Of a stretch of 64,000 nucleotides of DNA, positions 1-64,000 are shown one piece after another; the stretch's first letter is position 1, and every line of letters begins with the position of its first letter. The notes beneath the pieces are model-generated. The model searched no databases, was not told where the DNA came from, and was given only the letters and a program-made list of their open reading frames with translations. The stretch is from positions 310,001 to 374,000 of the forward strand of contig NZ_LDZY01000002.1 in NCBI RefSeq assembly GCF_001029285.1, given 5' to 3'. The DNA is from Desulfosporosinus acididurans (GTDB lineage: Bacteria > Bacillota > Desulfitobacteriia > Desulfitobacteriales > Desulfitobacteriaceae). The position numbers and the translations under genes are program-made.

Positions 1-2054
1 AAGTTATGGCTATGGAACGAACCTTAGAAGGGGCTCTCTTAAAAGCAGCTCGTTCCTTGGAAATCGGAAGTGTAGGCCTTCGTATTGCTGCTTCCGGGGG
101 CTGGACAGAGATGGAAATCGAAGACAAGCTTGCTTCAACAGACCATGAACGGTTTTTTGCGATTGCGGAAGCCTTTCGTCGGGATTGGACGAGTTTAGAA
201 GTTCAAATGCTTACGCAAATTGATCCCTTCTATTTAGCGAAAATTAAGGAACTGGTTTCTTTGGAACGCCGCCTTCAAGGTGAGCCCTTAACTTCAGAAT
301 TGCTGCGACTGGCCAAGATCAAAGGGTTTTCGGATTTAGCCGTTGCCAAGCTGACAGGGCGGACGGAGGAAGCGGTAAGGAATTTGCGGATGGAACTGGG
401 GATAATCCCTGTCTTCAAAACTGTAGATACTTGTGCCGCGGAATTCGCCTCGGCAACCCCTTATTATTATTCTTCTTATGAAGAAGAAGATGAGGGCGAG
501 GTCACTTCCGGCCCCAAGATCGTTGTTTTGGGTTCAGGACCGATTCGGATTGGGCAAGGGATAGAGTTCGATTATTGCTCCGTTCATGCTCTCGTGGCTT
601 TGCAAGATGCCGGTATAGAAGCAATCATGGTCAATAACAATCCTGAAACAGTTTCTACGGATTTTGATACGGCAGATAAACTCTATTTTGAGCCTTTAAC
701 TGTCGAAGACGTGCTTCATGTTTTGCATAAAGAGCAGGCAGATGGCGTACTTGTTCAATTTGGCGGGCAAACAGCTATTAATTTGGCCGGTCGGCTTGAA
801 GATGCAGGAGTAAAGGTTTTTGGTACTCCTGTGGATTCTATTGACCTGGCTGAGGATCGGGAACGTTTCGCTGAGCTATTATGCCGCTTAGGAATCCCAC
901 AGTCTGAAGGCCGCAGTGTGACCTCTATCGCTCAGGCTTCAACCGTAGCAGAGGAACTGGAATTTCCAGTGATTGTCCGTCCGTCCTATGTCATTGGAGG
1001 TCGCGCTATGCAAGTCGTCTATACTCTTGAAGAACTGAAAGACTACTTGCGTCGGGCTATCTACCTATCACCGGAACATCCGATCTTAGTGGATCGCTAT
1101 TTAGAGGGCAAAGAAGTTGAAATTGATGCCGTTTCAGACGGAGAGACCACGGTGATTGCCGGAATTATGGAGCATATAGAACGCGCCGGTGTCCATTCCG
1201 GAGATAGTTTAGCAGTCTATCCTCCCCAAAGCTTGACTCCTTCCGAGATTGACCAGATTCAGGATTATACTTGTCGCTTAGCTTCTGGAATCGGCATTCG
1301 AGGACTTATCAATATTCAATTTGTTGTTGTTCGTGGTAAAGTGTATGTTTTGGAAGTTAATCCCCGAGCAAGTCGAACCGTGCCAATTCTTTCTAAAGTT
1401 ACGGGAATTCCTCTCGTGAATTTAGCGGTTCAGGTTGCCTTAGGTAAGTCGTTACAGGAACTGGGCTATAAGCATGGCCTTGCTCCCGAGATGCCTTACG
1501 TTGTCGTTAAAGCCCCGGTTTTTTCCTTTGAAAAACTGACCAAAGTTGAAACTTCTCTGGGACCGGAAATGAAATCAACGGGGGAGGTTCTGGGCATGGA
1601 CACTCAGTTCGGCCATGCTTTGGCCAAAGCCTTTGCGGCCTCGCGTGTTCCCTTGCCACAGGATGGCAGCATTTTAGTATCTGTTGCTGAAAAGGACCGC
1701 CCTGAGGCGATAACCCTTGCCCGACAACTGTCTCAGCTTGGTTTTGGGGTTAAAGGAATCGGTGATACGGCCAAGGCTTTAGCTCTCTGCGGTGTAAAGG
1801 TTGACGTGGTTAGTGAATCAAGTCAGGCTTTACAGGAAGCTATTCGACAGCGCGAGTTTTCCTTTATCCTTAGCACACCGATAAAAGGAACGACTCCGGA
1901 ACACACGGGCTATTTGTTAAGACGTTTAGCTGTTGAACATGGCGTACCCTGTTTTTCGTCAATGGATACAGCAAAAGCAGTTGTGCGTGCGCTGCAGGAG
2001 ATCAGAAGCCAGACAAAGCCGCAGGTACTTTCTCTGCAGGAATATTTAGCTTAG
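1..2054 (+). CDS. carB: Carbamoyl-phosphate synthase large subunit, 3' part
   Basis: The large subunit makes carbamoyl phosphate from bicarbonate, ammonia (delivered from CarA) and two ATP, feeding arginine and pyrimidine synthesis. About 680 C-terminal residues are present of a family near 1070. The frame is open to the first base, so the gene is cut by the window edge and its true start lies outside. Visible are the end of the first ATP-grasp half, the oligomerisation domain (about residues 20-150), a second ATP-grasp domain opening with a VVLGSGPIRIGQGIEFDY segment near 172, and a C-terminal MGS-like allosteric domain (about 555-680). The downstream argF-argG-argH genes suggest an arginine-specific role, but a pyrimidine role cannot be excluded. 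Assignment is firm. Confidence 0.96.
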   Translation, partial: VMAMERTLEGALLKAARSLEIGSVGLRIAASGGWTEMEIEDKLASTDHERFFAIAEAFRRDWTSLEVQMLTQIDPFYLAKIKELVSLERRLQGEPLTSELLRLAKIKGFSDLAVAKLTGRTEEAVRNLRMELGIIPVFKTVDTCAAEFASATPYYYSSYEEEDEGEVTSGPKIVVLGSGPIRIGQGIEFDYCSVHALVALQDAGIEAIMVNNNPETVSTDFDTADKLYFEPLTVEDVLHVLHKEQADGVLVQFGGQTAINLAGRLEDAGVKVFGTPVDSIDLAEDRERFAELLCRLGIPQSEGRSVTSIAQASTVAEELEFPVIVRPSYVIGGRAMQVVYTLEELKDYLRRAIYLSPEHPILVDRYLEGKEVEIDAVSDGETTVIAGIMEHIERAGVHSGDSLAVYPPQSLTPSEIDQIQDYTCRLASGIGIRGLINIQFVVVRGKVYVLEVNPRASRTVPILSKVTGIPLVNLAVQVALGKSLQELGYKHGLAPEMPYVVVKAPVFSFEKLTKVETSLGPEMKSTGEVLGMDTQFGHALAKAFAASRVPLPQDGSILVSVAEKDRPEAITLARQLSQLGFGVKGIGDTAKALALCGVKVDVVSESSQALQEAIRQREFSFILSTPIKGTTPEHTGYLLRRLAVEHGVPCFSSMDTAKAVVRALQEIRSQTKPQVLSLQEYLA

Positions 2055-2120
2055 TTGCCTGCAACAGGTATGGGAATCACTTCACTTGTAGAAGTGAGAG
2101 CCTTACGATTAGATAAAAAA

Positions 2121-2160
2121 AACTCCTGGTTGACACTTATGTCAATCAGGAGTTTTATGA
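2121..2160 (+). terminator. Rho-independent terminator after carB
   Basis: A stem of about 15 bp (2121-2135 with 2140-2154, one G-U pair) closes a CTTA loop and is followed by TTTTAT. It separates carB from the argF promoter region. Confidence 0.8.
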
Positions 2161-2331
2161 TATTCGCCTATTATAGTTTTGCGCCGCATAATAATATTCT
2201 TTCAAATATGGTCCATCGAATATAGAAATTGGGGCATGATAACATTAAGCAAGTTCGTGAATAACCTTAGCAATACCAATTTATCAATCGTAAGACTCCT
2301 GCTTCTGAAAAAAACGATATAGTTTAACTAT

Positions 2332-2365
2332 TGCATTTTTATACATTAATAAGTATAATAATACA
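2332..2365 (+). promoter_or_regulatory. Tandem ARG-box-like operators before argF
   Basis: Two sites of the form TGNAT-N4-ATNCA lie in tandem: TGCAT-TTTT-ATACA at 2332-2345 (full match) and AGTAT-AATA-ATACA at 2352-2365 (one base off). Their centres are 20 bp apart, close to the spacing of paired ArgR/AhrC boxes. They lie 22-55 bp upstream of the argF ATG. Repression of argF by arginine through an ArgR homologue is inferred; no argR gene is in the window. Confidence 0.6.
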
Positions 2366-2386
2366 CATTGAAGGGGTGGAAGAGAT

Positions 2387-3331
2387 ATGATAACAATTGA
2401 TCATTCACAGTTTAAGGGTCGGGATTTTATTTCTTTACATGATTTTACTCAAAATGAATTAAAATGTTTTTTAGATGTTGCTGCCGAGCTTAAAAAAGAA
2501 CAAAAGGCTGGGCGGCCGCATCCAATTCTTCAAGGCAAAACCTTGGGTATGATTTTCACAAAATCTTCAACGCGGACCAGGGTTTCATTTGAAGTAGGAA
2601 TATATCAGCTTGGAGGACAAGGACTCTTTTTAAGCGGCAGGGACATACAGCTCGGCAGGGGAGAAACAATCGCCGATACGGCTCGGGTACTCTCCCGTAT
2701 GGTTGATGGCATTATGATCCGCACCTTTAGTCATCAGGAAGTTCTGGACTTGGCTCAATACGCGACAATTCCCATAATCAACGGCCTGACAGATATGCTG
2801 CACCCCTGCCAAGTGCTGGCAGACCTTATGACGATTCAAGAGCATAAAGGACGTCTGGCAGGGTTAAAATTGGCTTATATAGGGGATGGCAACAATATGG
2901 CCCATTCACTGATGTTCGGCGGAGCCAAAATGGGATTACAAGTTGTGATTGCTTCTCCCCAGGGTTATAAGCCTGATCCTGCTCTGGTGGCTTTAGCCCA
3001 GGAAGATGCTAAAGCGAATGGCGGCAGTGTCGATATTCTTGATGATCCTTTAGAAGCGGTGAAAGGAGCCGATGTTCTTTACACAGATGTCTGGGCAAGC
3101 ATGGGACAGGAAGCAGAAGCCGGTGAGCGTATGAAGGCTTTTCAAGGCTACCAGATCAATGCTGAGTCCCTTAAACTTGCCCATCCGTCAGCAATTGTGC
3201 TGCACTGTCTGCCTGCTCATCGCGGCGAGGAAATTACTGAAGAAGTTATCGAAGGCGCCCATTCCGTTGTTTTTGATGAAGCAGAAAATCGGCTGCATGC
3301 TCAAAAGGCAATTATGGCTTTGGTGATGTAA
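2387..3331 (+). CDS. argF: Ornithine carbamoyltransferase
   Basis: This cytosolic enzyme transfers the carbamoyl group to L-ornithine to give citrulline, the step between carbamoyl phosphate and argG. The protein has 314 residues, normal for the family. The carbamoyl-phosphate loop SSTRTR is near residues 54-59, the HPCQ motif near 139-142, and the ornithine-side HCLPAHRGEEI motif near 273-283. The ATG at 2387 follows a clear AAGGGGTGG ribosome site. The order carB, argF, argG, argH on one strand covers the route from carbamoyl phosphate to arginine. Paired ARG-box-like sites just upstream suggest arginine repression. The family assignment is secure. Confidence 0.96.
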   Translation: MITIDHSQFKGRDFISLHDFTQNELKCFLDVAAELKKEQKAGRPHPILQGKTLGMIFTKSSTRTRVSFEVGIYQLGGQGLFLSGRDIQLGRGETIADTARVLSRMVDGIMIRTFSHQEVLDLAQYATIPIINGLTDMLHPCQVLADLMTIQEHKGRLAGLKLAYIGDGNNMAHSLMFGGAKMGLQVVIASPQGYKPDPALVALAQEDAKANGGSVDILDDPLEAVKGADVLYTDVWASMGQEAEAGERMKAFQGYQINAESLKLAHPSAIVLHCLPAHRGEEITEEVIEGAHSVVFDEAENRLHAQKAIMALVM

Positions 3332-3342
3332 AGGAATACAGC

Positions 3343-3371
3343 TTGACTTAGTTACTTTGGTTATATATGAT
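3343..3371 (+). promoter_or_regulatory. Sigma-A-type promoter for argG
   Basis: TTGACT (3343-3348) and TATGAT (3366-3371) are separated by 17 bp, 36 bp upstream of the argG start. A weak AT-rich ARG-box-like stretch follows at about 3377-3392, too imperfect to call. Confidence 0.6.
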
Positions 3372-3407
3372 TTTTAGTAATGTATTGAATGAAAAGGAGA
3401 ATAGGGT

Positions 3408-4616
3408 ATGAAAAAGGTTGTTTTGGCATATTCCGGTGGCTTGGATACATCGATTATTATCCCCTGGCTGAAGGAAACCTATGGGTATGAAGTTATTGCT
3501 ATGGTTGCCGATCTTGGTCAAGGTGAAGAATTGGCTCCTCTTCAGGAAAAAGCGACAAAGAGCGGAGCAAGTAAATTATACATCGAAGACCTCAGAGAAC
3601 AATTCGTGACTGAGTTTATCTTTCAAACCTTGAAAGCCGGAGCAGTTTACGAAGGCGATTATCTCCTGGGGACATCCTTCGCTCGCCCTCTGATTGCCCG
3701 CCGTCTTGTGGAGATCGCTGAGAAGGAAGGCGCTGTGGCCATAGCTCATGGAGCTACTGGTAAGGGTAATGACCAAGTTCGTTTCGAGCTGAGTGTTAAA
3801 GCGTTAAATCCGGATTTAGAAATTATTGCTCCCTGGCGGCAGTGGAACCTTAAATCCCGCGAGGATTGTATTGATTATGCTGCAGCGCGAGGAATTCCCG
3901 TTCCTGTGACGAAAGATCGTCCTTATAGTATGGACCGCAACTTATGGCATCTAAGCCATGAGGGCGGAGACTTGGAAAACCCTTGGAATGAACCTAAAAG
4001 AGACCTTTATTTGCTTGGTGTTGCCCCGGAAGACGCTCCGGATGAAGCGACTTATTTGGAACTCGGCTTTGAGCAAGGGATTCCTACCACATTAAACGGT
4101 GAGAAGATTGCGCCGGTTAAATTATTGGAAACTCTTAATGATTTAGGCGGAAAAAATGGAATTGGCATTGTGGATATGGTAGAAAACCGGCTGGTGGGTA
4201 TGAAATCACGGGGCGTTTATGAAACACCGGGCGGAACGATTCTCTATACTGCTCATAAAGCTTTAGAACATCTGACTCTGGATCGGCTCACCCTCCACTA
4301 TAAAGAGCAAGTTGCTCTAAAATATGCTGAAATTGTCTATGATGGAGTTTGGTATTCTCCCCTGCGCGAGGCCCTTGATGCCTTCGTTAATGTAACCCAG
4401 AAGAACGTTACAGGGACTGTGCGCTTAAAATTATACAAGGGAAATTGTTCTTTAGCAGGCACGAAATCACCCTATTCTCTCTATAATGAAGCTTATGCCA
4501 CGTTTGGAGAAGATGGAGTATATGATCAGAAGGATGCGGCAGGATTTATTAATCTTTTTGGTCTGCCGCTTAAGGTTAGAGCTTTAATGGAAAAACAATC
4601 AGGGCTGCGTAAATAA
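3408..4616 (+). CDS. argG: Argininosuccinate synthase
   Basis: The enzyme condenses citrulline with aspartate using ATP to form argininosuccinate. It has 402 residues, the usual length. The N-terminal ATP-pyrophosphatase loop AYSGGLDTS (residues 7-15) is intact, and the family segments [14 protein letters not shown] (about 114-127) and [15 protein letters not shown] (about 166-180) are present. The ATG follows AAGGAG with good spacing, and a consensus-like promoter lies in the 76-bp gap after argF, so the gene may be transcribed both with argF and from its own start. Assignment is secure. Confidence 0.97.
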
Positions 4617-4628
4617 GACTGCAAATGG

Positions 4629-4677
4629 GCGCCGAAAGTTTCGGCGCTTATCTCACGTAGGGGGGCAATGCTCCCCT
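4629..4677 (+). promoter_or_regulatory. Two adjacent hairpins between argG and argH
   Basis: GCGCCGA/TCGGCGC (4629-4647) and a second GC-rich stem (4659-4677) lie in the 97-bp argG-argH gap. Neither has a proper T-run, so they look like RNA-processing or weak attenuation signals and not a true terminator. Confidence 0.35.
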
Positions 4678-4713
4678 GCTTGTTTATTATCAACTACGGA
4701 AGGAAGATGACCT

Positions 4714-6099
4714 GTGAAACTTTGGGGCGGACGCTTTGAAAAAACAACCGATGCGTTAGTGGAGGATTTTCATTCCTCAATTCGTTTTGATCAACGCTTG
4801 TACAAACAAGATATTCTGGGAAGCATAGCTCACGCCAAAATGCTGGGCAGCGTGGGGGTAATCACAGAAGATGAAGCAACCCAATTGATCGAAGGCCTGC
4901 AAGGAATTCTGGCGGAGATCCAAGCAGGCAGCGTAGAATTTGAAATTGGTGCCGAAGATATTCATATGAATGTCGAAAAATTATTGACTGAAAAAATCGG
5001 GCCAACAGGGAAAAAGTTACATACCGGACGGAGCCGGAACGATCAGGTGGCCTTGGATTTAAGGCTGTATCTCAGGGAGGAGATTGACCAGACCAAAACA
5101 TATGTCGGAAATCTGGTACAGACACTGCTGAACATAGCTCAAGAACATCTTGAAACATGGATGCCCGGATATACCCATTTACAAAAAGCACAGCCCATAA
5201 CCTTAGCCCATCATTTAATGGCCTATAGCCAGATGTTTTTACGCGATCTTGGACGGCTGAATGATACCAGAAAACGTTTGAATGTGTCACCACTCGGTTC
5301 GGGAGCGATGGCCGGAACGACCTTTCCCCTCGATCGTGAGAAAGTGGCTGGTGATTTAGGATTTGACGGCGTGACACTGAACAGTCTAGACGGTGTCAGT
5401 GACCGAGATTTTGCTTTAGAATTTTTAGCCGGCGCATCGATCCTGATGATGCATCTTAGCCGCTTATGTGAGGAACTCGTACTTTGGTCGAGCGGGGAGT
5501 TTCAATTCATTTCTATGGATGACGGCTATTCGACCGGATCAAGTATTATGCCGCAAAAGAAAAATCCGGATGTGGCGGAATTAGTACGAGGAAAGACCGG
5601 ACGTGTTTACGGGGATCTAGTCGCACTCTTAACAGTGATGAAGGGGCTGCCCCTTGCTTACAATAAAGACATGCAAGAGGATAAAGAACAGGTTTTTGAT
5701 GCTGTCGATACCTTACAAAAGTGCTTAATCGTTGTAGAACCTATGCTTAGAACCATGCAAGTCCATAAAGATGCTATGGCTTGGGGAGCCAAAGGAGGCT
5801 TTACAAATGCTACGGATTTGGCGGATTATTTGGCGAAGAAAGGAGTGCCTTTCCGTGAAGCCCATGAGCTCGTAGGACGAATTGTTCTGCACTGCACCAA
5901 AAAAGGAATAGGACTGGAAGAGCTGGCACTCAGTGACTATCAGGCCCTGTCTCCGGTGTTTGATCAGGATCTTTTTGCTGCCATTGGGATTGAACATTGT
6001 GTGCGTGCGCGTAAGCTCATAGGAGGCCCTTCTCCGGAAACCGTCGCTCAAGGAATTCAAATAAGTCATGAAACTCTAAAACAATTGTTGGCTGAGTAA
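4714..6099 (+). CDS. argH: Argininosuccinate lyase
   Basis: The enzyme splits argininosuccinate into arginine and fumarate, the last step of arginine synthesis. Its 461 residues match the fumarase/aspartase superfamily. The signature loop GSSIMPQKKNPD is near residues 276-287, HTGRSRNDQ near 106-114, and TGYTHLQ-type residues near 150-160. The start is GTG at 4714, after a GGAAGGAAG ribosome site; the protein begins KLWGGRF, as is typical for ArgH. It is the last gene of the arginine block. Assignment is secure. Confidence 0.97.
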   Translation: MKLWGGRFEKTTDALVEDFHSSIRFDQRLYKQDILGSIAHAKMLGSVGVITEDEATQLIEGLQGILAEIQAGSVEFEIGAEDIHMNVEKLLTEKIGPTGKKLHTGRSRNDQVALDLRLYLREEIDQTKTYVGNLVQTLLNIAQEHLETWMPGYTHLQKAQPITLAHHLMAYSQMFLRDLGRLNDTRKRLNVSPLGSGAMAGTTFPLDREKVAGDLGFDGVTLNSLDGVSDRDFALEFLAGASILMMHLSRLCEELVLWSSGEFQFISMDDGYSTGSSIMPQKKNPDVAELVRGKTGRVYGDLVALLTVMKGLPLAYNKDMQEDKEQVFDAVDTLQKCLIVVEPMLRTMQVHKDAMAWGAKGGFTNATDLADYLAKKGVPFREAHELVGRIVLHCTKKGIGLEELALSDYQALSPVFDQDLFAAIGIEHCVRARKLIGGPSPETVAQGIQISHETLKQLLAE

Positions 6100-6130
6100 A
6101 GGTATGGAAACGACACAAAACTGTGCATAG

Positions 6131-6226
6131 TGTGGATAACTCTGTGGATAATATCGAAATAGATGGACTTTTTAAGTGGATAACCCCTAGGTAAATGGGG
6201 GATAAGCTCCCTTAATATGTGGATAA
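6131..6226. promoter_or_regulatory. DnaA-box cluster
   Basis: Three perfect copies of TGTGGATAA (complement of the DnaA box TTATCCACA) occur at 6131-6139, 6143-6151 and 6218-6226, and one single-mismatch copy (AGTGGATAA) at 6175-6183. All point the same way within 96 bp of the argH-pncB gap. No dnaA, dnaN or other origin gene is nearby, so a DnaA-titration or DnaA-regulated site is more likely than the chromosomal origin. The rest of the 329-bp gap is AT-rich, and I see no clear terminator for argH in it. Confidence 0.7.
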
Positions 6227-6428
6227 CTTTTTTGCTATTTTCTGGAAAATACGACAAACTGAGTCTTTTAGAATAGTTATTTTTAAAGATAAACAATTAT
6301 TTCCGTCGTCAAAGAAGGAAATGTTACTTCAAAGGTAGAAATTCTCACACATGATTTTTAGTCAACGATTATATCCTAAGATTTAGGAACACTAAACCTG
6401 TAGATGAGAGCGGCGAGGTAAAGGGTAA

Positions 6429-7895
6429 ATGGAAAATCTTACAATGTTAACAGATCTATACCAATTAACCATGATGCAAGGATACTTTATTAATGGTTAC
6501 CGCGATAAAGAAGCTGTCTTTGACGTTTTCTTTCGTTCCTTGCCTTTCGATGGAGGGTATGCGTTAGCCGCCGGACTTGAACAGGTCGTAGAATTTATTG
6601 AAAACTTAAGATTCAGAGAAGAGGATTTAGCATATCTCAAAAGTCTTAATATTTTTCAAGACGATTTCCTTGAGGAGCTGCGACATTTTCAGTTTACCGG
6701 TGACATTGATGCTATACAGGAAGGAACTCCTGTTTTTCCCTATGAGCCGATCATGCGAGTTAAAGGGCGTATTTTGGAAACACAACTTTTAGAAACCGCC
6801 ATTTTAAATTTGGTGAATTTCGAAACCCTTATTGCGACAAAGGCCTCTAGGGTAGCTGCTGCAGCGGGACGGGGCCCGGTTATGGAGTTCGGCTTGAGAA
6901 GAGCGCAAGGGCCGGACGCGGGAACTTTAGGGGCCAGAGCAGCTTTTATCGGCGGATGTCAATCGACATCGAATATTCTGGCCGGAGAACGCTACGGAAT
7001 CCCTGTTTCGGGTACCCAAGCCCATAGCTGGGTTCAGTGTTTTCCTTCAGAGTTAGAGGCATTTCGCGCTTATGCCCGGACTTTTCCGGACAACTGTTTG
7101 TTATTAGTGGATACCTACAGCGCCCTGGAATCCGGTGTTCCGAACGCCATTAAAGTAGGGCTGGAACTTGAAGCTGAAGGGTATCATTTTCAGGGGATAC
7201 GGATTGACAGCGGCGATTTGACCTACTTGTCGAAGAAAGCCCGTCGGATGTTGGACGAGGCAGGACTGACAAAGGCCATTATTGTTGGCTCCAATGATCT
7301 TGATGAAGAGACAATCTTTTCAATAAGAGCTCAGGGAGCTGCTATTGATGCTTGGGGAGTTGGAACCCATCTCATAACCTCCAAAGACAGTCCGTCTTTA
7401 GGCGGCGTCTATAAGCTGGCTGCAGAGGGAGAAAACGGAGTTTTTCACCCTCGTCTTAAAGTTTCGGAAAACATCTCTAAGATTACCAATCCCGGAATTA
7501 AAAAGGTTGTTCGTTTTTATGACCGAGCGGGGAAAGCTATGGCCGATTTAATCGCCTTAGAGGATGAACTATTCAGCGAACGAAAATCCCTGACTATTTT
7601 TGATCCTATACAGACCTGGAAGAGAAAAACACTGGTGAATTTTAGGACCAGGGAGTTGTTAATGCCTATTTTCCGTAAAGGAAAACTGGTTTACCAATTG
7701 CCTTCTCTGATGGATATACAAAAGTATTCGCGCCAGGAACTGGATACCTTTTGGGATGAAGTGAAGCGCTTGGCAAACCCCCATCGGTATATTGTTGATC
7801 TTTCACCGAAGCTTTACGATTTAAAGCAACAGTTACTTTTGACCATTCACAATGAAATAAAATCAAATCAGAACCAGAATCAGGAGGAAGAATAA
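6429..7895 (+). CDS. pncB: Nicotinate phosphoribosyltransferase
   Basis: The enzyme converts nicotinate and PRPP (with ATP) to nicotinate mononucleotide, the entry step of NAD salvage. The 488-residue protein fits the bacterial family: an MLTDLYQLTM start, the EFGLRRAQGPDAG segment near residue 152, and a TQAHSWV histidine segment near 196, corresponding to the catalytic His region. The ATG at 6429 lies after AAAGGG with short spacing. Its stop codon directly abuts the nadE start, so the two genes form a unit for NAD production. Assignment is firm. Confidence 0.93.
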   Translation: MENLTMLTDLYQLTMMQGYFINGYRDKEAVFDVFFRSLPFDGGYALAAGLEQVVEFIENLRFREEDLAYLKSLNIFQDDFLEELRHFQFTGDIDAIQEGTPVFPYEPIMRVKGRILETQLLETAILNLVNFETLIATKASRVAAAAGRGPVMEFGLRRAQGPDAGTLGARAAFIGGCQSTSNILAGERYGIPVSGTQAHSWVQCFPSELEAFRAYARTFPDNCLLLVDTYSALESGVPNAIKVGLELEAEGYHFQGIRIDSGDLTYLSKKARRMLDEAGLTKAIIVGSNDLDEETIFSIRAQGAAIDAWGVGTHLITSKDSPSLGGVYKLAAEGENGVFHPRLKVSENISKITNPGIKKVVRFYDRAGKAMADLIALEDELFSERKSLTIFDPIQTWKRKTLVNFRTRELLMPIFRKGKLVYQLPSLMDIQKYSRQELDTFWDEVKRLANPHRYIVDLSPKLYDLKQQLLLTIHNEIKSNQNQNQEEE

Positions 7896-8675
7896 ATGTG
7901 GACTGATAAGGAATTGGCCATTCGGATTAACACTGCTGTGGAATGGCTCCGTACTAAAGTTGCCGAGGCTAATGCCAAAGGGGTTGTCGTTGGGATCTCC
8001 GGCGGCGTTGATTCGGCTGTGGTTACCGGGCTTTGTGTTCGTGCTTTTCCGGAGAATTGCATCGGAGTAATCATGCCCAGTCACTCGAATCCTGAGGATC
8101 GGGAGGATGCCCTCTGGATTGCCGAAGGTTTTGAAATTAGGCCGTTAGAGATTGACCTTGGAGAGGCTCATACATTAGTTTTCAACCAAGTCAAGCAAGG
8201 ATTGCCTTCCTCCGCGCAAGGCAGTCCAATTGTTGGCGAAACAATGAGTCAAGGAAATTTAAAGGCTCGTTTACGTATGTCAACATTATATGCTGTAGCT
8301 AATGCGATGAATTATTTAGTGGTCGGGACAGACAATGCCCCGGAAAGTTATACCGGATATTTTACTAAATACGGTGATGGCGGCGTCGATCTTTTACCAA
8401 TCAGTTCCCTTACTAAGAGTGAGGTAAGAGCTTGGGCTTGGATGCTGGGACTGCCGCAAAAAATTGCCATGCGTGTGCCTACGGCAGGTCTTTGGCCCGG
8501 ACAGACCGATGAAGCAGAGATGGGCTTAACTTATGATTTAATCGATCGTTATTTGCTCGGGGAAGATGTCCCGGCCGAAGTTAAAGAACGAATTGAGAAG
8601 TTACACCATCAAAGCGAGCACAAACGACATCTTCCTCCCAGCCTTGAACTTCCTAAACTCGAGAGGTTAGAATAA
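7896..8675 (+). CDS. nadE: Ammonia-dependent NAD synthase
   Basis: The enzyme amidates nicotinate adenine dinucleotide to NAD with ammonia and ATP. The 259-residue length and lack of a nitrilase domain mark the ammonia-dependent form. The P-loop of ATP pyrophosphatases, SGGVDSAV, is near residues 35-42, and the substrate-binding stretch with GTDNAPESYTGYFTKYGDGG near 144-163 is typical. The ATG immediately follows the pncB stop, with the ribosome site CAGGAGGAAG inside pncB. The gene pair covers the first and last steps of nicotinate salvage; nadD is not in the window. Confidence 0.94.
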   Translation: MWTDKELAIRINTAVEWLRTKVAEANAKGVVVGISGGVDSAVVTGLCVRAFPENCIGVIMPSHSNPEDREDALWIAEGFEIRPLEIDLGEAHTLVFNQVKQGLPSSAQGSPIVGETMSQGNLKARLRMSTLYAVANAMNYLVVGTDNAPESYTGYFTKYGDGGVDLLPISSLTKSEVRAWAWMLGLPQKIAMRVPTAGLWPGQTDEAEMGLTYDLIDRYLLGEDVPAEVKERIEKLHHQSEHKRHLPPSLELPKLERLE

Positions 8676-9248
8676 GTGCGAATCGGAGTCGATATTGATG
8701 GCGTCGTTTCTGATAGTTACCCATATTGGATGCAGGAACTGAATCAGTACTTTGGCAAGGATGTCAAGACTATTACAAATTACGATATGCATAGAGACTT
8801 TGAAGTTCCCAGATCCGATATGAATGACTTCTTCGTTGGTAATGCGGAACGACTGCTGTTTATGCCGAATATTGTGGCGGGAGCAAAAGAAGGGATAGAG
8901 GCCCTAATCAAAGAGGGCCACGAGATTATTTATGTGACCGCCCGTACACCTGAAGAGAAAGACGTTACCATTCGCTGGCTGGCGAAGAGTGAGATTCCAC
9001 ATGAACACGTGCTCTTTTCAGGCTTTAACAGTAAAGTGAACTTAGTCAAGGAATGGGGTATCGAGGCTTTTATTGAGGATTATCATGTGAATGCTCAGGA
9101 GATCGCCGCAATCGGAGTTCCTGTTTTTCTTCTGACAACCAGTTATAATCTGAACTATGAAGAGCTTTCCCAAAGCATCAAACGATGTCGGAGCTGGAAA
9201 GAAATCGTGGAGGGAATCAGAGAATTAAAGGGCCCTCTGAAGGGTTAA
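8676..9248 (+). CDS. HAD-superfamily nucleotidase-like protein (NT5C family)
   Basis: The 190-residue protein starts MRIGVDIDGVVSDS, the DxDxV/T motif I of haloacid-dehalogenase phosphatases, with motif II TAR(T) near residue 87 and a late acidic ED motif (IEDYH) near 129. This pattern fits the 5'(3')-deoxyribonucleotidase/YqfW-like group that removes phosphate from small phosphorylated molecules. The real substrate is unknown. The start is GTG, directly after the nadE stop, so it is probably cotranscribed with pncB-nadE; a role in nucleotide housekeeping is only an inference. Confidence 0.75.
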   Translation: MRIGVDIDGVVSDSYPYWMQELNQYFGKDVKTITNYDMHRDFEVPRSDMNDFFVGNAERLLFMPNIVAGAKEGIEALIKEGHEIIYVTARTPEEKDVTIRWLAKSEIPHEHVLFSGFNSKVNLVKEWGIEAFIEDYHVNAQEIAAIGVPVFLLTTSYNLNYEELSQSIKRCRSWKEIVEGIRELKGPLKG

Positions 9249-9279
9249 AAGCAGTTGAAAAAGTAGGGGTTAGAAAAAA

Positions 9280-9324
9280 GCAGAGCAGTAACAACTCGAC
9301 GTTTGTTAACTGCTCTGCCTTTTT
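9280..9324 (+). terminator. Terminator after the pncB-nadE unit
   Basis: A 15-bp stem (9280-9294 with 9304-9318) is followed by CTTTTTA. It lies between the plus-strand NAD unit and the convergent murC gene. Confidence 0.85.
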
Positions 9325-9417
9325 ATTAAATCGTAAGACGTCCTCTCCCATCCTTCAGTGCGATAGGATTTGTTATGGGCTAGGCGCTTTCGTCACCGAA
9401 GATCCAATGTTCAGCTT

Positions 9418-10770
9418 TTAGCTGACGATGCCTAACCCAACCTTATAAACGTCTCCTGCCCCTAAGGTTAGGACGAGATCTTCGGGAGCCAGTGTTTGCG
9501 CAAGATAGTGCTTAATATCGTCTAAGGTTCCAATGTAGCGGGCCTGTATTCCTTGCTTTTGAATCAGCTCAGCCAAAGTATGAGCAGAGACCGTTTGATT
9601 CCCTTGCTCGCGTGCGGAAGCAAAAACATCGGCTATGACAACTTCATCCGCACTTTGAAACGCTAAAGAAAATTCCTGGAGGAGTTTTTCTGTGCGGCTA
9701 AAAGTGTGGGGCTGAAACACAGCACGGATTCGACGATCAGGGAAGGATAACCGGGCACCTTCTAAGGTCGTACGGATTTCTGTTGGGTGATGAGCATAGT
9801 CATCAACGATAAGTGCTCCATTGGTATTACAGCCAAGATGCTCAAAGCGGCGTTTTGTCCCAGTAAACTTACTCAAACTGTCAAGCACTTCCTTAATAGG
9901 AATGCCGATTTCGTGACAGACTGCGATAGTTGCCAAGGCATTAAGAATATTATGACGTCCGGCAACATGAAGGTCCAAATCGCCGACATATTGTCCCTTT
10001 AGCATAATTTTCATAGAACTTTGCTCATCGCGGAAGAGAATTTCCGTAGCACGAACATCCGCGGCATCGGAAAGGCCAAAGGTAGTAATAGGCGCAGATC
10101 CGTGGATTGCCTGACGATTTGGGTCCTCAGCCCATAGATAAATATGACCGTGTTCAGGTACTTTCTGGGCGAGTTCGGCAAAAGCGGAGATGACGTCATC
10201 GAGGTCTTGGAAATAATCCGGGTGATCAAATTCTATATTTGTTATTATCAGATGCTCGGGTGAATAGTTAAGAAAGTGGCGTCGATATTCACAGGACTCT
10301 GCCACAAAAAATTCACCTGTTCCCGAATGGGCGTTGCCACCGATGCTGGGAACATCGCTGCCCACAACAATCGTCGGATCGAAGTCGGCATTAAGCATAA
10401 CCATACCCAACATGGCAGTTGTCGTCGTCTTGCCATGAGTTCCAGCGACCGAAATGCCGCGCTTTTTGGAAAGCAATCGTCCGAGAAATTGAGGATAGGT
10501 CATAACAGGAATATTTAGCTCTAAAGCACGAGCGATTTCCGGATGTTGATTCGTATAGGCGGCTGAAGCAACAACTAAATCAGCCTTTTCCACATTACTG
10601 GGAGAAAAACCTAAAACAGGAATTTTGGCACGTTTTAAAACACTATCTGTAAAAAAACTCTCTTCTACATCTGAACCAGAGATGGTAGCCCCTTCGATTC
10701 GAGCGCTAATTTGAGCTAAAGCACTCATACCTGTTCCTTTTATGCCAACAAAATGAATATGCAATCCCAA
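9418..10770 (-). CDS. murC: UDP-N-acetylmuramate--L-alanine ligase
   Basis: MurC adds L-alanine to UDP-N-acetylmuramate, the first amino acid of the peptidoglycan stem, using ATP in the cytosol. The 450-residue protein shows all three Mur-ligase parts: an N-terminal Rossmann region (HFVGIKGTGMSALA), the central ATP loop GTHGKTTTT near residues 110-118, and a C-terminal domain with the DDYAHHPTEI motif near 318. The start appears to be TTG at 10770 with AAGGGA upstream; a second TTG two codons later is possible. A TATAAT box lies in the upstream gap at about 10808 on the minus strand. Assignment is secure. Confidence 0.96.
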   Translation of the reverse strand: MGLHIHFVGIKGTGMSALAQISARIEGATISGSDVEESFFTDSVLKRAKIPVLGFSPSNVEKADLVVASAAYTNQHPEIARALELNIPVMTYPQFLGRLLSKKRGISVAGTHGKTTTTAMLGMVMLNADFDPTIVVGSDVPSIGGNAHSGTGEFFVAESCEYRRHFLNYSPEHLIITNIEFDHPDYFQDLDDVISAFAELAQKVPEHGHIYLWAEDPNRQAIHGSAPITTFGLSDAADVRATEILFRDEQSSMKIMLKGQYVGDLDLHVAGRHNILNALATIAVCHEIGIPIKEVLDSLSKFTGTKRRFEHLGCNTNGALIVDDYAHHPTEIRTTLEGARLSFPDRRIRAVFQPHTFSRTEKLLQEFSLAFQSADEVVIADVFASAREQGNQTVSAHTLAELIQKQGIQARYIGTLDDIKHYLAQTLAPEDLVLTLGAGDVYKVGLGIVS

Positions 10771-10859
10771 AATAGATCGTCCCTTCTATGTATAACTCTA
10801 TCTTTCATTATACCCAAACTTATACGAAAAGGTATCATAAATATACAAGGAAAAATATT

Positions 10860-11528
10860 CTAACTTTTTTTAGGAGGCGGTTTTCGTTCATAACCTGAAA
10901 CCATAGCCTGAAGATGACTAAGGTTCTCTGTCATACTAAGGTAGATGTGCAGGGGAATCGTTGCCAGAAAGTAAATGGTGATCATAAATTTTATCCACCT
11001 AAGACGCTGGAAACCGCCCACTAATCTCCATACCCAAATGAGATGCTCTCCTTGCCAATAGGAAGATAAACCGAGAAGACTTGCTATCAGGAAAAGGAGG
11101 AGCCATGAAGAATAGACAAGACTTTGCCCGCCGTTATATTTGCGATTAGGAGGAGGAGCGGTGCGCAGGAACAGGTAGTAAGCTAAAAGCTTAGGAAATA
11201 GTTTAAGATCACGTAATTTAGGAATAAGCGATTGATCACGCCGGAGAATTGCATCTGCACAGCGCAAGGCCACAAATCCAAGGGCGAACCAACTTGATAT
11301 TACATGAATTTTAAACATATCGCCATAGGAAACTGCAAAAAATTTTGCCGGCTTATGCAATTCCAAACCGCTTAACAGAATTCCAGTCAGACTGAGAGCA
11401 AATCCCCAATGAAAAATCCTGACCCATAGAGGTTGGAAAAGAATAATTTCGCCCTCTACGTTTCCTTGTTGAAGTTCTTCGAAAAATGGTTTCCTTAAAT
11501 TATTTTTTTTCTTCATGCTGTTAAACAT
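10860..11528 (-). CDS. hyaC: [NiFe]-hydrogenase b-type cytochrome subunit
   Basis: This membrane subunit anchors periplasmic uptake hydrogenases and passes electrons from the small subunit to quinone through b hemes. The 222-residue protein has about four hydrophobic segments and the cytochrome b561-like opening LFQPLWVRIFHWGFALSLTGILL is visible near residues 33-55, with further His residues in HVISSWFALG and PLHIYLSM that could ligate heme. It is the third gene after hyaA and hyaB, separated from hyaB by 63 bp. It starts with an ordinary ATG, unlike the two catalytic subunits. Function is inferred from family and position. Confidence 0.85.
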   Translation of the reverse strand: MFNSMKKKNNLRKPFFEELQQGNVEGEIILFQPLWVRIFHWGFALSLTGILLSGLELHKPAKFFAVSYGDMFKIHVISSWFALGFVALRCADAILRRDQSLIPKLRDLKLFPKLLAYYLFLRTAPPPNRKYNGGQSLVYSSWLLLFLIASLLGLSSYWQGEHLIWVWRLVGGFQRLRWIKFMITIYFLATIPLHIYLSMTENLSHLQAMVSGYERKPPPKKS

Positions 11529-11591
11529 GCCCCTAACCGTACTAACCGTACCCTTTACTCGCCCTGAGATTTAACTGGCAAAGTAAAGTCC

Positions 11592-12983
11592 TCATTCAAT
11601 TCGTAAAGCCTGAATACGTTCACCGTCGATAAGATGAACACTACAGGAAAAGCAGGGATCGAAAGAACGGATAATCCTGCCGGCTTCTTTGAGATCTTCT
11701 GATTGAACCTTCAAACCAAGCAGTGAGGATTCTCCTACGCTGCGAGTGCCTGATTCGTCCCGGGCTCCAAAATTAAAGGCAGAAGGAGTAATAATTTGAT
11801 AATGCTGCACGCGTCCTTTTTTCACGCTAAGCCAATGGCCTAAGACTCCACGCATAACTTCGTGGAGACCAACAGCGCTTCCAGAATCAGAGCCTATTTT
11901 TCGGTTAAGAGTCTCTGCCCCAGGTTCCAGACGATTAAGCCATCCTAAGGTTGCTTCGGCAAGTTTTTTGATTTCATAAGAGCGAGCCCATATCCGTGCT
12001 AATGCTCCGTGACCGATGACTTTTTCTTGATTGATAATCGCTCGTGCTAAAGGACCAACTTCCATGGGTTGGCCGCGATAGCGCGGAGATTTGACCCAGG
12101 TGTATCCTTTAGGTTGGCTGTGATCAGGAATTGTATCCTCTTCTGAGGGATGCAGCGGCCCATGAGGTTTATACCAGGCTCTGGTTACATCTTCAGTAAT
12201 GTATCTTTGATTGAAGCTTTCTCTCTTATCCTGAAGAATGATCCCTTGGGGAAACAGCGCTGCTCCCTCAGGATTTAGAAATCCCCCCACCGACATATAA
12301 TTTCCTACTCCTTCTCCCAAATCCACATAATCAGGATAGCGTTTAATAATTAAGTCTACATCCGGCAGGAGTGTATTCTCGACAAAGCTTAAGATTTCCA
12401 TCATATATCCACGATAGCGATTGACCTTGTCGGCGTCTACTTCCATGCTGGCTCCTCCAGGAACGATTCCATGGCCGTGAGGTGCTTTTCCTCCAAAAAC
12501 GGCAAATGCAGCATGAGCGGCCCGGGAAATTTCCAGAGCTTGAAAATAATGTTCGGTAAGAGAATCATTTTCTTGTTTGGATACACGCAGGTCGGATTCT
12601 GAATGGGGAATAAAGGGAGCAAGGTCAGGACCGCGGAAATAATCCGGCAAGGCGTATAAGTAGAGGTGGCGAATGTGGTTCTGAATGACATCACTGGCTA
12701 AGATCAAGTTGCGGACTAAATGGCCATTAGGCGGAACTTGCATTCCCAATGCTTGTTCCACAGCCAAGGAGGCGGTTATGGCGTGAGCAGAAGAACAAAT
12801 GCCACAGATACGTTGTGTGTAATAGGGCATATCCATGGGGGAGCGGCCAATTAAGATTTGCTCAAATCCTCTGTAGAGGGTATCAGAAATGTAAGCATCT
12901 TTGATTACCCCGTTTTCTAACCAAGCTTCCAATAACATAGGATTATGAATACGAGTTACAGGAAAGATGACCTTCTTTTCCAG
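11592..12983 (-). CDS. hyaB: [NiFe]-hydrogenase large (catalytic) subunit, probable CTG start
   Basis: The large subunit carries the NiFe(CN)2CO site. The N-terminal ligand motif RICGICSSAH is near residues 58-67 and the C-terminal one, DPCFSCSVH, near 442-450. A 13-residue tail follows the last His, as expected for a precursor cleaved by a maturation protease. The first ATG (12938) would remove the conserved N-terminal strand. The frame runs upstream to the hyaA stop, adding 15 codons that encode KKVIFPVTRIHNP. That stretch holds no ATG, GTG or TTG; CTG at 12983 (9 nt after AAGGAG) or ATA at 12986 must serve. The usual RIEGH motif reads RIHNP, so the conserved Glu is replaced. With CTG the protein has 463 residues. 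Confidence 0.9.
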   Translation of the reverse strand: MEKKVIFPVTRIHNPMLLEAWLENGVIKDAYISDTLYRGFEQILIGRSPMDMPYYTQRICGICSSAHAITASLAVEQALGMQVPPNGHLVRNLILASDVIQNHIRHLYLYALPDYFRGPDLAPFIPHSESDLRVSKQENDSLTEHYFQALEISRAAHAAFAVFGGKAPHGHGIVPGGASMEVDADKVNRYRGYMMEILSFVENTLLPDVDLIIKRYPDYVDLGEGVGNYMSVGGFLNPEGAALFPQGIILQDKRESFNQRYITEDVTRAWYKPHGPLHPSEEDTIPDHSQPKGYTWVKSPRYRGQPMEVGPLARAIINQEKVIGHGALARIWARSYEIKKLAEATLGWLNRLEPGAETLNRKIGSDSGSAVGLHEVMRGVLGHWLSVKKGRVQHYQIITPSAFNFGARDESGTRSVGESSLLGLKVQSEDLKEAGRIIRSFDPCFSCSVHLIDGERIQALRIE

Positions 12984-12989
12984 TATTGG

Positions 12990-14120
12990 TCACTCCTTTT
13001 TGGCGTTTTTCTTGACCCGATAGGTGTGGAAAGTTTTAACCTTAGTGAGGGAAAAACGATGCTTCCCCCGAACTGTCGACTTGAGAAGATTTCTTTGAAT
13101 TCTCCCCTTATACAAGGAAGCTGCTGCATGACCAATAATTGCTGCCGAGGTAAAACCTAGTACTCCCAGGGCAACAGAATCAGTCGCAATCTTTGTTCCA
13201 CCAGGTAAAGGAATGTCAGGAGAGTGAACGGTAAATGGTGACATAAGATCAGGATAGCCAGGTTCTGTACAGCCAATACACGGAGTATTGCAGCCTATAG
13301 GCCAATTTAAGCGATCGTTCCAGCGGCGGATTGGACAATCAGCATAGGTGACAGGCCCTTTGCATCCCACTCGGTAAAGGCATTCTTTCTGCCCAATGTC
13401 TGTAGCAAAGATTCCCTGGTCATAATAGTATCTTCTTGGACAGCGATTATGAATGGTTTCTCCGTAAAACATCTTTGGCCGTCCGTACTTTTCTAGCTCT
13501 GGTTCGCCATATAAGGCCAGGTGAAGTAAGGTCCCCATGATCCAATCCGGGTGAGCGGGGCAGCCTGAGACATTGATAACCCTTCTCTCGGGCAAGACAT
13601 CTTGTACTCCTGTTGATCGAGTCGGATTAGGATAACCGGCAACAGGTCCCCCAAAGGCGGCGCAGCTGCCTATAGCTACAACGTACTTAGCTTTGAGGCC
13701 GATGCGGCGAACCAGGTCTATTCCCGTAATGAGCTTGCCTTGTTCATAGGCGACATGGTCGTAATGCCCAGAATCACTGTGAATCATTGATCCCTGGACG
13801 ATTAGAATATATTCGTTGGGCAGTTTAGAATAGGTATCTAGAAGAACTTGGTAGGCAGCACTTCCTTGAGCCTGATTCATGCTCCAATCGTAACGCCAAT
13901 CGAGAATGTTTGAAAGAATATCGGAGAACGTGGGGGTCCAAATATTATCGAAGGAGATACTATCTCCCGTACATGTGCCTGTTTCGATCATAATAACCGG
14001 TAACTTCTTTTTAATATCACCTGCTGCAATTGCTCGAGAAAGGTGAGGGGTAATTAGTTGATAAAAATTCCCTAAAATTGCTCCCTTAACGATTAATTTT
14101 AGAAACTCACGACGATCCAG
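12990..14120 (-). CDS. hyaA: [NiFe]-hydrogenase small subunit with Tat signal, probable CTG start
   Basis: The small subunit relays electrons from the NiFe site through three Fe-S clusters. The first ATG (13991) would drop both the signal peptide and part of the first beta strand. Upstream, the open frame encodes a Tat signal beginning DRREFLK and ending near AIAAG. No ATG/GTG/TTG is available there; CTG at 14120 lies 9 nt after AGGGGG, and ATA is the next option. Ligands for the distal cluster (HNRC, then C..C in ECLYRVGC) and the medial cluster (C262, C281, C284) are present. The proximal site reads CTGD, so Asp53 replaces the usual second Cys. hyaA ends 6 nt before the proposed hyaB start and precedes hyaB and hyaC in one operon. 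Confidence 0.9.
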   Translation of the reverse strand: MDRREFLKLIVKGAILGNFYQLITPHLSRAIAAGDIKKKLPVIMIETGTCTGDSISFDNIWTPTFSDILSNILDWRYDWSMNQAQGSAAYQVLLDTYSKLPNEYILIVQGSMIHSDSGHYDHVAYEQGKLITGIDLVRRIGLKAKYVVAIGSCAAFGGPVAGYPNPTRSTGVQDVLPERRVINVSGCPAHPDWIMGTLLHLALYGEPELEKYGRPKMFYGETIHNRCPRRYYYDQGIFATDIGQKECLYRVGCKGPVTYADCPIRRWNDRLNWPIGCNTPCIGCTEPGYPDLMSPFTVHSPDIPLPGGTKIATDSVALGVLGFTSAAIIGHAAASLYKGRIQRNLLKSTVRGKHRFSLTKVKTFHTYRVKKNAKKE

Positions 14121-14311
14121 TATGACACACCCCCTGAGAGGGTATTATTTCCCAAAAAATAGTAATTCACTCAAAAACGGAGAAATTGTTGGAGTGAATA
14201 AAAGGCATACATCAATAGGGGTAGTATTGCAGTGACAAAGTTAATAAGCAAATGAAATAGCTCAAATACAATTTTAGAATATGGTTTCTCGAATATATTA
14301 TAAAAAAATAT

Positions 14312-14340
14312 TTGACGAAACGGCAAAAATAAGGTAATAT
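14312..14340 (+). promoter_or_regulatory. Promoter of tRNA-Thr(CGT)
   Basis: TTGACG (14312-14317), a 17-bp spacer and TAATAT (14335-14340) lie 17 bp before the tRNA 5' end, ideal for a sigma-A promoter. Confidence 0.8.
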
Positions 14341-14357
14341 AACTCTCGTCCGTAATT

Positions 14358-14432
14358 GCCGATGTGGCTCAGAGGTAGAGCAGCTCACTCGTAATGAGCA
14401 GGTCGTCGGTTCGATTCCGACCATCGGCTCCA
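14358..14432 (+). tRNA. tRNA-Thr (anticodon CGT)
   Basis: The 75-nt sequence folds as a cloverleaf: acceptor GCCGATG with CATCGGC, D stem GCTC/GAGC, anticodon stem GCTCA/TGAGC around loop CTCGTAA (anticodon CGT), T stem GTCGG/CCGAC with loop TTCGATT. The CCA end is encoded. An integrase gene lies 138 bp downstream, so its 3' end may be an integration site. Confidence 0.95.
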
Positions 14433-14487
14433 CTGGTCTTAATTGCTTAATTTATCAGCATTTCAGTAGATAGGTATAACAAAAAAG

Positions 14488-14536
14488 AGCAATTCATCTT
14501 TTAAGAAATATTAAGAGGTGAATTGCTTTTGTTTTT
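14488..14536 (+). terminator. Terminator after tRNA-Thr(CGT)
   Basis: An 11-bp stem (AGCAATTCATC with GGTGAATTGCT, 14488-14498/14517-14527) is followed by TTTTGTTTTTG. Confidence 0.75.
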
Positions 14537-14569
14537 GTCAACTCTGCAATAATTTGTAGAGGTGGATTT

Positions 14570-15508
14570 ATGAGAATTTTAATGAAGAGTAAGGCAAGTA
14601 TTTCCTTAAAAGAGGGGTTTAAGGAAGTTCTACAGTTTTCAGTGGTAAAAAACCTATCCAAAGCAACACTAAAAAATTATCGGAAGAACTATGAGTATTT
14701 CGAGAAGTTCTATGGGTCAGAGAGATTATTATCGGAAATCAACGACAATACGATTAGGGATTATATCATATTCCTTAAGGAAAACTTTCAATTACAAAGT
14801 ATTGAGAGTGTAAATACCTGCTTAAGATATCTAAGAGCAATGGTTAATTATTGGATTGAACTAGGGTATGTAAAAAGAGTTAAAATTCGAATGCTAAAAG
14901 GCGATGTAAAAATAAAGGATGCTTATACAGATGATGAACTTAAAATCCTCCTAAAAAAGCCAAATATTAAGAAATGTTCTTTTCCTGAGTATAGAACATG
15001 GGTTGTAATCAACTTTTTTGTTGGTACTGGATGCAGGGTGAGAACTCTCGTTAATATCAAAATTCAGGATATAGACTTAGATAATGCTGTCATAAAGTAT
15101 TCTGTAACAAAGAACAGAAAGCATCAGATTGTTCCTATCTCTAAAACATTAATAAAGATACTAGATGAATATCTGAAATATAGAAAAGGTACTCAAGAAG
15201 ATTATGCTTTTTGCTCAGAAACTGGAACAAAATTGCTAGAAACAAGTGTCTCACATTCTGTGGCAAAGTATAATCGTAAAAGAGGGGTTTCGAAAACTTC
15301 TGTACATCTCTTTCGACATACTTTTGCTAAGGGTTGGATACTTGCAGGGGGTGATATATTTCGACTCCAAAAAATCCTTGGACACTCAAGCATTGAGATT
15401 GTAAAAGAATATGTTAATATGTTTACTGATGATTTAAAACAGAATTTTGATCAATATAATCCATTAGAAAAGGTTACTACAGATAAGAAAACAATTAAGA
15501 TAAAGTAA
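14570..15508 (+). CDS. Tyrosine recombinase / integrase
   Basis: The 312-residue protein has the two-part phage-integrase layout: an N-terminal SAM-like core-binding domain (about residues 15-105) and a C-terminal catalytic domain (about 120-300). The catalytic set can be read: Arg in GTGCRVRT, Lys in the TKNRKHQIVP hairpin, HLFRH, the GHSS histidine, and Tyr in KEYVNMF. It begins just downstream of tRNA-Thr and reads away from it, a common arrangement for islands integrated at a tRNA 3' end. Base use is more AT-rich than the neighbouring hydrogenase genes, consistent with transfer. No matching att repeat was found downstream, so element borders are unknown. Confidence 0.9.
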   Translation: MRILMKSKASISLKEGFKEVLQFSVVKNLSKATLKNYRKNYEYFEKFYGSERLLSEINDNTIRDYIIFLKENFQLQSIESVNTCLRYLRAMVNYWIELGYVKRVKIRMLKGDVKIKDAYTDDELKILLKKPNIKKCSFPEYRTWVVINFFVGTGCRVRTLVNIKIQDIDLDNAVIKYSVTKNRKHQIVPISKTLIKILDEYLKYRKGTQEDYAFCSETGTKLLETSVSHSVAKYNRKRGVSKTSVHLFRHTFAKGWILAGGDIFRLQKILGHSSIEIVKEYVNMFTDDLKQNFDQYNPLEKVTTDKKTIKIK

Positions 15509-15570
15509 GCAATTTAATGATTTCTATTGAGGGTGAAATCGGACAATTACTTCTATATGCTTGAAATTAA

Positions 15571-15807
15571 GAAATATTTCAAAGGCTTCTTTTTAATAAT
15601 AAAATCGGACTACACTTCCTTATTGTAATTGCCATTCTCCTGCTCATATTTTACGCTGTAAGGCGTTTGACTAATCACCCTTTACCTTTCCTCTATCAAC
15701 GCACAGATAAAGCCTTAGAACTGTTAAATGAACGGCTCGCTCGCGGAGAAATTGATACAGAGGACTATATAACAAGGAAGAAGGCTTTAGGTTATAAAAC
15801 CGAATAA
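15571..15807 (+). pseudogene. 5'-truncated SHOCT-domain membrane protein
   Basis: This open stretch has no ATG, GTG or TTG in frame upstream of its membrane segment. It encodes a hydrophobic stretch (LIVIAILLLIFYAV), a short basic linker, and a C-terminal SHOCT motif (LNERLARGEIDTEDYITRKK). SHOCT proteins of this class normally begin with a short Met-led N-terminus, which is missing here. A good terminator follows 6 bp later, so the 3' end is original and the 5' end appears lost. Insertion of the integrase element beside it is a plausible cause. A noncanonical start is the alternative. Confidence 0.55.
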
Positions 15808-15813
15808 AAAATG

Positions 15814-15848
15814 AAGGAACTACCTCAGTTTGGGGTAGTTCCTTTTTT
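15814..15848 (+). terminator. Terminator after the SHOCT remnant
   Basis: AAGGAACTACC (15814-15824) pairs with GGTAGTTCCTT (15834-15844), followed by TTTT. Confidence 0.85.
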
Positions 15849-15897
15849 GGATTAGAAATAAGTTAAATTTTACTGTCCTTTGCATATTAATTAATTT

Positions 15898-15933
15898 CAA
15901 ACTCTGAAAGTCGCATGAATACTGTGATCATAA
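15898..15933 (+). repeat. 36-bp imperfect direct repeat, copy 1
   Basis: About 28 of 36 bases match a second copy at 17295-17330 without gaps; the shared core is CTGAAAG.CGC.TGAATA. The pair flanks the LysM-protein gene. A 13-bp palindrome (ATCTCCAGGAGAT, 15945-15957) lies just downstream. The rest of the gap between 15849 and 16234 is AT-rich and shows no gene. Confidence 0.5.
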
Positions 15934-16234
15934 AATATGACATAATCTCCAGGAGATAATGATAGAAATTACGACATTATAAAGATCATATATTCTAAAA
16001 CCATATATTTTAAAATTAACCGCTTAGGGGGGGGCATTCTTGAAAACACAATCTTTATCATTAGGTAAAGGTTCTTGATAAGCAGTTATATAAAAGAGGA
16101 ATCACTTAAAGGTGATAGCCTCCAATTATTTCATATCATTGAATTATGTTGAAAGTGCCTGAATTATAAGCAATTGCGCTCAACATCCCAAATAAAAGGC
16201 ATATTATATCAGAGCAAAATGTTACAAGGGGTTG

Positions 16235-17212
16235 ATGAGTTTGCGAATATTGCTAAAAGGATCAACTGGATATGATGTTACACAACTCCAGTCTACTTTA
16301 AAGATTCTCGGATATAACCCTGGAGCAATTGATGGGGTTTTTGGAGAACAAACAGAGTCAGCAGTAATCAAATTTCAACAAGGGAATACTCTTGTTGTCG
16401 ACGGAATTGTTGGGGTAATTACCTGGGAGAATTTGCAAAAGCAAATTTCATATTTTGGGGTTTACATTGTTCAGCCTGGGGATACATTCTATAAAATAGC
16501 ACAAGCGCATAATATTCCCTTATCGGATCTTCTTGCTATCAATTCAGGAATTGATCCTTATAATCTATTAATTGGACGAGTAATTCAACTTATCGGCATT
16601 ACTAACCCTAAAGACGGAGCGGCTCTGCCGCATGCCGATGTCAATATAACATGGACTAAAGTTCCCTATGCAACGGGCTATAGGGTTGTTGTTACAGACT
16701 TGGATAATCCATTGAAGTACCTTGCAGATTTTCAAGCTACTGTATCCGCTGACAATCTAAGTTATACCTACAAACCAGGTGTTTTAACAAAGAGGACTCA
16801 TTATATGATAACAGTTAGCGCAGATACGCCGTTTGACCCAACAACAGGTACAGGTTATACAATTCCGTTTGGAAAGGTTCATATTACTATTGGTGAAAGT
16901 ATTATCAATCCTCCAGTAATATTAATGCCACTAGATAACTCAACAGTAAGTAAAGCCAATTTTGTATTACAATTTACCCTACCTGAATTAGTAGGGAATA
17001 GGGATAGTACTTTAATTTTAACGTCTACAGAGAGTTCTTTTAGTAAGTCATTTAAGGTTAATGCTCTCCATCCAGAGATTGCCGAACCATTGCCAGCGAC
17101 ATGGTTTGCAGATGTCCCTGCTGGAACTTATGAAGCAGTGGTAGTTTATGTAAATTCAACTCTAGGCATTACGCTAAAGAGTAAACCAATTAGATTTACC
17201 CTTGCGGAATAA
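16235..17212 (+). CDS. Peptidoglycan-binding, LysM and Fn3-like protein
   Basis: The 325-residue protein has three recognisable parts. Residues about 6-68 form a PG_binding_1 domain (the LQ..LK.LGY.PG.IDG.FG..T..AV..FQ pattern). Residues about 77-122 are a LysM repeat (YIVQPGDTFYKIAQ...). The remainder is beta-rich and resembles fibronectin-III-like modules. No signal peptide or catalytic domain is visible, so it probably coats or binds peptidoglycan, for example on the spore or after release by lysis. ATG at 16235 was preferred to the TTG one codon earlier because AAGGGG ends only one base before the TTG. Its role in the accessory region is unknown. Confidence 0.75.
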   Translation: MSLRILLKGSTGYDVTQLQSTLKILGYNPGAIDGVFGEQTESAVIKFQQGNTLVVDGIVGVITWENLQKQISYFGVYIVQPGDTFYKIAQAHNIPLSDLLAINSGIDPYNLLIGRVIQLIGITNPKDGAALPHADVNITWTKVPYATGYRVVVTDLDNPLKYLADFQATVSADNLSYTYKPGVLTKRTHYMITVSADTPFDPTTGTGYTIPFGKVHITIGESIINPPVILMPLDNSTVSKANFVLQFTLPELVGNRDSTLILTSTESSFSKSFKVNALHPEIAEPLPATWFADVPAGTYEAVVVYVNSTLGITLKSKPIRFTLAE

Positions 17213-17294
17213 CCAAAAATTTCTGAGAACAAATTAATAAAACTAATGAAGGTGCTAAGTCGTTTACTTTGGAAAATATCTTAATTCCTAAATT

Positions 17295-17330
17295 GAAACC
17301 CTGAAAGCCGCTTGAATAAAGAGATCGTAA
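17295..17330 (+). repeat. 36-bp imperfect direct repeat, copy 2
   Basis: Partner of the copy at 15898-15933, same orientation, about 78% identical. It lies 82 bp after the stop of the LysM-protein gene. Confidence 0.5.
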
Positions 17331-17373
17331 TTTTTGTCGTATACAGTAATGAGTTTTATTAACGACCCTTTTT

Positions 17374-18066
17374 TTAAAACTTATAATCTTTTGGATTATG
17401 TTTACCCTTACCTTTAATATAAGGATCAATCCATACTACCTTTCCTGAACTTAAATGCCTGGGATGCCCTCTTACAGTCCATGATTCTTGTTTATATTCA
17501 CGTTTATTTGTCTCTAATGCTGTCTCGATATTCTCATCATTGACATAAACTTTAAAAACCTCTTTAAATCTTGCTATATTTCGGTTTCGTTGTGATTTAC
17601 CTTTACTATTCTTTTTCGGAGGCAAGGATTGACGAGTAGTATATACAACTTCTCGATTTTCTTGATTTTCGTGAATATAAGCCATGATATAAGACAATAT
17701 TGTCAGATTTTGTATCATATAATTTGATAAGTCATAATCAGGAAAACCTAGACTGTGCTGATAATCAATAAAATAATCCAAAATATCTTGTCTATGAACT
17801 GTCTGACTTGTGAATGATTGTGAAACTCTATCCCATCGAAACGTCACGACAGGAATATTCTGGTTAACCGCTCCTTGATAAATTGTCGTTAATATCGATT
17901 GCTCATCATCAAGGCGAAAATATAATACTATCCTGCCTTCAACGGTAATCGTTCCTTCCTTAAGAATAACAGGGAAATTCAAAATCATTCTGCTTAGATG
18001 AACTTCTTGTAATTTATCTATATCTTCTTGAGTTATATGGATAGTGTCAAATTTTGTATAATCCAT
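17374..18066 (-). CDS. Uncharacterised mobile-element protein
   Basis: I do not recognise a named family with confidence. The 230-residue protein has an N-terminal half rich in beta and aromatic residues and a charged middle (SLPPKKNSKGKSQRNRN). Its C-terminal pattern, WTVRGHPRHLSSGKVVWIDP followed by a basic tail, recurs as a type of ending in phage and plasmid proteins of Firmicutes. The start was set at the ATG at 18066, which follows AGGTGGTG by 7 nt; the GTG four codons earlier overlaps that ribosome site. The gene stands alone on the minus strand, convergent with the LysM gene. Function unknown. Confidence 0.6.
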   Translation of the reverse strand: MDYTKFDTIHITQEDIDKLQEVHLSRMILNFPVILKEGTITVEGRIVLYFRLDDEQSILTTIYQGAVNQNIPVVTFRWDRVSQSFTSQTVHRQDILDYFIDYQHSLGFPDYDLSNYMIQNLTILSYIMAYIHENQENREVVYTTRQSLPPKKNSKGKSQRNRNIARFKEVFKVYVNDENIETALETNKREYKQESWTVRGHPRHLSSGKVVWIDPYIKGKGKHNPKDYKF

Positions 18067-18190
18067 ATATATCACCACCTGATATTAGTGTGTCAATACT
18101 TCTTGAATTTAAGCGAGAAATGCTCTTTAAAAAATGAGGATTATATTAAAATAAAACAGGAGTTTTATAATTTTAATTTAATAAAAAATC

Positions 18191-18230
18191 AACCCTCAGC
18201 ATTCTTAATCAGGAAAAACTGAGGGTTTTT
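18191..18230 (+). terminator. Stand-alone terminator-like hairpin
   Basis: AACCCTCAG (18191-18199) pairs with CTGAGGGTT (18219-18227), followed by TTT. No plus-strand gene lies directly before it; it may shield the following promoter from upstream transcription. Confidence 0.6.
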
Positions 18231-18261
18231 AGTATTTAAACTTAATGTTAAATAATACCTC

Positions 18262-18290
18262 TTGACATAATTGCAATAAATCGGTACTAT
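18262..18290 (+). promoter_or_regulatory. Strong promoter of the helicase gene
   Basis: TTGACA (18262-18267), 17 bp, TACTAT (18285-18290). A leader of about 155 nt precedes the helicase start; it contains a short GCGGA/TTCGC-type hairpin near 18310-18326 but no riboswitch that I recognise. Confidence 0.65.
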
Positions 18291-18451
18291 TTAAGTCTGG
18301 AGGGGTTTGCGGATTTAGAATTCGCTTATTTATTTTCGTTTTAATTTTATAATTTTATTTAAACCTTATCATTTCTGTAGATATTCATATTATAACAAAC
18401 AAAGTTTACATTAACAATACGGAAGTTAGATAGATTTATTAAATTAAGAAG

Positions 18452-19993
18452 GTGGATAAAATAGATATAATCAGTGGGATGAAATTAGCAATGGTTGGTG
18501 AAGTAATTACATCTGAGGAAATCGATATATGGAAAAAAGGCGATTATATTCTTATCGAAGCGCAAACAGGAAGAGGAAAGACCTTCTTTGTAAGAACCAG
18601 ACTTCACACTAAAGCCTTGGATGCAAAACAAAAAATCCTTATGTTATCTCCACGATCTGCCTTGAAAAGGCAGAATGAATTAGCATTCCAAAACCAAACA
18701 GTCAAAAAAATTGACTTTATGAATTATCAACAACTGGAACAAATGATCTTAAATCATGAACCTATACAACATTATGATTATATAGTTGCCGATGAATGCC
18801 ACTACATTTTCAGTGATTCTCCATTTAATCGCTGTACTGAACTGACATGGAAATGGTTAAAGTCTCAAAAAGATGCCATAAGGATTTTTATGAGTGCCAC
18901 GATTAGTTTTGTAAGACAGTTTATGGAATATAGAGAAAAAATTGATTACAGATACTACCAATTAGACGCGAATTATGATTACATCCATAAATTGTATTTC
19001 TATGAAACGGATGAAGCAATGAAAAAAGTGCTTTCTGAATTGCCTGAAGGTGAAAAAGCAATATATTTTTCTGGAACAGGGAAATCATACACTTTAAGTA
19101 AGGAATTTCAAGATGCCAAGTTTTATTGTAGTCGATACAATAAAAGTTTTTACAAATTTGCTGATAAGGAAATTGAAAAGGAAATTGATGAAGAGGTAAA
19201 AGATTTAAGTTGCCGAATTTTATGTACCACTAGCGTACTCGATTCGGGGGTAAATATTGTTGACAAAGCCATTAAGCATATTATCGTTGATATTTTTGAC
19301 CTAGATACCATTGTTCAATGTGTTGGGCGGCGTAGGGTAACTTATGACGATAATGACGATAATAATGATAAAGTGTGTATCTATATTAAAAACCAAAATG
19401 GTAGAATGATGAATACAATTCGGAATCGTTATTCAAGTGCAATGGAGCAAGCAAACTATTTGCAGAACAATGGCAGTATTGCATTTGCCAAAAAGTATGC
19501 AAAAAGACAGATTAGTGAGATTGTAGATCCTGTTGTTACAAAGGATGAAAGCGGAACTGAAAAAATTGAGTATCGGTTAAATGAGATGAAGTATTTCAAA
19601 TACTTATTCGCATTAAAAGACATTGGCTCATGCAGAAAAGATAAAAGTCTATACATGACCAAGGTTAAGTATCTGTTTGGCATATTTGAAGGTTTCGGTG
19701 AAGAGAAGGTGGCAAAATTAGAGGATGAATATGATTCCGCAACTTTAAATAACGTGCTTAAAGATTTTGTTGGAGTCAATCTATTTTCTGAACAACAGCA
19801 AAGATTAAAGGAAGCCTTAATGAAAAATTCTTATGGTATTACCCAAAGAGACTTAAGAGGAAACAAAACAATGAAAATAGGTACTGTTAATTCGATAATT
19901 CAAGAGAACAAACTCCCTTATATCGTACAGAGCCTTACAGCCAGAGATAACAAAGGAAAACAAAAAAGATGCTGGATTATAAACAAGGTTTAA
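18452..19993 (+). CDS. SF2 DEAD/DEAH-box helicase of a mobile element
   Basis: The 513-residue protein has the core motifs of superfamily 2 helicases: Walker A AQTGRGKT near residues 37-44, DECH box (VADECH) near 111-116, motif III SATIS near 150, and a C-terminal RecA-like half with TTSVLDSGVNI and a QCVGRRR motif VI near 290. It resembles the origin-binding-type helicases of phages and integrative elements and is followed by a Toprim primase-like gene, suggesting a replication module. The GTG at 18452 sits inside the likely ribosome site AAGAAGGTGG; ATG at 18479 is the main alternative, so the N-terminus is uncertain. A strong promoter lies upstream. Confidence 0.8.
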   Translation: MDKIDIISGMKLAMVGEVITSEEIDIWKKGDYILIEAQTGRGKTFFVRTRLHTKALDAKQKILMLSPRSALKRQNELAFQNQTVKKIDFMNYQQLEQMILNHEPIQHYDYIVADECHYIFSDSPFNRCTELTWKWLKSQKDAIRIFMSATISFVRQFMEYREKIDYRYYQLDANYDYIHKLYFYETDEAMKKVLSELPEGEKAIYFSGTGKSYTLSKEFQDAKFYCSRYNKSFYKFADKEIEKEIDEEVKDLSCRILCTTSVLDSGVNIVDKAIKHIIVDIFDLDTIVQCVGRRRVTYDDNDDNNDKVCIYIKNQNGRMMNTIRNRYSSAMEQANYLQNNGSIAFAKKYAKRQISEIVDPVVTKDESGTEKIEYRLNEMKYFKYLFALKDIGSCRKDKSLYMTKVKYLFGIFEGFGEEKVAKLEDEYDSATLNNVLKDFVGVNLFSEQQQRLKEALMKNSYGITQRDLRGNKTMKIGTVNSIIQENKLPYIVQSLTARDNKGKQKRCWIINKV

Positions 19994-19999
19994 CCTGTT

Positions 20000-20053
20000 A
20001 CACTTTTGTACAGAAATAATATACAATAACGTACAGAAACGTAACAAAAGTGT
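20000..20053 (+). repeat. Inverted repeat between helicase and primase genes
   Basis: ACACTTTTGT (20000-20009) and ACAAAAGTGT (20044-20053) form a 10-bp inverted repeat around an AT-rich loop that itself holds two GTACAGAAA copies. It could be an operator or a replication-protein site; there is no T-run for a terminator. Confidence 0.45.
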
Positions 20054-20130
20054 TAATTATACTACACTTTGATATAGTTGTCAAGAAAACCTAACCGTGA
20101 TAAAAATCTATACTACAAGGAAGAGCAATA

Positions 20131-21036
20131 ATGACAATTGAAAAAGAAAGTATTAAGCGAGCAAGGCAAGTCAATTTAATAGAATACTGTCGGCACAAAG
20201 GTCTTGAACTTGTTGAAGAAGGTAAAAATAGCGGCAACTATCGGGTTAAAGATCGTGGAGGATTGATTATTAAGGAAAATAAGTATAATTGGTTTAGTAA
20301 AAATAGTGGTGGGGATGTTATTGCATTTTGTATGAATGTATATGAATTGAGTTTTAAAGAAGCGGTCGATGAATTAGCAACATTTCAAGATACACAAGAA
20401 GGAGGCAGGAGAAGCCCTTCCCCTGCTATTCGCAGGGAAAGGCTGGAAAGGGAAAAGGAAGTATTTGTACTTCCTAAAGCAGAGAATGACAATAATAAAG
20501 TATTTGCATATTTGACCAGGACAAGAAAAATATCAGAAGATCTTGTGAATAGGTTAATTTCTAGTGGACTAATTTACCAGGATGAGCGCGGCAATTGTGT
20601 ATTCCCTTGTTTTGATAAAAATGGTGAGGCTAAAGCGGCAATTTTGCGTGGTACAATACCAGATAGACCTTTTCATAACGAAGCAAAAAACAGTGACAAA
20701 AAATTTGGTTGGCTATTAAAACCTGAAAAGGATAGTGATCTTGTCATTGTAACTGAAAGTGTTATTGATGCCTTGTCAATTTTAGTCCTATCACCTAATC
20801 TTGATGGTAAAGTTTATTTATTGGCTATGGGTGGGGTGGGTTTAGCACCTCTAAAGGTGTTTCTGAGCAATCATAAAGGAGTTAAAAGGGTCGTTGTATC
20901 TGTTGATAATGATGAGGCTGGCAGTCAATGTTTTAAGGCTATTCAAGAGGACTTTGGTGTAGATCATGAGATTATTGACCGCAGACCAAAAAACAAAAAG
21001 GATTGGAATGAAGTGTTATGCTCAAGAAGAAAATGA
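20131..21036 (+). CDS. Toprim-domain (DUF3991-like) primase-related protein
   Basis: The 301-residue protein fits the DUF3991/Toprim proteins of plasmids and integrative elements. The N-terminal third (residues 10-95) resembles the CHC2-type DNA-binding region (YRVKDRGGLIIKENKYNWFS...GGDVIAF) without an obvious zinc ligand set. The C-terminal third is a Toprim fold: an acidic VTESVIDALS near 208-217, then SVDNDEAG near 254-261 (DxD-type metal site). Such proteins prime or start replication of mobile DNA. Together with the helicase before it, it forms the likely replication module of the accessory region. The ATG at 20131 follows AAGGAAGAG. Confidence 0.8.
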   Translation: MTIEKESIKRARQVNLIEYCRHKGLELVEEGKNSGNYRVKDRGGLIIKENKYNWFSKNSGGDVIAFCMNVYELSFKEAVDELATFQDTQEGGRRSPSPAIRRERLEREKEVFVLPKAENDNNKVFAYLTRTRKISEDLVNRLISSGLIYQDERGNCVFPCFDKNGEAKAAILRGTIPDRPFHNEAKNSDKKFGWLLKPEKDSDLVIVTESVIDALSILVLSPNLDGKVYLLAMGGVGLAPLKVFLSNHKGVKRVVVSVDNDEAGSQCFKAIQEDFGVDHEIIDRRPKNKKDWNEVLCSRRK

Positions 21037-21105
21037 TGATACATTTTCCCTTTCCAGGATTGAGCCGCTTCAGCGGCGCAATCGCTGTCTCCTTGTCTCC
21101 TGTCT

Positions 21106-21294
21106 CTAAATGAACTTGTAAAGCCCTTGTTCAATCTCCCTTTTTCCACGTTCAAAAGCCTTAATATCTTCTTCAGAGGGTACGATTTCAAAGTTATCGT
21201 CGATAAACTTTAAAATCATATCTAAATACTCTTCAGGCATATCGTCAATAATTTCTTTCAATTCCTCTCTCTTGGACAATAAATCAACTTCCAT
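21106..21294 (-). CDS. Small acidic protein, antitoxin-like
   Basis: The 62-residue start at 21294 follows AAAGGGTGTT, so it was chosen over a longer frame beginning at 21393 that overlaps the divergent gene. The protein is helical and acidic, with the ending EEDIKAFERGKREIEQG common in antitoxins of type II toxin-antitoxin pairs and DUF2281-like proteins. No toxin-like gene adjoins it, so it may be an orphan. It diverges from the 21364 gene with only 69 bp between starts. A GCCGC/GCGGC hairpin (about 21063-21077) lies after its stop. Confidence 0.5.
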   Translation of the reverse strand: MEVDLLSKREELKEIIDDMPEEYLDMILKFIDDNFEIVPSEEDIKAFERGKREIEQGLYKFI

Positions 21295-21363
21295 ATTTAA
21301 CACCCTTTCTGTAAGATAATGTTCTTGACAATTATACAGTATTTGGTGATTGGAGGAAATAAG

Positions 21364-21726
21364 ATGCAACTTATCCTTGATATTGACGAACAATTATTCA
21401 ATCTTATGGCAGAGGTATATAGAAAGGATTCCGAAAAATCGGGCGAATTGACTTTTGAACAATATTTCCTACAAATGATTAAGAAACATTGTCAAGATCG
21501 TTTAACCATTCCTCGCCAAGGTTGGGCAGAGGCTTTCAAACTTATGCACGAAAACGGTGATGATGAAGTTATTGATGTCCAGATCCATTGTCAAGAGAAT
21601 GTTAGTGAACAGCCGCATAAAGGAAATGGGTACAAATCATTAGAGGAACTCTTTAAAGATTATAATGGTGATTATAAATGTACTGAGTGGGACACAGGAA
21701 GAAAAAGAGGTAAAGAAGAATGGTGA
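21364..21726 (+). CDS. Hypothetical protein
   Basis: A 120-residue protein of unknown function. The ATG at 21364 has a good GGAGGA site 6 nt upstream and was preferred over an earlier ATG at 21319. The N-terminus (QLILDIDEQLFNLMAEVYRK) looks like a short amphipathic dimerisation region of the ribbon-helix-helix or antitoxin kind, but the rest is unlike known families. A terminator overlaps its stop codon, supporting a real gene end. Confidence 0.5.
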   Translation: MQLILDIDEQLFNLMAEVYRKDSEKSGELTFEQYFLQMIKKHCQDRLTIPRQGWAEAFKLMHENGDDEVIDVQIHCQENVSEQPHKGNGYKSLEELFKDYNGDYKCTEWDTGRKRGKEEW

Positions 21727-21754
21727 GCCAGGTTTTACCCCTGGCTCCTTTTTC
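21725..21754 (+). terminator. Terminator after the 21364 gene
   Basis: GAGCCAGG (21725-21732) pairs with CCTGGCTC (21740-21747), followed by CTTTTTC. The following stretch to 22243 (about 490 bp) is AT-rich and I see no gene or clear site in it. Confidence 0.8.
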
Positions 21755-22243
21755 TAAGTAAAGTTGATGATAAGTGTTCTACCTAATCGAACGTGTTTTT
21801 TCGAATGGCAAATTTCATGGATTATAGAATTAGAAGTAATTAGACAATATTCAACGAAATAAAGAGATTACTCGAAAATTATTCGAGAAAAATAGAAAAT
21901 ACAAGGATAAATGCCCGAATTTAGAGATATTTCTTATTCGCTATTGAAGAAGATTATAATCAATTTAATCAATTTTCAGTTACCCCAATATGGGGGTTAC
22001 AGACGGCAAGATTATAGATTCCTCATTGGTTATAAATGAACCCTAATTATCATTGGTCTTGACATACCTTTATAGTTACCAAGTTGATTGGTGCTAGGCA
22101 TTTTGAAACATGCAAGACACCATTTTAAGCATTAATTAAATCTTTATAGTCCTGATTCCTATTAATTAAGAGAAATAATAAATATTTTAAAATATGGGTA
22201 TGTAGACAATTGAAATAAAATTGCAGATTTGGGAGAGATTTGA

Positions 22244-22576
22244 TTGAATGATCGTCCAATTAATCAAACCCTAAAATATCGTTATGATGAACAAACAAGC
22301 ACGTTTACAGATGTAATTATTTGGACACCATCGTCTGGTAAAACAATTATGCTTTATGGGATAATTTTAAGCACAAACAAAGGTTGTACACTAACGGTTA
22401 AATTTGGAATTGGTTTATCGGCAAGTACCTTTTTAAAAATTCAATTGGCTAATAATACAAATCAAGTGGTGACATTTTCTAATCCAGTTGCAGGGCTTAC
22501 CAATCAAGTTGTTTCTTGGAGTGGTGGGGTTGCAGGATCAGATATTACTGTAACCTTAATCGGTAATGAAGTCTAA
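22244..22576 (+). CDS. Small beta-rich hypothetical protein
   Basis: A 110-residue protein starting at TTG (22244), 6 nt after GGGAGAG. It is rich in Thr, Val and Asn with alternating hydrophobic residues, suggesting an all-beta fold such as a phage head or tail decoration protein, but no family is recognised. It has no signal peptide or membrane segment. It converges with the XRE gene at 22597. Confidence 0.5.
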   Translation: MNDRPINQTLKYRYDEQTSTFTDVIIWTPSSGKTIMLYGIILSTNKGCTLTVKFGIGLSASTFLKIQLANNTNQVVTFSNPVAGLTNQVVSWSGGVAGSDITVTLIGNEV

Positions 22577-22596
22577 TAAAATATAAGGTATAGATA

Positions 22597-22809
22597 TCAA
22601 AAATCAAACAGATCCTTTAGTGTAATATCTAAGGCTTTTGCAAGTTTAAAGATATTGTCTAAAGAGATATTCCTAATACCTCTTTCAACTTCGCTTATAT
22701 ATGTACGGTGTAAATCACTAATAAACCCAAGTTCTTCTTGAGATATTCCTTGCGCTTCTCGAAGTTTCCTGACACGCTTTCCAAATTTAATTCTAATATT
22801 GTCAGACAC
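22597..22809 (-). CDS. XRE-family transcriptional regulator
   Basis: The 70-residue protein is almost entirely one helix-turn-helix domain (KRVRKLREAQGISQEELG...LHRTYISEVERG...). It resembles SinR-like and controller-protein repressors. A longer frame reaches 23094 but overlaps the CheY-like gene on the other strand and has no domain in its extra part; GTG at 22809, giving VSDNIRIKFGK, is the sensible start. It is a paralogue of the regulator at 24274 (shared LHRTYIS motif). An interrupted palindrome about 50 bp upstream may be its operator. Confidence 0.7.
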   Translation of the reverse strand: MSDNIRIKFGKRVRKLREAQGISQEELGFISDLHRTYISEVERGIRNISLDNIFKLAKALDITLKDLFDF

Positions 22810-22858
22810 TAAATCACTACCATCCGATTGACGTATATTTACTCGAATGATAGAATTT

Positions 22859-22879
22859 CTGTAGTCGATGAGTCTACAG
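22859..22879. promoter_or_regulatory. Interrupted palindrome, candidate XRE operator
   Basis: CTGTAGTC (22859-22866) and GTCTACAG (22872-22879) form 8-bp arms with one mismatch around GATGA. It lies between the divergent XRE gene and the receiver gene, so could control both. Confidence 0.45.
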
Positions 22880-22942
22880 GGGATAAGTGACATTTGGAAT
22901 ATATTGGTGTAAATAATTGCATTACAGATAGGCGGCAAATTC

Positions 22943-23311
22943 ATGATTTCTAAGGTTCTTATTGCGGATGATGCTAGTTTTGTGCGAATGATGATTCGCC
23001 AGGTTTTGGTTAACATAGGACAGTTTAATATTTTGGAAGCAACGAATGGTTTAGAGGCTATTGAATTATATAAAGAAAATATACCTGCACTCACAATACT
23101 GGATATTACTATGCCAGAACTAGATGGATTGTCTGCCCTTAAAGAGATAATTGCCTTTGATTGTGCGGCTAAAGTAATTATGTGTAGTGCAGTTGCTCAA
23201 GGTAATATTATTAATGAAGCATTAAAGATTGGTGCGGTTGATTTTGTATCTAAACCATTTCGACCTGATGAATTGAAAAAGGTAATTATTAAATACTTGG
23301 GACAAAACTGA
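22943..23311 (+). CDS. CheY-like single-domain response regulator
   Basis: The 122-residue protein is one receiver domain. The acidic pair (ADD, residues 8-10), the phosphoryl acceptor Asp in LDITMPE (near 54), Ser in CSAVA (near 82) and Lys in SKPF (near 104) are all in place. There is no output domain, as in CheY or Spo0F, so it must act by protein contact. No histidine kinase is near. It follows AGGCGG. It lies divergent to an XRE regulator, within the accessory region. Confidence 0.85.
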   Translation: MISKVLIADDASFVRMMIRQVLVNIGQFNILEATNGLEAIELYKENIPALTILDITMPELDGLSALKEIIAFDCAAKVIMCSAVAQGNIINEALKIGAVDFVSKPFRPDELKKVIIKYLGQN

Positions 23312-23449
23312 TTGTCCCAAAAAGGTTATTTTACTGCTCATAAAGGTAAATGCTTTACATGTTAGGAAAACCTAAAAAAAGGTTTTTAACTTTTCTTTAT
23401 AGAATTTTTGAATTGATGGGTATCGAAGAAGGGAGTTAGTAAACCGTCA

Positions 23450-23782
23450 ATGAGGAAATTGGCAGTTCAAATCAATAATAATTATGCCTTCATTAATCCT
23501 CAAAATATTATTCTAATAACCAGAAAAGATCGAAAAAGTGTGATTTATTCTGTAAGTAAGACGTACTCAGTAAATGAATCACTTGGTCGATTAGAACAAC
23601 TCTTAGACAACGTAAGTTTTTTTCGGTGTCATAAGGGTTACATTGTTAATGTCGAAATGGTTGCTGAATTTACCCCTTACGGGAATAAAACTTACCTTGT
23701 GACACTTATGAATACCAATGAAACAGCCTTAATAACAATAGATAAGGCTAAAGAGTTTCGGCAGAAATATTGTTTAGAATAA
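23450..23782 (+). CDS. Stand-alone LytTR DNA-binding protein
   Basis: The 110-residue protein is a LytTR domain without a receiver: YAFINPQNIILITRKDRKSVIYS..., then FFRCHKGYIVNVEMVAEF and a C-terminal FRQKY. LytTR proteins bind direct-repeat DNA and control envelope, competence or bacteriocin genes. It follows the CheY-like gene, so the two might form a split response regulator, but that is inference. The ribosome site GAAGGGAG is about 15 nt from the ATG, longer than usual. Confidence 0.75.
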   Translation: MRKLAVQINNNYAFINPQNIILITRKDRKSVIYSVSKTYSVNESLGRLEQLLDNVSFFRCHKGYIVNVEMVAEFTPYGNKTYLVTLMNTNETALITIDKAKEFRQKYCLE

Positions 23783-23940
23783 ATTAAGAATTATAAACTT
23801 CCTTTTTGAAACAATAAAAGTATGATACATACAATTAGAAAGACATTATAGACAAAATTTTTCACCAGGATTAGGCTAATTTAGTAAGTTATATCAGGCT
23901 GGAGGAATAATTCTTTTTTCATTTTCCCCTCATTTTAGGG

Positions 23941-23969
23941 AACCCCTTGGCAAAAACCTGGGGTTTTTT
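23941..23969 (+). terminator. Terminator-like hairpin
   Basis: AACCCC/GGGGTT stem with an inner GG/CC pair, followed by TTTTTTT. It lies 160 bp after the LytTR gene. The remainder of 23783-24273 is AT-rich with no gene seen. Confidence 0.7.
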
Positions 23970-24273
23970 TCATTATTTTCCTATTACCATTTCCTGTACT
24001 GTAGTGAAATAGTGAGGTAGGGGTAATATATACCTTTGAGAATTTATGGTCGTGATTATTAGTACGGTTTTTGAAGTAATTTATAGTATAAGTAACCTTT
24101 AATACCGTCAATTTGGGATTAATGAAGCAAAAATTCAATAATATTCTTTATGCAACTAACCTCAATTTTGAGGCGAGCGATTTTGAAAAGTAACAAATGG
24201 GTACGACACTTATTCGTACCCATTAAACTCTGCTATTGCTTTATAGAATTTATCTATGTAACAAAAGGATAAA

Positions 24274-24492
24274 TCATTTTCCAATAAGATTATAAATAGA
24301 TACATTAAGGGCATTGGCTAACTTACAGAGCGTGGTATACGAAGGATTTCTTTGACCAAGTTCCAACTGACTTATATATGTTCTATGCAAATCGGCTTTA
24401 AAACCTAATGCTTCTTGTGATAAACCTGCTCTTTCTCTATGTAAGCGGATATTGTTACCTAACTTTTTTAGGTCATTAGCATACTTTTCCAT
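24274..24492 (-). CDS. XRE-family transcriptional regulator
   Basis: A 72-residue single-domain helix-turn-helix repressor (NNIRLHRERAGLSQEALGF...LHRTYISQLELG). ATG at 24492 follows GGAG by 10 nt; ATG at 24513 is possible and adds seven residues. It is close in sequence to the XRE protein at 22597. A perfect 18-bp palindrome 70 bp upstream is the obvious operator candidate, and a 16-codon peptide frame diverges from it. Confidence 0.75.
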   Translation of the reverse strand: MEKYANDLKKLGNNIRLHRERAGLSQEALGFKADLHRTYISQLELGQRNPSYTTLCKLANALNVSIYNLIGK

Positions 24493-24562
24493 AGGCAAAT
24501 AACTCCAATTCATCTAGGATTCCATTGCCAGGGAAATTGTAATATAATGACCTTACATGGTC

Positions 24563-24580
24563 TTCAGACTATAGTCTGAA
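24563..24580. promoter_or_regulatory. Perfect 18-bp palindrome, candidate operator
   Basis: TTCAGACTATAGTCTGAA is a perfect palindrome between the XRE gene (minus) and a short peptide frame (plus). Size and place fit an operator bound by a dimeric XRE repressor. Confidence 0.6.
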
Positions 24581-24605
24581 ATTACTAGATTAAGGGAGTA
24601 AAACC

Positions 24606-24656
24606 ATGTCTTTTACTATCTATCGCTTTCTTGTTGATAGCCAGAATGGCTTGTAA
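24606..24656 (+). CDS. Possible 16-residue peptide
   Basis: ATG follows GGGAG by 7 nt and encodes MSFTIYRFLVDSQNGL before TAA. It starts 26 bp after the perfect palindrome, divergent from the XRE gene. It could be a regulatory or leader peptide. Chance cannot be excluded at this length. Confidence 0.3.
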   Translation: MSFTIYRFLVDSQNGL

Positions 24657-24827
24657 AGGATTAATTTTAAGCGGTAGGGGGTTTATAACCTGGTTTTAGA
24701 AGCATCCCCTTAAAAGGTGATTCTAAGCGAATATCAAGGAGGTTTAGCGTATAGGAATGTAGACATCAGACTTGATAATTGAATAGAGTTTAAATGATTT
24801 CTAGTTTCTTGCTATTTTTTGGACAAG

Positions 24828-26669
24828 ACGAGTCCAAAGACTCGCCTTTTTGGTATAATTAGTTTATGCTAAAAAACAAAACTATACATAGAAATTATAC
24901 CGAAAATAGTGGGACTTATCAACTGGTGCTCCCACTTAACATGGAAGTATTAATGCCAGAAGATGACTCTGTGAGACTGCTATGCCATATGACGGAGGAA
25001 TTAGATTATTCAAATCTAAACAAGGCTTACTCTTCCAAGGAAAGAAATCCAGCGGTCACACCTAAGACATTATTCAGAGTATTAGTGATGCTTACATGAA
25101 CGATGTTTACTCAAGCAGAGATATTGAGAAAGCTTGTAGAAGAGATATTAATTTCAAGTGGTTGCTCCAAGGGCAGAAGGTACCCGACCATAATACCATT
25201 GCTCGTTTCCGCAATGGTAGGCTGAAAGGGATTCTTGAAGGGCTTTTCAGCCAATTGATTGTCAAACTAGGTGAACTTGGTGAGATTCAGTATGAAAATA
25301 TTTTTATAGACGGAACAAAAATTGAGGCCTATGCCAATAAATATACGTTTGTATGGAAGAAAACCACCCTTAAAAATGAGCAAAAACTGCAGGAAAAGGC
25401 CAGGGCATTTCTTCTGAAACTCAATCAAGAAATCAAAACAGGTATTCCATTAGGGGAGTCGGCAATCACAGTGGAAACCCTTCAGAAATACATTGTTTTT
25501 TTGAAGGAGAAGCAACAAGCCGAAAAAATAGAATTTGTTTCTGGAAAGGGAAAACGCAAAACGAATCTGCAAAGGGCCACAGAAACACTCAAAGAATTCT
25601 TGGAAAAACAAACGAAATATGATCGTTATAACGAGCTTTTTGATGGTAGAAATAGCTTTTCAAAAACGGATACAGATGCCACCTTTATGCATATGAAAGA
25701 AGATCATATGAGAAATTCTCAGCTAAAACCCGGATACAATGTGCAGATTGGCGTAGAGGCTGAATATATCGTGGGATTAGCCATATCGAGTGAGCGCTCC
25801 GATCAATTGACGCTTATTTCTTTTTTGGATAAGCTCATTGAAAATTTGCCCCAAAAATATCATAAGGTCATTGCTGATGCAGGCTACGAAAGTGAAGAAA
25901 ACTATGTTTATCTTGAGAAACAAGGGCTAAAGCCTTTCATTAAGCCTCAGACCTATGAAGTCATGAAGAAAAAAAGTTTTAGTAAGATCATTGGTAAACG
26001 GGAAAACATGGTCTATGATTCCGTCAACGACGAATATCTATGCGCCAATCATAAAAAACTTGTGGTTGTTGGAAAGGCCACAAGAACTTCGAAAAGTGGT
26101 TATAAATCGGTTGTAACTCTCTATGAGTGTGAGAGTTGTGAAGGCTGTTCCTTCAAAAAACAATGTACCAAAGCAGCCGGTAATAAGAAACTATCGGTAT
26201 CAAAATTATTTTTGGAGAAACGATCAGAATCCTTAAATAATATCACATCGACTGAAGGTATCTTGCTAAGAATGAATCGTTCCATCCAAGTCGAAGGGGC
26301 CTTTGGAGTTTTAAAGGAAGACCATAGCTTCCGAAGATTTGTAATGCGTGGCAAAAAGAATGTTGAAACTGAATTTTTGCTCTTGAGTTTTGGCTTTAAC
26401 ATCAATAAATTGCATAACAAAATACAACAAGACAGATGTGGTCATTCATTACATAAAATAGAGGTTGCGTAAATCTGTTTGTTCCTTTAATTTAAGGAGT
26501 TAAGAGAGATTCAAAGAATCCCTCTCTTTTGGTGTTCCCAAATATAGTAATAAGAGTGTGAGATCAGGAAGACTCCCTTATGATTTCACACTCATAACTA
26601 ATTTTTCCCAAAATATTGAAAAGGGGCTACCTTTTCATGATGTTCAAAACATCATTTTGAGACAGCCCC
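24828..26669 (+). mobile_element. IS1182-family insertion sequence, probably decayed
   Basis: The block contains a frameshifted IS1182-type transposase. A CGAGTC/GACTCG hairpin with CTTTTTGG (about 24829-24850) lies before it, the sort of terminator that shields transposases. The right side ends in a long imperfect hairpin whose minus-strand reading begins GGGGCTGTCTCAAAATGATG, like an IS1182-type terminal repeat. I found no matching left terminal repeat, so the left border is approximate and the left end may be lost. Confidence 0.6.
24866..26472 (+). pseudogene. IS1182-family transposase, frameshifted
   Basis: Two frames together make one transposase. Frame 1 (24866-25099, 77 codons) has the N-terminal DUF772 region; frame 2 (25096-26472) carries the rest, with the DDE region (IFIDGTKIEAYANKYTF, then DADATFMHMK-like FSKTDTDATF, later IADAGYESEEN) and a C-terminal Cys-rich part and final RSIQVEGAFGVLKED. 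At the junction, frame 1 reads LFRVLVMLT-stop where homologues would read LFRVLVYAYMNDVYS. Adding one T (GTG-AT to GTG-TAT near 25089) restores the frame. A simple one-base deletion explains it; programmed frameshifting is possible but no slippery run is seen. Confidence 0.8.
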
Positions 26670-26690
26670 TTTTTGTATTTATGCATTTGA

Positions 26691-26747
26691 TGTATAAAAC
26701 TAAGCTTTGGGGACATTTTGGGGACAGATGAGATAAAGGTGAGATAA
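26691..26747 (+). pseudogene. Remnant of an integrase C-terminus
   Basis: Just right of the insertion sequence the frame reads CIKLSFGDILGTDEIKVR and stop. The FGDILGT ending recurs at the C-terminus of phage-type tyrosine integrases. Nothing in frame upstream continues it, so it would be the tail of a gene lost when the insertion sequence moved in. The region from 26748 to 26940 holds a GCTCCC/GGGAGC hairpin (about 26831-26849) but no gene. Confidence 0.4.
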
Positions 26748-26982
26748 AATTTAACCTAAACAAACCTAAAATCACTAAATAACCCATCCGGGTAAAACCG
26801 CTGCCATTAACTTGATAAAGGTTTCGGGGTCGCTCCCAGCATGGGAGCATTAAGAATTAATCTTTCACCGGAATTCTCCCAATGGCCTCTATTAGGAAAA
26901 TATAAGAAAATAGTCTATACTTAATTTATAATAAAATTGAGGAAAGAGGGTCTTATTAATCGTTAAAACCCGATTAGGAATC

Positions 26983-28260
26983 ATGGGGGCTGATGATACT
27001 GTTAAAATCATTAAGTCTGTTACAGACGAATATTCCGATCTGGAATGCCGATTTTTCGAGTATTGGAATGAGAAAGACCTAATTGAAAATTTGCGGCCAC
27101 ATGTTGATGATGTTGATATTTGGCTGTTTTCCGGACAAGTTCCCTACTCAATTGCCAAACTCTGGGGTGGAATCCTAAAACCTATGTTTTATATTCCCCA
27201 TACTGGTGCGAGTTTATATAGGACCTTGTTACATATCGTTTACGAACAAGACCTAACAATGGAACAATTGAGTTTTGATACTTTTCAACCAAGCGAATTA
27301 GAAAAAACTTTTTCGGAAGCACAAATTGAGGCTAAGCCTATTTTCCTGAAATATTATCAAGGAGAAATATCTGCTGATGAATTAAGTGAATACCATTATA
27401 GGCTTTGGAAATCAGGGCAAACGAAAGCGGCCGTTACCTGTTTGCGTACTGCCCATCTCGAACTTCAGCGACTGGGTGTCCCAGTCTTTCGGGTCCTTCC
27501 GACTCGCTTAGGAGTGAAAGAAATCATTGAACTTATACTTCGGACAAATGAAACGTTACATTTTAAGGATGCTCAGATAGCTGTTCAGATGGTGGAAGTT
27601 GATTCTTTTGCCCGCTTGGCCAAAGATACATTTTCCACAGATGAATTACATCGCCTAGAAATTAAAATTACGGAAAAACTACTCGAATACGCAAAGAAAG
27701 TTCATGGTTCTTTAAAAGCAGCTGGACCCGGACGTTATGTTATTTTTACAACCCGAGGGCTTTTACAAGAAATTACGAGCAACTTTACTGTTGTGCCGGA
27801 GCTGGAGGGATCTTCTCAAACTGCCCACGATAACCAAACCTGTGGTATTGGTATTGGTAAAACAGCCTATGAGGCCGAGATCAATGCCGGAAAAGCCTTG
27901 CTTCATGCCAAGGAATATGGACAGGGGACTTGGATGATTCTTCTTGATGATAAAACAATTGTCGGCCCACTGGGTAAACAAGCGCAGATAACCTATTCTT
28001 ATGCCTCGGAAGAGTTAGCCCAGTTAAGCGAAAAAACCTCTTTAAGCGGAACAACCATAAATAAAATCAAGGCAATCTTAAGGAAAACCCAAAAATGTGA
28101 AATATCTGCCCATGAACTAGCTCGCTATATGCAAATTATGCCTCGGAGCGCACGAAGAATTCTCATGGAGTTAGAGGATAAAGGGTTTGCACAGGTAATT
28201 GGTGAAGAAAGTCCTTATCCAAGGGGACGGCCAAGAAAGATTTATCGTATTTTATTTTGA
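26983..28260 (+). CDS. Transcriptional regulator with C-terminal winged helix
   Basis: The 425-residue protein is a cytosolic regulator of a type found in anaerobic Firmicutes. The N-terminal part (VKTRLGIMGADDTVKII) resembles a ligand-binding periplasmic-type fold, the middle has a GGDEF-like GIGIGKTAYEAEINAGKAL segment without catalytic residues, and the last 70 residues (about 355-425) look like a winged helix. The first beta strand begins eight codons upstream of the first ATG (26983), in a stretch without ATG, GTG or TTG; ATC at 26959, 8 nt after AAAGAGGG, is the only start that would include it. It lies directly before a peptidase-transporter operon and may control it. Confidence 0.65.
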   Translation: MGADDTVKIIKSVTDEYSDLECRFFEYWNEKDLIENLRPHVDDVDIWLFSGQVPYSIAKLWGGILKPMFYIPHTGASLYRTLLHIVYEQDLTMEQLSFDTFQPSELEKTFSEAQIEAKPIFLKYYQGEISADELSEYHYRLWKSGQTKAAVTCLRTAHLELQRLGVPVFRVLPTRLGVKEIIELILRTNETLHFKDAQIAVQMVEVDSFARLAKDTFSTDELHRLEIKITEKLLEYAKKVHGSLKAAGPGRYVIFTTRGLLQEITSNFTVVPELEGSSQTAHDNQTCGIGIGKTAYEAEINAGKALLHAKEYGQGTWMILLDDKTIVGPLGKQAQITYSYASEELAQLSEKTSLSGTTINKIKAILRKTQKCEISAHELARYMQIMPRSARRILMELEDKGFAQVIGEESPYPRGRPRKIYRILF

Positions 28261-28284
28261 CAGGGATTAAACCCTGTCTTTTTT
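28259..28284 (+). terminator. Terminator after the regulator
   Basis: GACAGGG (28259-28265) pairs with CCCTGTC (28272-28278), followed by TTTTTTG. Confidence 0.85.
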
Positions 28285-28527
28285 GTGTATAGAGTAGAAT
28301 TTTTGTTTCGCAAAATACAGTATTTTATTATTTAATGGCTACCTAAAAACAAGCATCTATTATATAATAAATATAAATGGTTATGACCGAAATATAACCG
28401 TAAATGTGAATAAGAAGGTGAGCTATGGATTAGTTGTAATATACTTAGCAACAAACATATTTTATTTCCCCATAGGGCATTGGTTGATACTTATCAAACT
28501 CATAGGGTAAAAGGAGCATCTATTATT

Positions 28528-29706
28528 ATGGAAACGATCACACTAAATAATCTTGTAGAACAAATCAACGATGAAATCCTCAATTGGAGAAGATATCTTC
28601 ATCAACATCCAGAGTTATCCTTTAAGGAAGAAAAGACCGGTCAGTTTGTTTACGAGACTCTTCAATCCTTTGGTAATCTGGAGCTTTCGCGACCGGTTGG
28701 AAACAGTGTCGTTGCTAGACTTATTGGAGCTAAACCCGGTAAAGTTATAGCAATAAGGGCAGATATGGATGCCTTGCCTGTCCAGGAACAAAATACCTTT
28801 GAATTTTCATCTCAGAATCCCGGAGTTATGCATGCCTGTGGCCATGACGCTCACACGGCAATGCTCCTGGGGACGGCTAAGATCCTCAGTGGATTAAAGG
28901 ATGAAATTCAAGGTGAGGTTCGCTTCTTATTTCAACACGCTGAAGAACTCTTCCCAGGCGGGGGATCGGAAATGGTCGCTGCCGGCGTAATGAAAGGTGT
29001 AGACCAAGTCATCGGAGCGCATGTTTGGTCACAGCTGGAAGCGGGCAAAATCGGGATAGCTTATGGTCCTATGATGGCCGCCCCCGATACATTTCATATA
29101 ACTATTAAGGGAAAAGGAGGCCACGCAGGTGCCCCTCATACATCGGTTGATTCAATAGTTATTGGAGCACAGGTAGTGACCAATCTCCAACATATTGTTG
29201 CCCGTAATATTGATCCGTTGGATAATGTAGTTATCTCGATTGGGAAATTTGTTGCGGGAACCACGGATAATGTAATCCCTGATAGTGCAGAAATCGTAGG
29301 TACTATTCGGACGCTATCGCTTGAAAACCGTGACTTGGTCCCACGTTTAATGGAGCAAGTTGTTAAAGGAGTAACCGAAGCTCATGGAGCTGAGTATGAA
29401 TTTAAACTTGTGAAGGGTTACCAACCTGTCATTAATGATGTAGGCCTTACTCGCATTATGGAGGAAACAATCCGAGAAGTTTTGGGTGATCAAGTCCTCG
29501 AAACTGTGCGTCCAACTATGATAGCAGAAGATTTTTCAGCATATCAGCACGAAGTTCCCGGCAGCTTTATTTTTATTGGCGCCGGTAATGCGGAAAAAGG
29601 AATAACTTATCCGCACCATCATCCGCGTTTTACTATCGATGAAGATATCATGGTGATGGGGGTAAAACTCTTTACTAACGCAGCATTTAAATTATTAAAA
29701 GTTTAG
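28528..29706 (+). CDS. M20-family amidohydrolase
   Basis: The 392-residue protein is a cytosolic zinc amidohydrolase of the M20D group (hippurate, N-acetyl-amino-acid or aminoacyl-aminobenzoate hydrolases). Metal ligands are visible in MHACGHDAHTAM, the catalytic HAEELFPGG, and late HHHPRF. ATG at 28528 follows AAAGGAG by 11 nt and was preferred to an earlier frame start at 28480. It is followed by a DUF3311 protein and an SSS-type symporter, so the enzyme probably hydrolyses an acylated amino acid or peptide-like compound imported by that symporter. The exact substrate cannot be read from sequence. Confidence 0.88.
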   Translation: METITLNNLVEQINDEILNWRRYLHQHPELSFKEEKTGQFVYETLQSFGNLELSRPVGNSVVARLIGAKPGKVIAIRADMDALPVQEQNTFEFSSQNPGVMHACGHDAHTAMLLGTAKILSGLKDEIQGEVRFLFQHAEELFPGGGSEMVAAGVMKGVDQVIGAHVWSQLEAGKIGIAYGPMMAAPDTFHITIKGKGGHAGAPHTSVDSIVIGAQVVTNLQHIVARNIDPLDNVVISIGKFVAGTTDNVIPDSAEIVGTIRTLSLENRDLVPRLMEQVVKGVTEAHGAEYEFKLVKGYQPVINDVGLTRIMEETIREVLGDQVLETVRPTMIAEDFSAYQHEVPGSFIFIGAGNAEKGITYPHHHPRFTIDEDIMVMGVKLFTNAAFKLLKV

Positions 29707-29718
29707 GGGGGCATTATT

Positions 29719-29913
29719 ATGAATTTTCGCTGGTTGGCAATAATACCGTTTATTTTCATGCTTTGCAGTATGCCTTTTGTAAATAGAGTAACTCCTTATG
29801 TCTTAGGCATGCCGTTTATCCTTTTTTGGATTGTCTTATCTGTAGTGGTAACCTCTATTATTATGGGACTCATTTATAAACTTGATCCAATTAATCACGG
29901 AGGTGATAAATAA
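29719..29913 (+). CDS. DUF3311-type small membrane protein
   Basis: A 64-residue protein with two membrane segments (about residues 4-22 and 31-54). Proteins of this size directly precede sodium:solute symporters in many bacteria and are thought to be accessory subunits. Its stop overlaps the symporter ATG by one base (TAATG), a sign of coupled translation. AGGGGGG lies before its ATG. Confidence 0.8.
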   Translation: MNFRWLAIIPFIFMLCSMPFVNRVTPYVLGMPFILFWIVLSVVVTSIIMGLIYKLDPINHGGDK

Positions 29914-31382
29914 TGAACTCAGCCTTATTAATAATTTTCGCCTTTCTGCTCTTCTCCCTATATTTAGGTATACGAGCCAAGAAAGGAAAACAAATGGATC
30001 TGGAACAATGGACTGTGGGAGGACGCGGTTTCGGTGCCATGATTATCTTTATTCTTATGGCTGGAGAAATTTATACAACCTTTACCTTTCTTGGCGGCAG
30101 CGGATGGGCCTATGGCAAAGGAGGTCCTACATTCTACATCTTGTGTTATGGTACTTTGGCCTATGTTATTTCCTATTGGATGCTGCCAGCAGTTTGGAAA
30201 TATGCCAAAGATCACAATTTGATGTCCCAATCAGACTTTTTTGTTACGAAATATAAAAGCCCTGCGCTGGGTGTTCTAGTCTCATTAGTAGGAGTTATTG
30301 CTCTCGTTCCGTATTTAGTCCTTCAGCTTACAGGTCTGGGAAACATTGTCTCGGAAGCCTCTTATGGATCTGTTTCTCCTACCCTGGCCATTTGGATTGG
30401 AGTTATCGTCGTTACCATTTATGTTATGGTTTCAGGTATTCATGGTTCGGCTTGGACCGCAGTCGTTAAGGACTCCATGATTCTTCTGCTCGTTCTTTTT
30501 ATGGGGATTTATCTTCCTTACCATTATTACGGTGGATTCCAATCGATGTTTATGGCCATTGATAAAGCAAAACCGGGATTTTTAGCTTTACCTTCTAAAG
30601 GACTAAGTGTATCTTGGTTTATCTCAACAGTTCTCTTAACGGCTTTGGGCTTTTACATGTGGCCTCATTTCTTTGCAGCTATCTATTCAGCCAAAAGCGA
30701 GAAGGAGTTTCGTAAAAATGCGATATTCTTACCTCTATATCAATTAGTCTTGCTTTTTGTCTTTTTTGTGGGGTTTGTCGCTGTCTTGCAAGTTCCCGGT
30801 CTCAAAAATGGAGATCTGTCACTTTTAAGGCTTTCTAAAATTGCCTTTCCTACGTGGTTCGTCGGGATAATTGGTTCAGCAGGCCTTCTTACTGCTATCG
30901 TTCCTGGCTCAATGATTCTCATGGCTTCTGCCACCTTAATTGCCAAAAATATCTATAAAGTATTTGTTCCTTCCACGACTGACCAGCAAGTTGCCAAAAT
31001 GGCTAAATATTTAGTCCCTATCATAGCTCTTGTTGCAGTTTACTTTACTTTGCAAGGCGGAAAAACAATTGTAACTCTGCTTTTAATGGGTTATAGCCTG
31101 GTCACTCAATTATTTCCGGCCTTTATCTTTAGTTTAATGAAGAACAACTTTGTTACTAAGCAAGGCGCCTTTGCAGGTATACTCGTAGGCGTTCTGACTG
31201 TTAGTATTGTTACGGCTTCTAATATTACCGTTGGTACGATTTTCCCCTCGCTCCCGCAAGCGGTTAAAGATCTTAATGTGGGTATCATTGCCCTTGTTGT
31301 GAATATCGTTGTTATGGCGATCGTTAGTCTTGCTACCCATGGCTTAAATGTTAACGAAAGCAACGTTCAGCATGCAAAATAG
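29913..31382 (+). CDS. Sodium:solute symporter (SSS family)
   Basis: The 489-residue protein has about 13 membrane segments and matches the SSS family (PanF/PutP type): an N-terminal YLGIRAKKGK and WTVGGRGFG, and a GSAWTAVVKDSMILLLVLF segment near residue 175. It should import an organic solute with sodium across the cytoplasmic membrane. Operon position after an M20 amidohydrolase and a DUF3311 partner suggests an amino-acid conjugate or related acid as substrate. Assignment to family is firm; substrate is inference. Confidence 0.88.
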   Translation: MNSALLIIFAFLLFSLYLGIRAKKGKQMDLEQWTVGGRGFGAMIIFILMAGEIYTTFTFLGGSGWAYGKGGPTFYILCYGTLAYVISYWMLPAVWKYAKDHNLMSQSDFFVTKYKSPALGVLVSLVGVIALVPYLVLQLTGLGNIVSEASYGSVSPTLAIWIGVIVVTIYVMVSGIHGSAWTAVVKDSMILLLVLFMGIYLPYHYYGGFQSMFMAIDKAKPGFLALPSKGLSVSWFISTVLLTALGFYMWPHFFAAIYSAKSEKEFRKNAIFLPLYQLVLLFVFFVGFVAVLQVPGLKNGDLSLLRLSKIAFPTWFVGIIGSAGLLTAIVPGSMILMASATLIAKNIYKVFVPSTTDQQVAKMAKYLVPIIALVAVYFTLQGGKTIVTLLLMGYSLVTQLFPAFIFSLMKNNFVTKQGAFAGILVGVLTVSIVTASNITVGTIFPSLPQAVKDLNVGIIALVVNIVVMAIVSLATHGLNVNESNVQHAK

Positions 31383-31428
31383 AAAGACTCTAAGATTATC
31401 GGTTACGCACTCTGAAAAACGGCATCAA

Positions 31429-31455
31429 AAAAGGCGCTTATTACAAGCGCCTTTA
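31429..31455. terminator. Bidirectional terminator
   Basis: AAAAGGCGCTT (31429-31439) pairs with AAGCGCCTTT (31445-31454), with A and T tracts on both sides. It serves the symporter operon and the convergent tRNA. Confidence 0.85.
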
Positions 31456-31466
31456 ATCTATATAGC

Positions 31467-31542
31467 TGGAGCCGATGGCAGGACTCGAACCTGTAACCTG
31501 CTGATTACAAATCAGCTGCTCTACCAATTGAGCTACATCGGC
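31467..31542 (-). tRNA. tRNA-Thr (anticodon TGT)
   Basis: A 76-nt cloverleaf on the minus strand: acceptor GCCGATG/CATCGGC, anticodon stem GCTGA/TCAGC around TTTGTAA (anticodon TGT), T stem with TTCGAGT, encoded CCA. The acceptor stem matches that of tRNA-Thr(CGT) at 14358, but the orientation is opposite. The gap 31543-31892 holds a CCCTCATC/GATGAGGG hairpin (about 31673-31694) and a CCCCCTAAG/CTTAGGGGG hairpin (about 31826-31864). Confidence 0.95.
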
Positions 31543-31892
31543 ATATGCATTGAGACGAATATTATTTTATCAAGATTTAGAGTGATTGTCAATGACTTTT
31601 GACAGAGATTTAACACAAGCTGCTGCCAATTTTTTTCTTTAGGACATTGACGTCACTATTTTCGCCAAAAAGACCCTCATCAAAGTCGATGAGGGCTGAC
31701 TTGAGATAAGATAATTATGACGCTGTCCAAGGACTGGCTTAATTAAGCGCATTAGATCTTATGCCATTTTGTTACGTCATGTTACTAAATAAAAAGAAAA
31801 AGATAAATATATTTCACTTAAAACGCCCCCTAAGTATGGATGGCCTTATTCTATCTTAGGGGGCTGTTGTTCACTCAAGGAGGCAGCAGAAA

Positions 31893-32210
31893 CTATTTCG
31901 GTAAGACTTTATCTTGGTGGGAAGTATACTCAACTATTTTATGACATCTGTCAAATTCAACGAAAATACTCGGCGAATTTACGATAATTACTGAAAATAG
32001 TTGCATCCATTCTGGGGAGACTTCCTTAAAGGCTATGGCCCCGTTAAACAGAATTACTGCCCAAATTATTTTGTGATTTCTAACAATAAACAAACTGTCT
32101 TCGACAAATCCTAGACCGCCTTGAGGGCATGGAACACAGTTACAATTGGGCCTGCATTTTCGAATTGAATCATGAATATCCTGGAAAAGCTCTAATTCTT
32201 GCTCATCCAA
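31893..32210 (-). CDS. Hypothetical protein with Cys cluster
   Basis: A 105-residue protein of unknown function. The N-terminal third has CRPNCNCVPCPQGG, four Cys in ten residues that could bind a metal, followed by a predicted alpha/beta part. GGAGG-type sequence precedes the ATG. It stands alone on the minus strand, with an inverted repeat of CCCCCTAAG/CTTAGGGGG just past its stop that may end transcription. Confidence 0.55.
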   Translation of the reverse strand: MDEQELELFQDIHDSIRKCRPNCNCVPCPQGGLGFVEDSLFIVRNHKIIWAVILFNGAIAFKEVSPEWMQLFSVIIVNSPSIFVEFDRCHKIVEYTSHQDKVLPK

Positions 32211-32413
32211 TTTTCTTTCCTCCTTTGTTTATTTAAAGGCTACATCTTGTCCCTTATATCTTTAGCGTATTCCATTATTTTCAAGTGGTTCGTAGTTTTA
32301 AGGGATATTTTTGCAAAAAACATGCAAACAAAGAAATCCCATTTCCGGCTTTAAGAAATGGAGAGAAACTTCATTATTTGTGAGTCAATCTGAATCTTAC
32401 CTCACGCTTGTCG

Positions 32414-32848
32414 TTACTTAGATAAATCGCTAAGAATCTTATTCATATTATTATTATATTGAGTATCAATTTGCTGTTGAATGCTATTTTCAGCGTTTTG
32501 GATTAATTGTTGTTTTTGAGAATCCATTTGAGATTTATAAGATTGAATTTGATTTCTCAAATCGTTTTGCTTCTGTGCAGCATAAGTCGATGTGAATTGA
32601 GAAAGAGTGTTAGTCACATCTTGCAGATATTGATTATTATAATTCTGAAGATCCTGCTCCGATTGATTAGTAGTATCATTCAAAGAGCCCGTAGCGGATT
32701 GAACGTTCGGAGAGACTAAGGCGGTAATTTTTGAAGTTACATTTTGAACCAAAGCAGTTAGAAAACTCGGGTTATCTGCAAGTGCTACACCAGCGGATAC
32801 GACAACCATGAGAGCCGTCGTAATAGCAATTTTCTTTAAAGATAGCAA
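32414..32848 (-). CDS. Secreted coiled-coil protein
   Basis: The 144-residue protein starts at TTG (32848), 10 nt after AAGGAG; an ATG between them is out of frame. A signal peptide covers about residues 1-24 (LSLKKIAITTALMVVVSAGVA, cut near ALA-DN). The mature part is helical and very rich in Gln, Asn and Ser, forming a long coiled coil (residues 60-140). It has no cysteines. A role in the cell envelope is inferred; no family is recognised. The gap 32849-33235 shows no gene. Confidence 0.65.
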   Translation of the reverse strand: MLSLKKIAITTALMVVVSAGVALADNPSFLTALVQNVTSKITALVSPNVQSATGSLNDTTNQSEQDLQNYNNQYLQDVTNTLSQFTSTYAAQKQNDLRNQIQSYKSQMDSQKQQLIQNAENSIQQQIDTQYNNNMNKILSDLSK

Positions 32849-33235
32849 TTCTCTTCATCTCCTTTTTATTATAATTACCTCATTAAATTACAGTAAAAAG
32901 GCTAGCTATTCAAGAAGATGTTAGTGGACATAGCACCAAGACTTACCAATATAGATTTAAAACGTGAGTTTAAAAATATATTTTTGAATTATCGGCAATT
33001 TGCTTTTGTCATTAAGAAAATATTTGAATTAAATCACATAATTTTACCCTGTTATCCCATGCTTTGTGTGATTTAAAGATTAAACATTTAAGAGCTTAAA
33101 GGCGTTGGTGATTTAACGAGTAAAATTATAGCAAAAAGATCAGGACAAACTGTGAACACTTAATGGGCGGGGTGCATAAGTTGAACTAAGAGAACGATGG
33201 CGATGGGATATAAAGCGAGGCACGGGGGAGTTGCG

Positions 33236-33496
33236 ATGGGGGATGCTGAAATTCAGGCGCTTAAAGAGGATATTACAGAGATAAAAGGTGATGTCAAGGA
33301 AGTCAAAGATGCTGTTGCTCGCTTACATCTGCTTATGGTCGAAAACTATGTGACCAGAAAAGAGTTTGAGACCTATAAGGAGCAGGAAATAAAAAGTCGT
33401 CGGTGGTGGGCAACCTTTGTAATTGGGGCTGCGACTGTTGCAATGACAATTATCGATGCGGTTAATCATTTTTTTAGCAGACTGATGACCAAGTGA
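33236..33496 (+). CDS. XhlA-like small coiled-coil membrane protein
   Basis: The 86-residue protein has an N-terminal heptad region (EIQALKEDITEIKGDVKEVK) and one C-terminal membrane segment (about residues 55-75), the layout of XhlA/haemolysin-type phage proteins. ATG at 33236 follows GGGGGAG and was preferred over the ATG at 33197. No phage lysis genes are next to it, so it may be a remnant or a domesticated envelope protein. Confidence 0.55.
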   Translation: MGDAEIQALKEDITEIKGDVKEVKDAVARLHLLMVENYVTRKEFETYKEQEIKSRRWWATFVIGAATVAMTIIDAVNHFFSRLMTK

Positions 33497-33622
33497 ATAA
33501 AAATATGGACTCCGCGGCAAGATAGCTGCCTGTATACAATATTAAGTATTAAAATAGCTAGACAGTTATAGAGAAGGAAGTTATAATTGTAATACAGTTT
33601 TGTCGTTAGAAGTGAGCAAAGA

Positions 33623-33667
33623 GGCTCTAAAACGGCGTTCTTAGTGACGCCGTTTTAGAGCCTTTTT
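33623..33667 (+). terminator. Very strong terminator before amtB
   Basis: A perfect 16-bp stem (33623-33638 with 33647-33662) is followed by TTTTT. It isolates amtB from upstream transcription. Confidence 0.9.
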
Positions 33668-33732
33668 GCCATTATAGGCACATTAATTTTAATTTTTTAT
33701 GCAGGGAAGTAAATTTTAGGCAGGAGGCATAA

Positions 33733-34995
33733 ATGATGACTCTTAACTCCGGGGATATCGCATTTGTTTTTTTATCGACCATCTTAGTATTTTTAATGAC
33801 TCCAGGATTGGCGTTGTTTTATGGAGGGATGGTCAGAAAACGAAATGTCCTTTCAATAATGATGCAAAGTTTTGCCGCAATAGGGCTGGTTACCGTTGTC
33901 TGGGTCGTATTTGGGTATTCCTTAGCCTTTGGTCCCGATCATGGGCATATTATTGGAGGCTTGGACTGGTTTGCTTTAAAAAATGTGGGACTTACTCCTA
34001 ACCCTGATTATGCACCTTCGATCCCTCATTTATTGTTCTTTTTGTTTCAGCTAATGTTTGCCATTATTACTCCAGCGGTTGTCAGTGGCGCTACTGCAGA
34101 AAGAATGCGTTTCCCCGCTTTTCTCTTATTCATGTTCTTTTGGAGTACGTTCGTTTATATTCCTCTGGCCCATTGGGTTTGGGGAGTAGGGGGTTGGATG
34201 AGGAATCTCGGCGTCATGGACTTTGCCGGCGGAACAGTTGTAGAAATGGCATCAGGAGTATCTGGCTTGGTTGCAGCCCTAATCATTGGAAAACGGCTGA
34301 AAGTTGGGTACGAGTTTAATATTCCTCATAACATGCCTAATGTTCTCTTGGGGGGAGGTCTGTTGTGGTTCGGTTGGTTTGGTTTTAACGCCGGAGGGGC
34401 TATGGGTGCCAATGGACTGGCTGTTCTGGCTTTGGCCACAACCCAAATAGCAGGAGCAGCTGGAATGATCGGCTGGGCGCTCTTGGAATGGTTCCATCGC
34501 CGTCAAATTACTGTTTTTGGAGCAATCAGCGGTATTATTGCTGCTTTAGTTGCTATTACGCCTGCTGCAGGATTTGTATCGACTGGGAGTTCTCTGCTGA
34601 TTGGATTTGTCGCGGGAGGGGTTTGCTATTTAGGTGTTAGTGTACTTAAGGATAAGTTAGGTTACGATGATGCTCTCGATGTTTTTGGTATTCATGGTAT
34701 TGGAGGCACATGGGGAACCCTGGCTACTGGAATTTTTGCAGATATGCGTCTTAATCCCCAAGGCCATAATGGTTTGCTCAATGGCGGCGGAATTCATCCT
34801 GTTCTCATTCAGCTGCTTGCGATAGCTGTCACTTATGCCTTTACTGGCGTTATGACATTTGTTATTTTAAAAGTGGTTGCTTTGTTCACGCCACTAAGGG
34901 CAACCGATGATGAACAAGTCAATGGTTTAGATTTAACTCAACATCGAGAAAATGCTTATCCTGATTTTGAACTTACAGAGAATGTTTATATTTAA
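33733..34995 (+). CDS. amtB: Ammonium transporter, His-to-Glu variant at twin-His site
   Basis: The 420-residue, 11-segment membrane protein conducts ammonium across the cytoplasmic membrane. Typical Amt segments are present: ALFYGGMVRKRNVL, DFAGGTVV, LWFGWFGFNAGG and DVFGIHGIGGTWG. The second twin-His residue is kept (His321), but the first, normally in GGTVVHI, is Glu171 (GGTVVEMASG). The same change occurs in yeast Mep1 and Mep3. It may alter pore selectivity or rate. CAGGAGG precedes the ATG pair. A PII gene lies convergently downstream, not in the same operon as is usual. Confidence 0.95.
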   Translation: MMTLNSGDIAFVFLSTILVFLMTPGLALFYGGMVRKRNVLSIMMQSFAAIGLVTVVWVVFGYSLAFGPDHGHIIGGLDWFALKNVGLTPNPDYAPSIPHLLFFLFQLMFAIITPAVVSGATAERMRFPAFLLFMFFWSTFVYIPLAHWVWGVGGWMRNLGVMDFAGGTVVEMASGVSGLVAALIIGKRLKVGYEFNIPHNMPNVLLGGGLLWFGWFGFNAGGAMGANGLAVLALATTQIAGAAGMIGWALLEWFHRRQITVFGAISGIIAALVAITPAAGFVSTGSSLLIGFVAGGVCYLGVSVLKDKLGYDDALDVFGIHGIGGTWGTLATGIFADMRLNPQGHNGLLNGGGIHPVLIQLLAIAVTYAFTGVMTFVILKVVALFTPLRATDDEQVNGLDLTQHRENAYPDFELTENVYI

Positions 34996-35063
34996 GTTTA
35001 AGATAATAATCCCATTTAAATTTCCTAAATAGGTTCCCCAAAAAATTAAGTGGTTTCAAAAGG

Positions 35064-35402
35064 TTAGAGAGCCTCTTCGCCATGTTCACCTGTCCTGATC
35101 CGGATTGCATCAGCTACGTCGTAAACAAAGATTTTACCGTCGCCGAATTTGCCGGTTTTAGAAGATTCAACGATGGAAGAGATAACCTCATCAATCCTGG
35201 CTGAACTAACGACAACTTCAAGTTTTATTTTCGGCAAGAGCTTAGAGACAATTTCTTGACCGCGATAAATTTGGGTATACCCTTTTTGATTTCCAAATCC
35301 TGAGACATTAGAGACCGTCATCCCATTGATTCCTAGATCCGAAAGAGCTGTTTTAACATCATTTAGCTTTTCGGGCCGAATTATAGCTTCGATTTTTTTC
35401 AT
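35064..35402 (-). CDS. glnK: PII nitrogen regulatory protein
   Basis: The 112-residue protein is a PII signal protein that senses ATP/ADP and 2-oxoglutarate and controls ammonium transport. The N-terminus MKKIEAIIRPEKL, a T-loop with KGYTQIYRGQEI (Tyr in place for possible modification) and KTGKFGDGKIFVYDV near 85-100 are all typical. ATG at 35402 follows GGCGGTGA; a GTG three codons earlier lies within that site. It converges with amtB, with 68 bp between stop codons, so it is not cotranscribed with it. Pairing with AmtB is inferred. Confidence 0.93.
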   Translation of the reverse strand: MKKIEAIIRPEKLNDVKTALSDLGINGMTVSNVSGFGNQKGYTQIYRGQEIVSKLLPKIKLEVVVSSARIDEVISSIVESSKTGKFGDGKIFVYDVADAIRIRTGEHGEEAL

Positions 35403-35563
35403 GATTGTCACCGCCTGTTCATGGTTCTATGAGGAATATTTTAAGATACAATCCTCTTTATTATAACAGAAAGCCATTTGGGATAATATCCTCAGGTGCG
35501 AGTATCATAGATTTTAATAGAGACACTAACATAACTGATGCATCATCATATGAAAACCGGGTC

Positions 35564-35659
35564 TTAAACCCGGTTTTGTGGTGTCTTCTTCTTAAAGGGT
35601 GAATTTTTGCCTCGATCGGGTTTTCCTGTTTTGGTTGAATCAGCCGCTTTATTGGACAT
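35564..35659 (-). CDS. 31-residue basic protein
   Basis: ATG at 35659 follows AAGGAGG by 10 nt. The peptide is strongly basic (MSNKAADSTKTGKPDRGKNS, then FKKKTPQNRV) and hydrophilic, like small spore or nucleic-acid-binding proteins, but I do not recognise it. Its last codons overlap a hairpin (AAAACCGGGT with ACCCGGTTTT, 35553-35577) that looks like the transcript end. It lies downstream of another small protein on the same strand. Confidence 0.5.
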   Translation of the reverse strand: MSNKAADSTKTGKPDRGKNSPFKKKTPQNRV

Positions 35660-35763
35660 GTTAAATAGGCCTCCTTAATCCTTGTTGATTATTTTTCTGC
35701 TGCCAGAGTATCCGGGCTTTCAGGAGTCTTAACATTAATGCAAGGCGAATCCTGATGAAACAG

Positions 35764-35898
35764 TTACTGAGGAAAGGTAGTTTCTTTATCTCTGCCGTAA
35801 TCTGTGCGCCCATCCTGGTCTGCTGAATGTCCGCAGGGGAGATCTTCACGCTTTGGAAAGGGCCGCTTTTTTGCTTTGAACTGATCTTGTTGTTCCAT
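35764..35898 (-). CDS. 44-residue charged protein
   Basis: ATG at 35898 follows GAGGAGGG by 5 nt. The product starts MEQQDQFKAKKRPFPKREDL and is rich in Lys, Asp and Gln, with one Cys and no membrane part. It precedes the 31-residue basic protein by about 100 bp, so the two are probably one small transcript. Such small hydrophilic proteins are often made during sporulation; that is inference only. Confidence 0.45.
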   Translation of the reverse strand: MEQQDQFKAKKRPFPKREDLPCGHSADQDGRTDYGRDKETTFPQ

Positions 35899-35998
35899 TC
35901 TTATCCCTCCTCGTAATGCATTTATAGTTCCCTGGTCAATCATTAATTTATACAAAGATTCGAAGAGGTAACTTCTGTATTAATATACGGAGATTATA

Positions 35999-36027
35999 TT
36001 GACATGGTATGTAACACATGTTAGACT
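35999..36027 (+). promoter_or_regulatory. Promoter of the SAM-riboswitch transcript
   Basis: TTGACA (35999-36004), 17 bp, TAGACT (36022-36027), about 25 bp before the riboswitch P1 stem. Confidence 0.6.
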
Positions 36028-36052
36028 CAGCGTAGTGAATTGTATAAGTATG

Positions 36053-36226
36053 CTCTTATCCGGAGTGGTGGAGGGACTAGCCCAATGAAACCCGGCAACC
36101 CGCTTTGCTGTGACAATGTTTGTCAGCGCAAGGTATGGTGCTAATTCTTGCAGGAGTGAATTCTTCTGATAGATAAGAGGAGTGTCGATGAATAATTTGG
36201 CCTCTTCGAACTAGAAGAGGCCTTTT
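36053..36226 (+). promoter_or_regulatory. SAM-I (S-box) riboswitch with terminator
   Basis: The aptamer covers 36053-36179. P1 is CTCTTATC (36053-36060) with GATAAGAG (36172-36179), and the conserved core GTGGAGGGACTAGCCC, ATGAAACCCGGCAACC is present. The expression platform is the hairpin GGCCTCTT/AAGAGGCC (36199-36222) followed by TTTTC. The 3' strand of P1 (AAGAGG) can pair with CCTCTT of the terminator, the expected antiterminator switch. High SAM should stop transcription of the homocysteine genes that follow. Confidence 0.95.
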
Positions 36227-36360
36227 CGATGCCTATGTATAGTATAGGCATACGAAAGGGATTTTTCAGGTCTCCTGGCTCCAGATCACTCTATTTAGAA
36301 GGGGAATTTCTTAAAGAATACAAGGATAAAGCGGAACAAAATCTGGAGGTGGGGTCTTTT

Positions 36361-37557
36361 ATGAGTATTGAGAAAACATACGCAGAGATTAACGCTAAGA
36401 TCAAAACTGGGAAAGCCGTTGTTGTGACAGCAGAGGAACTAATAGCGTTGGTAGAGGAAAAAGGGCTTACAGAGGCAACCCGTGAGGTCGATGTTGTCAC
36501 AACGGGAACCTTTGCCCCAATGTGTTCCTCAGGAGCTTTTTTGAGTTTCGGGCATACGAAGCCGCGCATGAAAATGCAGAAGGTCTGGCTCAACGGTGTA
36601 TCAGCCTATGCGGGAATTGCAGCTGTTGATGCTTATCTTGGGGCAGCAGAGCTGCCTGAGGAAGATCCCTTGAATAGTAATTTTCCTGGTGAGTTCCGCT
36701 ATGGCGGGGGACATGTCATACAAGATTTGGTAGCTCGTAAACCAGTTAAACTAAAAGCTATAGCTTATGGAACGAATTGTTATCCCCGCAAGAGCTTGGA
36801 AACTATGATAACGCTTGATGAGATCAATGAGGCTATTCTTTTTAACCCGCGTAATGCCTATCAGAATTATAACTGTGCGGTGAATTTAACTGATCGGACA
36901 GTTTATACTTACATGGGAATGTTGAAACCCCAAATGGGTAATGCAAACTATTCCACCTCAGGAGAACTGAGTCCTCTTCTAAAGGATCCTCATTTTAAAA
37001 CGATTGGTGTAGGTACGAAGATTTTCCTCGGCGGCGGTGTGGGGTATGTGGCCTGGAACGGGACTCAGCATTTCCCGGCCATGACGAATGTCGATGGAAA
37101 AGAGCTTGGCGGCGCAGGGGGTACCCTTGCTGTTATTGGCGATCTGAAACAAATGAGTCCTAAGTGGCTGGTCGGTACCAGCTTTCTAGGTTACGGGGCA
37201 ACACTTAGCGTGGGAATTGGAATACCAATTCCGCTGCTCAATGAAGAAATTACCCGCTATGCTGCTATGAAGGATGAAGATTTGTTTGCCCCCATAGTAG
37301 ACTACGGAGAAGCATATCCCTCCTTTACTCCTGGAAACTTGGGGTATGTCAGTTATGCAGAACTGAAAAGCGGCAAGATAACGGTGCAGGGCAAAGAAAT
37401 CCAAACCTCACCCTTGTCAAGTATGCCAAGAGCTCGGGAGGTTGCTGCGACGCTTAAAAAATGGATCCAGAAGGGAGACTTCTTATTAACTGAGCCAGTT
37501 AAGTCCCTCCCGTCACCAGCAGATGGAATTGTGGCTCATAGTATTAAGGAGGTTTAA
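36361..37557 (+). CDS. DUF39 homocysteine biosynthesis protein
   Basis: The 398-residue protein belongs to DUF39 (COG1900), which in methanogens works with a NIL-ferredoxin protein to make homocysteine from aspartate semialdehyde and sulfide, bypassing acylhomoserine. A conserved Cys is seen at residue 55 (FAPMCSSGAF), near where the Methanosarcina homologue has its essential Cys, and another in YGTNCYPRK. ATG at 36361 follows GGAGGTGG; the frame extends upstream into the riboswitch terminator, so earlier starts are not real. It is first in a three-gene operon under a SAM-I riboswitch, which independently supports a methionine-pathway role. Confidence 0.9.
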   Translation: MSIEKTYAEINAKIKTGKAVVVTAEELIALVEEKGLTEATREVDVVTTGTFAPMCSSGAFLSFGHTKPRMKMQKVWLNGVSAYAGIAAVDAYLGAAELPEEDPLNSNFPGEFRYGGGHVIQDLVARKPVKLKAIAYGTNCYPRKSLETMITLDEINEAILFNPRNAYQNYNCAVNLTDRTVYTYMGMLKPQMGNANYSTSGELSPLLKDPHFKTIGVGTKIFLGGGVGYVAWNGTQHFPAMTNVDGKELGGAGGTLAVIGDLKQMSPKWLVGTSFLGYGATLSVGIGIPIPLLNEEITRYAAMKDEDLFAPIVDYGEAYPSFTPGNLGYVSYAELKSGKITVQGKEIQTSPLSSMPRAREVAATLKKWIQKGDFLLTEPVKSLPSPADGIVAHSIKEV

Positions 37558-37561
37558 TTAT

Positions 37562-37963
37562 ATGGCACCGAAAAGAATCGTTTTGCGCTTTAGATCCGAT
37601 ATCTCGGTCAAGCCTATCGTCTATCGTCTCGTTAAGGACTTTGACTTAGTTGTTAATATTGTTAGAGCAGATGTTAATCCTCAAAAAGAGGGAACTATGG
37701 TGTTAGAGGTCACTGGAGATCAGAGCGAAAAAGGGCTCGCATATTTGCGTGAGTTGGGGGTTTCTGTCCAAGATCTTAAACAAGGAATTGTCCGCAATGA
37801 AGAAAAGTGTGTAATGTGCGGAGCTTGTACGGGACTTTGCCCCACAGGGGCTTTATACATCGAGCGTCCTTCTATGGAGGTTCATTTTGATGAAGACCAG
37901 TGCATCGTTTGTATGCTATGTACGAAAATTTGCCCGATGCGGGCAATGGAGGTTCATCTCTAA
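37562..37963 (+). CDS. NIL-domain / 4Fe-4S ferredoxin protein
   Basis: The 133-residue protein has an N-terminal NIL domain (about residues 1-72, as in MetN C-termini) and a C-terminal double [4Fe-4S] ferredoxin with CVMCGACTGLCPTGAL and CIVCMLCTKICPMRAM. In methanogens this protein pairs with DUF39 in sulfide-dependent homocysteine formation, probably as electron donor or sulfur carrier partner. ATG at 37562 follows AAGGAGGT, overlapping nothing; the gene starts 4 nt after the DUF39 stop. Role by homology and riboswitch context. Confidence 0.9.
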   Translation: MAPKRIVLRFRSDISVKPIVYRLVKDFDLVVNIVRADVNPQKEGTMVLEVTGDQSEKGLAYLRELGVSVQDLKQGIVRNEEKCVMCGACTGLCPTGALYIERPSMEVHFDEDQCIVCMLCTKICPMRAMEVHL

Positions 37964-38710
37964 GTGGACTTTTCAGAACGTACCTACCGGCAGCTGCATC
38001 GCCAAGATGACCTGCAGCATTTTCAAGTGATGGTGCAAGAAACGGATCTGGATATCGGGATTCGTAAAGAACGTTTTTCTCCAGAATTGGTGAAATGGAT
38101 CGAGGATACAATCTGTTCCTGCCGCAAGCCCTTGGAGACGTATATTCAAAAAGACCCAGGGTTTCAAAAGGCCTTAATTCCTTATGAAGTACCTGAGGAT
38201 GCCCCCTTGATCGTTAAAACCATGTCTGAAGCCGGTCGTTTAGCGGGTGTAGGCCCAATGGCGGCTGTGGCGGGAGCAGTAGCTGAGTGGGTAGGAAAAG
38301 CGATAGCCAAACGCTCTCGGGATGTTATCGTGGAAAACGGCGGAGATATTTTCATGAAAACGACTCGCATTCGTAAAGTTGGAATCTTCGCCGGAGATTC
38401 CCCTTTGTCAAACCGGATAGCCCTTGAAATCCATCCGGAACAGACTCCCCTTGGAATATGCACGTCTTCCGGTAAAGTGGGTCCTTCGCTAAGTTTTGGC
38501 AAGGCTGATGCCGTAGTTATTCTTTCTACTTCTGCAGCTTTGGCGGATGCTGTAGCAACTGCTTGCGGAAACTTAATACAATCGGAGCGGGATTTGGAAA
38601 AAACCGTTGAATTTGCCTCTCAGATCCCAGGAATCAAGGGATGTCTGGCAATTAAGAATGACCAATTAGCTGCCTGGGGGACTATTAAACTCGTGCCAAT
38701 GAACGTGTAA
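37964..38710 (+). CDS. UPF0280 (ApbE-related) protein
   Basis: The 248-residue protein is of the UPF0280 family, distantly related to ApbE flavin transferases (ENGGDIFMK near residues 126-134 and GICTSSGKVGPSLSFGKADA near 165-184). Its methanogen homologue is linked to the same sulfur pathway as DUF39 and NIL-ferredoxin. The start is GTG, directly after the upstream stop, with GGAGG inside the ferredoxin gene. As last gene of the SAM-riboswitch operon it probably helps build or run the homocysteine-forming system; the chemistry is unknown. Confidence 0.88.
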   Translation: MDFSERTYRQLHRQDDLQHFQVMVQETDLDIGIRKERFSPELVKWIEDTICSCRKPLETYIQKDPGFQKALIPYEVPEDAPLIVKTMSEAGRLAGVGPMAAVAGAVAEWVGKAIAKRSRDVIVENGGDIFMKTTRIRKVGIFAGDSPLSNRIALEIHPEQTPLGICTSSGKVGPSLSFGKADAVVILSTSAALADAVATACGNLIQSERDLEKTVEFASQIPGIKGCLAIKNDQLAAWGTIKLVPMNV

Positions 38711-38791
38711 TATTATCCATTGGTCACAGTATTATTAAAAATTGTAGTTTTTCAGGGGACTCTACCCCACCTGAAGTTAACGAAGTACCCA

Positions 38792-38949
38792 CCCCCACTT
38801 ATAGGAGGACACTGAAAAACTTTATCCCCGAGAAGGTCAGCACCATATATAGTGCTGACTTTCCATTTTCCTGCAGTATATGGTGGCCTTGAATAACCAA
38901 ACAGTAGATTCTCCTAGATTTTCAGTGGCCTCACTTATAGGAGTGGGGG
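38792..38949. mobile_element. MITE-like inverted-repeat element (158 bp)
   Basis: The ends are inverted repeats: CCCCCACT (38792-38799) plus CACTGAAAA (38810-38818) on the left match AGTGGGGG (38942-38949) plus TTTTCAGTG (38919-38927) on the right. An inner hairpin GTCAGCAC/GTGCTGAC (38836-38859) is present and no gene fits. It looks like a non-autonomous transposon relic downstream of the homocysteine operon. Confidence 0.5.
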
Positions 38950-38978
38950 GCTTAAAAACTGGATAAAAGAGAAAAAAA

Positions 38979-39005
38979 AACCCTCCCCGTCGGGAGGTTT
39001 TAGTT
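38979..39005 (+). terminator. Terminator before the DUF6385 gene
   Basis: CCTCCC/GGGAGG stem with A-tract before and TTTTAG after. Confidence 0.7.
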
Positions 39006-39226
39006 TTGCGCAATTATCTTTATCTTCTTATTAATTCCTTTGTACAACCCTAATTTAGCACGAAATACGAAAGGAATCAATGCCCATTTTTTGGATCATT
39101 AATCTTGCTGATCTTAAAGAGTTACTAAAAAATAATATTTTTCGGTTTGTTACAAGTTTAAGTGCTATTTGTGCCAATTGATCTATAGGATAAATTGAAA
39201 CAATTGCCCAAGACAGGGGGCTAACT

Positions 39227-40273
39227 ATGAAAAAGACTGTGACAAATCAGATTTGTAATGGTGATTTTAAAAAAGCTTGTGAACATGGAGATTTTCCACA
39301 AGACTGGTTGCCCATTGGCGGAAATTATGCGTCGAAATGGAATTTTATGCAGGAATCTCAAGGCAGAGTTGGCGTAGAAATTATTAATTCAGCAAGCGTT
39401 AAGGCGGGAATTATCCAAACAAATGACAGTACCATAGAGGTCAGCGGAAAGAAGCATTGGCTGGTAAAAGTGGTTTTTCAATGTCGAGAACCTGCCTTGC
39501 AAGTATTTCTATATCTTTATCCAATTCTTGCTAACGGAGATGTTTTACTGCCGAGGATGTTTTGCTTTAATTCTGGGTCAAGCACTCGGGAAATTGTGCA
39601 ATTTAGGAAATTAATAATCATCGAGCCGGAGATTAAAGATCTGCGTCTGGAAACAGGAATCATGGGTCCAGGCCAGTTAGCACTCTACAAATTAGTGGCC
39701 CATCCACTTACCCCTAAACGTTTCAGGAGAATGATCAACAAACCAATTAGTCCTCCGATCGAACATATTCAATCCATTGGAGAAATTTTAAAACCAATCC
39801 AGCTTGCGACTCCGATTCCGCTAAACATTCCTGTTAACATTCAAGCGAAAGTTCATGGGGATATTCGAAATTTAACATCTCAACGTGACAAAGTGCAAAT
39901 CTATGGAAGTATGCAAGTGCCTTTGGCTACAACCAGTATTGGACGGGCTCAAGTTGAAATAAGTGGTCATGGATTTCAAGAAAGCATCGAAGAAGTTTCA
40001 GCTGGTCAAGTCATATGCTATTCAACCATTCGTGATGTTTCTGCCCTTTCCCGTTATTCCTTTGCCATATACAATATGGGACCTGAACTCGTCTATGTGC
40101 AGGCTCAACTAAGCCCGGACGGCTTTCATTGGCTGAATATCGGTAAACGAAAAAACGTGGAACCAGAAACCATAATTATGGTTGCCCCGGAAGGTTTTTT
40201 ACGCTATGCCAGATTAAGCTTTGAGGCCCTAGGTTTAACCTCCTTGAGAGTTTGGGTTCAGGCTCAAAATTAG
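39227..40273 (+). CDS. DUF6385-domain protein, spore-type
   Basis: The 348-residue protein has two parts. Residues about 1-165 form a beta-rich carbohydrate-binding-like domain starting NQICNGDFKKACEHGDFPQDW. The C-terminal 130 residues match the DUF6385 style (IYGSMQVPLATTSIGRAQVE, then VISYSTIRDVSALSRYSFAIYN-like text and SPDGFHW), found in proteins of spore-forming Firmicutes. No signal peptide is present, in keeping with assembly on spores inside the mother cell. AGGGGG precedes the ATG. Spore location is inference. Confidence 0.7.
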   Translation: MKKTVTNQICNGDFKKACEHGDFPQDWLPIGGNYASKWNFMQESQGRVGVEIINSASVKAGIIQTNDSTIEVSGKKHWLVKVVFQCREPALQVFLYLYPILANGDVLLPRMFCFNSGSSTREIVQFRKLIIIEPEIKDLRLETGIMGPGQLALYKLVAHPLTPKRFRRMINKPISPPIEHIQSIGEILKPIQLATPIPLNIPVNIQAKVHGDIRNLTSQRDKVQIYGSMQVPLATTSIGRAQVEISGHGFQESIEEVSAGQVICYSTIRDVSALSRYSFAIYNMGPELVYVQAQLSPDGFHWLNIGKRKNVEPETIIMVAPEGFLRYARLSFEALGLTSLRVWVQAQN

Positions 40274-40347
40274 GTAAGGGAGGAACAGATTGTCATCCTT
40301 CAAAATATACTGAATCACAAGAGATTCATATCTGGGGGGCGTTTGCT

Positions 40348-40659
40348 GTGGATGGCTTAGCTTTAATATCTATATTGGCCGTGGTGGTTGAAAAATTGGT
40401 TGAGATCTTTAAGGATATCGTATATGCAATTCCGATTTTCCCGAATAAGTTCAGGCCCTTAACGTTGGAATTGTTGAGTTTAACGTTTGGGTTAATTCTT
40501 GCTTTTCAAAGCAATGTTAATGCTTTGCAATTGCTCAATGTTAATACGATCAATCCCATAACTGGAGTTGTTATAACCGGCTTGGTCATTGGCAAAGGAG
40601 CCAATTTTGCTCATGATTTTTTCCATACGGTTGGACAAAACCAAACAAGGAGACAGTAG
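40348..40659 (+). CDS. Small membrane protein, holin-like
   Basis: GTG at 40348, 9 nt after GGGGGG, gives 103 residues; a longer frame from 40252 overlaps the previous gene and lacks a ribosome site. The protein has an N-terminal hydrophobic helix, a second segment (LELLSLTFGLILAFQ) and a third (ITGVVITGLVIGKGANFAHDF), resembling small phage-type holins. Function unknown. The gap 40660-40994 is AT-rich and shows no gene. Confidence 0.5.
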   Translation: MDGLALISILAVVVEKLVEIFKDIVYAIPIFPNKFRPLTLELLSLTFGLILAFQSNVNALQLLNVNTINPITGVVITGLVIGKGANFAHDFFHTVGQNQTRRQ

Positions 40660-40994
40660 CAGGATTTTATGGATATTCATTATGCAACGGCCCCTTGTTC
40701 TGTTTTAGCTTGGACCTTTGGCATGGAAGATACCAATTAATAGAAGATAATTATTTATAAGGAGCCCTGATATTGGGCTTCTAAACTATGTCTCAAGGTT
40801 TCTTGCTGTAGTAATGACATTAAATTAGCAGATAAGTTTACTTAATAAAGATTATATAGTGCTTATTCAAAACTAAATCGTTACGTCTAAACATGAATAC
40901 TATACTAACAAGGCGATGAAATTATATGTTAGGGAGGAGAATTGTAGTCAATAGTTAGCTAAACTTGTAATTATTTTAATAAGGAGGAATTCAT

Positions 40995-41219
40995 ATGGCT
41001 CAATCACGATGCTTGAAATGTGGGGGCCAAAAATTTGAAGCTGTTTATGCCAATAATCTGGAAGGAACGACGCGAGCAGTACTCTTTATTCAGTGTGTTG
41101 AATGTGGGTCAGTTGTAGGAGCGCTTGATTTTCTTAATATTAGTGTAAAAGCTGCACGGGTAAAAAATGATCTTCAAATCACGATAGAGCGATTATTAAG
41201 TCGTTTAAATGGCTCATGA
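40995..41219 (+). CDS. Small zinc-ribbon protein
   Basis: The 74-residue protein has two CxxC pairs, CLKCGG at residues 6-11 and CVECGS near 34-39, a zinc ribbon. The C-terminal half is a short helix (RVKNDLQITIERLLSRLN). AAGGAGGAA precedes the ATG. It lies about 0.8 kb before gvpA and might belong to the gas-vesicle region, but no known gvp gene has this form. Confidence 0.6.
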   Translation: MAQSRCLKCGGQKFEAVYANNLEGTTRAVLFIQCVECGSVVGALDFLNISVKAARVKNDLQITIERLLSRLNGS

Positions 41220-41326
41220 GAACAGGAAGATCTGGAAGATGATTATTATATGCAGGAGGAAATAATTATTGTGAGAATGACCGGATGAACTGATCAATTT
41301 CCACATCTAGTTAGGAGGAGATTAAT

Positions 41327-41776
41327 GTGATGAGTACAATTGTTATAGGACTTTGCTTTTTTTTAGTAGTTGCATTAGCTATTGTTTTCATAAAATCCCG
41401 CAATGGTTATAAGGAGATAGACGAAAAATATGGTAAACCCTACGCTGCGAAAGTGATCAAAATGATTGGCGGTCATCCTGAGTTAAAACAAGGGACAATG
41501 GCTATCTCGTTTCATCCAATGGATGCTATAGCCTTTAACCGTAAAGTTTTCCACTTATCACAGATTAATTCGATAAAAATTATCTCAGAGTTACCTAAAC
41601 TTCCGAACATTAAAAGAGAGGCTAATGAGAAACCTGCGTTAGACGAGAAATTTCTTTGCATTGTTACTAAAGATGGCATTGATGAACATGAAATAATATT
41701 CACTGCGTCATCCGACTTTGAACTAATTGCAAACACTCTTATGCGGAAATGGAAAAGGTACAACCTTAAAGGGTAG
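41327..41776 (+). CDS. Membrane-anchored hypothetical protein
   Basis: The 149-residue protein has one N-terminal membrane helix (IVIGLCFFLVVALAIVFI) and a cytosolic beta-rich domain of about 110 residues that resembles a PH-like fold (HPMDAIAFNRKVFHLSQINSI). GTG at 41327 or the next-codon ATG at 41330 may start it, after AGGAGGAG. It is the last gene before the gas-vesicle cluster. No function assigned. The gap 41777-42015 shows no clear gene. Confidence 0.5.
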   Translation: MMSTIVIGLCFFLVVALAIVFIKSRNGYKEIDEKYGKPYAAKVIKMIGGHPELKQGTMAISFHPMDAIAFNRKVFHLSQINSIKIISELPKLPNIKREANEKPALDEKFLCIVTKDGIDEHEIIFTASSDFELIANTLMRKWKRYNLKG

Positions 41777-42015
41777 TTGAACGTTGATTTTGAAATTGAG
41801 GGAATGCCCTTTTTAACGGTAACGAGAAGAGCCCTCAGCACATAGAGTGTAGGGGAACGGAGAGAGGGATTTAATTGCTAAAAGCTAGAAAAGCTTGCAC
41901 ACCTTTTGGGCAATTCACATAAATTGGGAGTGAAAGAGATTGAGGGAAGGTGAAAAGTAAATCTAGTGCAATATCCCAAAGATCCTCTTCTAAAATTTAG
42001 AAAGGTGGCAGAAAA

Positions 42016-42222
42016 ATGAAAAAGGACATTGACTCCTCAAGTTTAGCCGAAGTTGTGGATCGGATTTTAGAAAAAGGTATTGTAATTGACGCTTATGTGC
42101 GTGTTTCTCTCGTTGGAATCGAATTGCTCGCAGTTGATGCTCGTGTAGTAATTGCAAGTGTTAATACTTGGCTGAGATACGCAGCAGCTGTTGGATTAAC
42201 AGAAATGCACCATGACTTTTAA
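42016..42222 (+). CDS. gvpA: Gas vesicle structural protein GvpA (copy 1)
   Basis: The 68-residue protein is a typical Gvp[21 protein letters not shown], then [20 protein letters not shown] and a short helix. GvpA polymerises into ribs that form the hollow, gas-filled shell giving buoyancy. AAAGGTGG precedes the ATG. It is first in the gvp cluster. Two more copies are at 43917 and 48410; copies 1 and 3 are most alike. Confidence 0.97.
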
Positions 42223-42298
42223 TCTAACGATTTAGAAATCCTTTATGGGAGGGGGAAATGCTCCCTCCCATTCATTTAGCTGCAAAGGGGAAGTAAGA

Positions 42299-42715
42299 AT
42301 GAGTATGAATCTTGTTGAATTAGGGAATGTGTTGTGTGAGGAATTTGACCAAAGGAAGCATGAATTAGAAACGATACAAACTGAAATTTGGACAAAAGTA
42401 AAAAACGATAAAGATGAACTTGCTGAACAGAGAAAGGTTGATCAAAGAAATCAGCTGGTGGCCATCAAGCAGGTTTTGGAAAGTGCCCAAGAATTGCTTG
42501 AAAATTTAGAAGTTGAACATTCCGACATGAAGAAGGTACTGGTGTCAAATTTTAAATCGCAAGTAGAAGAAAGAATGGTATGGGCAGGAGAACGTGAAGA
42601 AGAACTCAAAGGTTGGTATAAAGCAGGGGAGTATCTTTTTGGTAAGAAGATAGTTGAAGAAAAAATAGAACGCAAATTTGGAGAGTATGCGACTAAAAAA
42701 CGTATAGGGAGGTAA
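42299..42715 (+). CDS. Gas-vesicle-cluster coiled-coil protein, unassigned
   Basis: The 138-residue protein starts at ATG 42299 after AAAGGGGA. Nearly all of it is helical with strong heptads (residues 5-110), Glu/Lys rich, and a basic end (FGEYATKKRIGR). I do not recognise a Gvp family; it holds the place of GvpP/Q/R-type minor proteins in Bacillus megaterium. Position between gvpA and gvpN suggests an assembly role. Confidence 0.6.
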   Translation: MSMNLVELGNVLCEEFDQRKHELETIQTEIWTKVKNDKDELAEQRKVDQRNQLVAIKQVLESAQELLENLEVEHSDMKKVLVSNFKSQVEERMVWAGEREEELKGWYKAGEYLFGKKIVEEKIERKFGEYATKKRIGR

Positions 42716-42719
42716 GGTA

Positions 42720-43604
42720 ATGCCGGATGCATTTATAGAGACCGCATATTTTAAAGATCTAATGAACCGTGCAGTACTCTATCTCCAGGCAGGATATGCT
42801 GTTCATTTTTGTGGACCGGCCGGTACAGGAAAAACTGCATTAGCCATGCATATTGCAGAGTTATTAGGTCGTCCGGTAGTGACTCTCCAGGGTAATGATG
42901 AGTATAAACCCTCAGATTTAGTGGGCGGAAACTCGGGGATGCGTAGAAGGAAAGTACTCGATAATTATGTTCATTCTGTTTGGAAAGCCGAGGAAGCGAT
43001 GGATAGTGTCTGGTACGATGGCAGAATCACTCATGCCTGTAGGAATGGGTATACTTTAGTCTATGATGACTTTACTCGTTCTAAGCCAGAGACGAATAAT
43101 GTCCTGCTTGCCGTGTTGCAGGAAAGGACACTTGATTTGTCTACCTTGCAAAAAGGAGAAACAAAATTGAGTGTTCATCCTGACTTCTCGGTAATCTTTA
43201 CCAGTAATCCGTCAGAATACGCAGGAGTGCATATACTGCAAGACGCTTTGAAAGATCGTGTTATAACTATTCCAATAAGAGGATTAGACCGAGAATCGGA
43301 AGTGGCTATAGTTTCAGGGCGTTCAGGATTACCCTGGCGTGAAGCAGCAAGGATTGTCGACATCATCCGTGGAATTCGGAGAAATTCAGTCAAGAAACCC
43401 AGCATACGGGCTTCTATTATGGTTGCAACAATCCTGGCGACCAGGGGTTTTAAACCTCTGAGCGAAAACCCTGTATTTCTTCAGGTGTTAATGGATGTTA
43501 TTGGTTCGGAGATTTTCTATGAGAGTGATGATGTTAGCAATAATCAATTGCTGGAACGCATTAGAACTGAATTAGAAAAGTATATTTCAGAAGATAGGAA
43601 GTGA
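42720..43604 (+). CDS. gvpN: Gas vesicle AAA+ ATPase GvpN
   Basis: The 294-residue MoxR-like AAA+ ATPase has Walker A GPAGTGKTAL near residues 33-42, Walker B TLVYDDFTRS near 110-119, and sensor-1 IFTSNPSEY near 157. GvpN is needed for gas vesicles to grow to full size and is the most recognisable assembly factor. It starts four bases after the coiled-coil gene stop and is followed 5 bp later by a small coiled-coil gene, showing a tight operon. Confidence 0.95.
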   Translation: MPDAFIETAYFKDLMNRAVLYLQAGYAVHFCGPAGTGKTALAMHIAELLGRPVVTLQGNDEYKPSDLVGGNSGMRRRKVLDNYVHSVWKAEEAMDSVWYDGRITHACRNGYTLVYDDFTRSKPETNNVLLAVLQERTLDLSTLQKGETKLSVHPDFSVIFTSNPSEYAGVHILQDALKDRVITIPIRGLDRESEVAIVSGRSGLPWREAARIVDIIRGIRRNSVKKPSIRASIMVATILATRGFKPLSENPVFLQVLMDVIGSEIFYESDDVSNNQLLERIRTELEKYISEDRK

Positions 43605-43609
43605 GAATA

Positions 43610-43831
43610 ATGCATCAATCACCGCCTATTAGACCGAAACTAATTCGGCCACTAGTTCATGACCATAAACCAAGCTACTTTCAGATGCATGTTTACGATC
43701 AGGAACTGCACCGACTCACAGCTGAGCGAGGGCAAATAGCTAAGAGGGTTAATATAATTGAGGAAAGGGTTCAGGTTGTTCAAAAAGAGCTGCAAAAGCT
43801 TGAGAAGATCTTGAAGAGAAATAGAATTTAA
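43610..43831 (+). CDS. Small gas-vesicle-cluster coiled-coil protein, unassigned
   Basis: The 73-residue protein has a basic proline-rich start (MHQSPPIRPKLIRPLVHDHK) and a helical, heptad-rich C-terminal half (ERGQIAKRVNIIEERVQVVQ onward). ATG at 43610 was chosen because it follows AGGAAGTGAG and lies just past the gvpN stop. No named Gvp family fits. It probably works with GvpN or GvpA in assembly, from position only. Confidence 0.6.
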   Translation: MHQSPPIRPKLIRPLVHDHKPSYFQMHVYDQELHRLTAERGQIAKRVNIIEERVQVVQKELQKLEKILKRNRI

Positions 43832-43916
43832 GTTTCATGCAGCTAAACTAATCTGTCATGATTTCTGCCCCCAGCTAATATATATGAGTTAGGCAAGGTT
43901 GGGAGGGGGTCAGAGT

Positions 43917-44138
43917 ATGGCATTGATCAAAAGCGTAGAGTCGACTAATTTAACGGAGGTCATTGACCGAATTCTTGACAAGGGGATTGTTATTGATGCC
44001 TTTGTTAGAATTTCTTTAGTAGGAATTGAACTTATCACCATTGAAGCGCGCATTGTCATCGCTTCAGTGGATACCTACCTGAAATACGCTTCCGCCATTG
44101 GGCTAACCCTAGCTGACTCTTCCATAATGGAATATTGA
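43917..44138 (+). CDS. gvpA: Gas vesicle structural protein GvpA (copy 2)
   Basis: The 73-residue GvpA-family protein ([40 protein letters not shown]) starts at ATG 43917 after GGGAGGGGG. It is slightly longer at the N-terminus than copies 1 and 3 and more divergent, so it may play the role of the minor GvpB form. Located between the small coiled-coil gene and gvpO. Confidence 0.95.
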
Positions 44139-44153
44139 AGGAGGAGCTAAAGC

Positions 44154-44429
44154 ATGGATATCCACAAATTAGTTAGCGATGTCAAAGATTTCTTTCAAGA
44201 TGTTTTAGAAAAAGAAGCTCATGTCATTGGCGTAAAGCGTTATGAGGATACTTGGTTAGTTCAAGTTGAAACAATCGAGGATTCCGAGTACCAGCGGCGA
44301 CGGGCTCTGGACGATGTTGTTGGGATTTATGAGGTCGAAGTAAGTATTAACTTAGAGATCTTAGGATACAAGAGGATTAGTTTGAGAGAAAGAGATCAAC
44401 TCACTAATATGAATTCTGAAGATTATTAA
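44154..44429 (+). CDS. gvpO: Gas vesicle protein GvpO
   Basis: The 91-residue protein matches GvpO: DTWLVQVETIEDSEYQRRRA and DDVVGIYEVEVSINLEILGY. GvpO is essential for vesicle formation in several species, though its job is unclear. GGAGG precedes the ATG. It sits 15 bp after gvpA copy 2, in the same transcript. Confidence 0.85.
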   Translation: MDIHKLVSDVKDFFQDVLEKEAHVIGVKRYEDTWLVQVETIEDSEYQRRRALDDVVGIYEVEVSINLEILGYKRISLRERDQLTNMNSEDY

Positions 44430-44540
44430 GTCGTGTCGTGACATGACTTTCTTTTTTAGAATTCAGTGTTTAGAAATTGAGTGCCGCGAGAAGTGAATGT
44501 TTTTGAGCCTGGTGCAGATGAGGTTTAAGGAGTGGAGAAT

Positions 44541-45260
44541 TTGTATTATGCCTACGGAATTATTCGAGTGAATTCTGAAAACGCCGAATTAATAACATCT
44601 GCCTTTAAGCAAGAGAAAATTTGCCTTGTCACTGAGGGAGAACTAGGGCTCTTGTGCGCTGAGATTAATGATGAGTCAATAACCATGGTAACAAGGGAAA
44701 GTATGAGTCGTTATACAGAAGTATTATGTCAGGTGATAAAGTTTATGACGGTAATTCCCTTACGATTTGGAACATTATTTAATAAAGAAGAAGAAATTCA
44801 AGAAATCCTTCGCAAGGAGAAAAAGAGTTTTCAGAAACTGTTGGCATATTTGGAAAATAAAATAGAAGTAGAGCTCAAGGTATGGTGGAAAAAGGAGAGC
44901 TTCCAAGAGACAATGCTGAAAAACAAGCGTTTGGCTCGCTGGAAAAAAGAATTGGAACGGGGAAAGGGTCAGGGCTATGATGTTGTGGAATTTGGAAAGG
45001 CAATTATGGAAACTGCAGATTATGAGCGTAAGGAATTAGAAAAATCATTTCTTGCAGCGCTGCGACCATTGGCAGCTGAGTTAGTAATCAAAGATCCTAT
45101 GGATGAATTCCAGGCTTTTGATGGCGTATATTTAGTGGAGCGTTCCAAAGAAGATGCATTTGACCAAGCTGTAGGTAAGCTTTACGCAATTTATTCGGAA
45201 ACTATGATTTTTAAATATACTGGTCCGTGGGCTCCGCATCATTTCGTGAATGTCAAATAA
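44541..45260 (+). CDS. gvpF: Gas vesicle protein GvpF/GvpL family (first)
   Basis: The 239-residue protein starts YYAYGIIR and ends with TMIFKYTGPWAPHHFV, hallmarks of GvpF/GvpL. These proteins bind GvpA and help nucleate the shell. TTG at 44541 was chosen: AAGGAG at 44527-44532 lies 8 nt before it, while the GTG at 44532 overlaps that site. It is one of three GvpF/L paralogues in the cluster. Confidence 0.93.
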   Translation: MYYAYGIIRVNSENAELITSAFKQEKICLVTEGELGLLCAEINDESITMVTRESMSRYTEVLCQVIKFMTVIPLRFGTLFNKEEEIQEILRKEKKSFQKLLAYLENKIEVELKVWWKKESFQETMLKNKRLARWKKELERGKGQGYDVVEFGKAIMETADYERKELEKSFLAALRPLAAELVIKDPMDEFQAFDGVYLVERSKEDAFDQAVGKLYAIYSETMIFKYTGPWAPHHFVNVK

Positions 45261-45296
45261 CGGAACTTTGAATTTCAGCGATAGAAGGTGAATGAA

Positions 45297-45503
45297 ATGT
45301 TTCGGTTTCCGATATGGGCGATAAAACAGGTGATTGAACATGCAGAAGCAGAGTATTACAGTCCCGAAGCAATCCGACGAGATCTTAGTCAACATCAGTA
45401 TATGTTGGAAAATCATGAAATCACCTTAGAAGAATATCGGGAATACGAAAAGCGACTCTTTGAACGTTTAATGGAAGGGAGAGAAAGAGGGATTGAAGAA
45501 TGA
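45297..45503 (+). CDS. gvpG: Gas vesicle protein GvpG
   Basis: The 68-residue protein (FRFPIWAIKQVIEHAEAEYY, LEEYREYEKRLFERL) fits GvpG, a short helical assembly factor usually between gvpF and gvpL, as here. ATG at 45297 follows GAAGGTGA. Its stop overlaps the gvpL ATG by 4 bp (ATGA), showing coupled translation. Confidence 0.85.
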   Translation: MFRFPIWAIKQVIEHAEAEYYSPEAIRRDLSQHQYMLENHEITLEEYREYEKRLFERLMEGRERGIEE

Positions 45504-46489
45504 AATGGTCCCTTGAAGAGTGGGAAAATAGTATCGAAAAACTTGTAAATCAGTGCTCAGAAAAGGTGCTCGAAGAACTAGAAAAAGTCATTATGGCGAA
45601 GTTAAGAGAAAGCGGTGAAGCAGTGATAGCTCAGGGCTTTTTAAAAGCGAAGCCCTTGTCATCAGTCGTCAATAGCGTCCAGCATCAATTGCCTCAAGAC
45701 AACAAGGATGAGTTATTGTACGCTATTGGCATTACAAAGACTCTTGAAAAACCGATTTCGTTGTTTGGCATGGAGGACAGGCCATGCCATCTTATTGAAA
45801 GCGGCAGTCTAAGTATGCTTGTTTGCCCGGTATCCCGAGAAGAATACAGTGAAGAATCAATTCACAACCATATGGAGGATATGGTTTGGGTTGAAAGCCA
45901 GGCGCGTCGTCATGAGGAAATTATATTGAAAACAATGGAAGATAGGACGGTCATTCCTCTTCCCTTCTGTACGATTTATAGGAATGCCGATAACGTCAAG
46001 CAACAACTTACAGTAAATGCTGAGAAAATAGAAAATGATCTCACTCGTCTGGAGAATCATTATGAAATGCAAGTTAAGGTTTCAGTTAATAGTCAACAGT
46101 TGTTGGCAAAACTTCATAATGACCTTCCCTATTCAGGTAACCAAAATGGCGGGGGGTATTTTCAAAAACTGCAATGGGAGAAAAAGCTTAAGGCAGAAAT
46201 GGAACAAATGATGAATGATTATGGAGAATCGTTTTATAAAGACCTAAACAGCATTTCGACAGAAAGCCTCCTCCTGGAAAAGTCGGAGGTAGTAGTTCAA
46301 GATGATTATTGCCTTGTATTTGCTGCGCATTATTTGCTTCCTAATGACCATCTTCAAGAATGGGATACAAAACTTAACGCATTTGATGAATTGACCGATT
46401 CTTTAGGTTTTATGGTTGAGGTATCCGGTCCCTGGCCCGCCTATCATTTTTCAAGGCTAAACAATGAGGAGGAAATAGCAGGTGGGTGA
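45500..46489 (+). CDS. gvpL: Gas vesicle protein GvpF/GvpL family with N-terminal extension
   Basis: The 329-residue protein has a helical extension of about 70 residues (WSLEEWENSIEKLVNQCSEK...) ahead of a full GvpF/L domain beginning LLYAIGITK near residue 72 and ending VEVSGPWPAYHFS. The extension has no match among usual GvpL proteins and may be a fused small Gvp. It overlaps gvpG by 4 bp and the next GvpA-family gene by 8 bp. Confidence 0.9.
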   Translation: MKWSLEEWENSIEKLVNQCSEKVLEELEKVIMAKLRESGEAVIAQGFLKAKPLSSVVNSVQHQLPQDNKDELLYAIGITKTLEKPISLFGMEDRPCHLIESGSLSMLVCPVSREEYSEESIHNHMEDMVWVESQARRHEEIILKTMEDRTVIPLPFCTIYRNADNVKQQLTVNAEKIENDLTRLENHYEMQVKVSVNSQQLLAKLHNDLPYSGNQNGGGYFQKLQWEKKLKAEMEQMMNDYGESFYKDLNSISTESLLLEKSEVVVQDDYCLVFAAHYLLPNDHLQEWDTKLNAFDELTDSLGFMVEVSGPWPAYHFSRLNNEEEIAGG

Positions 46490-46682
46490 TATTGCCAATA
46501 CAAAAGAAGTTACTCTGCTCGAAGTCGTTGAAAAATTGCTGGATAAAGGGGTTGTAATTTCGGGTGATTTAATTCTAAGCTGTGGGAATGTTGATTTGGT
46601 TTATTTAAATTTGAAGCTCGTTCTTACTTCCGTTCAAACTATGCTTGAAGGTAGTCATCAGAAGAAAGATGTGTCGGTATGA
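46482..46682 (+). CDS. gvpS: GvpS/GvpJ-type minor GvpA-family protein
   Basis: The 66-residue protein resembles the GvpA fold (TLLEVVEKLLDKGVVISGDL, then VDLVYLNLKLVLTSV) but with changes typical of the GvpS/J/M minor proteins that help start or cap vesicles. GTG start at 46482 follows GAGGAGG. It overlaps genes on both sides (8 bp and 4 bp). The S designation rests on order as in Bacillus megaterium (after L, before K). Confidence 0.8.
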   Translation: MGDIANTKEVTLLEVVEKLLDKGVVISGDLILSCGNVDLVYLNLKLVLTSVQTMLEGSHQKKDVSV

Positions 46683-47428
46683 AGAAACTTTATCTTTTGG
46701 CGTTCACTCGCCATGGCGCAGATTTGCCATGTGAAGCACCATTGTGGGTAAAATGTACAACTGTAGGAGAGTATAGTGTCCTTTGGTGTAATTCCCCTAA
46801 GGAGACGTTTAGTTCTAAACGAGAGTTTCTGTATGCGATGTTACAATGGTATGCAAGAATCAATGAGTTGAATCTGACCATATTGCCAATTCAGGCGGGT
46901 GTTATAACTTTCAGTGAGATCAATTTAGTCGAACTGTTGAACAAATATACCAAAGAACTTGAAGATTGTTTCGCCAAAGTCGATGGCTGCTCTGAGTATT
47001 GCTTAATTTTAGCACATAAGGAACGAGACTCAGCACATTTTCCTAATCTTCGAGACAAGGAAAATGTGCAAAGTGGAAAGGAGTACCTTAATCGGTTGAG
47101 AGTCAGGCATGAGTTTTTGGCTAGAAAAGTAGCACAGACTCGAGAACTAGTTGAGGATTTGTGTTCATCGTTAACTCCTTTGATCAAAGATTCATGGTTT
47201 GAGCTTCCTAAAACTATTGAATCAGGAGTTTATCCGAGCTTCTTAGTGTCTAATTCCCTTAGAGGAGAGTTTATTCATAAATTAGAATCACTTGCTGTTA
47301 ATTGTGATTGGACTATCGATTATACAGGTCCTTGGCCCCCTTTTCATTTTAGCTCACTGTCCTTAAAATCCGAAAAACACCTGCTGCGAGAATCATCCCA
47401 GTGGGTAAACAGGGAGGTGTTTCCATGA
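46679..47428 (+). CDS. Divergent third GvpF/GvpL-family protein
   Basis: The 249-residue protein keeps the family ending IDYTGPWPPFHFS and the middle ILPIQAGVITFSE (equivalent to IPLRFGT), but its N-terminus (KKLYLLAFTRHGADLPCEAP) is altered and it has several extra Cys. It overlaps gvpS and gvpK by 4 bp (ATGA at both ends). A third F/L paralogue is less usual outside actinobacteria and cyanobacteria; its role is unknown. Confidence 0.8.
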   Translation: MKKLYLLAFTRHGADLPCEAPLWVKCTTVGEYSVLWCNSPKETFSSKREFLYAMLQWYARINELNLTILPIQAGVITFSEINLVELLNKYTKELEDCFAKVDGCSEYCLILAHKERDSAHFPNLRDKENVQSGKEYLNRLRVRHEFLARKVAQTRELVEDLCSSLTPLIKDSWFELPKTIESGVYPSFLVSNSLRGEFIHKLESLAVNCDWTIDYTGPWPPFHFSSLSLKSEKHLLRESSQWVNREVFP

Positions 47429-47757
47429 TTGAAAATGATGAATCCGGTGATAAGATAGCCGAAAGTTTAAGCAGTTTCGAAGAAAGCAGCAATATTGGGC
47501 GTGTTAATGCTAATAAAGGTAATCCAGATCAAGGATTGGCAAAATTGGTACTTACAGTTGTGGAATTGTTGAGAAGAGTTATGGAACATGAAGCTTTGCG
47601 GCGTATTGAAGGCGGAACTTTGACCGATGAGGAAATCGAAGAAATGGGTCAAACTTTTCTGAAATTGGATGGCAAAATGATTGAAATGCGTGAGATATTT
47701 GACTTAAAGGAAAGTGATCTTAATCTAGATCTGGGTCCTCTGGGTAATTTAATGTAG
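47425..47757 (+). CDS. gvpK: Gas vesicle protein GvpK
   Basis: The 110-residue protein matches GvpK: GLAKLVLTVVELLRRVMEHE, ALRRIEGGTLTDEEIEEMG and a final DLNLDLGPLGNL. GvpK is conserved and needed for vesicle formation. ATG at 47425 overlaps the previous stop and follows GGGAGGTG. Confidence 0.93.
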   Translation: MIENDESGDKIAESLSSFEESSNIGRVNANKGNPDQGLAKLVLTVVELLRRVMEHEALRRIEGGTLTDEEIEEMGQTFLKLDGKMIEMREIFDLKESDLNLDLGPLGNLM

Positions 47758-47777
47758 AGGAAAGAAGGGGAAGCGGT

Positions 47778-48128
47778 TTGGCAATTCAACACTCCAATAA
47801 CAGCAGTAGCTTGGGCGATCTCTTAGAACGAATTTTGGATAAGGGGATTGTCATTGCTGGAGATATTAAAATATCTTTAGCAGATGTTGAACTGTTGAAC
47901 ATAAAAATTCGTTTGCTTGTAGCCTCAGTCGATAAAGCCAAAGAAATGGGCATTGATTGGTGGGCACATGATCCTTATCTTTCATCGAGGGCTAGAGCGC
48001 AAGAACCCGCAGCTTTGGAAGCTGTTGCGCCTGCGCAAATTGCTTTACAAAATGAGGAGAGCGTGGGAAATCCTGCAGAGGTATTAGAGAATGATGCAAC
48101 TATTAAGCGGCCAAGATATCGTACTTAA
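47778..48128 (+). CDS. gvpJ: GvpJ-type protein with C-terminal extension
   Basis: The 116-residue protein has a GvpA-like core ([40 protein letters not shown]) followed by an Ala/Glu-rich tail of about 45 residues, the form of GvpJ or GvpM minor components. The start is TTG at 47778, 7 nt after AAGAAGGGG. It is the last gene before a strong terminator. Confidence 0.82.
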   Translation: MAIQHSNNSSSLGDLLERILDKGIVIAGDIKISLADVELLNIKIRLLVASVDKAKEMGIDWWAHDPYLSSRARAQEPAALEAVAPAQIALQNEESVGNPAEVLENDATIKRPRYRT

Positions 48129-48157
48129 CGTTTAAGATGGAGCTGTACCCAATCAAT

Positions 48158-48207
48158 AAAGGCGTTCTCATTTCACTATATACTAGTGAAGTGAGAACGC
48201 CTTTGGG
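48158..48207 (+). terminator. Terminator of the main gvp operon
   Basis: AAAGGCGTTCTCA (48158-48170) pairs with TGAGAACGCCTTT (48192-48204); inner arms TTCACTA/TAGTGAA extend the stem. It separates the operon from gvpA copy 3. Confidence 0.85.
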
Positions 48208-48330
48208 TATTTGCCATCCACTTCGGTATTTTAGGAGTAAGTTTTCAGGACAGCTATTTATGTTTTCTATTAAGTAAAAAATAATTATATTTATGCACCA
48301 TGTCCAAAACTAAGCATATTATACAGTAGG

Positions 48331-48371
48331 ACAAGGACAAGGACAAGGACAAGGACAAGGACAAGGACAAG
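48331..48371 (+). repeat. Hexanucleotide tandem repeat (ACAAGG) upstream of gvpA copy 3
   Basis: Six full ACAAGG units and a partial seventh, perfect throughout, end 13 bp before a TATAAT box (48385-48390). With a 17-bp spacer the -35 hexamer would fall within the last repeats (48362-48367), so copy number could tune or switch the promoter. Confidence 0.9.
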
Positions 48372-48409
48372 TTTCATCCTAAGGTATAATTAGAGAGGGG
48401 GTAAACCTT

Positions 48410-48622
48410 ATGAAAAAGGATGTCGATTCCTCAAGCCTGGCAGAAGTTGTTGACCGCATTTTGGAAAAAGGGATAGTAATTGATGGATATGTTAGAGTTT
48501 CCTTAGTTGGCATTGAACTCCTAACAGTTGATCTCCGTATCGTTATAGCAAGCGTCAATAGCTTTTTGAAATATGCTTGTGCAGTAGGACTAACTACTGA
48601 ACATTATGGTGACCTGTTCTAA
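48410..48622 (+). CDS. gvpA: Gas vesicle structural protein GvpA (copy 3)
   Basis: The 70-residue protein is nearly the same as copy 1 ([40 protein letters not shown]). It has its own promoter region with a TATAAT box and an upstream hexanucleotide repeat, a GAGGGGG ribosome site, and its own terminator, so it is a separate transcript that may boost shell protein supply. Confidence 0.96.
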
Positions 48623-48654
48623 TTAGAACTAGAGGAAACCTTGTTAGCCCAATG

Positions 48655-48697
48655 CGAACTTCCCCACTTAGTGAAGTGGTGTGAAGTTCGTTTTTTT
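48655..48697. terminator. Terminator after gvpA copy 3
   Basis: CGAACTTC (48655-48662) pairs with GAAGTTCG (48683-48690), with an inner CCACTT/AAGTGG stem, followed by TTTTTTT. It also lies at the end of the convergent glycosyltransferase gene. Confidence 0.85.
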
Positions 48698-48717
48698 GGT
48701 TTGAGGATATCATCTTG

Positions 48718-49710
48718 TTAGAGGAGGGTTTGATAAGCGTCGAAGGTCATTTCGGCAACTTTGGACCAGGTGTAATGCAGGCGCAGGTGATGCATTAAGG
48801 GTAAAGGTGATGCCTGAAAGGATTGCTCGAGGGCAAGGCGTAAACCTTCATTATCAAATGGATGCACATATAAGGCCATATCCTGGAAGTACTCTTTAGG
48901 GCTTCCTTGATCTGTGGAAATAACGACGGTCCCGCATGCTCCAGCTTCAATGCTGGACAAACCCGGCGTCTCGAACCAACTCGGCAGGACATGTGCTTTG
49001 GCAGCAGAATAAGCTGAGGCCAGAAGTTCTCCCTGTAGCGTTCCGAGATGATAAATATTGGGAAAAAGCATTACGCTTTCGAAATAAGCTTGGTCATTTA
49101 TAGGACCTAATAAGACAACCGGAAGACTAAGTTCTTGTGCAACTTTCGCTAACCAGTGCTGGTTTTTGCGTGGCGAAATTCTTGCCGCACAGAGCACAAA
49201 CTCTTGGGGTAAATGGGGAAATTGTTGGCGAAAAGCATCTGGATCAACACCTATAAAAGTATCGGGGAATCCGTTGGGGATAACTTTATAGTTTGCTGCT
49301 TTAGGGAAATCTTGAAGGAGAGCATCCATCTCCATCTGGCTATTCGGGAGTAAGAGTTGGCATTCCCTAACTAATCGATCACGCATGGGCTGCATATGTT
49401 TCCAAATCGCTAAGGCATTGGGATGGATGCCCTCTCTTTTCAGAAAGGCAATAGGCGGCCAATAAATTGGTGATATAAGGATTTGCTTGTGTTGTTTTTG
49501 AGCGTTGCAAAAAAACATGTAACTTTCCTTAATTCGTGTAATATTGAATATGTGTATTAAATCATAAAGGGTTAAATCAAGGTTGGGGTCTGCGGAAAAA
49601 TTCACTTCAACTCCAAGTTTTATCAGATTTTGGCCTGTGGAGATCAACTGAACTGTATCTCCGGCAGGGTTTTTCATGAGATCTGGGCGTGCTTGAAAAA
49701 GTACTTTCAT
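48718..49710 (-). CDS. GT4-type glycosyltransferase
   Basis: The 330-residue protein resembles GT-B retaining transferases. The C-terminal half carries FVLCAARISPRKNQHWLAK and the ExxxxxGE-like GLSSIEAGACGTVVI segment near residue 250, which binds the nucleotide sugar. ATG at 49710 follows AGGAGGC; the longer frame is not needed. It is the last gene of a minus-strand operon with cgeB and a hidden selenoprotein gene. Likely sugar addition to a surface or spore component; acceptor unknown. Confidence 0.8.
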   Translation of the reverse strand: MKVLFQARPDLMKNPAGDTVQLISTGQNLIKLGVEVNFSADPNLDLTLYDLIHIFNITRIKESYMFFCNAQKQHKQILISPIYWPPIAFLKREGIHPNALAIWKHMQPMRDRLVRECQLLLPNSQMEMDALLQDFPKAANYKVIPNGFPDTFIGVDPDAFRQQFPHLPQEFVLCAARISPRKNQHWLAKVAQELSLPVVLLGPINDQAYFESVMLFPNIYHLGTLQGELLASAYSAAKAHVLPSWFETPGLSSIEAGACGTVVISTDQGSPKEYFQDMALYVHPFDNEGLRLALEQSFQASPLPLMHHLRLHYTWSKVAEMTFDAYQTLL

Positions 49711-49771
49711 CGAAAGCCTCCTATTCATATTAGCTCAATCACCGAAATCTGAAGGAGACTTGAGCCAGCGA

Positions 49772-50722
49772 TTATAAGGTTTCGAGAATTGCTCGAACGG
49801 ATTGTATCCGGTGTTTATATGTATGGCTGCGGTATACTTCCTCTTGGCCTTGGCGAGCAATTTTGAGCCGGAGATCATCTCGGCTTAGATAAAAACGGAC
49901 GAGCTCAATCGTTTCGTCGGGATGGCGGCTCCAGACGAGATGAACGTGGTTTTTAAAAAGAGCTTCCAGTGCTGGTGACCAATGGGTTAAGAAAAAAGCT
50001 TGACATCCTAATGCTTCAAAAGTGCGCATACTCATCATTGTTGGGGAGGTTATTACTGAATGCAAACCTAGTACAATCTTTGCCGAAGAATACGCGCAAG
50101 GCAGCCGGTTGTAGGATAAATAACCTTGGTAAATGTTTGAAGGTAACGTATAGTGGTCAGAATTTGATAGCCAATGTTCGTTGCCGTATACTTTCAGACG
50201 AAACGGTTCGTTGAGTAAGGGAGTGAGGATTGTATCGAGACCAGTTTTCCTTTGAGGATAGGATGTATAGTAATTGGCTACCAGCAGTAAGTCGCTTTGA
50301 AGATCAAAGGACGGCTCAACGGGTCGATGAAACGATGGATTGCAGGCAAAATGAAAGTAATGCGCTCGAATTTTGTCTCTCTGATATAGGGGTAGACACT
50401 CTTTGGCTGGAGTAAGTACGAGACTGGCCCCGCGCGCTAAGGGACGGGACATGCGGTTCCAGTCGGGGGGATCGTCGATTGCCCAATAGACGAGAGGAAC
50501 TGAATAACGACGTAGAAGCGGAAAGAGTCTCCGAGCTACTGTTGAAATTGAAACTCCTTCAGCAAAAGCGAAATCTGGTCTTTGTTTTCTTAATAAGCGG
50601 TCCAAACGATTTTCCCAATCGGCCGAATGGACCGGAAGATACTCAAAACTATCAGAAGAAGAAAAACCCGATGCTAAGCCATAGCTCAACAATGATGAAT
50701 CGTTCAAAAATAATAAGTTCAT
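49772..50722 (-). CDS. cgeB: CgeB-like spore glycosyltransferase
   Basis: The 316-residue protein resembles Bacillus CgeB (spore maturation, DUF3880 plus glycosyltransferase region). Typical parts are RPDFAFAEGVSI near 48, PLVYWAIDDPPDWN near 77, and the C-terminal FEALGCQAFFLTHW plus VRFYLSRDDLRLKIARQGQE. ATG at 50722 overlaps by one base the stop of the DUF1858 gene (TAATG) and lies 9 nt after GGAG. It probably glycosylates outer spore-coat proteins. Function by homology. Confidence 0.75.
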   Translation of the reverse strand: MNLLFLNDSSLLSYGLASGFSSSDSFEYLPVHSADWENRLDRLLRKQRPDFAFAEGVSISTVARRLFPLLRRYSVPLVYWAIDDPPDWNRMSRPLARGASLVLTPAKECLPLYQRDKIRAHYFHFACNPSFHRPVEPSFDLQSDLLLVANYYTSYPQRKTGLDTILTPLLNEPFRLKVYGNEHWLSNSDHYTLPSNIYQGYLSYNRLPCAYSSAKIVLGLHSVITSPTMMSMRTFEALGCQAFFLTHWSPALEALFKNHVHLVWSRHPDETIELVRFYLSRDDLRLKIARQGQEEVYRSHTYKHRIQSVRAILETL

Positions 50723-50952
50723 TAATAATGTCTCCACTCGTCGCCGAATTGTTTCATAACAACCTCTAAGGATTTGATCAGAGTTGCTGAATTAAGATGA
50801 TAACGTTGAGCAGCCTGCTCAATACTCATATTGAGTAAACTTTTGGCCCCTCAGCCACTTGTTGAGATCCCGAATTTTTTAAATACAAATGCTGTTTGAG
50901 GATATTTCGATAAGATTTCCGCAAGGTTGGATTGTAAGTTTAGGTGATCCAT
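50722..50952 (-). CDS. DUF1858-like redox protein with in-frame TGA (probable selenocysteine)
   Basis: Reading through one TGA (50853-50851, codon 34) gives a 76-residue protein. It begins MDHLNLQSNLAEILSKYPQT and matches DUF1858: a helix ending in VFKKFGI, then a redox motif, then SIEQAAQRYHLN. DUF1858 proteins have GhxCxGC; here the motif is GISTSG-TGA, so TGA falls exactly at the second Cys and Thr at the first. ATG overlaps the upstream gene by 13 bp and the TAA overlaps the cgeB ATG by one base, so the full frame is kept for coupled translation. A SECIS-like hairpin lies at the right distance. A plain nonsense mutation is the alternative. Confidence 0.65.
50818..50835 (-). promoter_or_regulatory. 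Candidate bacterial SECIS hairpin
   Basis: On the minus strand, CTCAATA and TATTGAG form a perfect 7-bp stem with the loop TGAG. The loop starts 23 nt after the in-frame TGA and has G as its second base, both within the known bacterial SECIS limits (loop 16-37 nt from UGA, G in the first two loop positions). Confidence 0.5.
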
Positions 50953-52622
50953 TTGTTCCAAAAACCCCCTTTATTTTTCGATTCGGTCTTCTCCTGAAGC
51001 TGGCAAATTTGCATACCGAGGTTTTCTAAAGAGGATTCATTTTCCTCCTGTTTGGTTAACATTTTATGCAGGATTTGAGAGAGCCCTTGTGTTTCTTTTT
51101 CGAGATTTGACATGGCCTCTTTAAAAGGCTCCAATTCTTCGACAGGGACTTCGGGCGTGGCGGCCGGGGCTTCTTTTAAATCTTCAGAGAAATTGACATC
51201 GTTTTTGGAAATAGTAGTTTCTGAGAGGGCATTAAGGATCTGGTCAAATTTGGACATTATAGCTTGTAACGTATGACTCAGATTAGAATTTTCTTGTTCC
51301 AAGTGGGTAACAGTTGTGATTAGATGTTCGAGTTGAAGGTTTTCTTGTTGGGGCTGAGATTGAGGCGGATCTTCCTCCTGAGAAGGAGTTGGCGATTCGG
51401 GAATATCTTGGATAACCTCTGAAGAAGGATCTGCTTCTTTTGGCGGATCATTAAGATTTAAGGGATTTTCTGAGGTTGAAACAGGGGAAATGGGATAATA
51501 AGTTGCTGAGGATACTTCGGGATAGTAGGCTGGAACAGGAGGGGGGGGAACTGAGGGACTTGTTTTAGTTGAGAGCGACTGAAAAGTAGCAAGTTGAGGC
51601 GAAGTGGAAAGAACTAAACCCAATTCACGATAATACACCGGAGTACGTCGTTCAACCTGACTTTCTAACCAAAGCGTTTGATGGAAGTTTCGTTTACTTT
51701 TATGAACCCATTGCAAGGGCTGATAGAAAGGCGTGTGTGTGGAAACCAATCTCCAACCTGCGCCATCATTAAACAGCAGGATTTCTTCTTCGCTTTGGAT
51801 TAAAAGCCAGATAACGCCGTTAACTTCCAAAGAGCCGAGATTTTTCCAAGGAGAGGAAAGGGTTCTAATGGGAGCGGGCGATGGGAGCCATTCTCCCGTC
51901 AGTTCAAGGGCATTCGTTTGCTGTGCCCAACGAACTTCAAACTGCCCATTAGTAGTTTTAACAGCCCAAAATAGATGATGAACATTGTCTGAGGTCATAA
52001 GTGCGGTCATATCTATAACTTCGCCGGAAATCTTCAGGGCTTGAGTCGGTGAGCCCCATATGTGAAATGTTCCATTAAAACGATTTGTAAAGAGGAGGGA
52101 ATACCTCCCTTGGAAGGTTAAGGTGACTAAATGGAGGTTCCCCTGCCTATCCATGTTTACATGATAGAGGGGCACTCGCGGATGAACAACTTCCCCTAAA
52201 TGAACACTGTTCCAAGTCGCACCATTCCAGAAATGGTGCTCAATACGCCAGAGATCACGAATAGCCTGGTGGGAACAAGCATAAAAAATATGTATCATTT
52301 TACCTTGAGGAAATAGAAAGAGCCGACGATATTTAGTTGTCCGAACATCCAATTTGGAGATCAAGGTTGTCTGTGGACTTGAAGAACGGGGAATCAGCGT
52401 ATAACAGAGTTCGCCGTTTGTCTTTAAGACAACCAGATGAACAGTTTCAGAGTCTGTCATGATTCCGTGGGCTAAAAGCAATGGTTCTTGAATTCTGAAG
52501 TAAGGTTCGGGGGTATCCTTTCCGAAAAGGGCACATCCTTGAGAATCAATATGCAAATAGGTAGATTCGTTTTCATAGGTTAGAAGTAGAGAATTTGGTG
52601 TGGTTCGATTTAAGAAAGCCAT
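50940..52622 (-). CDS. Beta-propeller-like protein with proline-rich linker and coiled coil
   Basis: The 560-residue protein is not of a family I can name. Residues 1-345 are a set of repeated beta segments with Trp and aromatic residues, like a sialidase- or lectin-type propeller. Residues 365-430 are Pro/Ser/Glu-rich. Residues 430-540 form a coiled coil, and the end is basic and aromatic (GGFWNKWIT). There is no signal peptide. Neighbouring spore glycosyltransferase genes suggest a spore or cell surface structural protein. Its 3' end overlaps the selenoprotein gene. Confidence 0.65.
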   Translation of the reverse strand: MAFLNRTTPNSLLLTYENESTYLHIDSQGCALFGKDTPEPYFRIQEPLLLAHGIMTDSETVHLVVLKTNGELCYTLIPRSSSPQTTLISKLDVRTTKYRRLFLFPQGKMIHIFYACSHQAIRDLWRIEHHFWNGATWNSVHLGEVVHPRVPLYHVNMDRQGNLHLVTLTFQGRYSLLFTNRFNGTFHIWGSPTQALKISGEVIDMTALMTSDNVHHLFWAVKTTNGQFEVRWAQQTNALELTGEWLPSPAPIRTLSSPWKNLGSLEVNGVIWLLIQSEEEILLFNDGAGWRLVSTHTPFYQPLQWVHKSKRNFHQTLWLESQVERRTPVYYRELGLVLSTSPQLATFQSLSTKTSPSVPPPPVPAYYPEVSSATYYPISPVSTSENPLNLNDPPKEADPSSEVIQDIPESPTPSQEEDPPQSQPQQENLQLEHLITTVTHLEQENSNLSHTLQAIMSKFDQILNALSETTISKNDVNFSEDLKEAPAATPEVPVEELEPFKEAMSNLEKETQGLSQILHKMLTKQEENESSLENLGMQICQLQEKTESKNKGGFWNKWIT

Positions 52623-52671
52623 ATGATCACTTCCTTATTATTTTTATCAGGGCTTATCTGATAAATAGTTT

Positions 52672-52700
52672 AGTAAAAAGAAAAGGCCGCAGTGGACGAC
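52672..52700 (-). terminator. Weak terminator after the YVTN protein
   Basis: On the minus strand a 5-bp GC stem (GGTCG/CGGCC) is followed by TTTTCTTTT. Read-through to the next gene is likely. Confidence 0.45.
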
Positions 52701-52742
52701 CCTTTCTTTTTATAGGGCAAGAAGTCATAAGAAATAGAGTGT

Positions 52743-54293
52743 CTAGCAATTGTCCTGTTGTGGTGGGAAGAAATCACTGGGGAATGGAGTAAGAGTGGTA
52801 TCGAAGAAATTAAGACACGGATTCTGAGGAATAACTGGGAATTCTTCACAAGCCGGAGGCTCTGGACAGAAGCCAAAGGCAGGAACAAGAAGTTGAACAA
52901 CACCGGTTACTTTAGTTATGACAAAGCTGCCGATGGCAATTTGAATAGTTGTTGTTGTAAAGACAGGACTTGTTAAAACTTCAGTTCTTGTTTCAACACG
53001 AAGATTAAAGTCAAATTCTGGACGAGTGGGTGGGAAATACATAACAATATCTTTGTTAATATCCGGCAAGTTTCCTGTTACAGTAAACAGGGCGCCTGTT
53101 GAATCTCTCAGAGTCAGAGTATAAGGTATCTCAATGGTGAATTGAACCCTGGAGAAATTGGGACGAGATGGAATTGGAGTTATGACGATACTGCCGGGAA
53201 CAATCACGCCATTTGCAAAAGTCATGCTGATAAAGGTGAACGGAGGTACTCCTGTAGGCAATGTGACTGTGAAAGCAGGGAAACATTCTCTTTGCTGACA
53301 GCTGGCATAAACTTTTTCTACAATGATACAGACTGATTCGGTGATCTCTTCGAGTTGGTAAGGGTCGAGTAAATCAATAGGTTCACTCGGTGATAGAGCC
53401 GATCCAACTCTGCCAACGGTAACCCCTCTTGGTGGGAAGGACGTGGGAAGAGCAGCTGCAATAGTATTTGTGGTGGTATTAATTATGCTGATAGAACTGT
53501 CTCCTTCATTAGCAACCCATACTTGAGTGCCATCACCGGTGACAGCTATGCCAAGCGGATTGATGCCAACAGGTACTGTTGTGGTGACATTGAGTCCAGT
53601 GGTTGAGATGACGCTTACACTGTTAGAGGTAAAGTTGGTTACATACATGAAGACTGGGTTGACAGGGTTGACTGCGATTTTTTGAGGATCTGAACCAACA
53701 GGAATTGTACTTATCAACGTATTGTTTGAAGTGTTGATGACACTGACATTGTTACTTCCGCTGTTAACAACAAAAAGTTTTGAATTATCTAAGCTGACTG
53801 CTAGACCGTCAGGTGAAGTTCCGACTGGAATTGTGGCTATAACGGTATTTGTTACAGGATTAATGACAGAAACTGAATTGCTGCCACTATTGCTGACATA
53901 AACGCGGCTGCCATCGCGAGCAATGGCTACGTCCACAGGATTCGAGCCAACGGTAATTGTTGCAACTACTGTATCTGTTGGAATGCTGATGACAGAAACT
54001 GTTCCGCTTCCGGAGTTTGTCACGTAGGCTGTTGTACTAGTTGGGTCAATAGCTACGGCAGTAGGAGCAAGCCCCACCGGAATGGTTGCTAAGACACGAT
54101 TTGTAGAGGTACATAAGATTGAGACGGTGTTACTTCCTTGATTCGGGACTAAAACTTTGATACCATCCGGCGTACGTTTTGGGAAAGCGGGCGCAATTCC
54201 TACGGGGATGGTGGCGACAAGCACGTCGCTGTATACGTTATATATGGCGACTGCGTTGTCGAGGGTTACCCAAGCATGGGTTTCAAATAGCAT
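52743..54293 (-). CDS. YVTN beta-propeller surface protein
   Basis: The 516-residue protein has about seven YVTN-type repeats in residues 1-300 (repeats of VSVIxxxTNTVxATIPVGxxPxGxA), forming a propeller. The C-terminal 200 residues hold a Cys-containing beta domain (CQQRECFPAF, FCPEPPACEEFP) common in spore and surface proteins of Firmicutes. No signal peptide is seen. AAGGGGGG precedes the ATG. With the adjacent glycosyltransferases it is a plausible glycosylated spore-surface protein. Confidence 0.8.
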   Translation of the reverse strand: MLFETHAWVTLDNAVAIYNVYSDVLVATIPVGIAPAFPKRTPDGIKVLVPNQGSNTVSILCTSTNRVLATIPVGLAPTAVAIDPTSTTAYVTNSGSGTVSVISIPTDTVVATITVGSNPVDVAIARDGSRVYVSNSGSNSVSVINPVTNTVIATIPVGTSPDGLAVSLDNSKLFVVNSGSNNVSVINTSNNTLISTIPVGSDPQKIAVNPVNPVFMYVTNFTSNSVSVISTTGLNVTTTVPVGINPLGIAVTGDGTQVWVANEGDSSISIINTTTNTIAAALPTSFPPRGVTVGRVGSALSPSEPIDLLDPYQLEEITESVCIIVEKVYASCQQRECFPAFTVTLPTGVPPFTFISMTFANGVIVPGSIVITPIPSRPNFSRVQFTIEIPYTLTLRDSTGALFTVTGNLPDINKDIVMYFPPTRPEFDFNLRVETRTEVLTSPVFTTTTIQIAIGSFVITKVTGVVQLLVPAFGFCPEPPACEEFPVIPQNPCLNFFDTTLTPFPSDFFPPQQDNC

Positions 54294-54389
54294 GTGTGTA
54301 TTCCCCCCCTTTATTGAATCGAGAAAAAGTTAGACTGTGCAGGATTTCCAACGTTTTCAACGTATTGTATTCCATAGTTCTGTAGGGTG

Positions 54390-55397
54390 TTACACGCTTT
54401 CTTGATTTTGGCTAGTCATTATTAGAATTTGCTGAAGCATTCTGCCACTTCGTTGTGTCCAATCGTTTGCGTGAGCATAGGACATTCGTTCAGCTTTGTT
54501 TGAATCCTTTTCTGTTAATAGATGACGTAAGCGAAGGGAGAATAAACGGGAATCACTTTCAAGATTGATTTTAGGAACTGGGAGCAATTCGGGCAGAGGT
54601 GTGGCTAATACCTGAATTCCCGCAGCGTAATATTCATAGAGTTTAATGGGGTTGCATCCCTTTGTCATTTCTGTTAGCAGAAATGGTATTAATCCAACGT
54701 CAAAGTAATGTAGGTAAGTCGGCAGGTCATAATAAGATTTCAACCCTAAATAGTAAACGTTTTTAAAATTTAACGGAAATTTATATTTCTGAAAAAGGGC
54801 CCCGATAAATACAAAGTTAAGATCATTATTTTGTTGGATCACGGTTTTAAGCAACTCCCAATCAACCCAAGGAGCTATTGCACCGCTGTAGCCGATAATG
54901 GGTTTGCCCATCGGCAGATCCTTGGGGCGGCTAGTGGGAGAGGGGGAAAAATGCACGTAATCTACGCCATTAGGAACCAGATATACCTGAGGATGCCTTG
55001 GGTAAAAATAGTTATAGATGCTTTGGCTGCTACAAAAAATAAGATCTGCCTTTTCAAGGATAGTAGGGTAATAGGGCGCCCAACTTGCAAATTCTTCTTT
55101 GGGCTCATCAACAGCATCGTAGATAACGAGATCAGGATTATAATTGGAAATAACGTTAATATGAGAGGGAACTGTTAACCAAAGTATACGTGGTCGTAGA
55201 TGTGAAACCTCAAGGGCTGAAATTCCTTGACAGAGATGCAGACTTGAGGATAAGCTCCTGATTCTAGGATGAGGAAAGTTCCCCAGGTCTTCATATAGAA
55301 CCGTGTGTCCAGATGAGGAAAATTGTCCAAGAAGTTGTTGAGGTCGTTGAAACATCCAATTCCAAGGTATTGAGGGAGGATAGATGAAGGTTGGCAT
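54390..55397 (-). CDS. GT4-like glycosyltransferase
   Basis: The 335-residue GT-B protein has an N-terminus IPWNWMFQRPQQLLGQF, typical of transferases in spore and surface operons, then VIYDAVDEPKEEF and a C-terminal donor site with PIKLYEYYAAGIQVLATPLPE. AGGAGGT lies before the ATG. It is the first gene of the minus-strand surface operon (54390 to 48718). Acceptor and sugar unknown. Confidence 0.8.
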   Translation of the reverse strand: MPTFIYPPSIPWNWMFQRPQQLLGQFSSSGHTVLYEDLGNFPHPRIRSLSSSLHLCQGISALEVSHLRPRILWLTVPSHINVISNYNPDLVIYDAVDEPKEEFASWAPYYPTILEKADLIFCSSQSIYNYFYPRHPQVYLVPNGVDYVHFSPSPTSRPKDLPMGKPIIGYSGAIAPWVDWELLKTVIQQNNDLNFVFIGALFQKYKFPLNFKNVYYLGLKSYYDLPTYLHYFDVGLIPFLLTEMTKGCNPIKLYEYYAAGIQVLATPLPELLPVPKINLESDSRLFSLRLRHLLTEKDSNKAERMSYAHANDWTQRSGRMLQQILIMTSQNQESV

Positions 55398-55499
55398 TGC
55401 GTACCTCCTTGGTTTGGGTTATAAAATATTGCTCTTATAGTTAAGGTATGTTAGTTATCCTCAATTGGGAATTAAGAGGAAGTATTTTGTTCTAGTTAA

Positions 55500-55550
55500 C
55501 AAAAAAATGGCTGCCGCTCCGAGAACACTAGAGTTCTCAGAGCGGCAGCC
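55500..55550 (-). terminator. Terminator after the CheX gene
   Basis: GGCTGCCGCTC (55509-55519) pairs with GAGCGGCAGCC (55540-55550), inner arms GAGAAC/GTTCTC extend it, and on the minus strand TTTTTTT follows. Confidence 0.85.
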
Positions 55551-55566
55551 GCTGTCTTATATTTTG

Positions 55567-56040
55567 TTAACCATTTACTTCAATCAACCCTACGTACACA
55601 TTAATCTCAATACCATCAACGAGAAACTGAACCGCTATGGTTTGAGGAACGGGTAAAGTGGCCTGTCCATTATGACCAATAAGCAGGACCGGAGGAGAAA
55701 TATCAAGTCCGTCTATGCCCACCTTGCTAAATTGAGTACAAGCATTGGCACACACCATATTCCCCATTTCTGAGATTGCGCTTTGGGCCAGCGAATCAAA
55801 GTCTGCCACTGGCATACCCATCATCATTTTGGATGCAAATTCTTTAGCAGAATCTAAGCTCATTCCAATTAAAATAGCACCTTTTAATACTCCGACTAAA
55901 GAAATATTTACAAGCACTCCATCGTAATCCAACGTTGACGCGACTAAGGAGAGACCTTTACGCTCCACCGCTTGAAAACCGATTTGGGGAAGGATGTCTA
56001 TAAATGATAGGATGAGCGGATTAATGAGATTTATATCCAT
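55567..56040 (-). CDS. cheX: CheX-family phosphatase-like protein
   Basis: The 157-residue protein matches CheX, which dephosphorylates CheY. The signature ExxN occurs in SAISEMGNMVCANA near residues 85-98. The rest follows the CheC/CheX alpha-beta layout. It overlaps the upstream receiver-CheX gene by 10 bp, so both are translated together. No other chemotaxis genes are in the window. It may act on the receiver of its neighbour. Confidence 0.85.
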   Translation of the reverse strand: MDINLINPLILSFIDILPQIGFQAVERKGLSLVASTLDYDGVLVNISLVGVLKGAILIGMSLDSAKEFASKMMMGMPVADFDSLAQSAISEMGNMVCANACTQFSKVGIDGLDISPPVLLIGHNGQATLPVPQTIAVQFLVDGIEINVYVGLIEVNG

Positions 56041-56894
56041 GATGCTGCTCCTTTTTTAAAACCAATTCCTAGAAATACAGGACCAAAGGTTGTTTGAGCA
56101 TAGGAGGCCTGAATTTTCAAATTGGGACTGGCAATTTCTGAGCTTGAGCTAAAAAACACACTGGGAGGAGATACGCGTAAACTGTAGGATTTGTCCTTTT
56201 TGTTGAGCATCGAACAAGCGACGCCTGCAATGATATTGGCGAGTTCCGCGACCATTGCCAATACTTCTTCGTGGTTTTTGCTGGGGCGATGTAAAAGAAC
56301 TTCAACAATTTGCTCGGCAGCCTCACTTGATAAATCCAAAATCATAGATCCGGAATAGCGTCCAATGATACCGATAACCGTTGTAATTCCTTGGGATACA
56401 TAATTGTTATCGAAGGTATCCATAGATTCGAAAGATACCGGTGTTTTAGTCATACGTGTAATATTTTGCGAGAGCGCTTCGTTAAAAATTCCGGGAGCCG
56501 ATTCAATAAGTTCCTCAAATAGAGTGTCCGGTGACAGTATGTTCTTAATGATATTTGAGAGATATTCGCCATCGACGGGTTTTTGGACATATCCGGCAAT
56601 GCCTGTTCGTCTAGCCTCAGCCTCCGTTTCTTCATCTTTCATTGAACTTACAAGTATTATTTTAGCTGAGGGATCATTCATTAGAAGTGCTCTGCTGCAT
56701 TCGAATCCGTCAGTCCCGGGCATGACAATGTCCATGGTAACAATGTCAGGTTGGCAATTGTTATAGGTTTCGATTAAGGAATCGAATGAATCTGCTTCTC
56801 CTACAACTTCACACCCTCCAAGTTGCAAAGTTTCGGCAAGAAGCGTTCGAGAAAAAAAAGAATCATCGACAATCATTACTTTAGCTGCACTCAT
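56031..56894 (-). CDS. Receiver-CheX fusion protein
   Basis: The 287-residue protein has an N-terminal receiver (VDDSFFSR, phospho-acceptor Asp in VTMDIVMPGTDGFE, Ser in SSMKD, Lys in QKPV) and a C-terminal CheX-like domain with the ExxN motif in MVAELANIIAG near residue 220. Such fusions may dephosphorylate CheY-type partners in a regulated way. ATG at 56894 follows GAGAGGAA; a GTG two codons earlier is possible. The 330-bp gap to 57226 is AT-rich and shows no gene. Confidence 0.85.
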   Translation of the reverse strand: MSAAKVMIVDDSFFSRTLLAETLQLGGCEVVGEADSFDSLIETYNNCQPDIVTMDIVMPGTDGFECSRALLMNDPSAKIILVSSMKDEETEAEARRTGIAGYVQKPVDGEYLSNIIKNILSPDTLFEELIESAPGIFNEALSQNITRMTKTPVSFESMDTFDNNYVSQGITTVIGIIGRYSGSMILDLSSEAAEQIVEVLLHRPSKNHEEVLAMVAELANIIAGVACSMLNKKDKSYSLRVSPPSVFFSSSSEIASPNLKIQASYAQTTFGPVFLGIGFKKGAASWI

Positions 56895-57226
56895 ACACAC
56901 GTTCCTCTCAATGTACTTATTATAATAGTTTTTACAAATTAATTACGTTATCTTTTAGCTATTTATTGCATTATTATAACATAAATCTAAAGTTTAATCA
57001 GAAAGAAGTTTGTTTTTTTCAAATACTTGAATTAATTTTGAAAAAAACAAACCAATATATAGGAGAAAACATCTAAAACTAGAAAAAATATTACAATAAG
57101 GTTAAGCGTAATTTTTTTTCTAGTAGAATAAACGCTTGTAACTCAACTAAATAATAGTCTTAATATAAAATCTGCTTCGGCACCACCTTAGGCTTGTCGC
57201 ATAGGATGGAGTGTGGAGGTAATTTT

Positions 57227-58348
57227 ATGGATGTGTTATCCTTGACAAACGAATTCGAAGATGAAAGTTTTGGTGGAGCCGGTACTGCAGTCACCGGCAT
57301 GGTTCATATGCTTGATCGTTCAGGTGTGCGTCAAACTGTCATAGTACCACGTAGCGATTTTACCGAACCTAGGTGGGATTTACGGGGATTACAGATCAAA
57401 GTTTTAGGATTGCCTCGTAACGCCTATTATTGTGGCAATTTAGGTATGATTAAAGCGGAGACGGTAGGTCAGGAATTTCCCGAGCTTAATCGGGAATGGG
57501 ATTTAATTCATTGCCATGCCATTAATTTTACTTCTCTGGCCTATACACTTTCTGGTGGAAAAATTCCTATTCTCTATTCAGTTTATTCTTTTTTGCGTCA
57601 GGAGTTGGGAGATAGAGCGGAGCCTGAGCTGCAAGCACAATTTAAAGTTCAAGAGGATCTATTGATGCGCTGTCGACGCATTCATCTAATAAGCCAGAGC
57701 GAAAAGAGCTATTTGCAAGAAAAATTTCCTCAATACCTTATAAAAACGGAAGTTATGCCCCTGGGTATTTCCTGGCCATCTGAACGTTGGGAGCCGAAGG
57801 CTGCTAATGAGTTTCTTTATGTCGGCAGATTGTTGGATTATAAAGGAATTGAGGATTTAATTCTGGCTGTGTATCTTTTAAGGAAGAGTGGACGGCAGGT
57901 CCGACTAAATATTATTGGAAAGGCGCCAGACTACTCTTATGAAGTTTATTTAAAACGGATTGTCGAGTCGAGGAAGCTTGGGGCTTGGGTTAAGTTCCTA
58001 GGTTGGCTGCCAAGTTCAGAAGTATGGCACTGGATGGGGCGGGCGGCAGGCTTGGTGGTGCCCAGTCGGCGTGAAGCTTATGGTCTCGTCGCTTTGGAGG
58101 GTATGGCAATCGGAGTCCCAGTGATTGCTTCTCGAGCCGGAGGGCTTGCAGAATTAACCTCTGATATGTCTGCTTTAACCTTCGAACCGGGGAATATTAA
58201 GCAGTTGGCTGATGCTTTGCGCAAAGCTGTTGACAACCCGGCGTTCTTGCGATCTCTTGCAATTAGGGGGCAGGAGAAGGCTTCAGGATTAGATTGGGGG
58301 CAGATGGCTCCGAGGTATTTGATGCTCATGGAACAAGCGAAACGGTAG
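57227..58348 (+). CDS. GT4-type glycosyltransferase
   Basis: The 373-residue GT-B protein starts MDVLSLTNEFEDESFGGAGT (glycogen-synthase-like N-terminus) and has the donor-binding segment REAYGLVALEGMAIGVPVI near residue 275, with FLYVGRLLDYKGIEDLI near 190. ATG at 57227 follows GGAGG. It ends before a strong terminator and converges with another GT4. Probably makes an envelope or spore polysaccharide. Confidence 0.85.
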   Translation: MDVLSLTNEFEDESFGGAGTAVTGMVHMLDRSGVRQTVIVPRSDFTEPRWDLRGLQIKVLGLPRNAYYCGNLGMIKAETVGQEFPELNREWDLIHCHAINFTSLAYTLSGGKIPILYSVYSFLRQELGDRAEPELQAQFKVQEDLLMRCRRIHLISQSEKSYLQEKFPQYLIKTEVMPLGISWPSERWEPKAANEFLYVGRLLDYKGIEDLILAVYLLRKSGRQVRLNIIGKAPDYSYEVYLKRIVESRKLGAWVKFLGWLPSSEVWHWMGRAAGLVVPSRREAYGLVALEGMAIGVPVIASRAGGLAELTSDMSALTFEPGNIKQLADALRKAVDNPAFLRSLAIRGQEKASGLDWGQMAPRYLMLMEQAKR

Positions 58349-58390
58349 AGGTTAAGATGAGTGTCACACCCTAGGTTTTATGCAGACCAA

Positions 58391-58427
58391 GGTGTGTCAA
58401 AGGGACCGTCCCTTTGACACACCTTTT
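58391..58427 (+). terminator. Terminator between convergent glycosyltransferases
   Basis: A perfect 16-bp stem (58391-58406 with 58408-58423) is followed by TTTT. Confidence 0.85.
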
Positions 58428-58432
58428 CAACT

Positions 58433-59416
58433 TTAAAGTTGTTTTAACACAGATATCAATTGATCAGCAGTACGCTGCCAAGTCCAACTTTTTGCGAAAG
58501 TTTGACCGGCATCGGCAAAACGCTGCCGCTCGTTGTCATTAGTTAATAGATGATACATAGCTTCGGTTAGGGCCATAACATCGCTCGGCTGAATGACAAT
58601 GCAATTTTCTCCATTTCTCGTGTAATCACGATTCCCGCCACAATCGGTAGTTATAACTGCCGTCCCGCACGCCATTGCTTCAAGGGGCGGTAGGCCAAAT
58701 GATTCGTAATATGAGGCATAAACAAAAAGGTCTGCTCGAGCATAGAGTAGGGCCATCTCTTGGTCACTTTTGGCTTTCATGATCGTATAAGGAAATGTTG
58801 TTTCGAATGTTTGCTCTTCTGGATTAACAACAAGAAGAGTAAAATTCGGGAAACGTTCCTTCAGATATTTGCAGGCTTCCAGAAAGTCGCTATTTCCTTT
58901 CCAGGAATAGCCTGGACCACGCAAAATGTAGAAAATAGTTTTTTGACCGGTTCGCGCGGAAAGCTTAGGGGAGGGATGGAAAAAAGCCGAATCGACGCCA
59001 CCAGAGATTACTGAACTGTCGCGGCCTACTTCCGAAAGAATCAGTTGGCGCTGCCACTGAGAAATGGTGACAATTGGCGCATCGATAGAATAGGTGGCTT
59101 TGGACAATTCAGGATTAGCTACGCACAATGGCTCGTAGACGAGACTAAGGCGAACAACTTTCCCTTTTTTCGATTGCCACGCTGGAAAAACGGTTGAATA
59201 GAAATTGGGCAGGATAAAATCGCATGAGGGAAACGCCTTAGGAGATAATTCTTTTACCCGAGTTATTTTAGCACGCACTGGCCATTCTACGATACCCTGT
59301 TGAGGCATGACAAATTCCACATTTTGACCACGATCTATCAGAGCATTTGCTACCTGATAGAGAAAACGGGCTCCGCCGCCTTTTTCTAAACTCACTGCCG
59401 GAATCACAATTTTCAT
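58433..59416 (-). CDS. GT4-type glycosyltransferase
   Basis: The 327-residue GT-B protein has an N-terminal GGGARFLYQVANALIDRG, the donor site ESFGLPPLEAMACGTAVITT near residue 240, and KTIFYILRGPGYSWKGNSDF near 170. GGAGGT precedes the ATG. It is single on the minus strand and shares the intergenic region with the sugar-nucleotide operon on the plus strand. Confidence 0.85.
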   Translation of the reverse strand: MKIVIPAVSLEKGGGARFLYQVANALIDRGQNVEFVMPQQGIVEWPVRAKITRVKELSPKAFPSCDFILPNFYSTVFPAWQSKKGKVVRLSLVYEPLCVANPELSKATYSIDAPIVTISQWQRQLILSEVGRDSSVISGGVDSAFFHPSPKLSARTGQKTIFYILRGPGYSWKGNSDFLEACKYLKERFPNFTLLVVNPEEQTFETTFPYTIMKAKSDQEMALLYARADLFVYASYYESFGLPPLEAMACGTAVITTDCGGNRDYTRNGENCIVIQPSDVMALTEAMYHLLTNDNERQRFADAGQTFAKSWTWQRTADQLISVLKQL

Positions 59417-59543
59417 GGGTTAACCTCCGAGGTGGTTTTATTGCTAGTGTATGTAGCAGCCTTCTCCAATGTGGCAACTTGTGTCAGATAAACATACATT
59501 GACATACGATATATCAGTTATCGGGAAGGAGGAATGAAAAAGC

Positions 59544-60533
59544 GTGATGTGGGAGGGAAAAAAAGTCTTGATCACGGGGGCTGGTGGTTTTATCGGCAGC
59601 CATTTGACAGAAGCCTTAGTCAAAGCGGGGGCAAGTGTTCGGGTTTTTATCCGTTATAATTCCAGAAATGGCCGCGGAAATTTGGAAGATTTAGAGCAGC
59701 GGGAACTTGAAGAGATTGAGATCATCGCAGGGGATTTGCGAGATGCAGATGTAATAGAACGATCAGTAAAGGGATGCAATGCTGTTTTTCACCTTGGTGC
59801 TTTGGTCGGGATCCCTTATTCCTATAAAAATCCCCGGGAGGTTATTGAGACGAATATCTTGGGGACGTTTAACATTCTGACGGCTGCACGCGATCATGGA
59901 GTTGAACGAATTGTCCATACGTCCACCAGTGAAGTATACGGGTCTGCACGTTATGTCCCAATCGATGAGGCTCATCCTCTTCAGGGTCAGTCCCCATATT
60001 CGGCGAGTAAAATCGGGGCGGATAAGTTAGCAGAAAGTTTCTATGCTTCTTATAACCTACCCGTTGTTACGGTAAGGCCGTTTAATTGTTATGGACCGAG
60101 GCAGTCAGCCCGTGCTGTCATTCCGACGTTAATTACTCAGGCACTTGCCAGTGAAGAAATTCTTCTTGGTAATACCGAGGCCATACGTGATTTCACCTTT
60201 GTTTCAGATACAGTGGAGGGTTTTATAAAAGCAGCACAAAAACAAGCGGCGGTTGGAAAAGTGATTAACGTGGGTTCAGGACAGGAAATTTCGATTGGGC
60301 AATTAGCGCAAGTAATTATTGCAACCCTAGGCAGTTCGGGGAAAATCGTCCTTGATGAGTCCAGAGTTCGACCCAGTCGGAGTGAGGTGAATCGTCTTTT
60401 AGCCGATAACCGGTTGGCGAAAGAAACTCTGGAGTGGGAACCACAGGTTTCCCTTGAAGAAGGAATAAAAAAGACGATGGCGTGGATTTCTGCTCATTTG
60501 AATCGTTTTCAGATAGGAAAATATCAAATATGA
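59544..60533 (+). CDS. NAD-dependent nucleotide-sugar dehydratase (LegB-like SDR)
   Basis: The 329-residue extended SDR has GAGGFIGSHL at residues 12-21, TSTSEVYG near 127-134, and the catalytic YSASK near 151-155. It resembles UDP-GlcNAc 4,6-dehydratases such as LegB and GDP-mannose 4,6-dehydratases. GTG start at 59544 follows GGAAGGAGG. It starts a plus-strand operon for nucleotide-sugar synthesis. The exact product sugar is unknown. Confidence 0.8.
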   Translation: MMWEGKKVLITGAGGFIGSHLTEALVKAGASVRVFIRYNSRNGRGNLEDLEQRELEEIEIIAGDLRDADVIERSVKGCNAVFHLGALVGIPYSYKNPREVIETNILGTFNILTAARDHGVERIVHTSTSEVYGSARYVPIDEAHPLQGQSPYSASKIGADKLAESFYASYNLPVVTVRPFNCYGPRQSARAVIPTLITQALASEEILLGNTEAIRDFTFVSDTVEGFIKAAQKQAAVGKVINVGSGQEISIGQLAQVIIATLGSSGKIVLDESRVRPSRSEVNRLLADNRLAKETLEWEPQVSLEEGIKKTMAWISAHLNRFQIGKYQI

Positions 60534-60577
60534 ACAACTATATAAGGTTCCTATGAAAAGTGAAGAAGGGAAATGCA

Positions 60578-61282
60578 ATGCAAACTATTATTTTAGCGGG
60601 CGGCCGGGGAGTACGCCTAGACCCGTATTCGCGGGTTTTACCCAAGCCCCTTTTTCCGATTGGAGACAAACCGATAGCGGAAATTCTTGTGCATCAACTC
60701 CAACGTGCCGGGGTTGATGAAATTATCATGTGTTTGGGATATTTGGCGGATTTTATAAAGCTTTATTTTCAGAACGGCAGTTTTTGGGGGGTGACAATTC
60801 GATATTCCGTGGAGAAGGAACCTTTGGGGACGGCTGGCCCGTTACGGTTGGTCGAGGATTTAGAGGATCATTTTCTGGTGGTCAATGGTGATGAATTAAC
60901 CACTTTAGATTTTAAGGCTTTATATGAGCATCATCTTCGGAGCCGAGCGGATATGACGGTTGCGGTTCACAACAAAGCTGTTAGTTCATCCTTTGGAGTC
61001 TTAGAGATAGAAGATGGTAACATCACAGGCTATAGGGAAAAACCCTCGCTTAATTACTGGGCGAGTATGGGCATTTATGTGATTAACAAGCAGATATTGT
61101 CGTATATACCAGAGGACGAACGGTTTGATATGCCTGATCTGGTTCAGCGGCTGTTGAGGGAAAAAGCTCGGGTGGTAGGTTACGAGAGTCAAGACCTTTG
61201 GTTTGACATTGGTACGATGACTGATTTCGAAAAGGCTAAAGAGGAATTTAAAACAATTTTAGATGCCGAAAAGTCTATATAA
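60578..61282 (+). CDS. Sugar-1-phosphate nucleotidyltransferase
   Basis: The 234-residue protein has the pyrophosphorylase signature LAGGRGVRLDPYSRVLPKPL at the N-terminus and a late FDIGTMTDFEKAK. It activates a sugar phosphate as an NDP-sugar, perhaps in legionaminic- or mannose-type pathways. ATG at 60578 follows GAAGAAGGGAA and gives the usual MQTIILAGG start; a GTG six codons earlier overlaps this site. Confidence 0.85.
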   Translation: MQTIILAGGRGVRLDPYSRVLPKPLFPIGDKPIAEILVHQLQRAGVDEIIMCLGYLADFIKLYFQNGSFWGVTIRYSVEKEPLGTAGPLRLVEDLEDHFLVVNGDELTTLDFKALYEHHLRSRADMTVAVHNKAVSSSFGVLEIEDGNITGYREKPSLNYWASMGIYVINKQILSYIPEDERFDMPDLVQRLLREKARVVGYESQDLWFDIGTMTDFEKAKEEFKTILDAEKSI

Positions 61283-61334
61283 GAGGGCAGTCGTAAGTGG
61301 CAAGGATTCTAGTCATTGGGAGTGGAGGGAAACT

Positions 61335-62036
61335 ATGATGACGATGCCAAAAGTCAGTGTAATTATACCAACTTATAATTATGCACAATATGTTGGCATT
61401 GCTGTAAAGAGTGTTCTCGATCAAAATTATCCAAACATGGAGATTTTCGTGGTAGATGATGGCTCGACGGATCAAACGCAAGAAATTCTTATGCCTTTTA
61501 TACCCTGGATTCATTATTACTATAAGGATAATGGCGGAACAGCCAGTGCCTTGAACCTTGGTCTTGCCGTTGCATCGGGAAAATATGTGTGTTGGTTGAG
61601 CTCTGATGATATTTTTTTAGCGGATAAGGTTGCCAAACAGGTTTGTTTGATGGAGAAAGAGCCTGAACTGGGATTTAGTTATACCAGCTTTGTCATGATC
61701 GATGGGGCAGGATCTAAGCAGTATGAAGTGCACTCGCCGTTTTATTCGGACCAGAGAGTAATGGTACAAAAACTGATGGAGGGCTGCTTTATCAACGGAT
61801 CTTCAGTGATGATGCGCAAATCAGCCTTAGATCAGGTTGGGTATTTCGATGAAAGTATGGCTACTGTTCATGACTACGAGCTATGGTTTCGCATGCTTAG
61901 AAGTTATCCGTGCGGCTTTCTTGATGAACTGCTTTTAGGCTATCGTTGGCACGGTCGGAATGGGAGCCTTTATGTACCGGCAAATTATACAGAGCCTGCT
62001 TTGAAAAAAGCGCGTGAATTCTTCCCGGACTTATAG
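61335..62036 (+). CDS. GT2-family glycosyltransferase
   Basis: The 233-residue protein is a GT-A family 2 transferase: PKVSVIIPTYNYAQYVG at the start, DDGSTDQT near 45, and the metal motif SSDD near 98. ATG at 61335 follows GGAGGGA; the earlier frame part is not needed. It overlaps the next frame only in its long, unlikely N-terminal extension. Transfers a sugar from NDP-sugar to an envelope glycan. Confidence 0.85.
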   Translation: MMTMPKVSVIIPTYNYAQYVGIAVKSVLDQNYPNMEIFVVDDGSTDQTQEILMPFIPWIHYYYKDNGGTASALNLGLAVASGKYVCWLSSDDIFLADKVAKQVCLMEKEPELGFSYTSFVMIDGAGSKQYEVHSPFYSDQRVMVQKLMEGCFINGSSVMMRKSALDQVGYFDESMATVHDYELWFRMLRSYPCGFLDELLLGYRWHGRNGSLYVPANYTEPALKKAREFFPDL

Positions 62037-62067
62037 GAAGCGGTTGAGAAAAGGAGTGGACACTAGC

Positions 62068-62952
62068 ATGTACAAGGTATTGATCTTGGGTGGGTCAGGG
62101 ATGCTGGGGCATACCCTTTTCCGCCATCTTGCAGGGGAACGCAATTTAGATGTTTTTACCACAGTTCGTTCTTCGAAGGTTTTGTCTGATTGGCGGCCAA
62201 GGGATCAGATGAAGAAAGTACGTCAAGGCATCGATATCCATCAGATGGAAAGGCTCGTTGAGGTTTTCGGCGAAGTGAAACCAGACATTGTTATCAATTG
62301 CATTGGTATTATCAAGCAAATTCCCGAGGCAGAAGATCCTATCGAGACAATAACCATTAATGCACTGCTGCCTCACCGCATTGCGTCGCTTTGCAGTAAA
62401 GCGGGTGCCCGAATGATCCATATTAGCACGGATTGTGTCTTTGATGGAGAAAAAGGAAACTATGCCGAAAGTGATGTTTCTAATGCCAGAGATCTCTATG
62501 GAAGAGCCAAATACCTTGGAGAAGTCGCTTATCCACATTGTATTACCCTGCGAACTTCCATTATTGGACATGAACTGAAAGGAAACTATGGTTTGCTCGA
62601 ATGGTTTCTAAGCCAGAAGGATGGAGTGCGTGGCTTTAGAAACGTCATTTATTCCGGTTTCCCGACGATTGAATTATCTCGAATCATTGCGGATTATGTG
62701 ATCCCCAATTCGGAAATGTCGGGGCTTTATCATGTGTCCTCGAATCCAATTTCCAAGTATGAATTGCTTAAACTGATCAATGCTCAATATGGTAAAAATA
62801 TAAACATCGAGCCAGAGGATGGTGTCCGGTCGGATCGATCTTTAAACTCTTCGGTTTTTCGTTCTCTAACGGGCTACTCCCCACCAACTTGGGAGGAGCT
62901 CATTAATGAAATGTATCAAGATTATTTACAAGGACCTTATCATAACGGTTAG
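62068..62952 (+). CDS. RmlD-like SDR reductase
   Basis: The 294-residue protein has GGSGMLGHTLFRHL near residues 7-20, STDCVFDG near 125-132, and YGRAKYLGE (YxxxK) near 149. It resembles dTDP-4-keto-rhamnose reductases and the WbvR-type UDP-4-keto reductases. With the next gene (FnlA/CapE-like) it may make UDP-L-rhamnosamine or L-quinovosamine-type sugars; that is inference. ATG at 62068 follows AAGGAG. Confidence 0.82.
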   Translation: MYKVLILGGSGMLGHTLFRHLAGERNLDVFTTVRSSKVLSDWRPRDQMKKVRQGIDIHQMERLVEVFGEVKPDIVINCIGIIKQIPEAEDPIETITINALLPHRIASLCSKAGARMIHISTDCVFDGEKGNYAESDVSNARDLYGRAKYLGEVAYPHCITLRTSIIGHELKGNYGLLEWFLSQKDGVRGFRNVIYSGFPTIELSRIIADYVIPNSEMSGLYHVSSNPISKYELLKLINAQYGKNINIEPEDGVRSDRSLNSSVFRSLTGYSPPTWEELINEMYQDYLQGPYHNG

Positions 62953-62969
62953 ACCAAGGGGGAAGAATT

Positions 62970-64000
62970 ATGGAACTTTTTGATAGCAAAGTTATTGTTA
63001 TTACCGGGGGCACAGGTTCACTGGGAAAGGTTTTAACCAGGAGACTCCTCCAGAAAGAACTCGGTTCCCCTAAGAAAATCATTATTTTTTCGCGTGATGA
63101 AGCCAAACAGCATGCGATGCGTGTCGAATACCAGAATCAGCGCAATGTGACCGATGAGGTCATTTATGATAATTTCACACGTTTAATCGAATTTAGAATC
63201 GGAGATATTCGTGATTATCATTCAGTTAGTTCTGTTTTGAGAAATGCGGACATTGTGATCAATGCAGCAGCTTTAAAACAAGTACCTTCTTGTGAGTATT
63301 TTCCTTTTGAAGCAGTTCAAACGAATGTCCTGGGAGCTGAAAATATTGTCCGGGCTATTGCTGAAAATGATCTGAACGTAGAAACAGTTGTTGGAGTATC
63401 GACGGATAAGGCGTGTAAGCCGGTGAACGCCATGGGAATCTCCAAAGCTATGCAAGAGCGAATCTTTATCGCGGCCAATGTGACGCTCCCCAAGACTAGG
63501 TTTATCTGTGTGCGTTATGGTAATGTACTTGCTTCCAGAGGTTCGGTTATTCCGTTATTTCAGGAACAAATCAAGCACGGAGGGCCAATCACAATAACAA
63601 CCAAGGAAATGACAAGGTTTTTATTGCCTTTACAGAGCGCGGTAGATACTATCTTTGCAGTTCTCCAAGGAGCTAAGGCTGGAGAAATATTTATTCCCAA
63701 AATTCCAGCGGCTCGCATAGAAGATATCGCTAAGGCCCTGATTGGGGATCGGAAGGTTGCGATCTCGTATACGGGAATCCGTCCCGGTGAAAAGGTCCAT
63801 GAAATCCTGATTTCAGAAGAAGAGGCCTGGAGAGCTTATGACCGCGGAGGCTATTACGCGATTAAGCCAATGCTTCCTGAATTAACGGCAGCAGAACCGG
63901 GCTTACTGGCGTTGTCAAAAGAATATAGCTCGGGAGATTTCCTTATGACTGATGAAGAAACGGAAGCGCTCCTGCGGAAGCACCATTTAATGATGGGACT
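62970..64000 (+). CDS. UDP-GlcNAc 4,6-dehydratase, FnlA/CapE type, cut by window end
   Basis: 343 codons are present; the frame is open at the last base. The SDR shows ITGGTGSLGKVLTRRL near residues 11-26, STDKACKPVNAMGISKAMQE near 150-169 (variant catalytic MxxxK of inverting dehydratases) and PGEKVHEIL near 275. It makes a UDP-4-keto-6-deoxy-L-hexose from UDP-GlcNAc. ATG at 62970 follows GGGGGAAG. It follows an RmlD-like reductase, so both may feed one sugar route. Confidence 0.88.
   Translation, partial: MELFDSKVIVITGGTGSLGKVLTRRLLQKELGSPKKIIIFSRDEAKQHAMRVEYQNQRNVTDEVIYDNFTRLIEFRIGDIRDYHSVSSVLRNADIVINAAALKQVPSCEYFPFEAVQTNVLGAENIVRAIAENDLNVETVVGVSTDKACKPVNAMGISKAMQERIFIAANVTLPKTRFICVRYGNVLASRGSVIPLFQEQIKHGGPITITTKEMTRFLLPLQSAVDTIFAVLQGAKAGEIFIPKIPAARIEDIAKALIGDRKVAISYTGIRPGEKVHEILISEEEAWRAYDRGGYYAIKPMLPELTAAEPGLLALSKEYSSGDFLMTDEETEALLRKHHLMMG

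Follow-up and report, generated by a model that had tools for sequence, protein, structure and literature searches.

DUF1858 (PF08984) is listed as a selenoprotein family with the motif CxxU, for example, WP_012065717.1, in two catalogues (PMC9312934 and PMC13188914), and these were the only papers that a literature search found to name DUF1858 as a selenoprotein. The main text of PMC5029168 mentions neither DUF1858 nor Desulfosporosinus. Searches for selenocysteine (Sec) with CgeB and for the redox disulfide domain with selenocysteine retrieved no paper, and titles and abstract beginnings contained no report of selenium use in a glycosyltransferase cluster with a sporulation-type motif. Other systems that bear some likeness are the hybrid-cluster-associated redox disulfide domain (TIGR03980) and the ScdA/YtfE proteins.

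The window analyzed here, a stretch of 64,000 nucleotides from Desulfosporosinus acididurans (contig NZ_LDZY01000002.1, positions 310,001 to 374,000), contains a predicted selenoprotein gene that shares with the catalogued CxxU selenoproteins the PF08984 domain and the location of Sec at the second Cys of the CxGC motif. It also shares its type of hairpin with 12 clostridial CxGU genes of the family (3 from Lutispora, 1 from a Clostridiaceae metagenome-assembled genome [MAG], and 8 others). Since DUF1858 selenoproteins have, on the evidence of the catalogues, already been described, the gene is a variant of them and not a new kind, and an earlier note on this DNA, which did not know DUF1858 as a selenoprotein family, is superseded on this point. 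Unlike the CxxU proteins, whose catalogued example is represented by a table entry alone, the protein has TSGU: the first Cys is missing in 30 of 31 Sec orthologues, which have T, V, I, P, or S at this position, and in all five Cys orthologues. Its gene also differs from the catalogued forms in being fixed in a glycosyltransferase/propeller cluster and from the CxGU genes in spacing: the hairpin loop starts 35 nt past the TGA in each of the 31 Sec orthologues and 29 nt past it in each of the 12 CxGU genes. The protein aligns with TIGR03980 over residues 8 to 62 but scores below the model cutoff (33.1 versus 44.95 bits) and lacks the Cys pair. YtfE entries occurred among its structure matches and ScdA entries among its profile matches, and the match to the ScdA/YtfE N-terminal domain (DUF542, PF04405) was weak (19.4 bits; gathering score, 32.5), but at 76 amino acids the protein is too small to hold the di-iron domain of these proteins. 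Judged from sequence, what differs here is a lone Sec without the first Cys, fixed in a glycosyltransferase/beta-propeller cluster with a sigma-E/K-like motif upstream.

The reading frame from 50952 to 50722 contains a single in-frame TGA, at codon 34. Its first 13 bp (50940 to 50952) lie within the upstream gene, and its stop codon has one base in common with the downstream start codon (TAATG). The frame of 76 codons, its coordinates, its one TGA (50853 to 50851), and the overlaps at both ends are as the earlier note described them. The frame with its TGA is no chance event, because within the genus it is retained by 26 of 29 genomes, always with a single TGA and always at codon 34. Standard annotation probably splits or drops the gene, as no NCBIfam model matches it above its cutoff.

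Table 1. Location of the predicted selenoprotein gene, its RNA hairpins, and features of the surrounding cluster (window coordinates)
Feature	Coordinates	Strand	Remarks
GT4-type glycosyltransferase, conserved cluster	48718..49728	minus	
Downstream CgeB-like glycosyltransferase (PF13524)	49772..50722	minus	Start overlaps the Sec gene stop, TAATG
Predicted selenoprotein gene, DUF1858 fold with lone Sec	50722..50952	minus	76 codons + TAA stop
Putative Sec TGA codon, residue 34, within TSGU	50851..50853	minus	TGA in 31 orthologues, Cys codon in 5
Best-supported candidate SECIS hairpin, UUGAGCA-GGC-UGCUCAA	50822-50806	minus	Apical loop 50815-50813, 35 nt past the TGA
Hairpin of the earlier note, CTCAATA-TGAG-TATTGAG	50835-50818	minus	Complete in the strain, less kept in relatives
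560-aa protein, C-terminal part coiled-coil-like by eye	50940..52622	minus	Overlaps the Sec gene by 13 bp
YVTN beta-propeller protein, Cys-rich C-terminal part (by eye)	52743..54293	minus	
TuaH-resembling glycosyltransferase (below model cutoff)	54390..55397	minus	First gene of the conserved block
CATACCTTA, with sigma-E/K-like -10 motif CATANNNTA	55442..55450	minus	53 nt upstream of the first gene

The orthologue count for the genus includes the strain's own genome. The three Desulfosporosinus genomes without an orthologue are G027 (99% complete), which nevertheless contains selA, and G005 and G010 (both 79% complete). Among 16 other genomes of the family, five have an orthologue with TGA (G030, G031, G034, G060, and G065), five have one with TGC or TGT (G032, G033, G061, G062, and G063), and six have no match of orthologue strength. 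Codon 34 is therefore TGA in 31 and Cys in 5 of 36 orthologues and TAA or TAG in none, the pattern of Cys homologues and further TGA cases that the earlier note had named as support. Both an in-frame TGA and Cys at the Sec position in homologues, two of the criteria used for bacterial selenoproteins, are thus present, and Cys also occupies this position in other DUF1858 proteins. Orthologues are well separated from all other matches: in 82 genomes of the class, no orthologue had an E value weaker than 1.3e-21, the best of all other matches was at 8.6e-12, and none of orthologue strength lay outside the family. Among 398 genomes sampled from a larger set in the phylum, with at most 14 candidates scored per genome, the next best matches were near 1e-11.

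The genome (4.64 Mb in 47 contigs) contains selA (565.6 bits), a tRNA-Sec gene (selC; anticodon tca), selB (379.6 bits) approximately 1 kb from the tRNA-Sec gene, and three selD genes above the cutoff, so that each of the sel genes that the earlier note asked for is present. Two selD genes have one in-frame TGA each. By eye, hairpins whose loops contain GG follow the TGA of two of the three copies (G000:C10, C7, and C13); in the second TGA-bearing copy, the loop is GGC, as in the DUF1858 gene. Desulfosporosinus orientis appears in a table of multiple tRNA-Sec predictions in PMC5330540. Above-cutoff selA was found in 29 of the 31 genomes with a Sec orthologue; G065 has only a fragment below the cutoff, and the orthologue-bearing G016 (85% complete) has no match. 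Four of the five genomes with a Cys orthologue have selA, which was not found in the fifth, G033, listed as 100% complete.

With Cys substituted for Sec, the read-through protein matches PF08984 with 32.8 bits, a narrow margin over the gathering score of 32.2, and the match (residues 5 to 59) extends across the TGA position. The structure model (pLDDT, 88.4; pTM, 0.74) has five helices, and residue 34 directly precedes a short helix at residues 36 to 40. Foldseek gave no match at an E value of 0.001; its best matches were 2K5E (TM score, 0.76; E value, 7.2e-3) and 2K53 (E value, 3.7e-2), and 2K5E was also the best match of the profile search (E value, 1.5e-4). Both entries are presumably DUF1858 protein structures. 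The placement of the TGA at the second Cys of the DUF1858 motif, as proposed in the earlier note, is borne out. The residue three before Sec is T in 21 of the 26 genus members, and the other five have one each of I, V, P, S, and C. Outside the genus, all five Sec orthologues have V here, and the Cys orthologues have F or V. The non-Cys residue at this first position implies that members of the subfamily have a lone Sec or Cys. A Cys at residue 15, considered as a resolving residue, occurs in only 10 of 26 genus members and is not general. Beyond the subfamily, the other DUF1858 Sec genes have CxGU in 12 cases and UxGC in one, L154 (G439:C100:23216-23404), where the TGA is at the first Cys; its hairpin forms five of seven pairs, and its SECIS was not located. 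DUF1858 matches with two in-frame TGA codons also occur (G355:C165 and G309:C138) and may be double-Sec forms or have a terminal TGA stop.

Two overlapping hairpins follow the TGA. The earlier note offered CTCAATA-TGAG-TATTGAG as the SECIS and placed its beginning 23 nt after the TGA; the hairpin exists, but 15 nt separate the TGA from its stem, and it is the loop that falls at about the 23rd nucleotide. The second hairpin, UUGAGCA-GGC-UGCUCAA, overlaps it by 5 nt and begins 13 nt further on. Across the 26 genus sequences, pairing is intact in 84.1% of cells for the 7 pairs of the earlier hairpin, whose closing pair forms in only 8 sequences; this hairpin is less well conserved than the GGC-loop hairpin, 8 pairs of which are formed in 93.8% of cells, and was rejected as the main SECIS. 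All seven stem pairs of the GGC-loop hairpin are present in 23 of the 31 Sec orthologues, and six in the remaining 8, which have one mismatch. A hairpin of the same type, with 6 or 7 of 7 pairs, is found in 12 of 13 other TGA-bearing DUF1858 genes (3 from Lutispora, 1 from a Clostridiaceae MAG, and 9 from other genomes of the phylum), the exception being the UxGC gene L154; the last nine are those with loci read among the 21 TGA-bearing matches listed. Only 3 to 5 of the 7 pairs are present in the five Cys orthologues and in all 10 scored Cys DUF1858 genes (4 of 14 lacked the anchor motif and were left out of the scoring), and the hairpin is degraded in Cys forms though the amino acids encoded there are similar.

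The hairpin was also compared with the published bSECIS model, whose rules, as given in PMC13188914, are a loop of 3 to 9 nt, a stem of 4 to 16 bp, G within the first two loop positions, a spacing of 16 to 37 nt, and a minimum free energy of at most -7.5. Applied by hand, these rules accommodate the 7-bp stem, the GGC loop, and the spacing of 35 nt, and the 48 nt after the TGA have a minimum free energy of -13.2, although the optimum that includes the TGA uses another pairing. When folding was compared with that of random synonymous recodings, 30 of 35 Sec sequences had z scores from -1.05 to -3.84, and the other five (L027, L031, L033, L118, and L120) had scores above -1; the five Cys orthologues ranged from -0.97 to +0.69. 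No two-sided change (covariation) in the hairpin was found within the genus, and covariation was therefore sought across Clostridia, where one pair varies as U-A, A-U, and C-G. RNAalifold recovered all seven pairs in the 12 CxGU genes alone (-6.9). An Rfam scan of 50600 to 51000 gave six matches and no SECIS family; all six were far below gathering scores and were dismissed as chance. The combination of TGA and hairpin had no match in viral contigs.

These observations indicate that UGA codon 34 is almost certainly decoded as Sec, because the frame and the UGA are conserved, Sec and Cys exchange at this position, the hairpin is under constraint, and the Sec machinery is present; sequence by itself could hardly give stronger support. 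TGA is a stop in translation table 11, and the overlaps with both neighbouring genes would also suit a true stop, leaving a 33-residue peptide and a remainder that is a relic or is kept only for coupling to the next gene. Selection on the frame makes this very improbable: among the 26 genus sequences, pN/pS is 0.249 after the TGA (codons 51 to 74) and 0.242 before it (codons 1 to 33), whereas the two alternative frames give ratios of 1.07 to 2.16, and the whole frame is therefore read as protein. The frame is thus retained after the TGA, where its loss would have counted against the earlier note. The DUF1858 match across the TGA and the Cys codons of the five orthologues, with TAA or TAG in none of 36, likewise argue against termination. 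Codons 35 to 50 have a pN/pS of 0.319 because pS falls there (0.637 in codons 1 to 33, 0.291 in codons 35 to 50, and 0.615 in codons 51 to 74). Synonymous change is lowest in this region, with a diversity of 0.44 in codons 1 to 33, 0.28 in codons 35 to 43, 0.12 in codons 44 to 50, and 0.34 in codons 51 to 74. Taken alone, the conserved frame would fit any read-through, including near-cognate or Trp decoding without Sec insertion, but this SECIS-like constraint after the TGA, Cys as the replaced residue in orthologues, and a full set of Sec genes leave that explanation hardly credible.

Decoding as Sec is, with only slightly less certainty, predicted to be directed by a SECIS within this stretch, and the main alternatives concern its identity. 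A selenoprotein could instead use the hairpin of the earlier note or an extended fold that pairs the UGA with 50810 to 50807. When the sequence is folded singly, the structure of minimum energy (-18.3 kcal/mol; z = -2.93) contains the extended stem, which RNAalifold also favours on the 26 genus sequences, without covariation, and the GGC-loop hairpin does not account for the CTC fixed at codon 40 in 26 of 26 genus sequences. The pooled fold of 43 Sec sequences (L154 excluded), however, gave six pairs of the GGC/GGG-loop hairpin and neither alternative, albeit at a weak -2.1 kcal/mol; the poorly kept closing pair counts against the earlier hairpin, and a loop that starts with GG matches the bSECIS model of PMC13188914. 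One of the alternative pairings is therefore considered unlikely to be the SECIS, and UUGAGCA-GGC-UGCUCAA the probable one.

Gene order around the predicted Sec gene is largely kept as glycosyltransferase, YVTN propeller, 560-aa-type protein, Sec gene, CgeB-like protein (in most loci), and GT4. In all 42 orthologue loci, which include several genomes twice, the next matched gene upstream is of the 560-aa type, although some of these matches stop a few hundred bases short of it. The downstream gene, which takes the name CgeB from the earlier note and whose query began at 50707, five codons inside the start, is present in 35 of the 42 loci, and both downstream genes are absent from the stretch read in G033. 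The 560-aa protein has no Pfam match at an E value of ≤0.001. Further along the window, the predicted proteins at 45500 to 48622 look by eye like what we take to be gas-vesicle components (GvpF/L- and GvpA/J-like).

The motif CATANNNTA, which we take to be the -10 element of mother-cell sporulation sigma factors (sigma-E/K), is found ahead of the first gene of the cluster in 19 of 27 loci, 16 of which have it 38 to 61 nt before the start, and is missing in 8; the -35 element of such a promoter was not resolved. Regions of <120 nt and matches beginning after query residue 8 were left out of this count, as were seven loci presumed to be repeats, of which L109 was no repeat, and one genome (L087/L115) may be counted twice. 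In control regions upstream of four other genes, partly coding and therefore of different composition, the motif was found in 3 of 115, and its frequency in the window predicts 0.05 per region. A separate conserved block lies upstream of the YVTN gene (54294 to 54403, minus strand), where TGTAACACCC is followed by a GAATA..ATAC..TGAAAG-like stretch; the block with this stretch recurs in most of the loci compared, other genera of the family among them, and is a possible operator or promoter. The glycosyltransferase neighbours and the promoter-like motif suggest that the Sec gene may be linked to the spore, and expression of the cluster at the time of sporulation is somewhat favoured.

In the proposed mechanism, SelA, SelB, SelC, and SelD of the organism would decode UGA codon 34 as Sec, with the GG-containing loop of UUGAGCA-GGC-UGCUCAA, 35 nt downstream, most likely directing insertion. 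The product would be a small redox protein built of five helices. Its one selenol, located just ahead of a short helix and without a partner Cys of the usual kind, could react transiently with a thiol outside the protein to give a selenyl-sulfide; this thiol would most likely belong to the propeller protein, which is rich in Cys, or to another product of the cluster. Such chemistry would be set in the assembly of a glycosylated surface layer, probably in the mother cell. A redox role for the single selenol is a reasonable suggestion that falls a little short of an even chance. The complete picture, of a lone-selenol DUF1858 protein without a CxxU pair that is made in the sporulating mother cell from a spore-surface glycan operon and acts on the propeller Cys residues, is more tentative.

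The gene adds a strongly supported selenoprotein subfamily for which no NCBIfam model scores above its cutoff and provides an example of a predicted Sec protein missing the usual partner Cys. As this one family has Sec and Cys orthologues, with the hairpin present or degraded to match, the SECIS is directly testable. The locus also places the predicted use of selenium in a conserved cluster of glycosyltransferase genes that is preceded by a promoter motif of the sporulation type and, if the proposed role is true, selenium chemistry would serve the building of the spore envelope.
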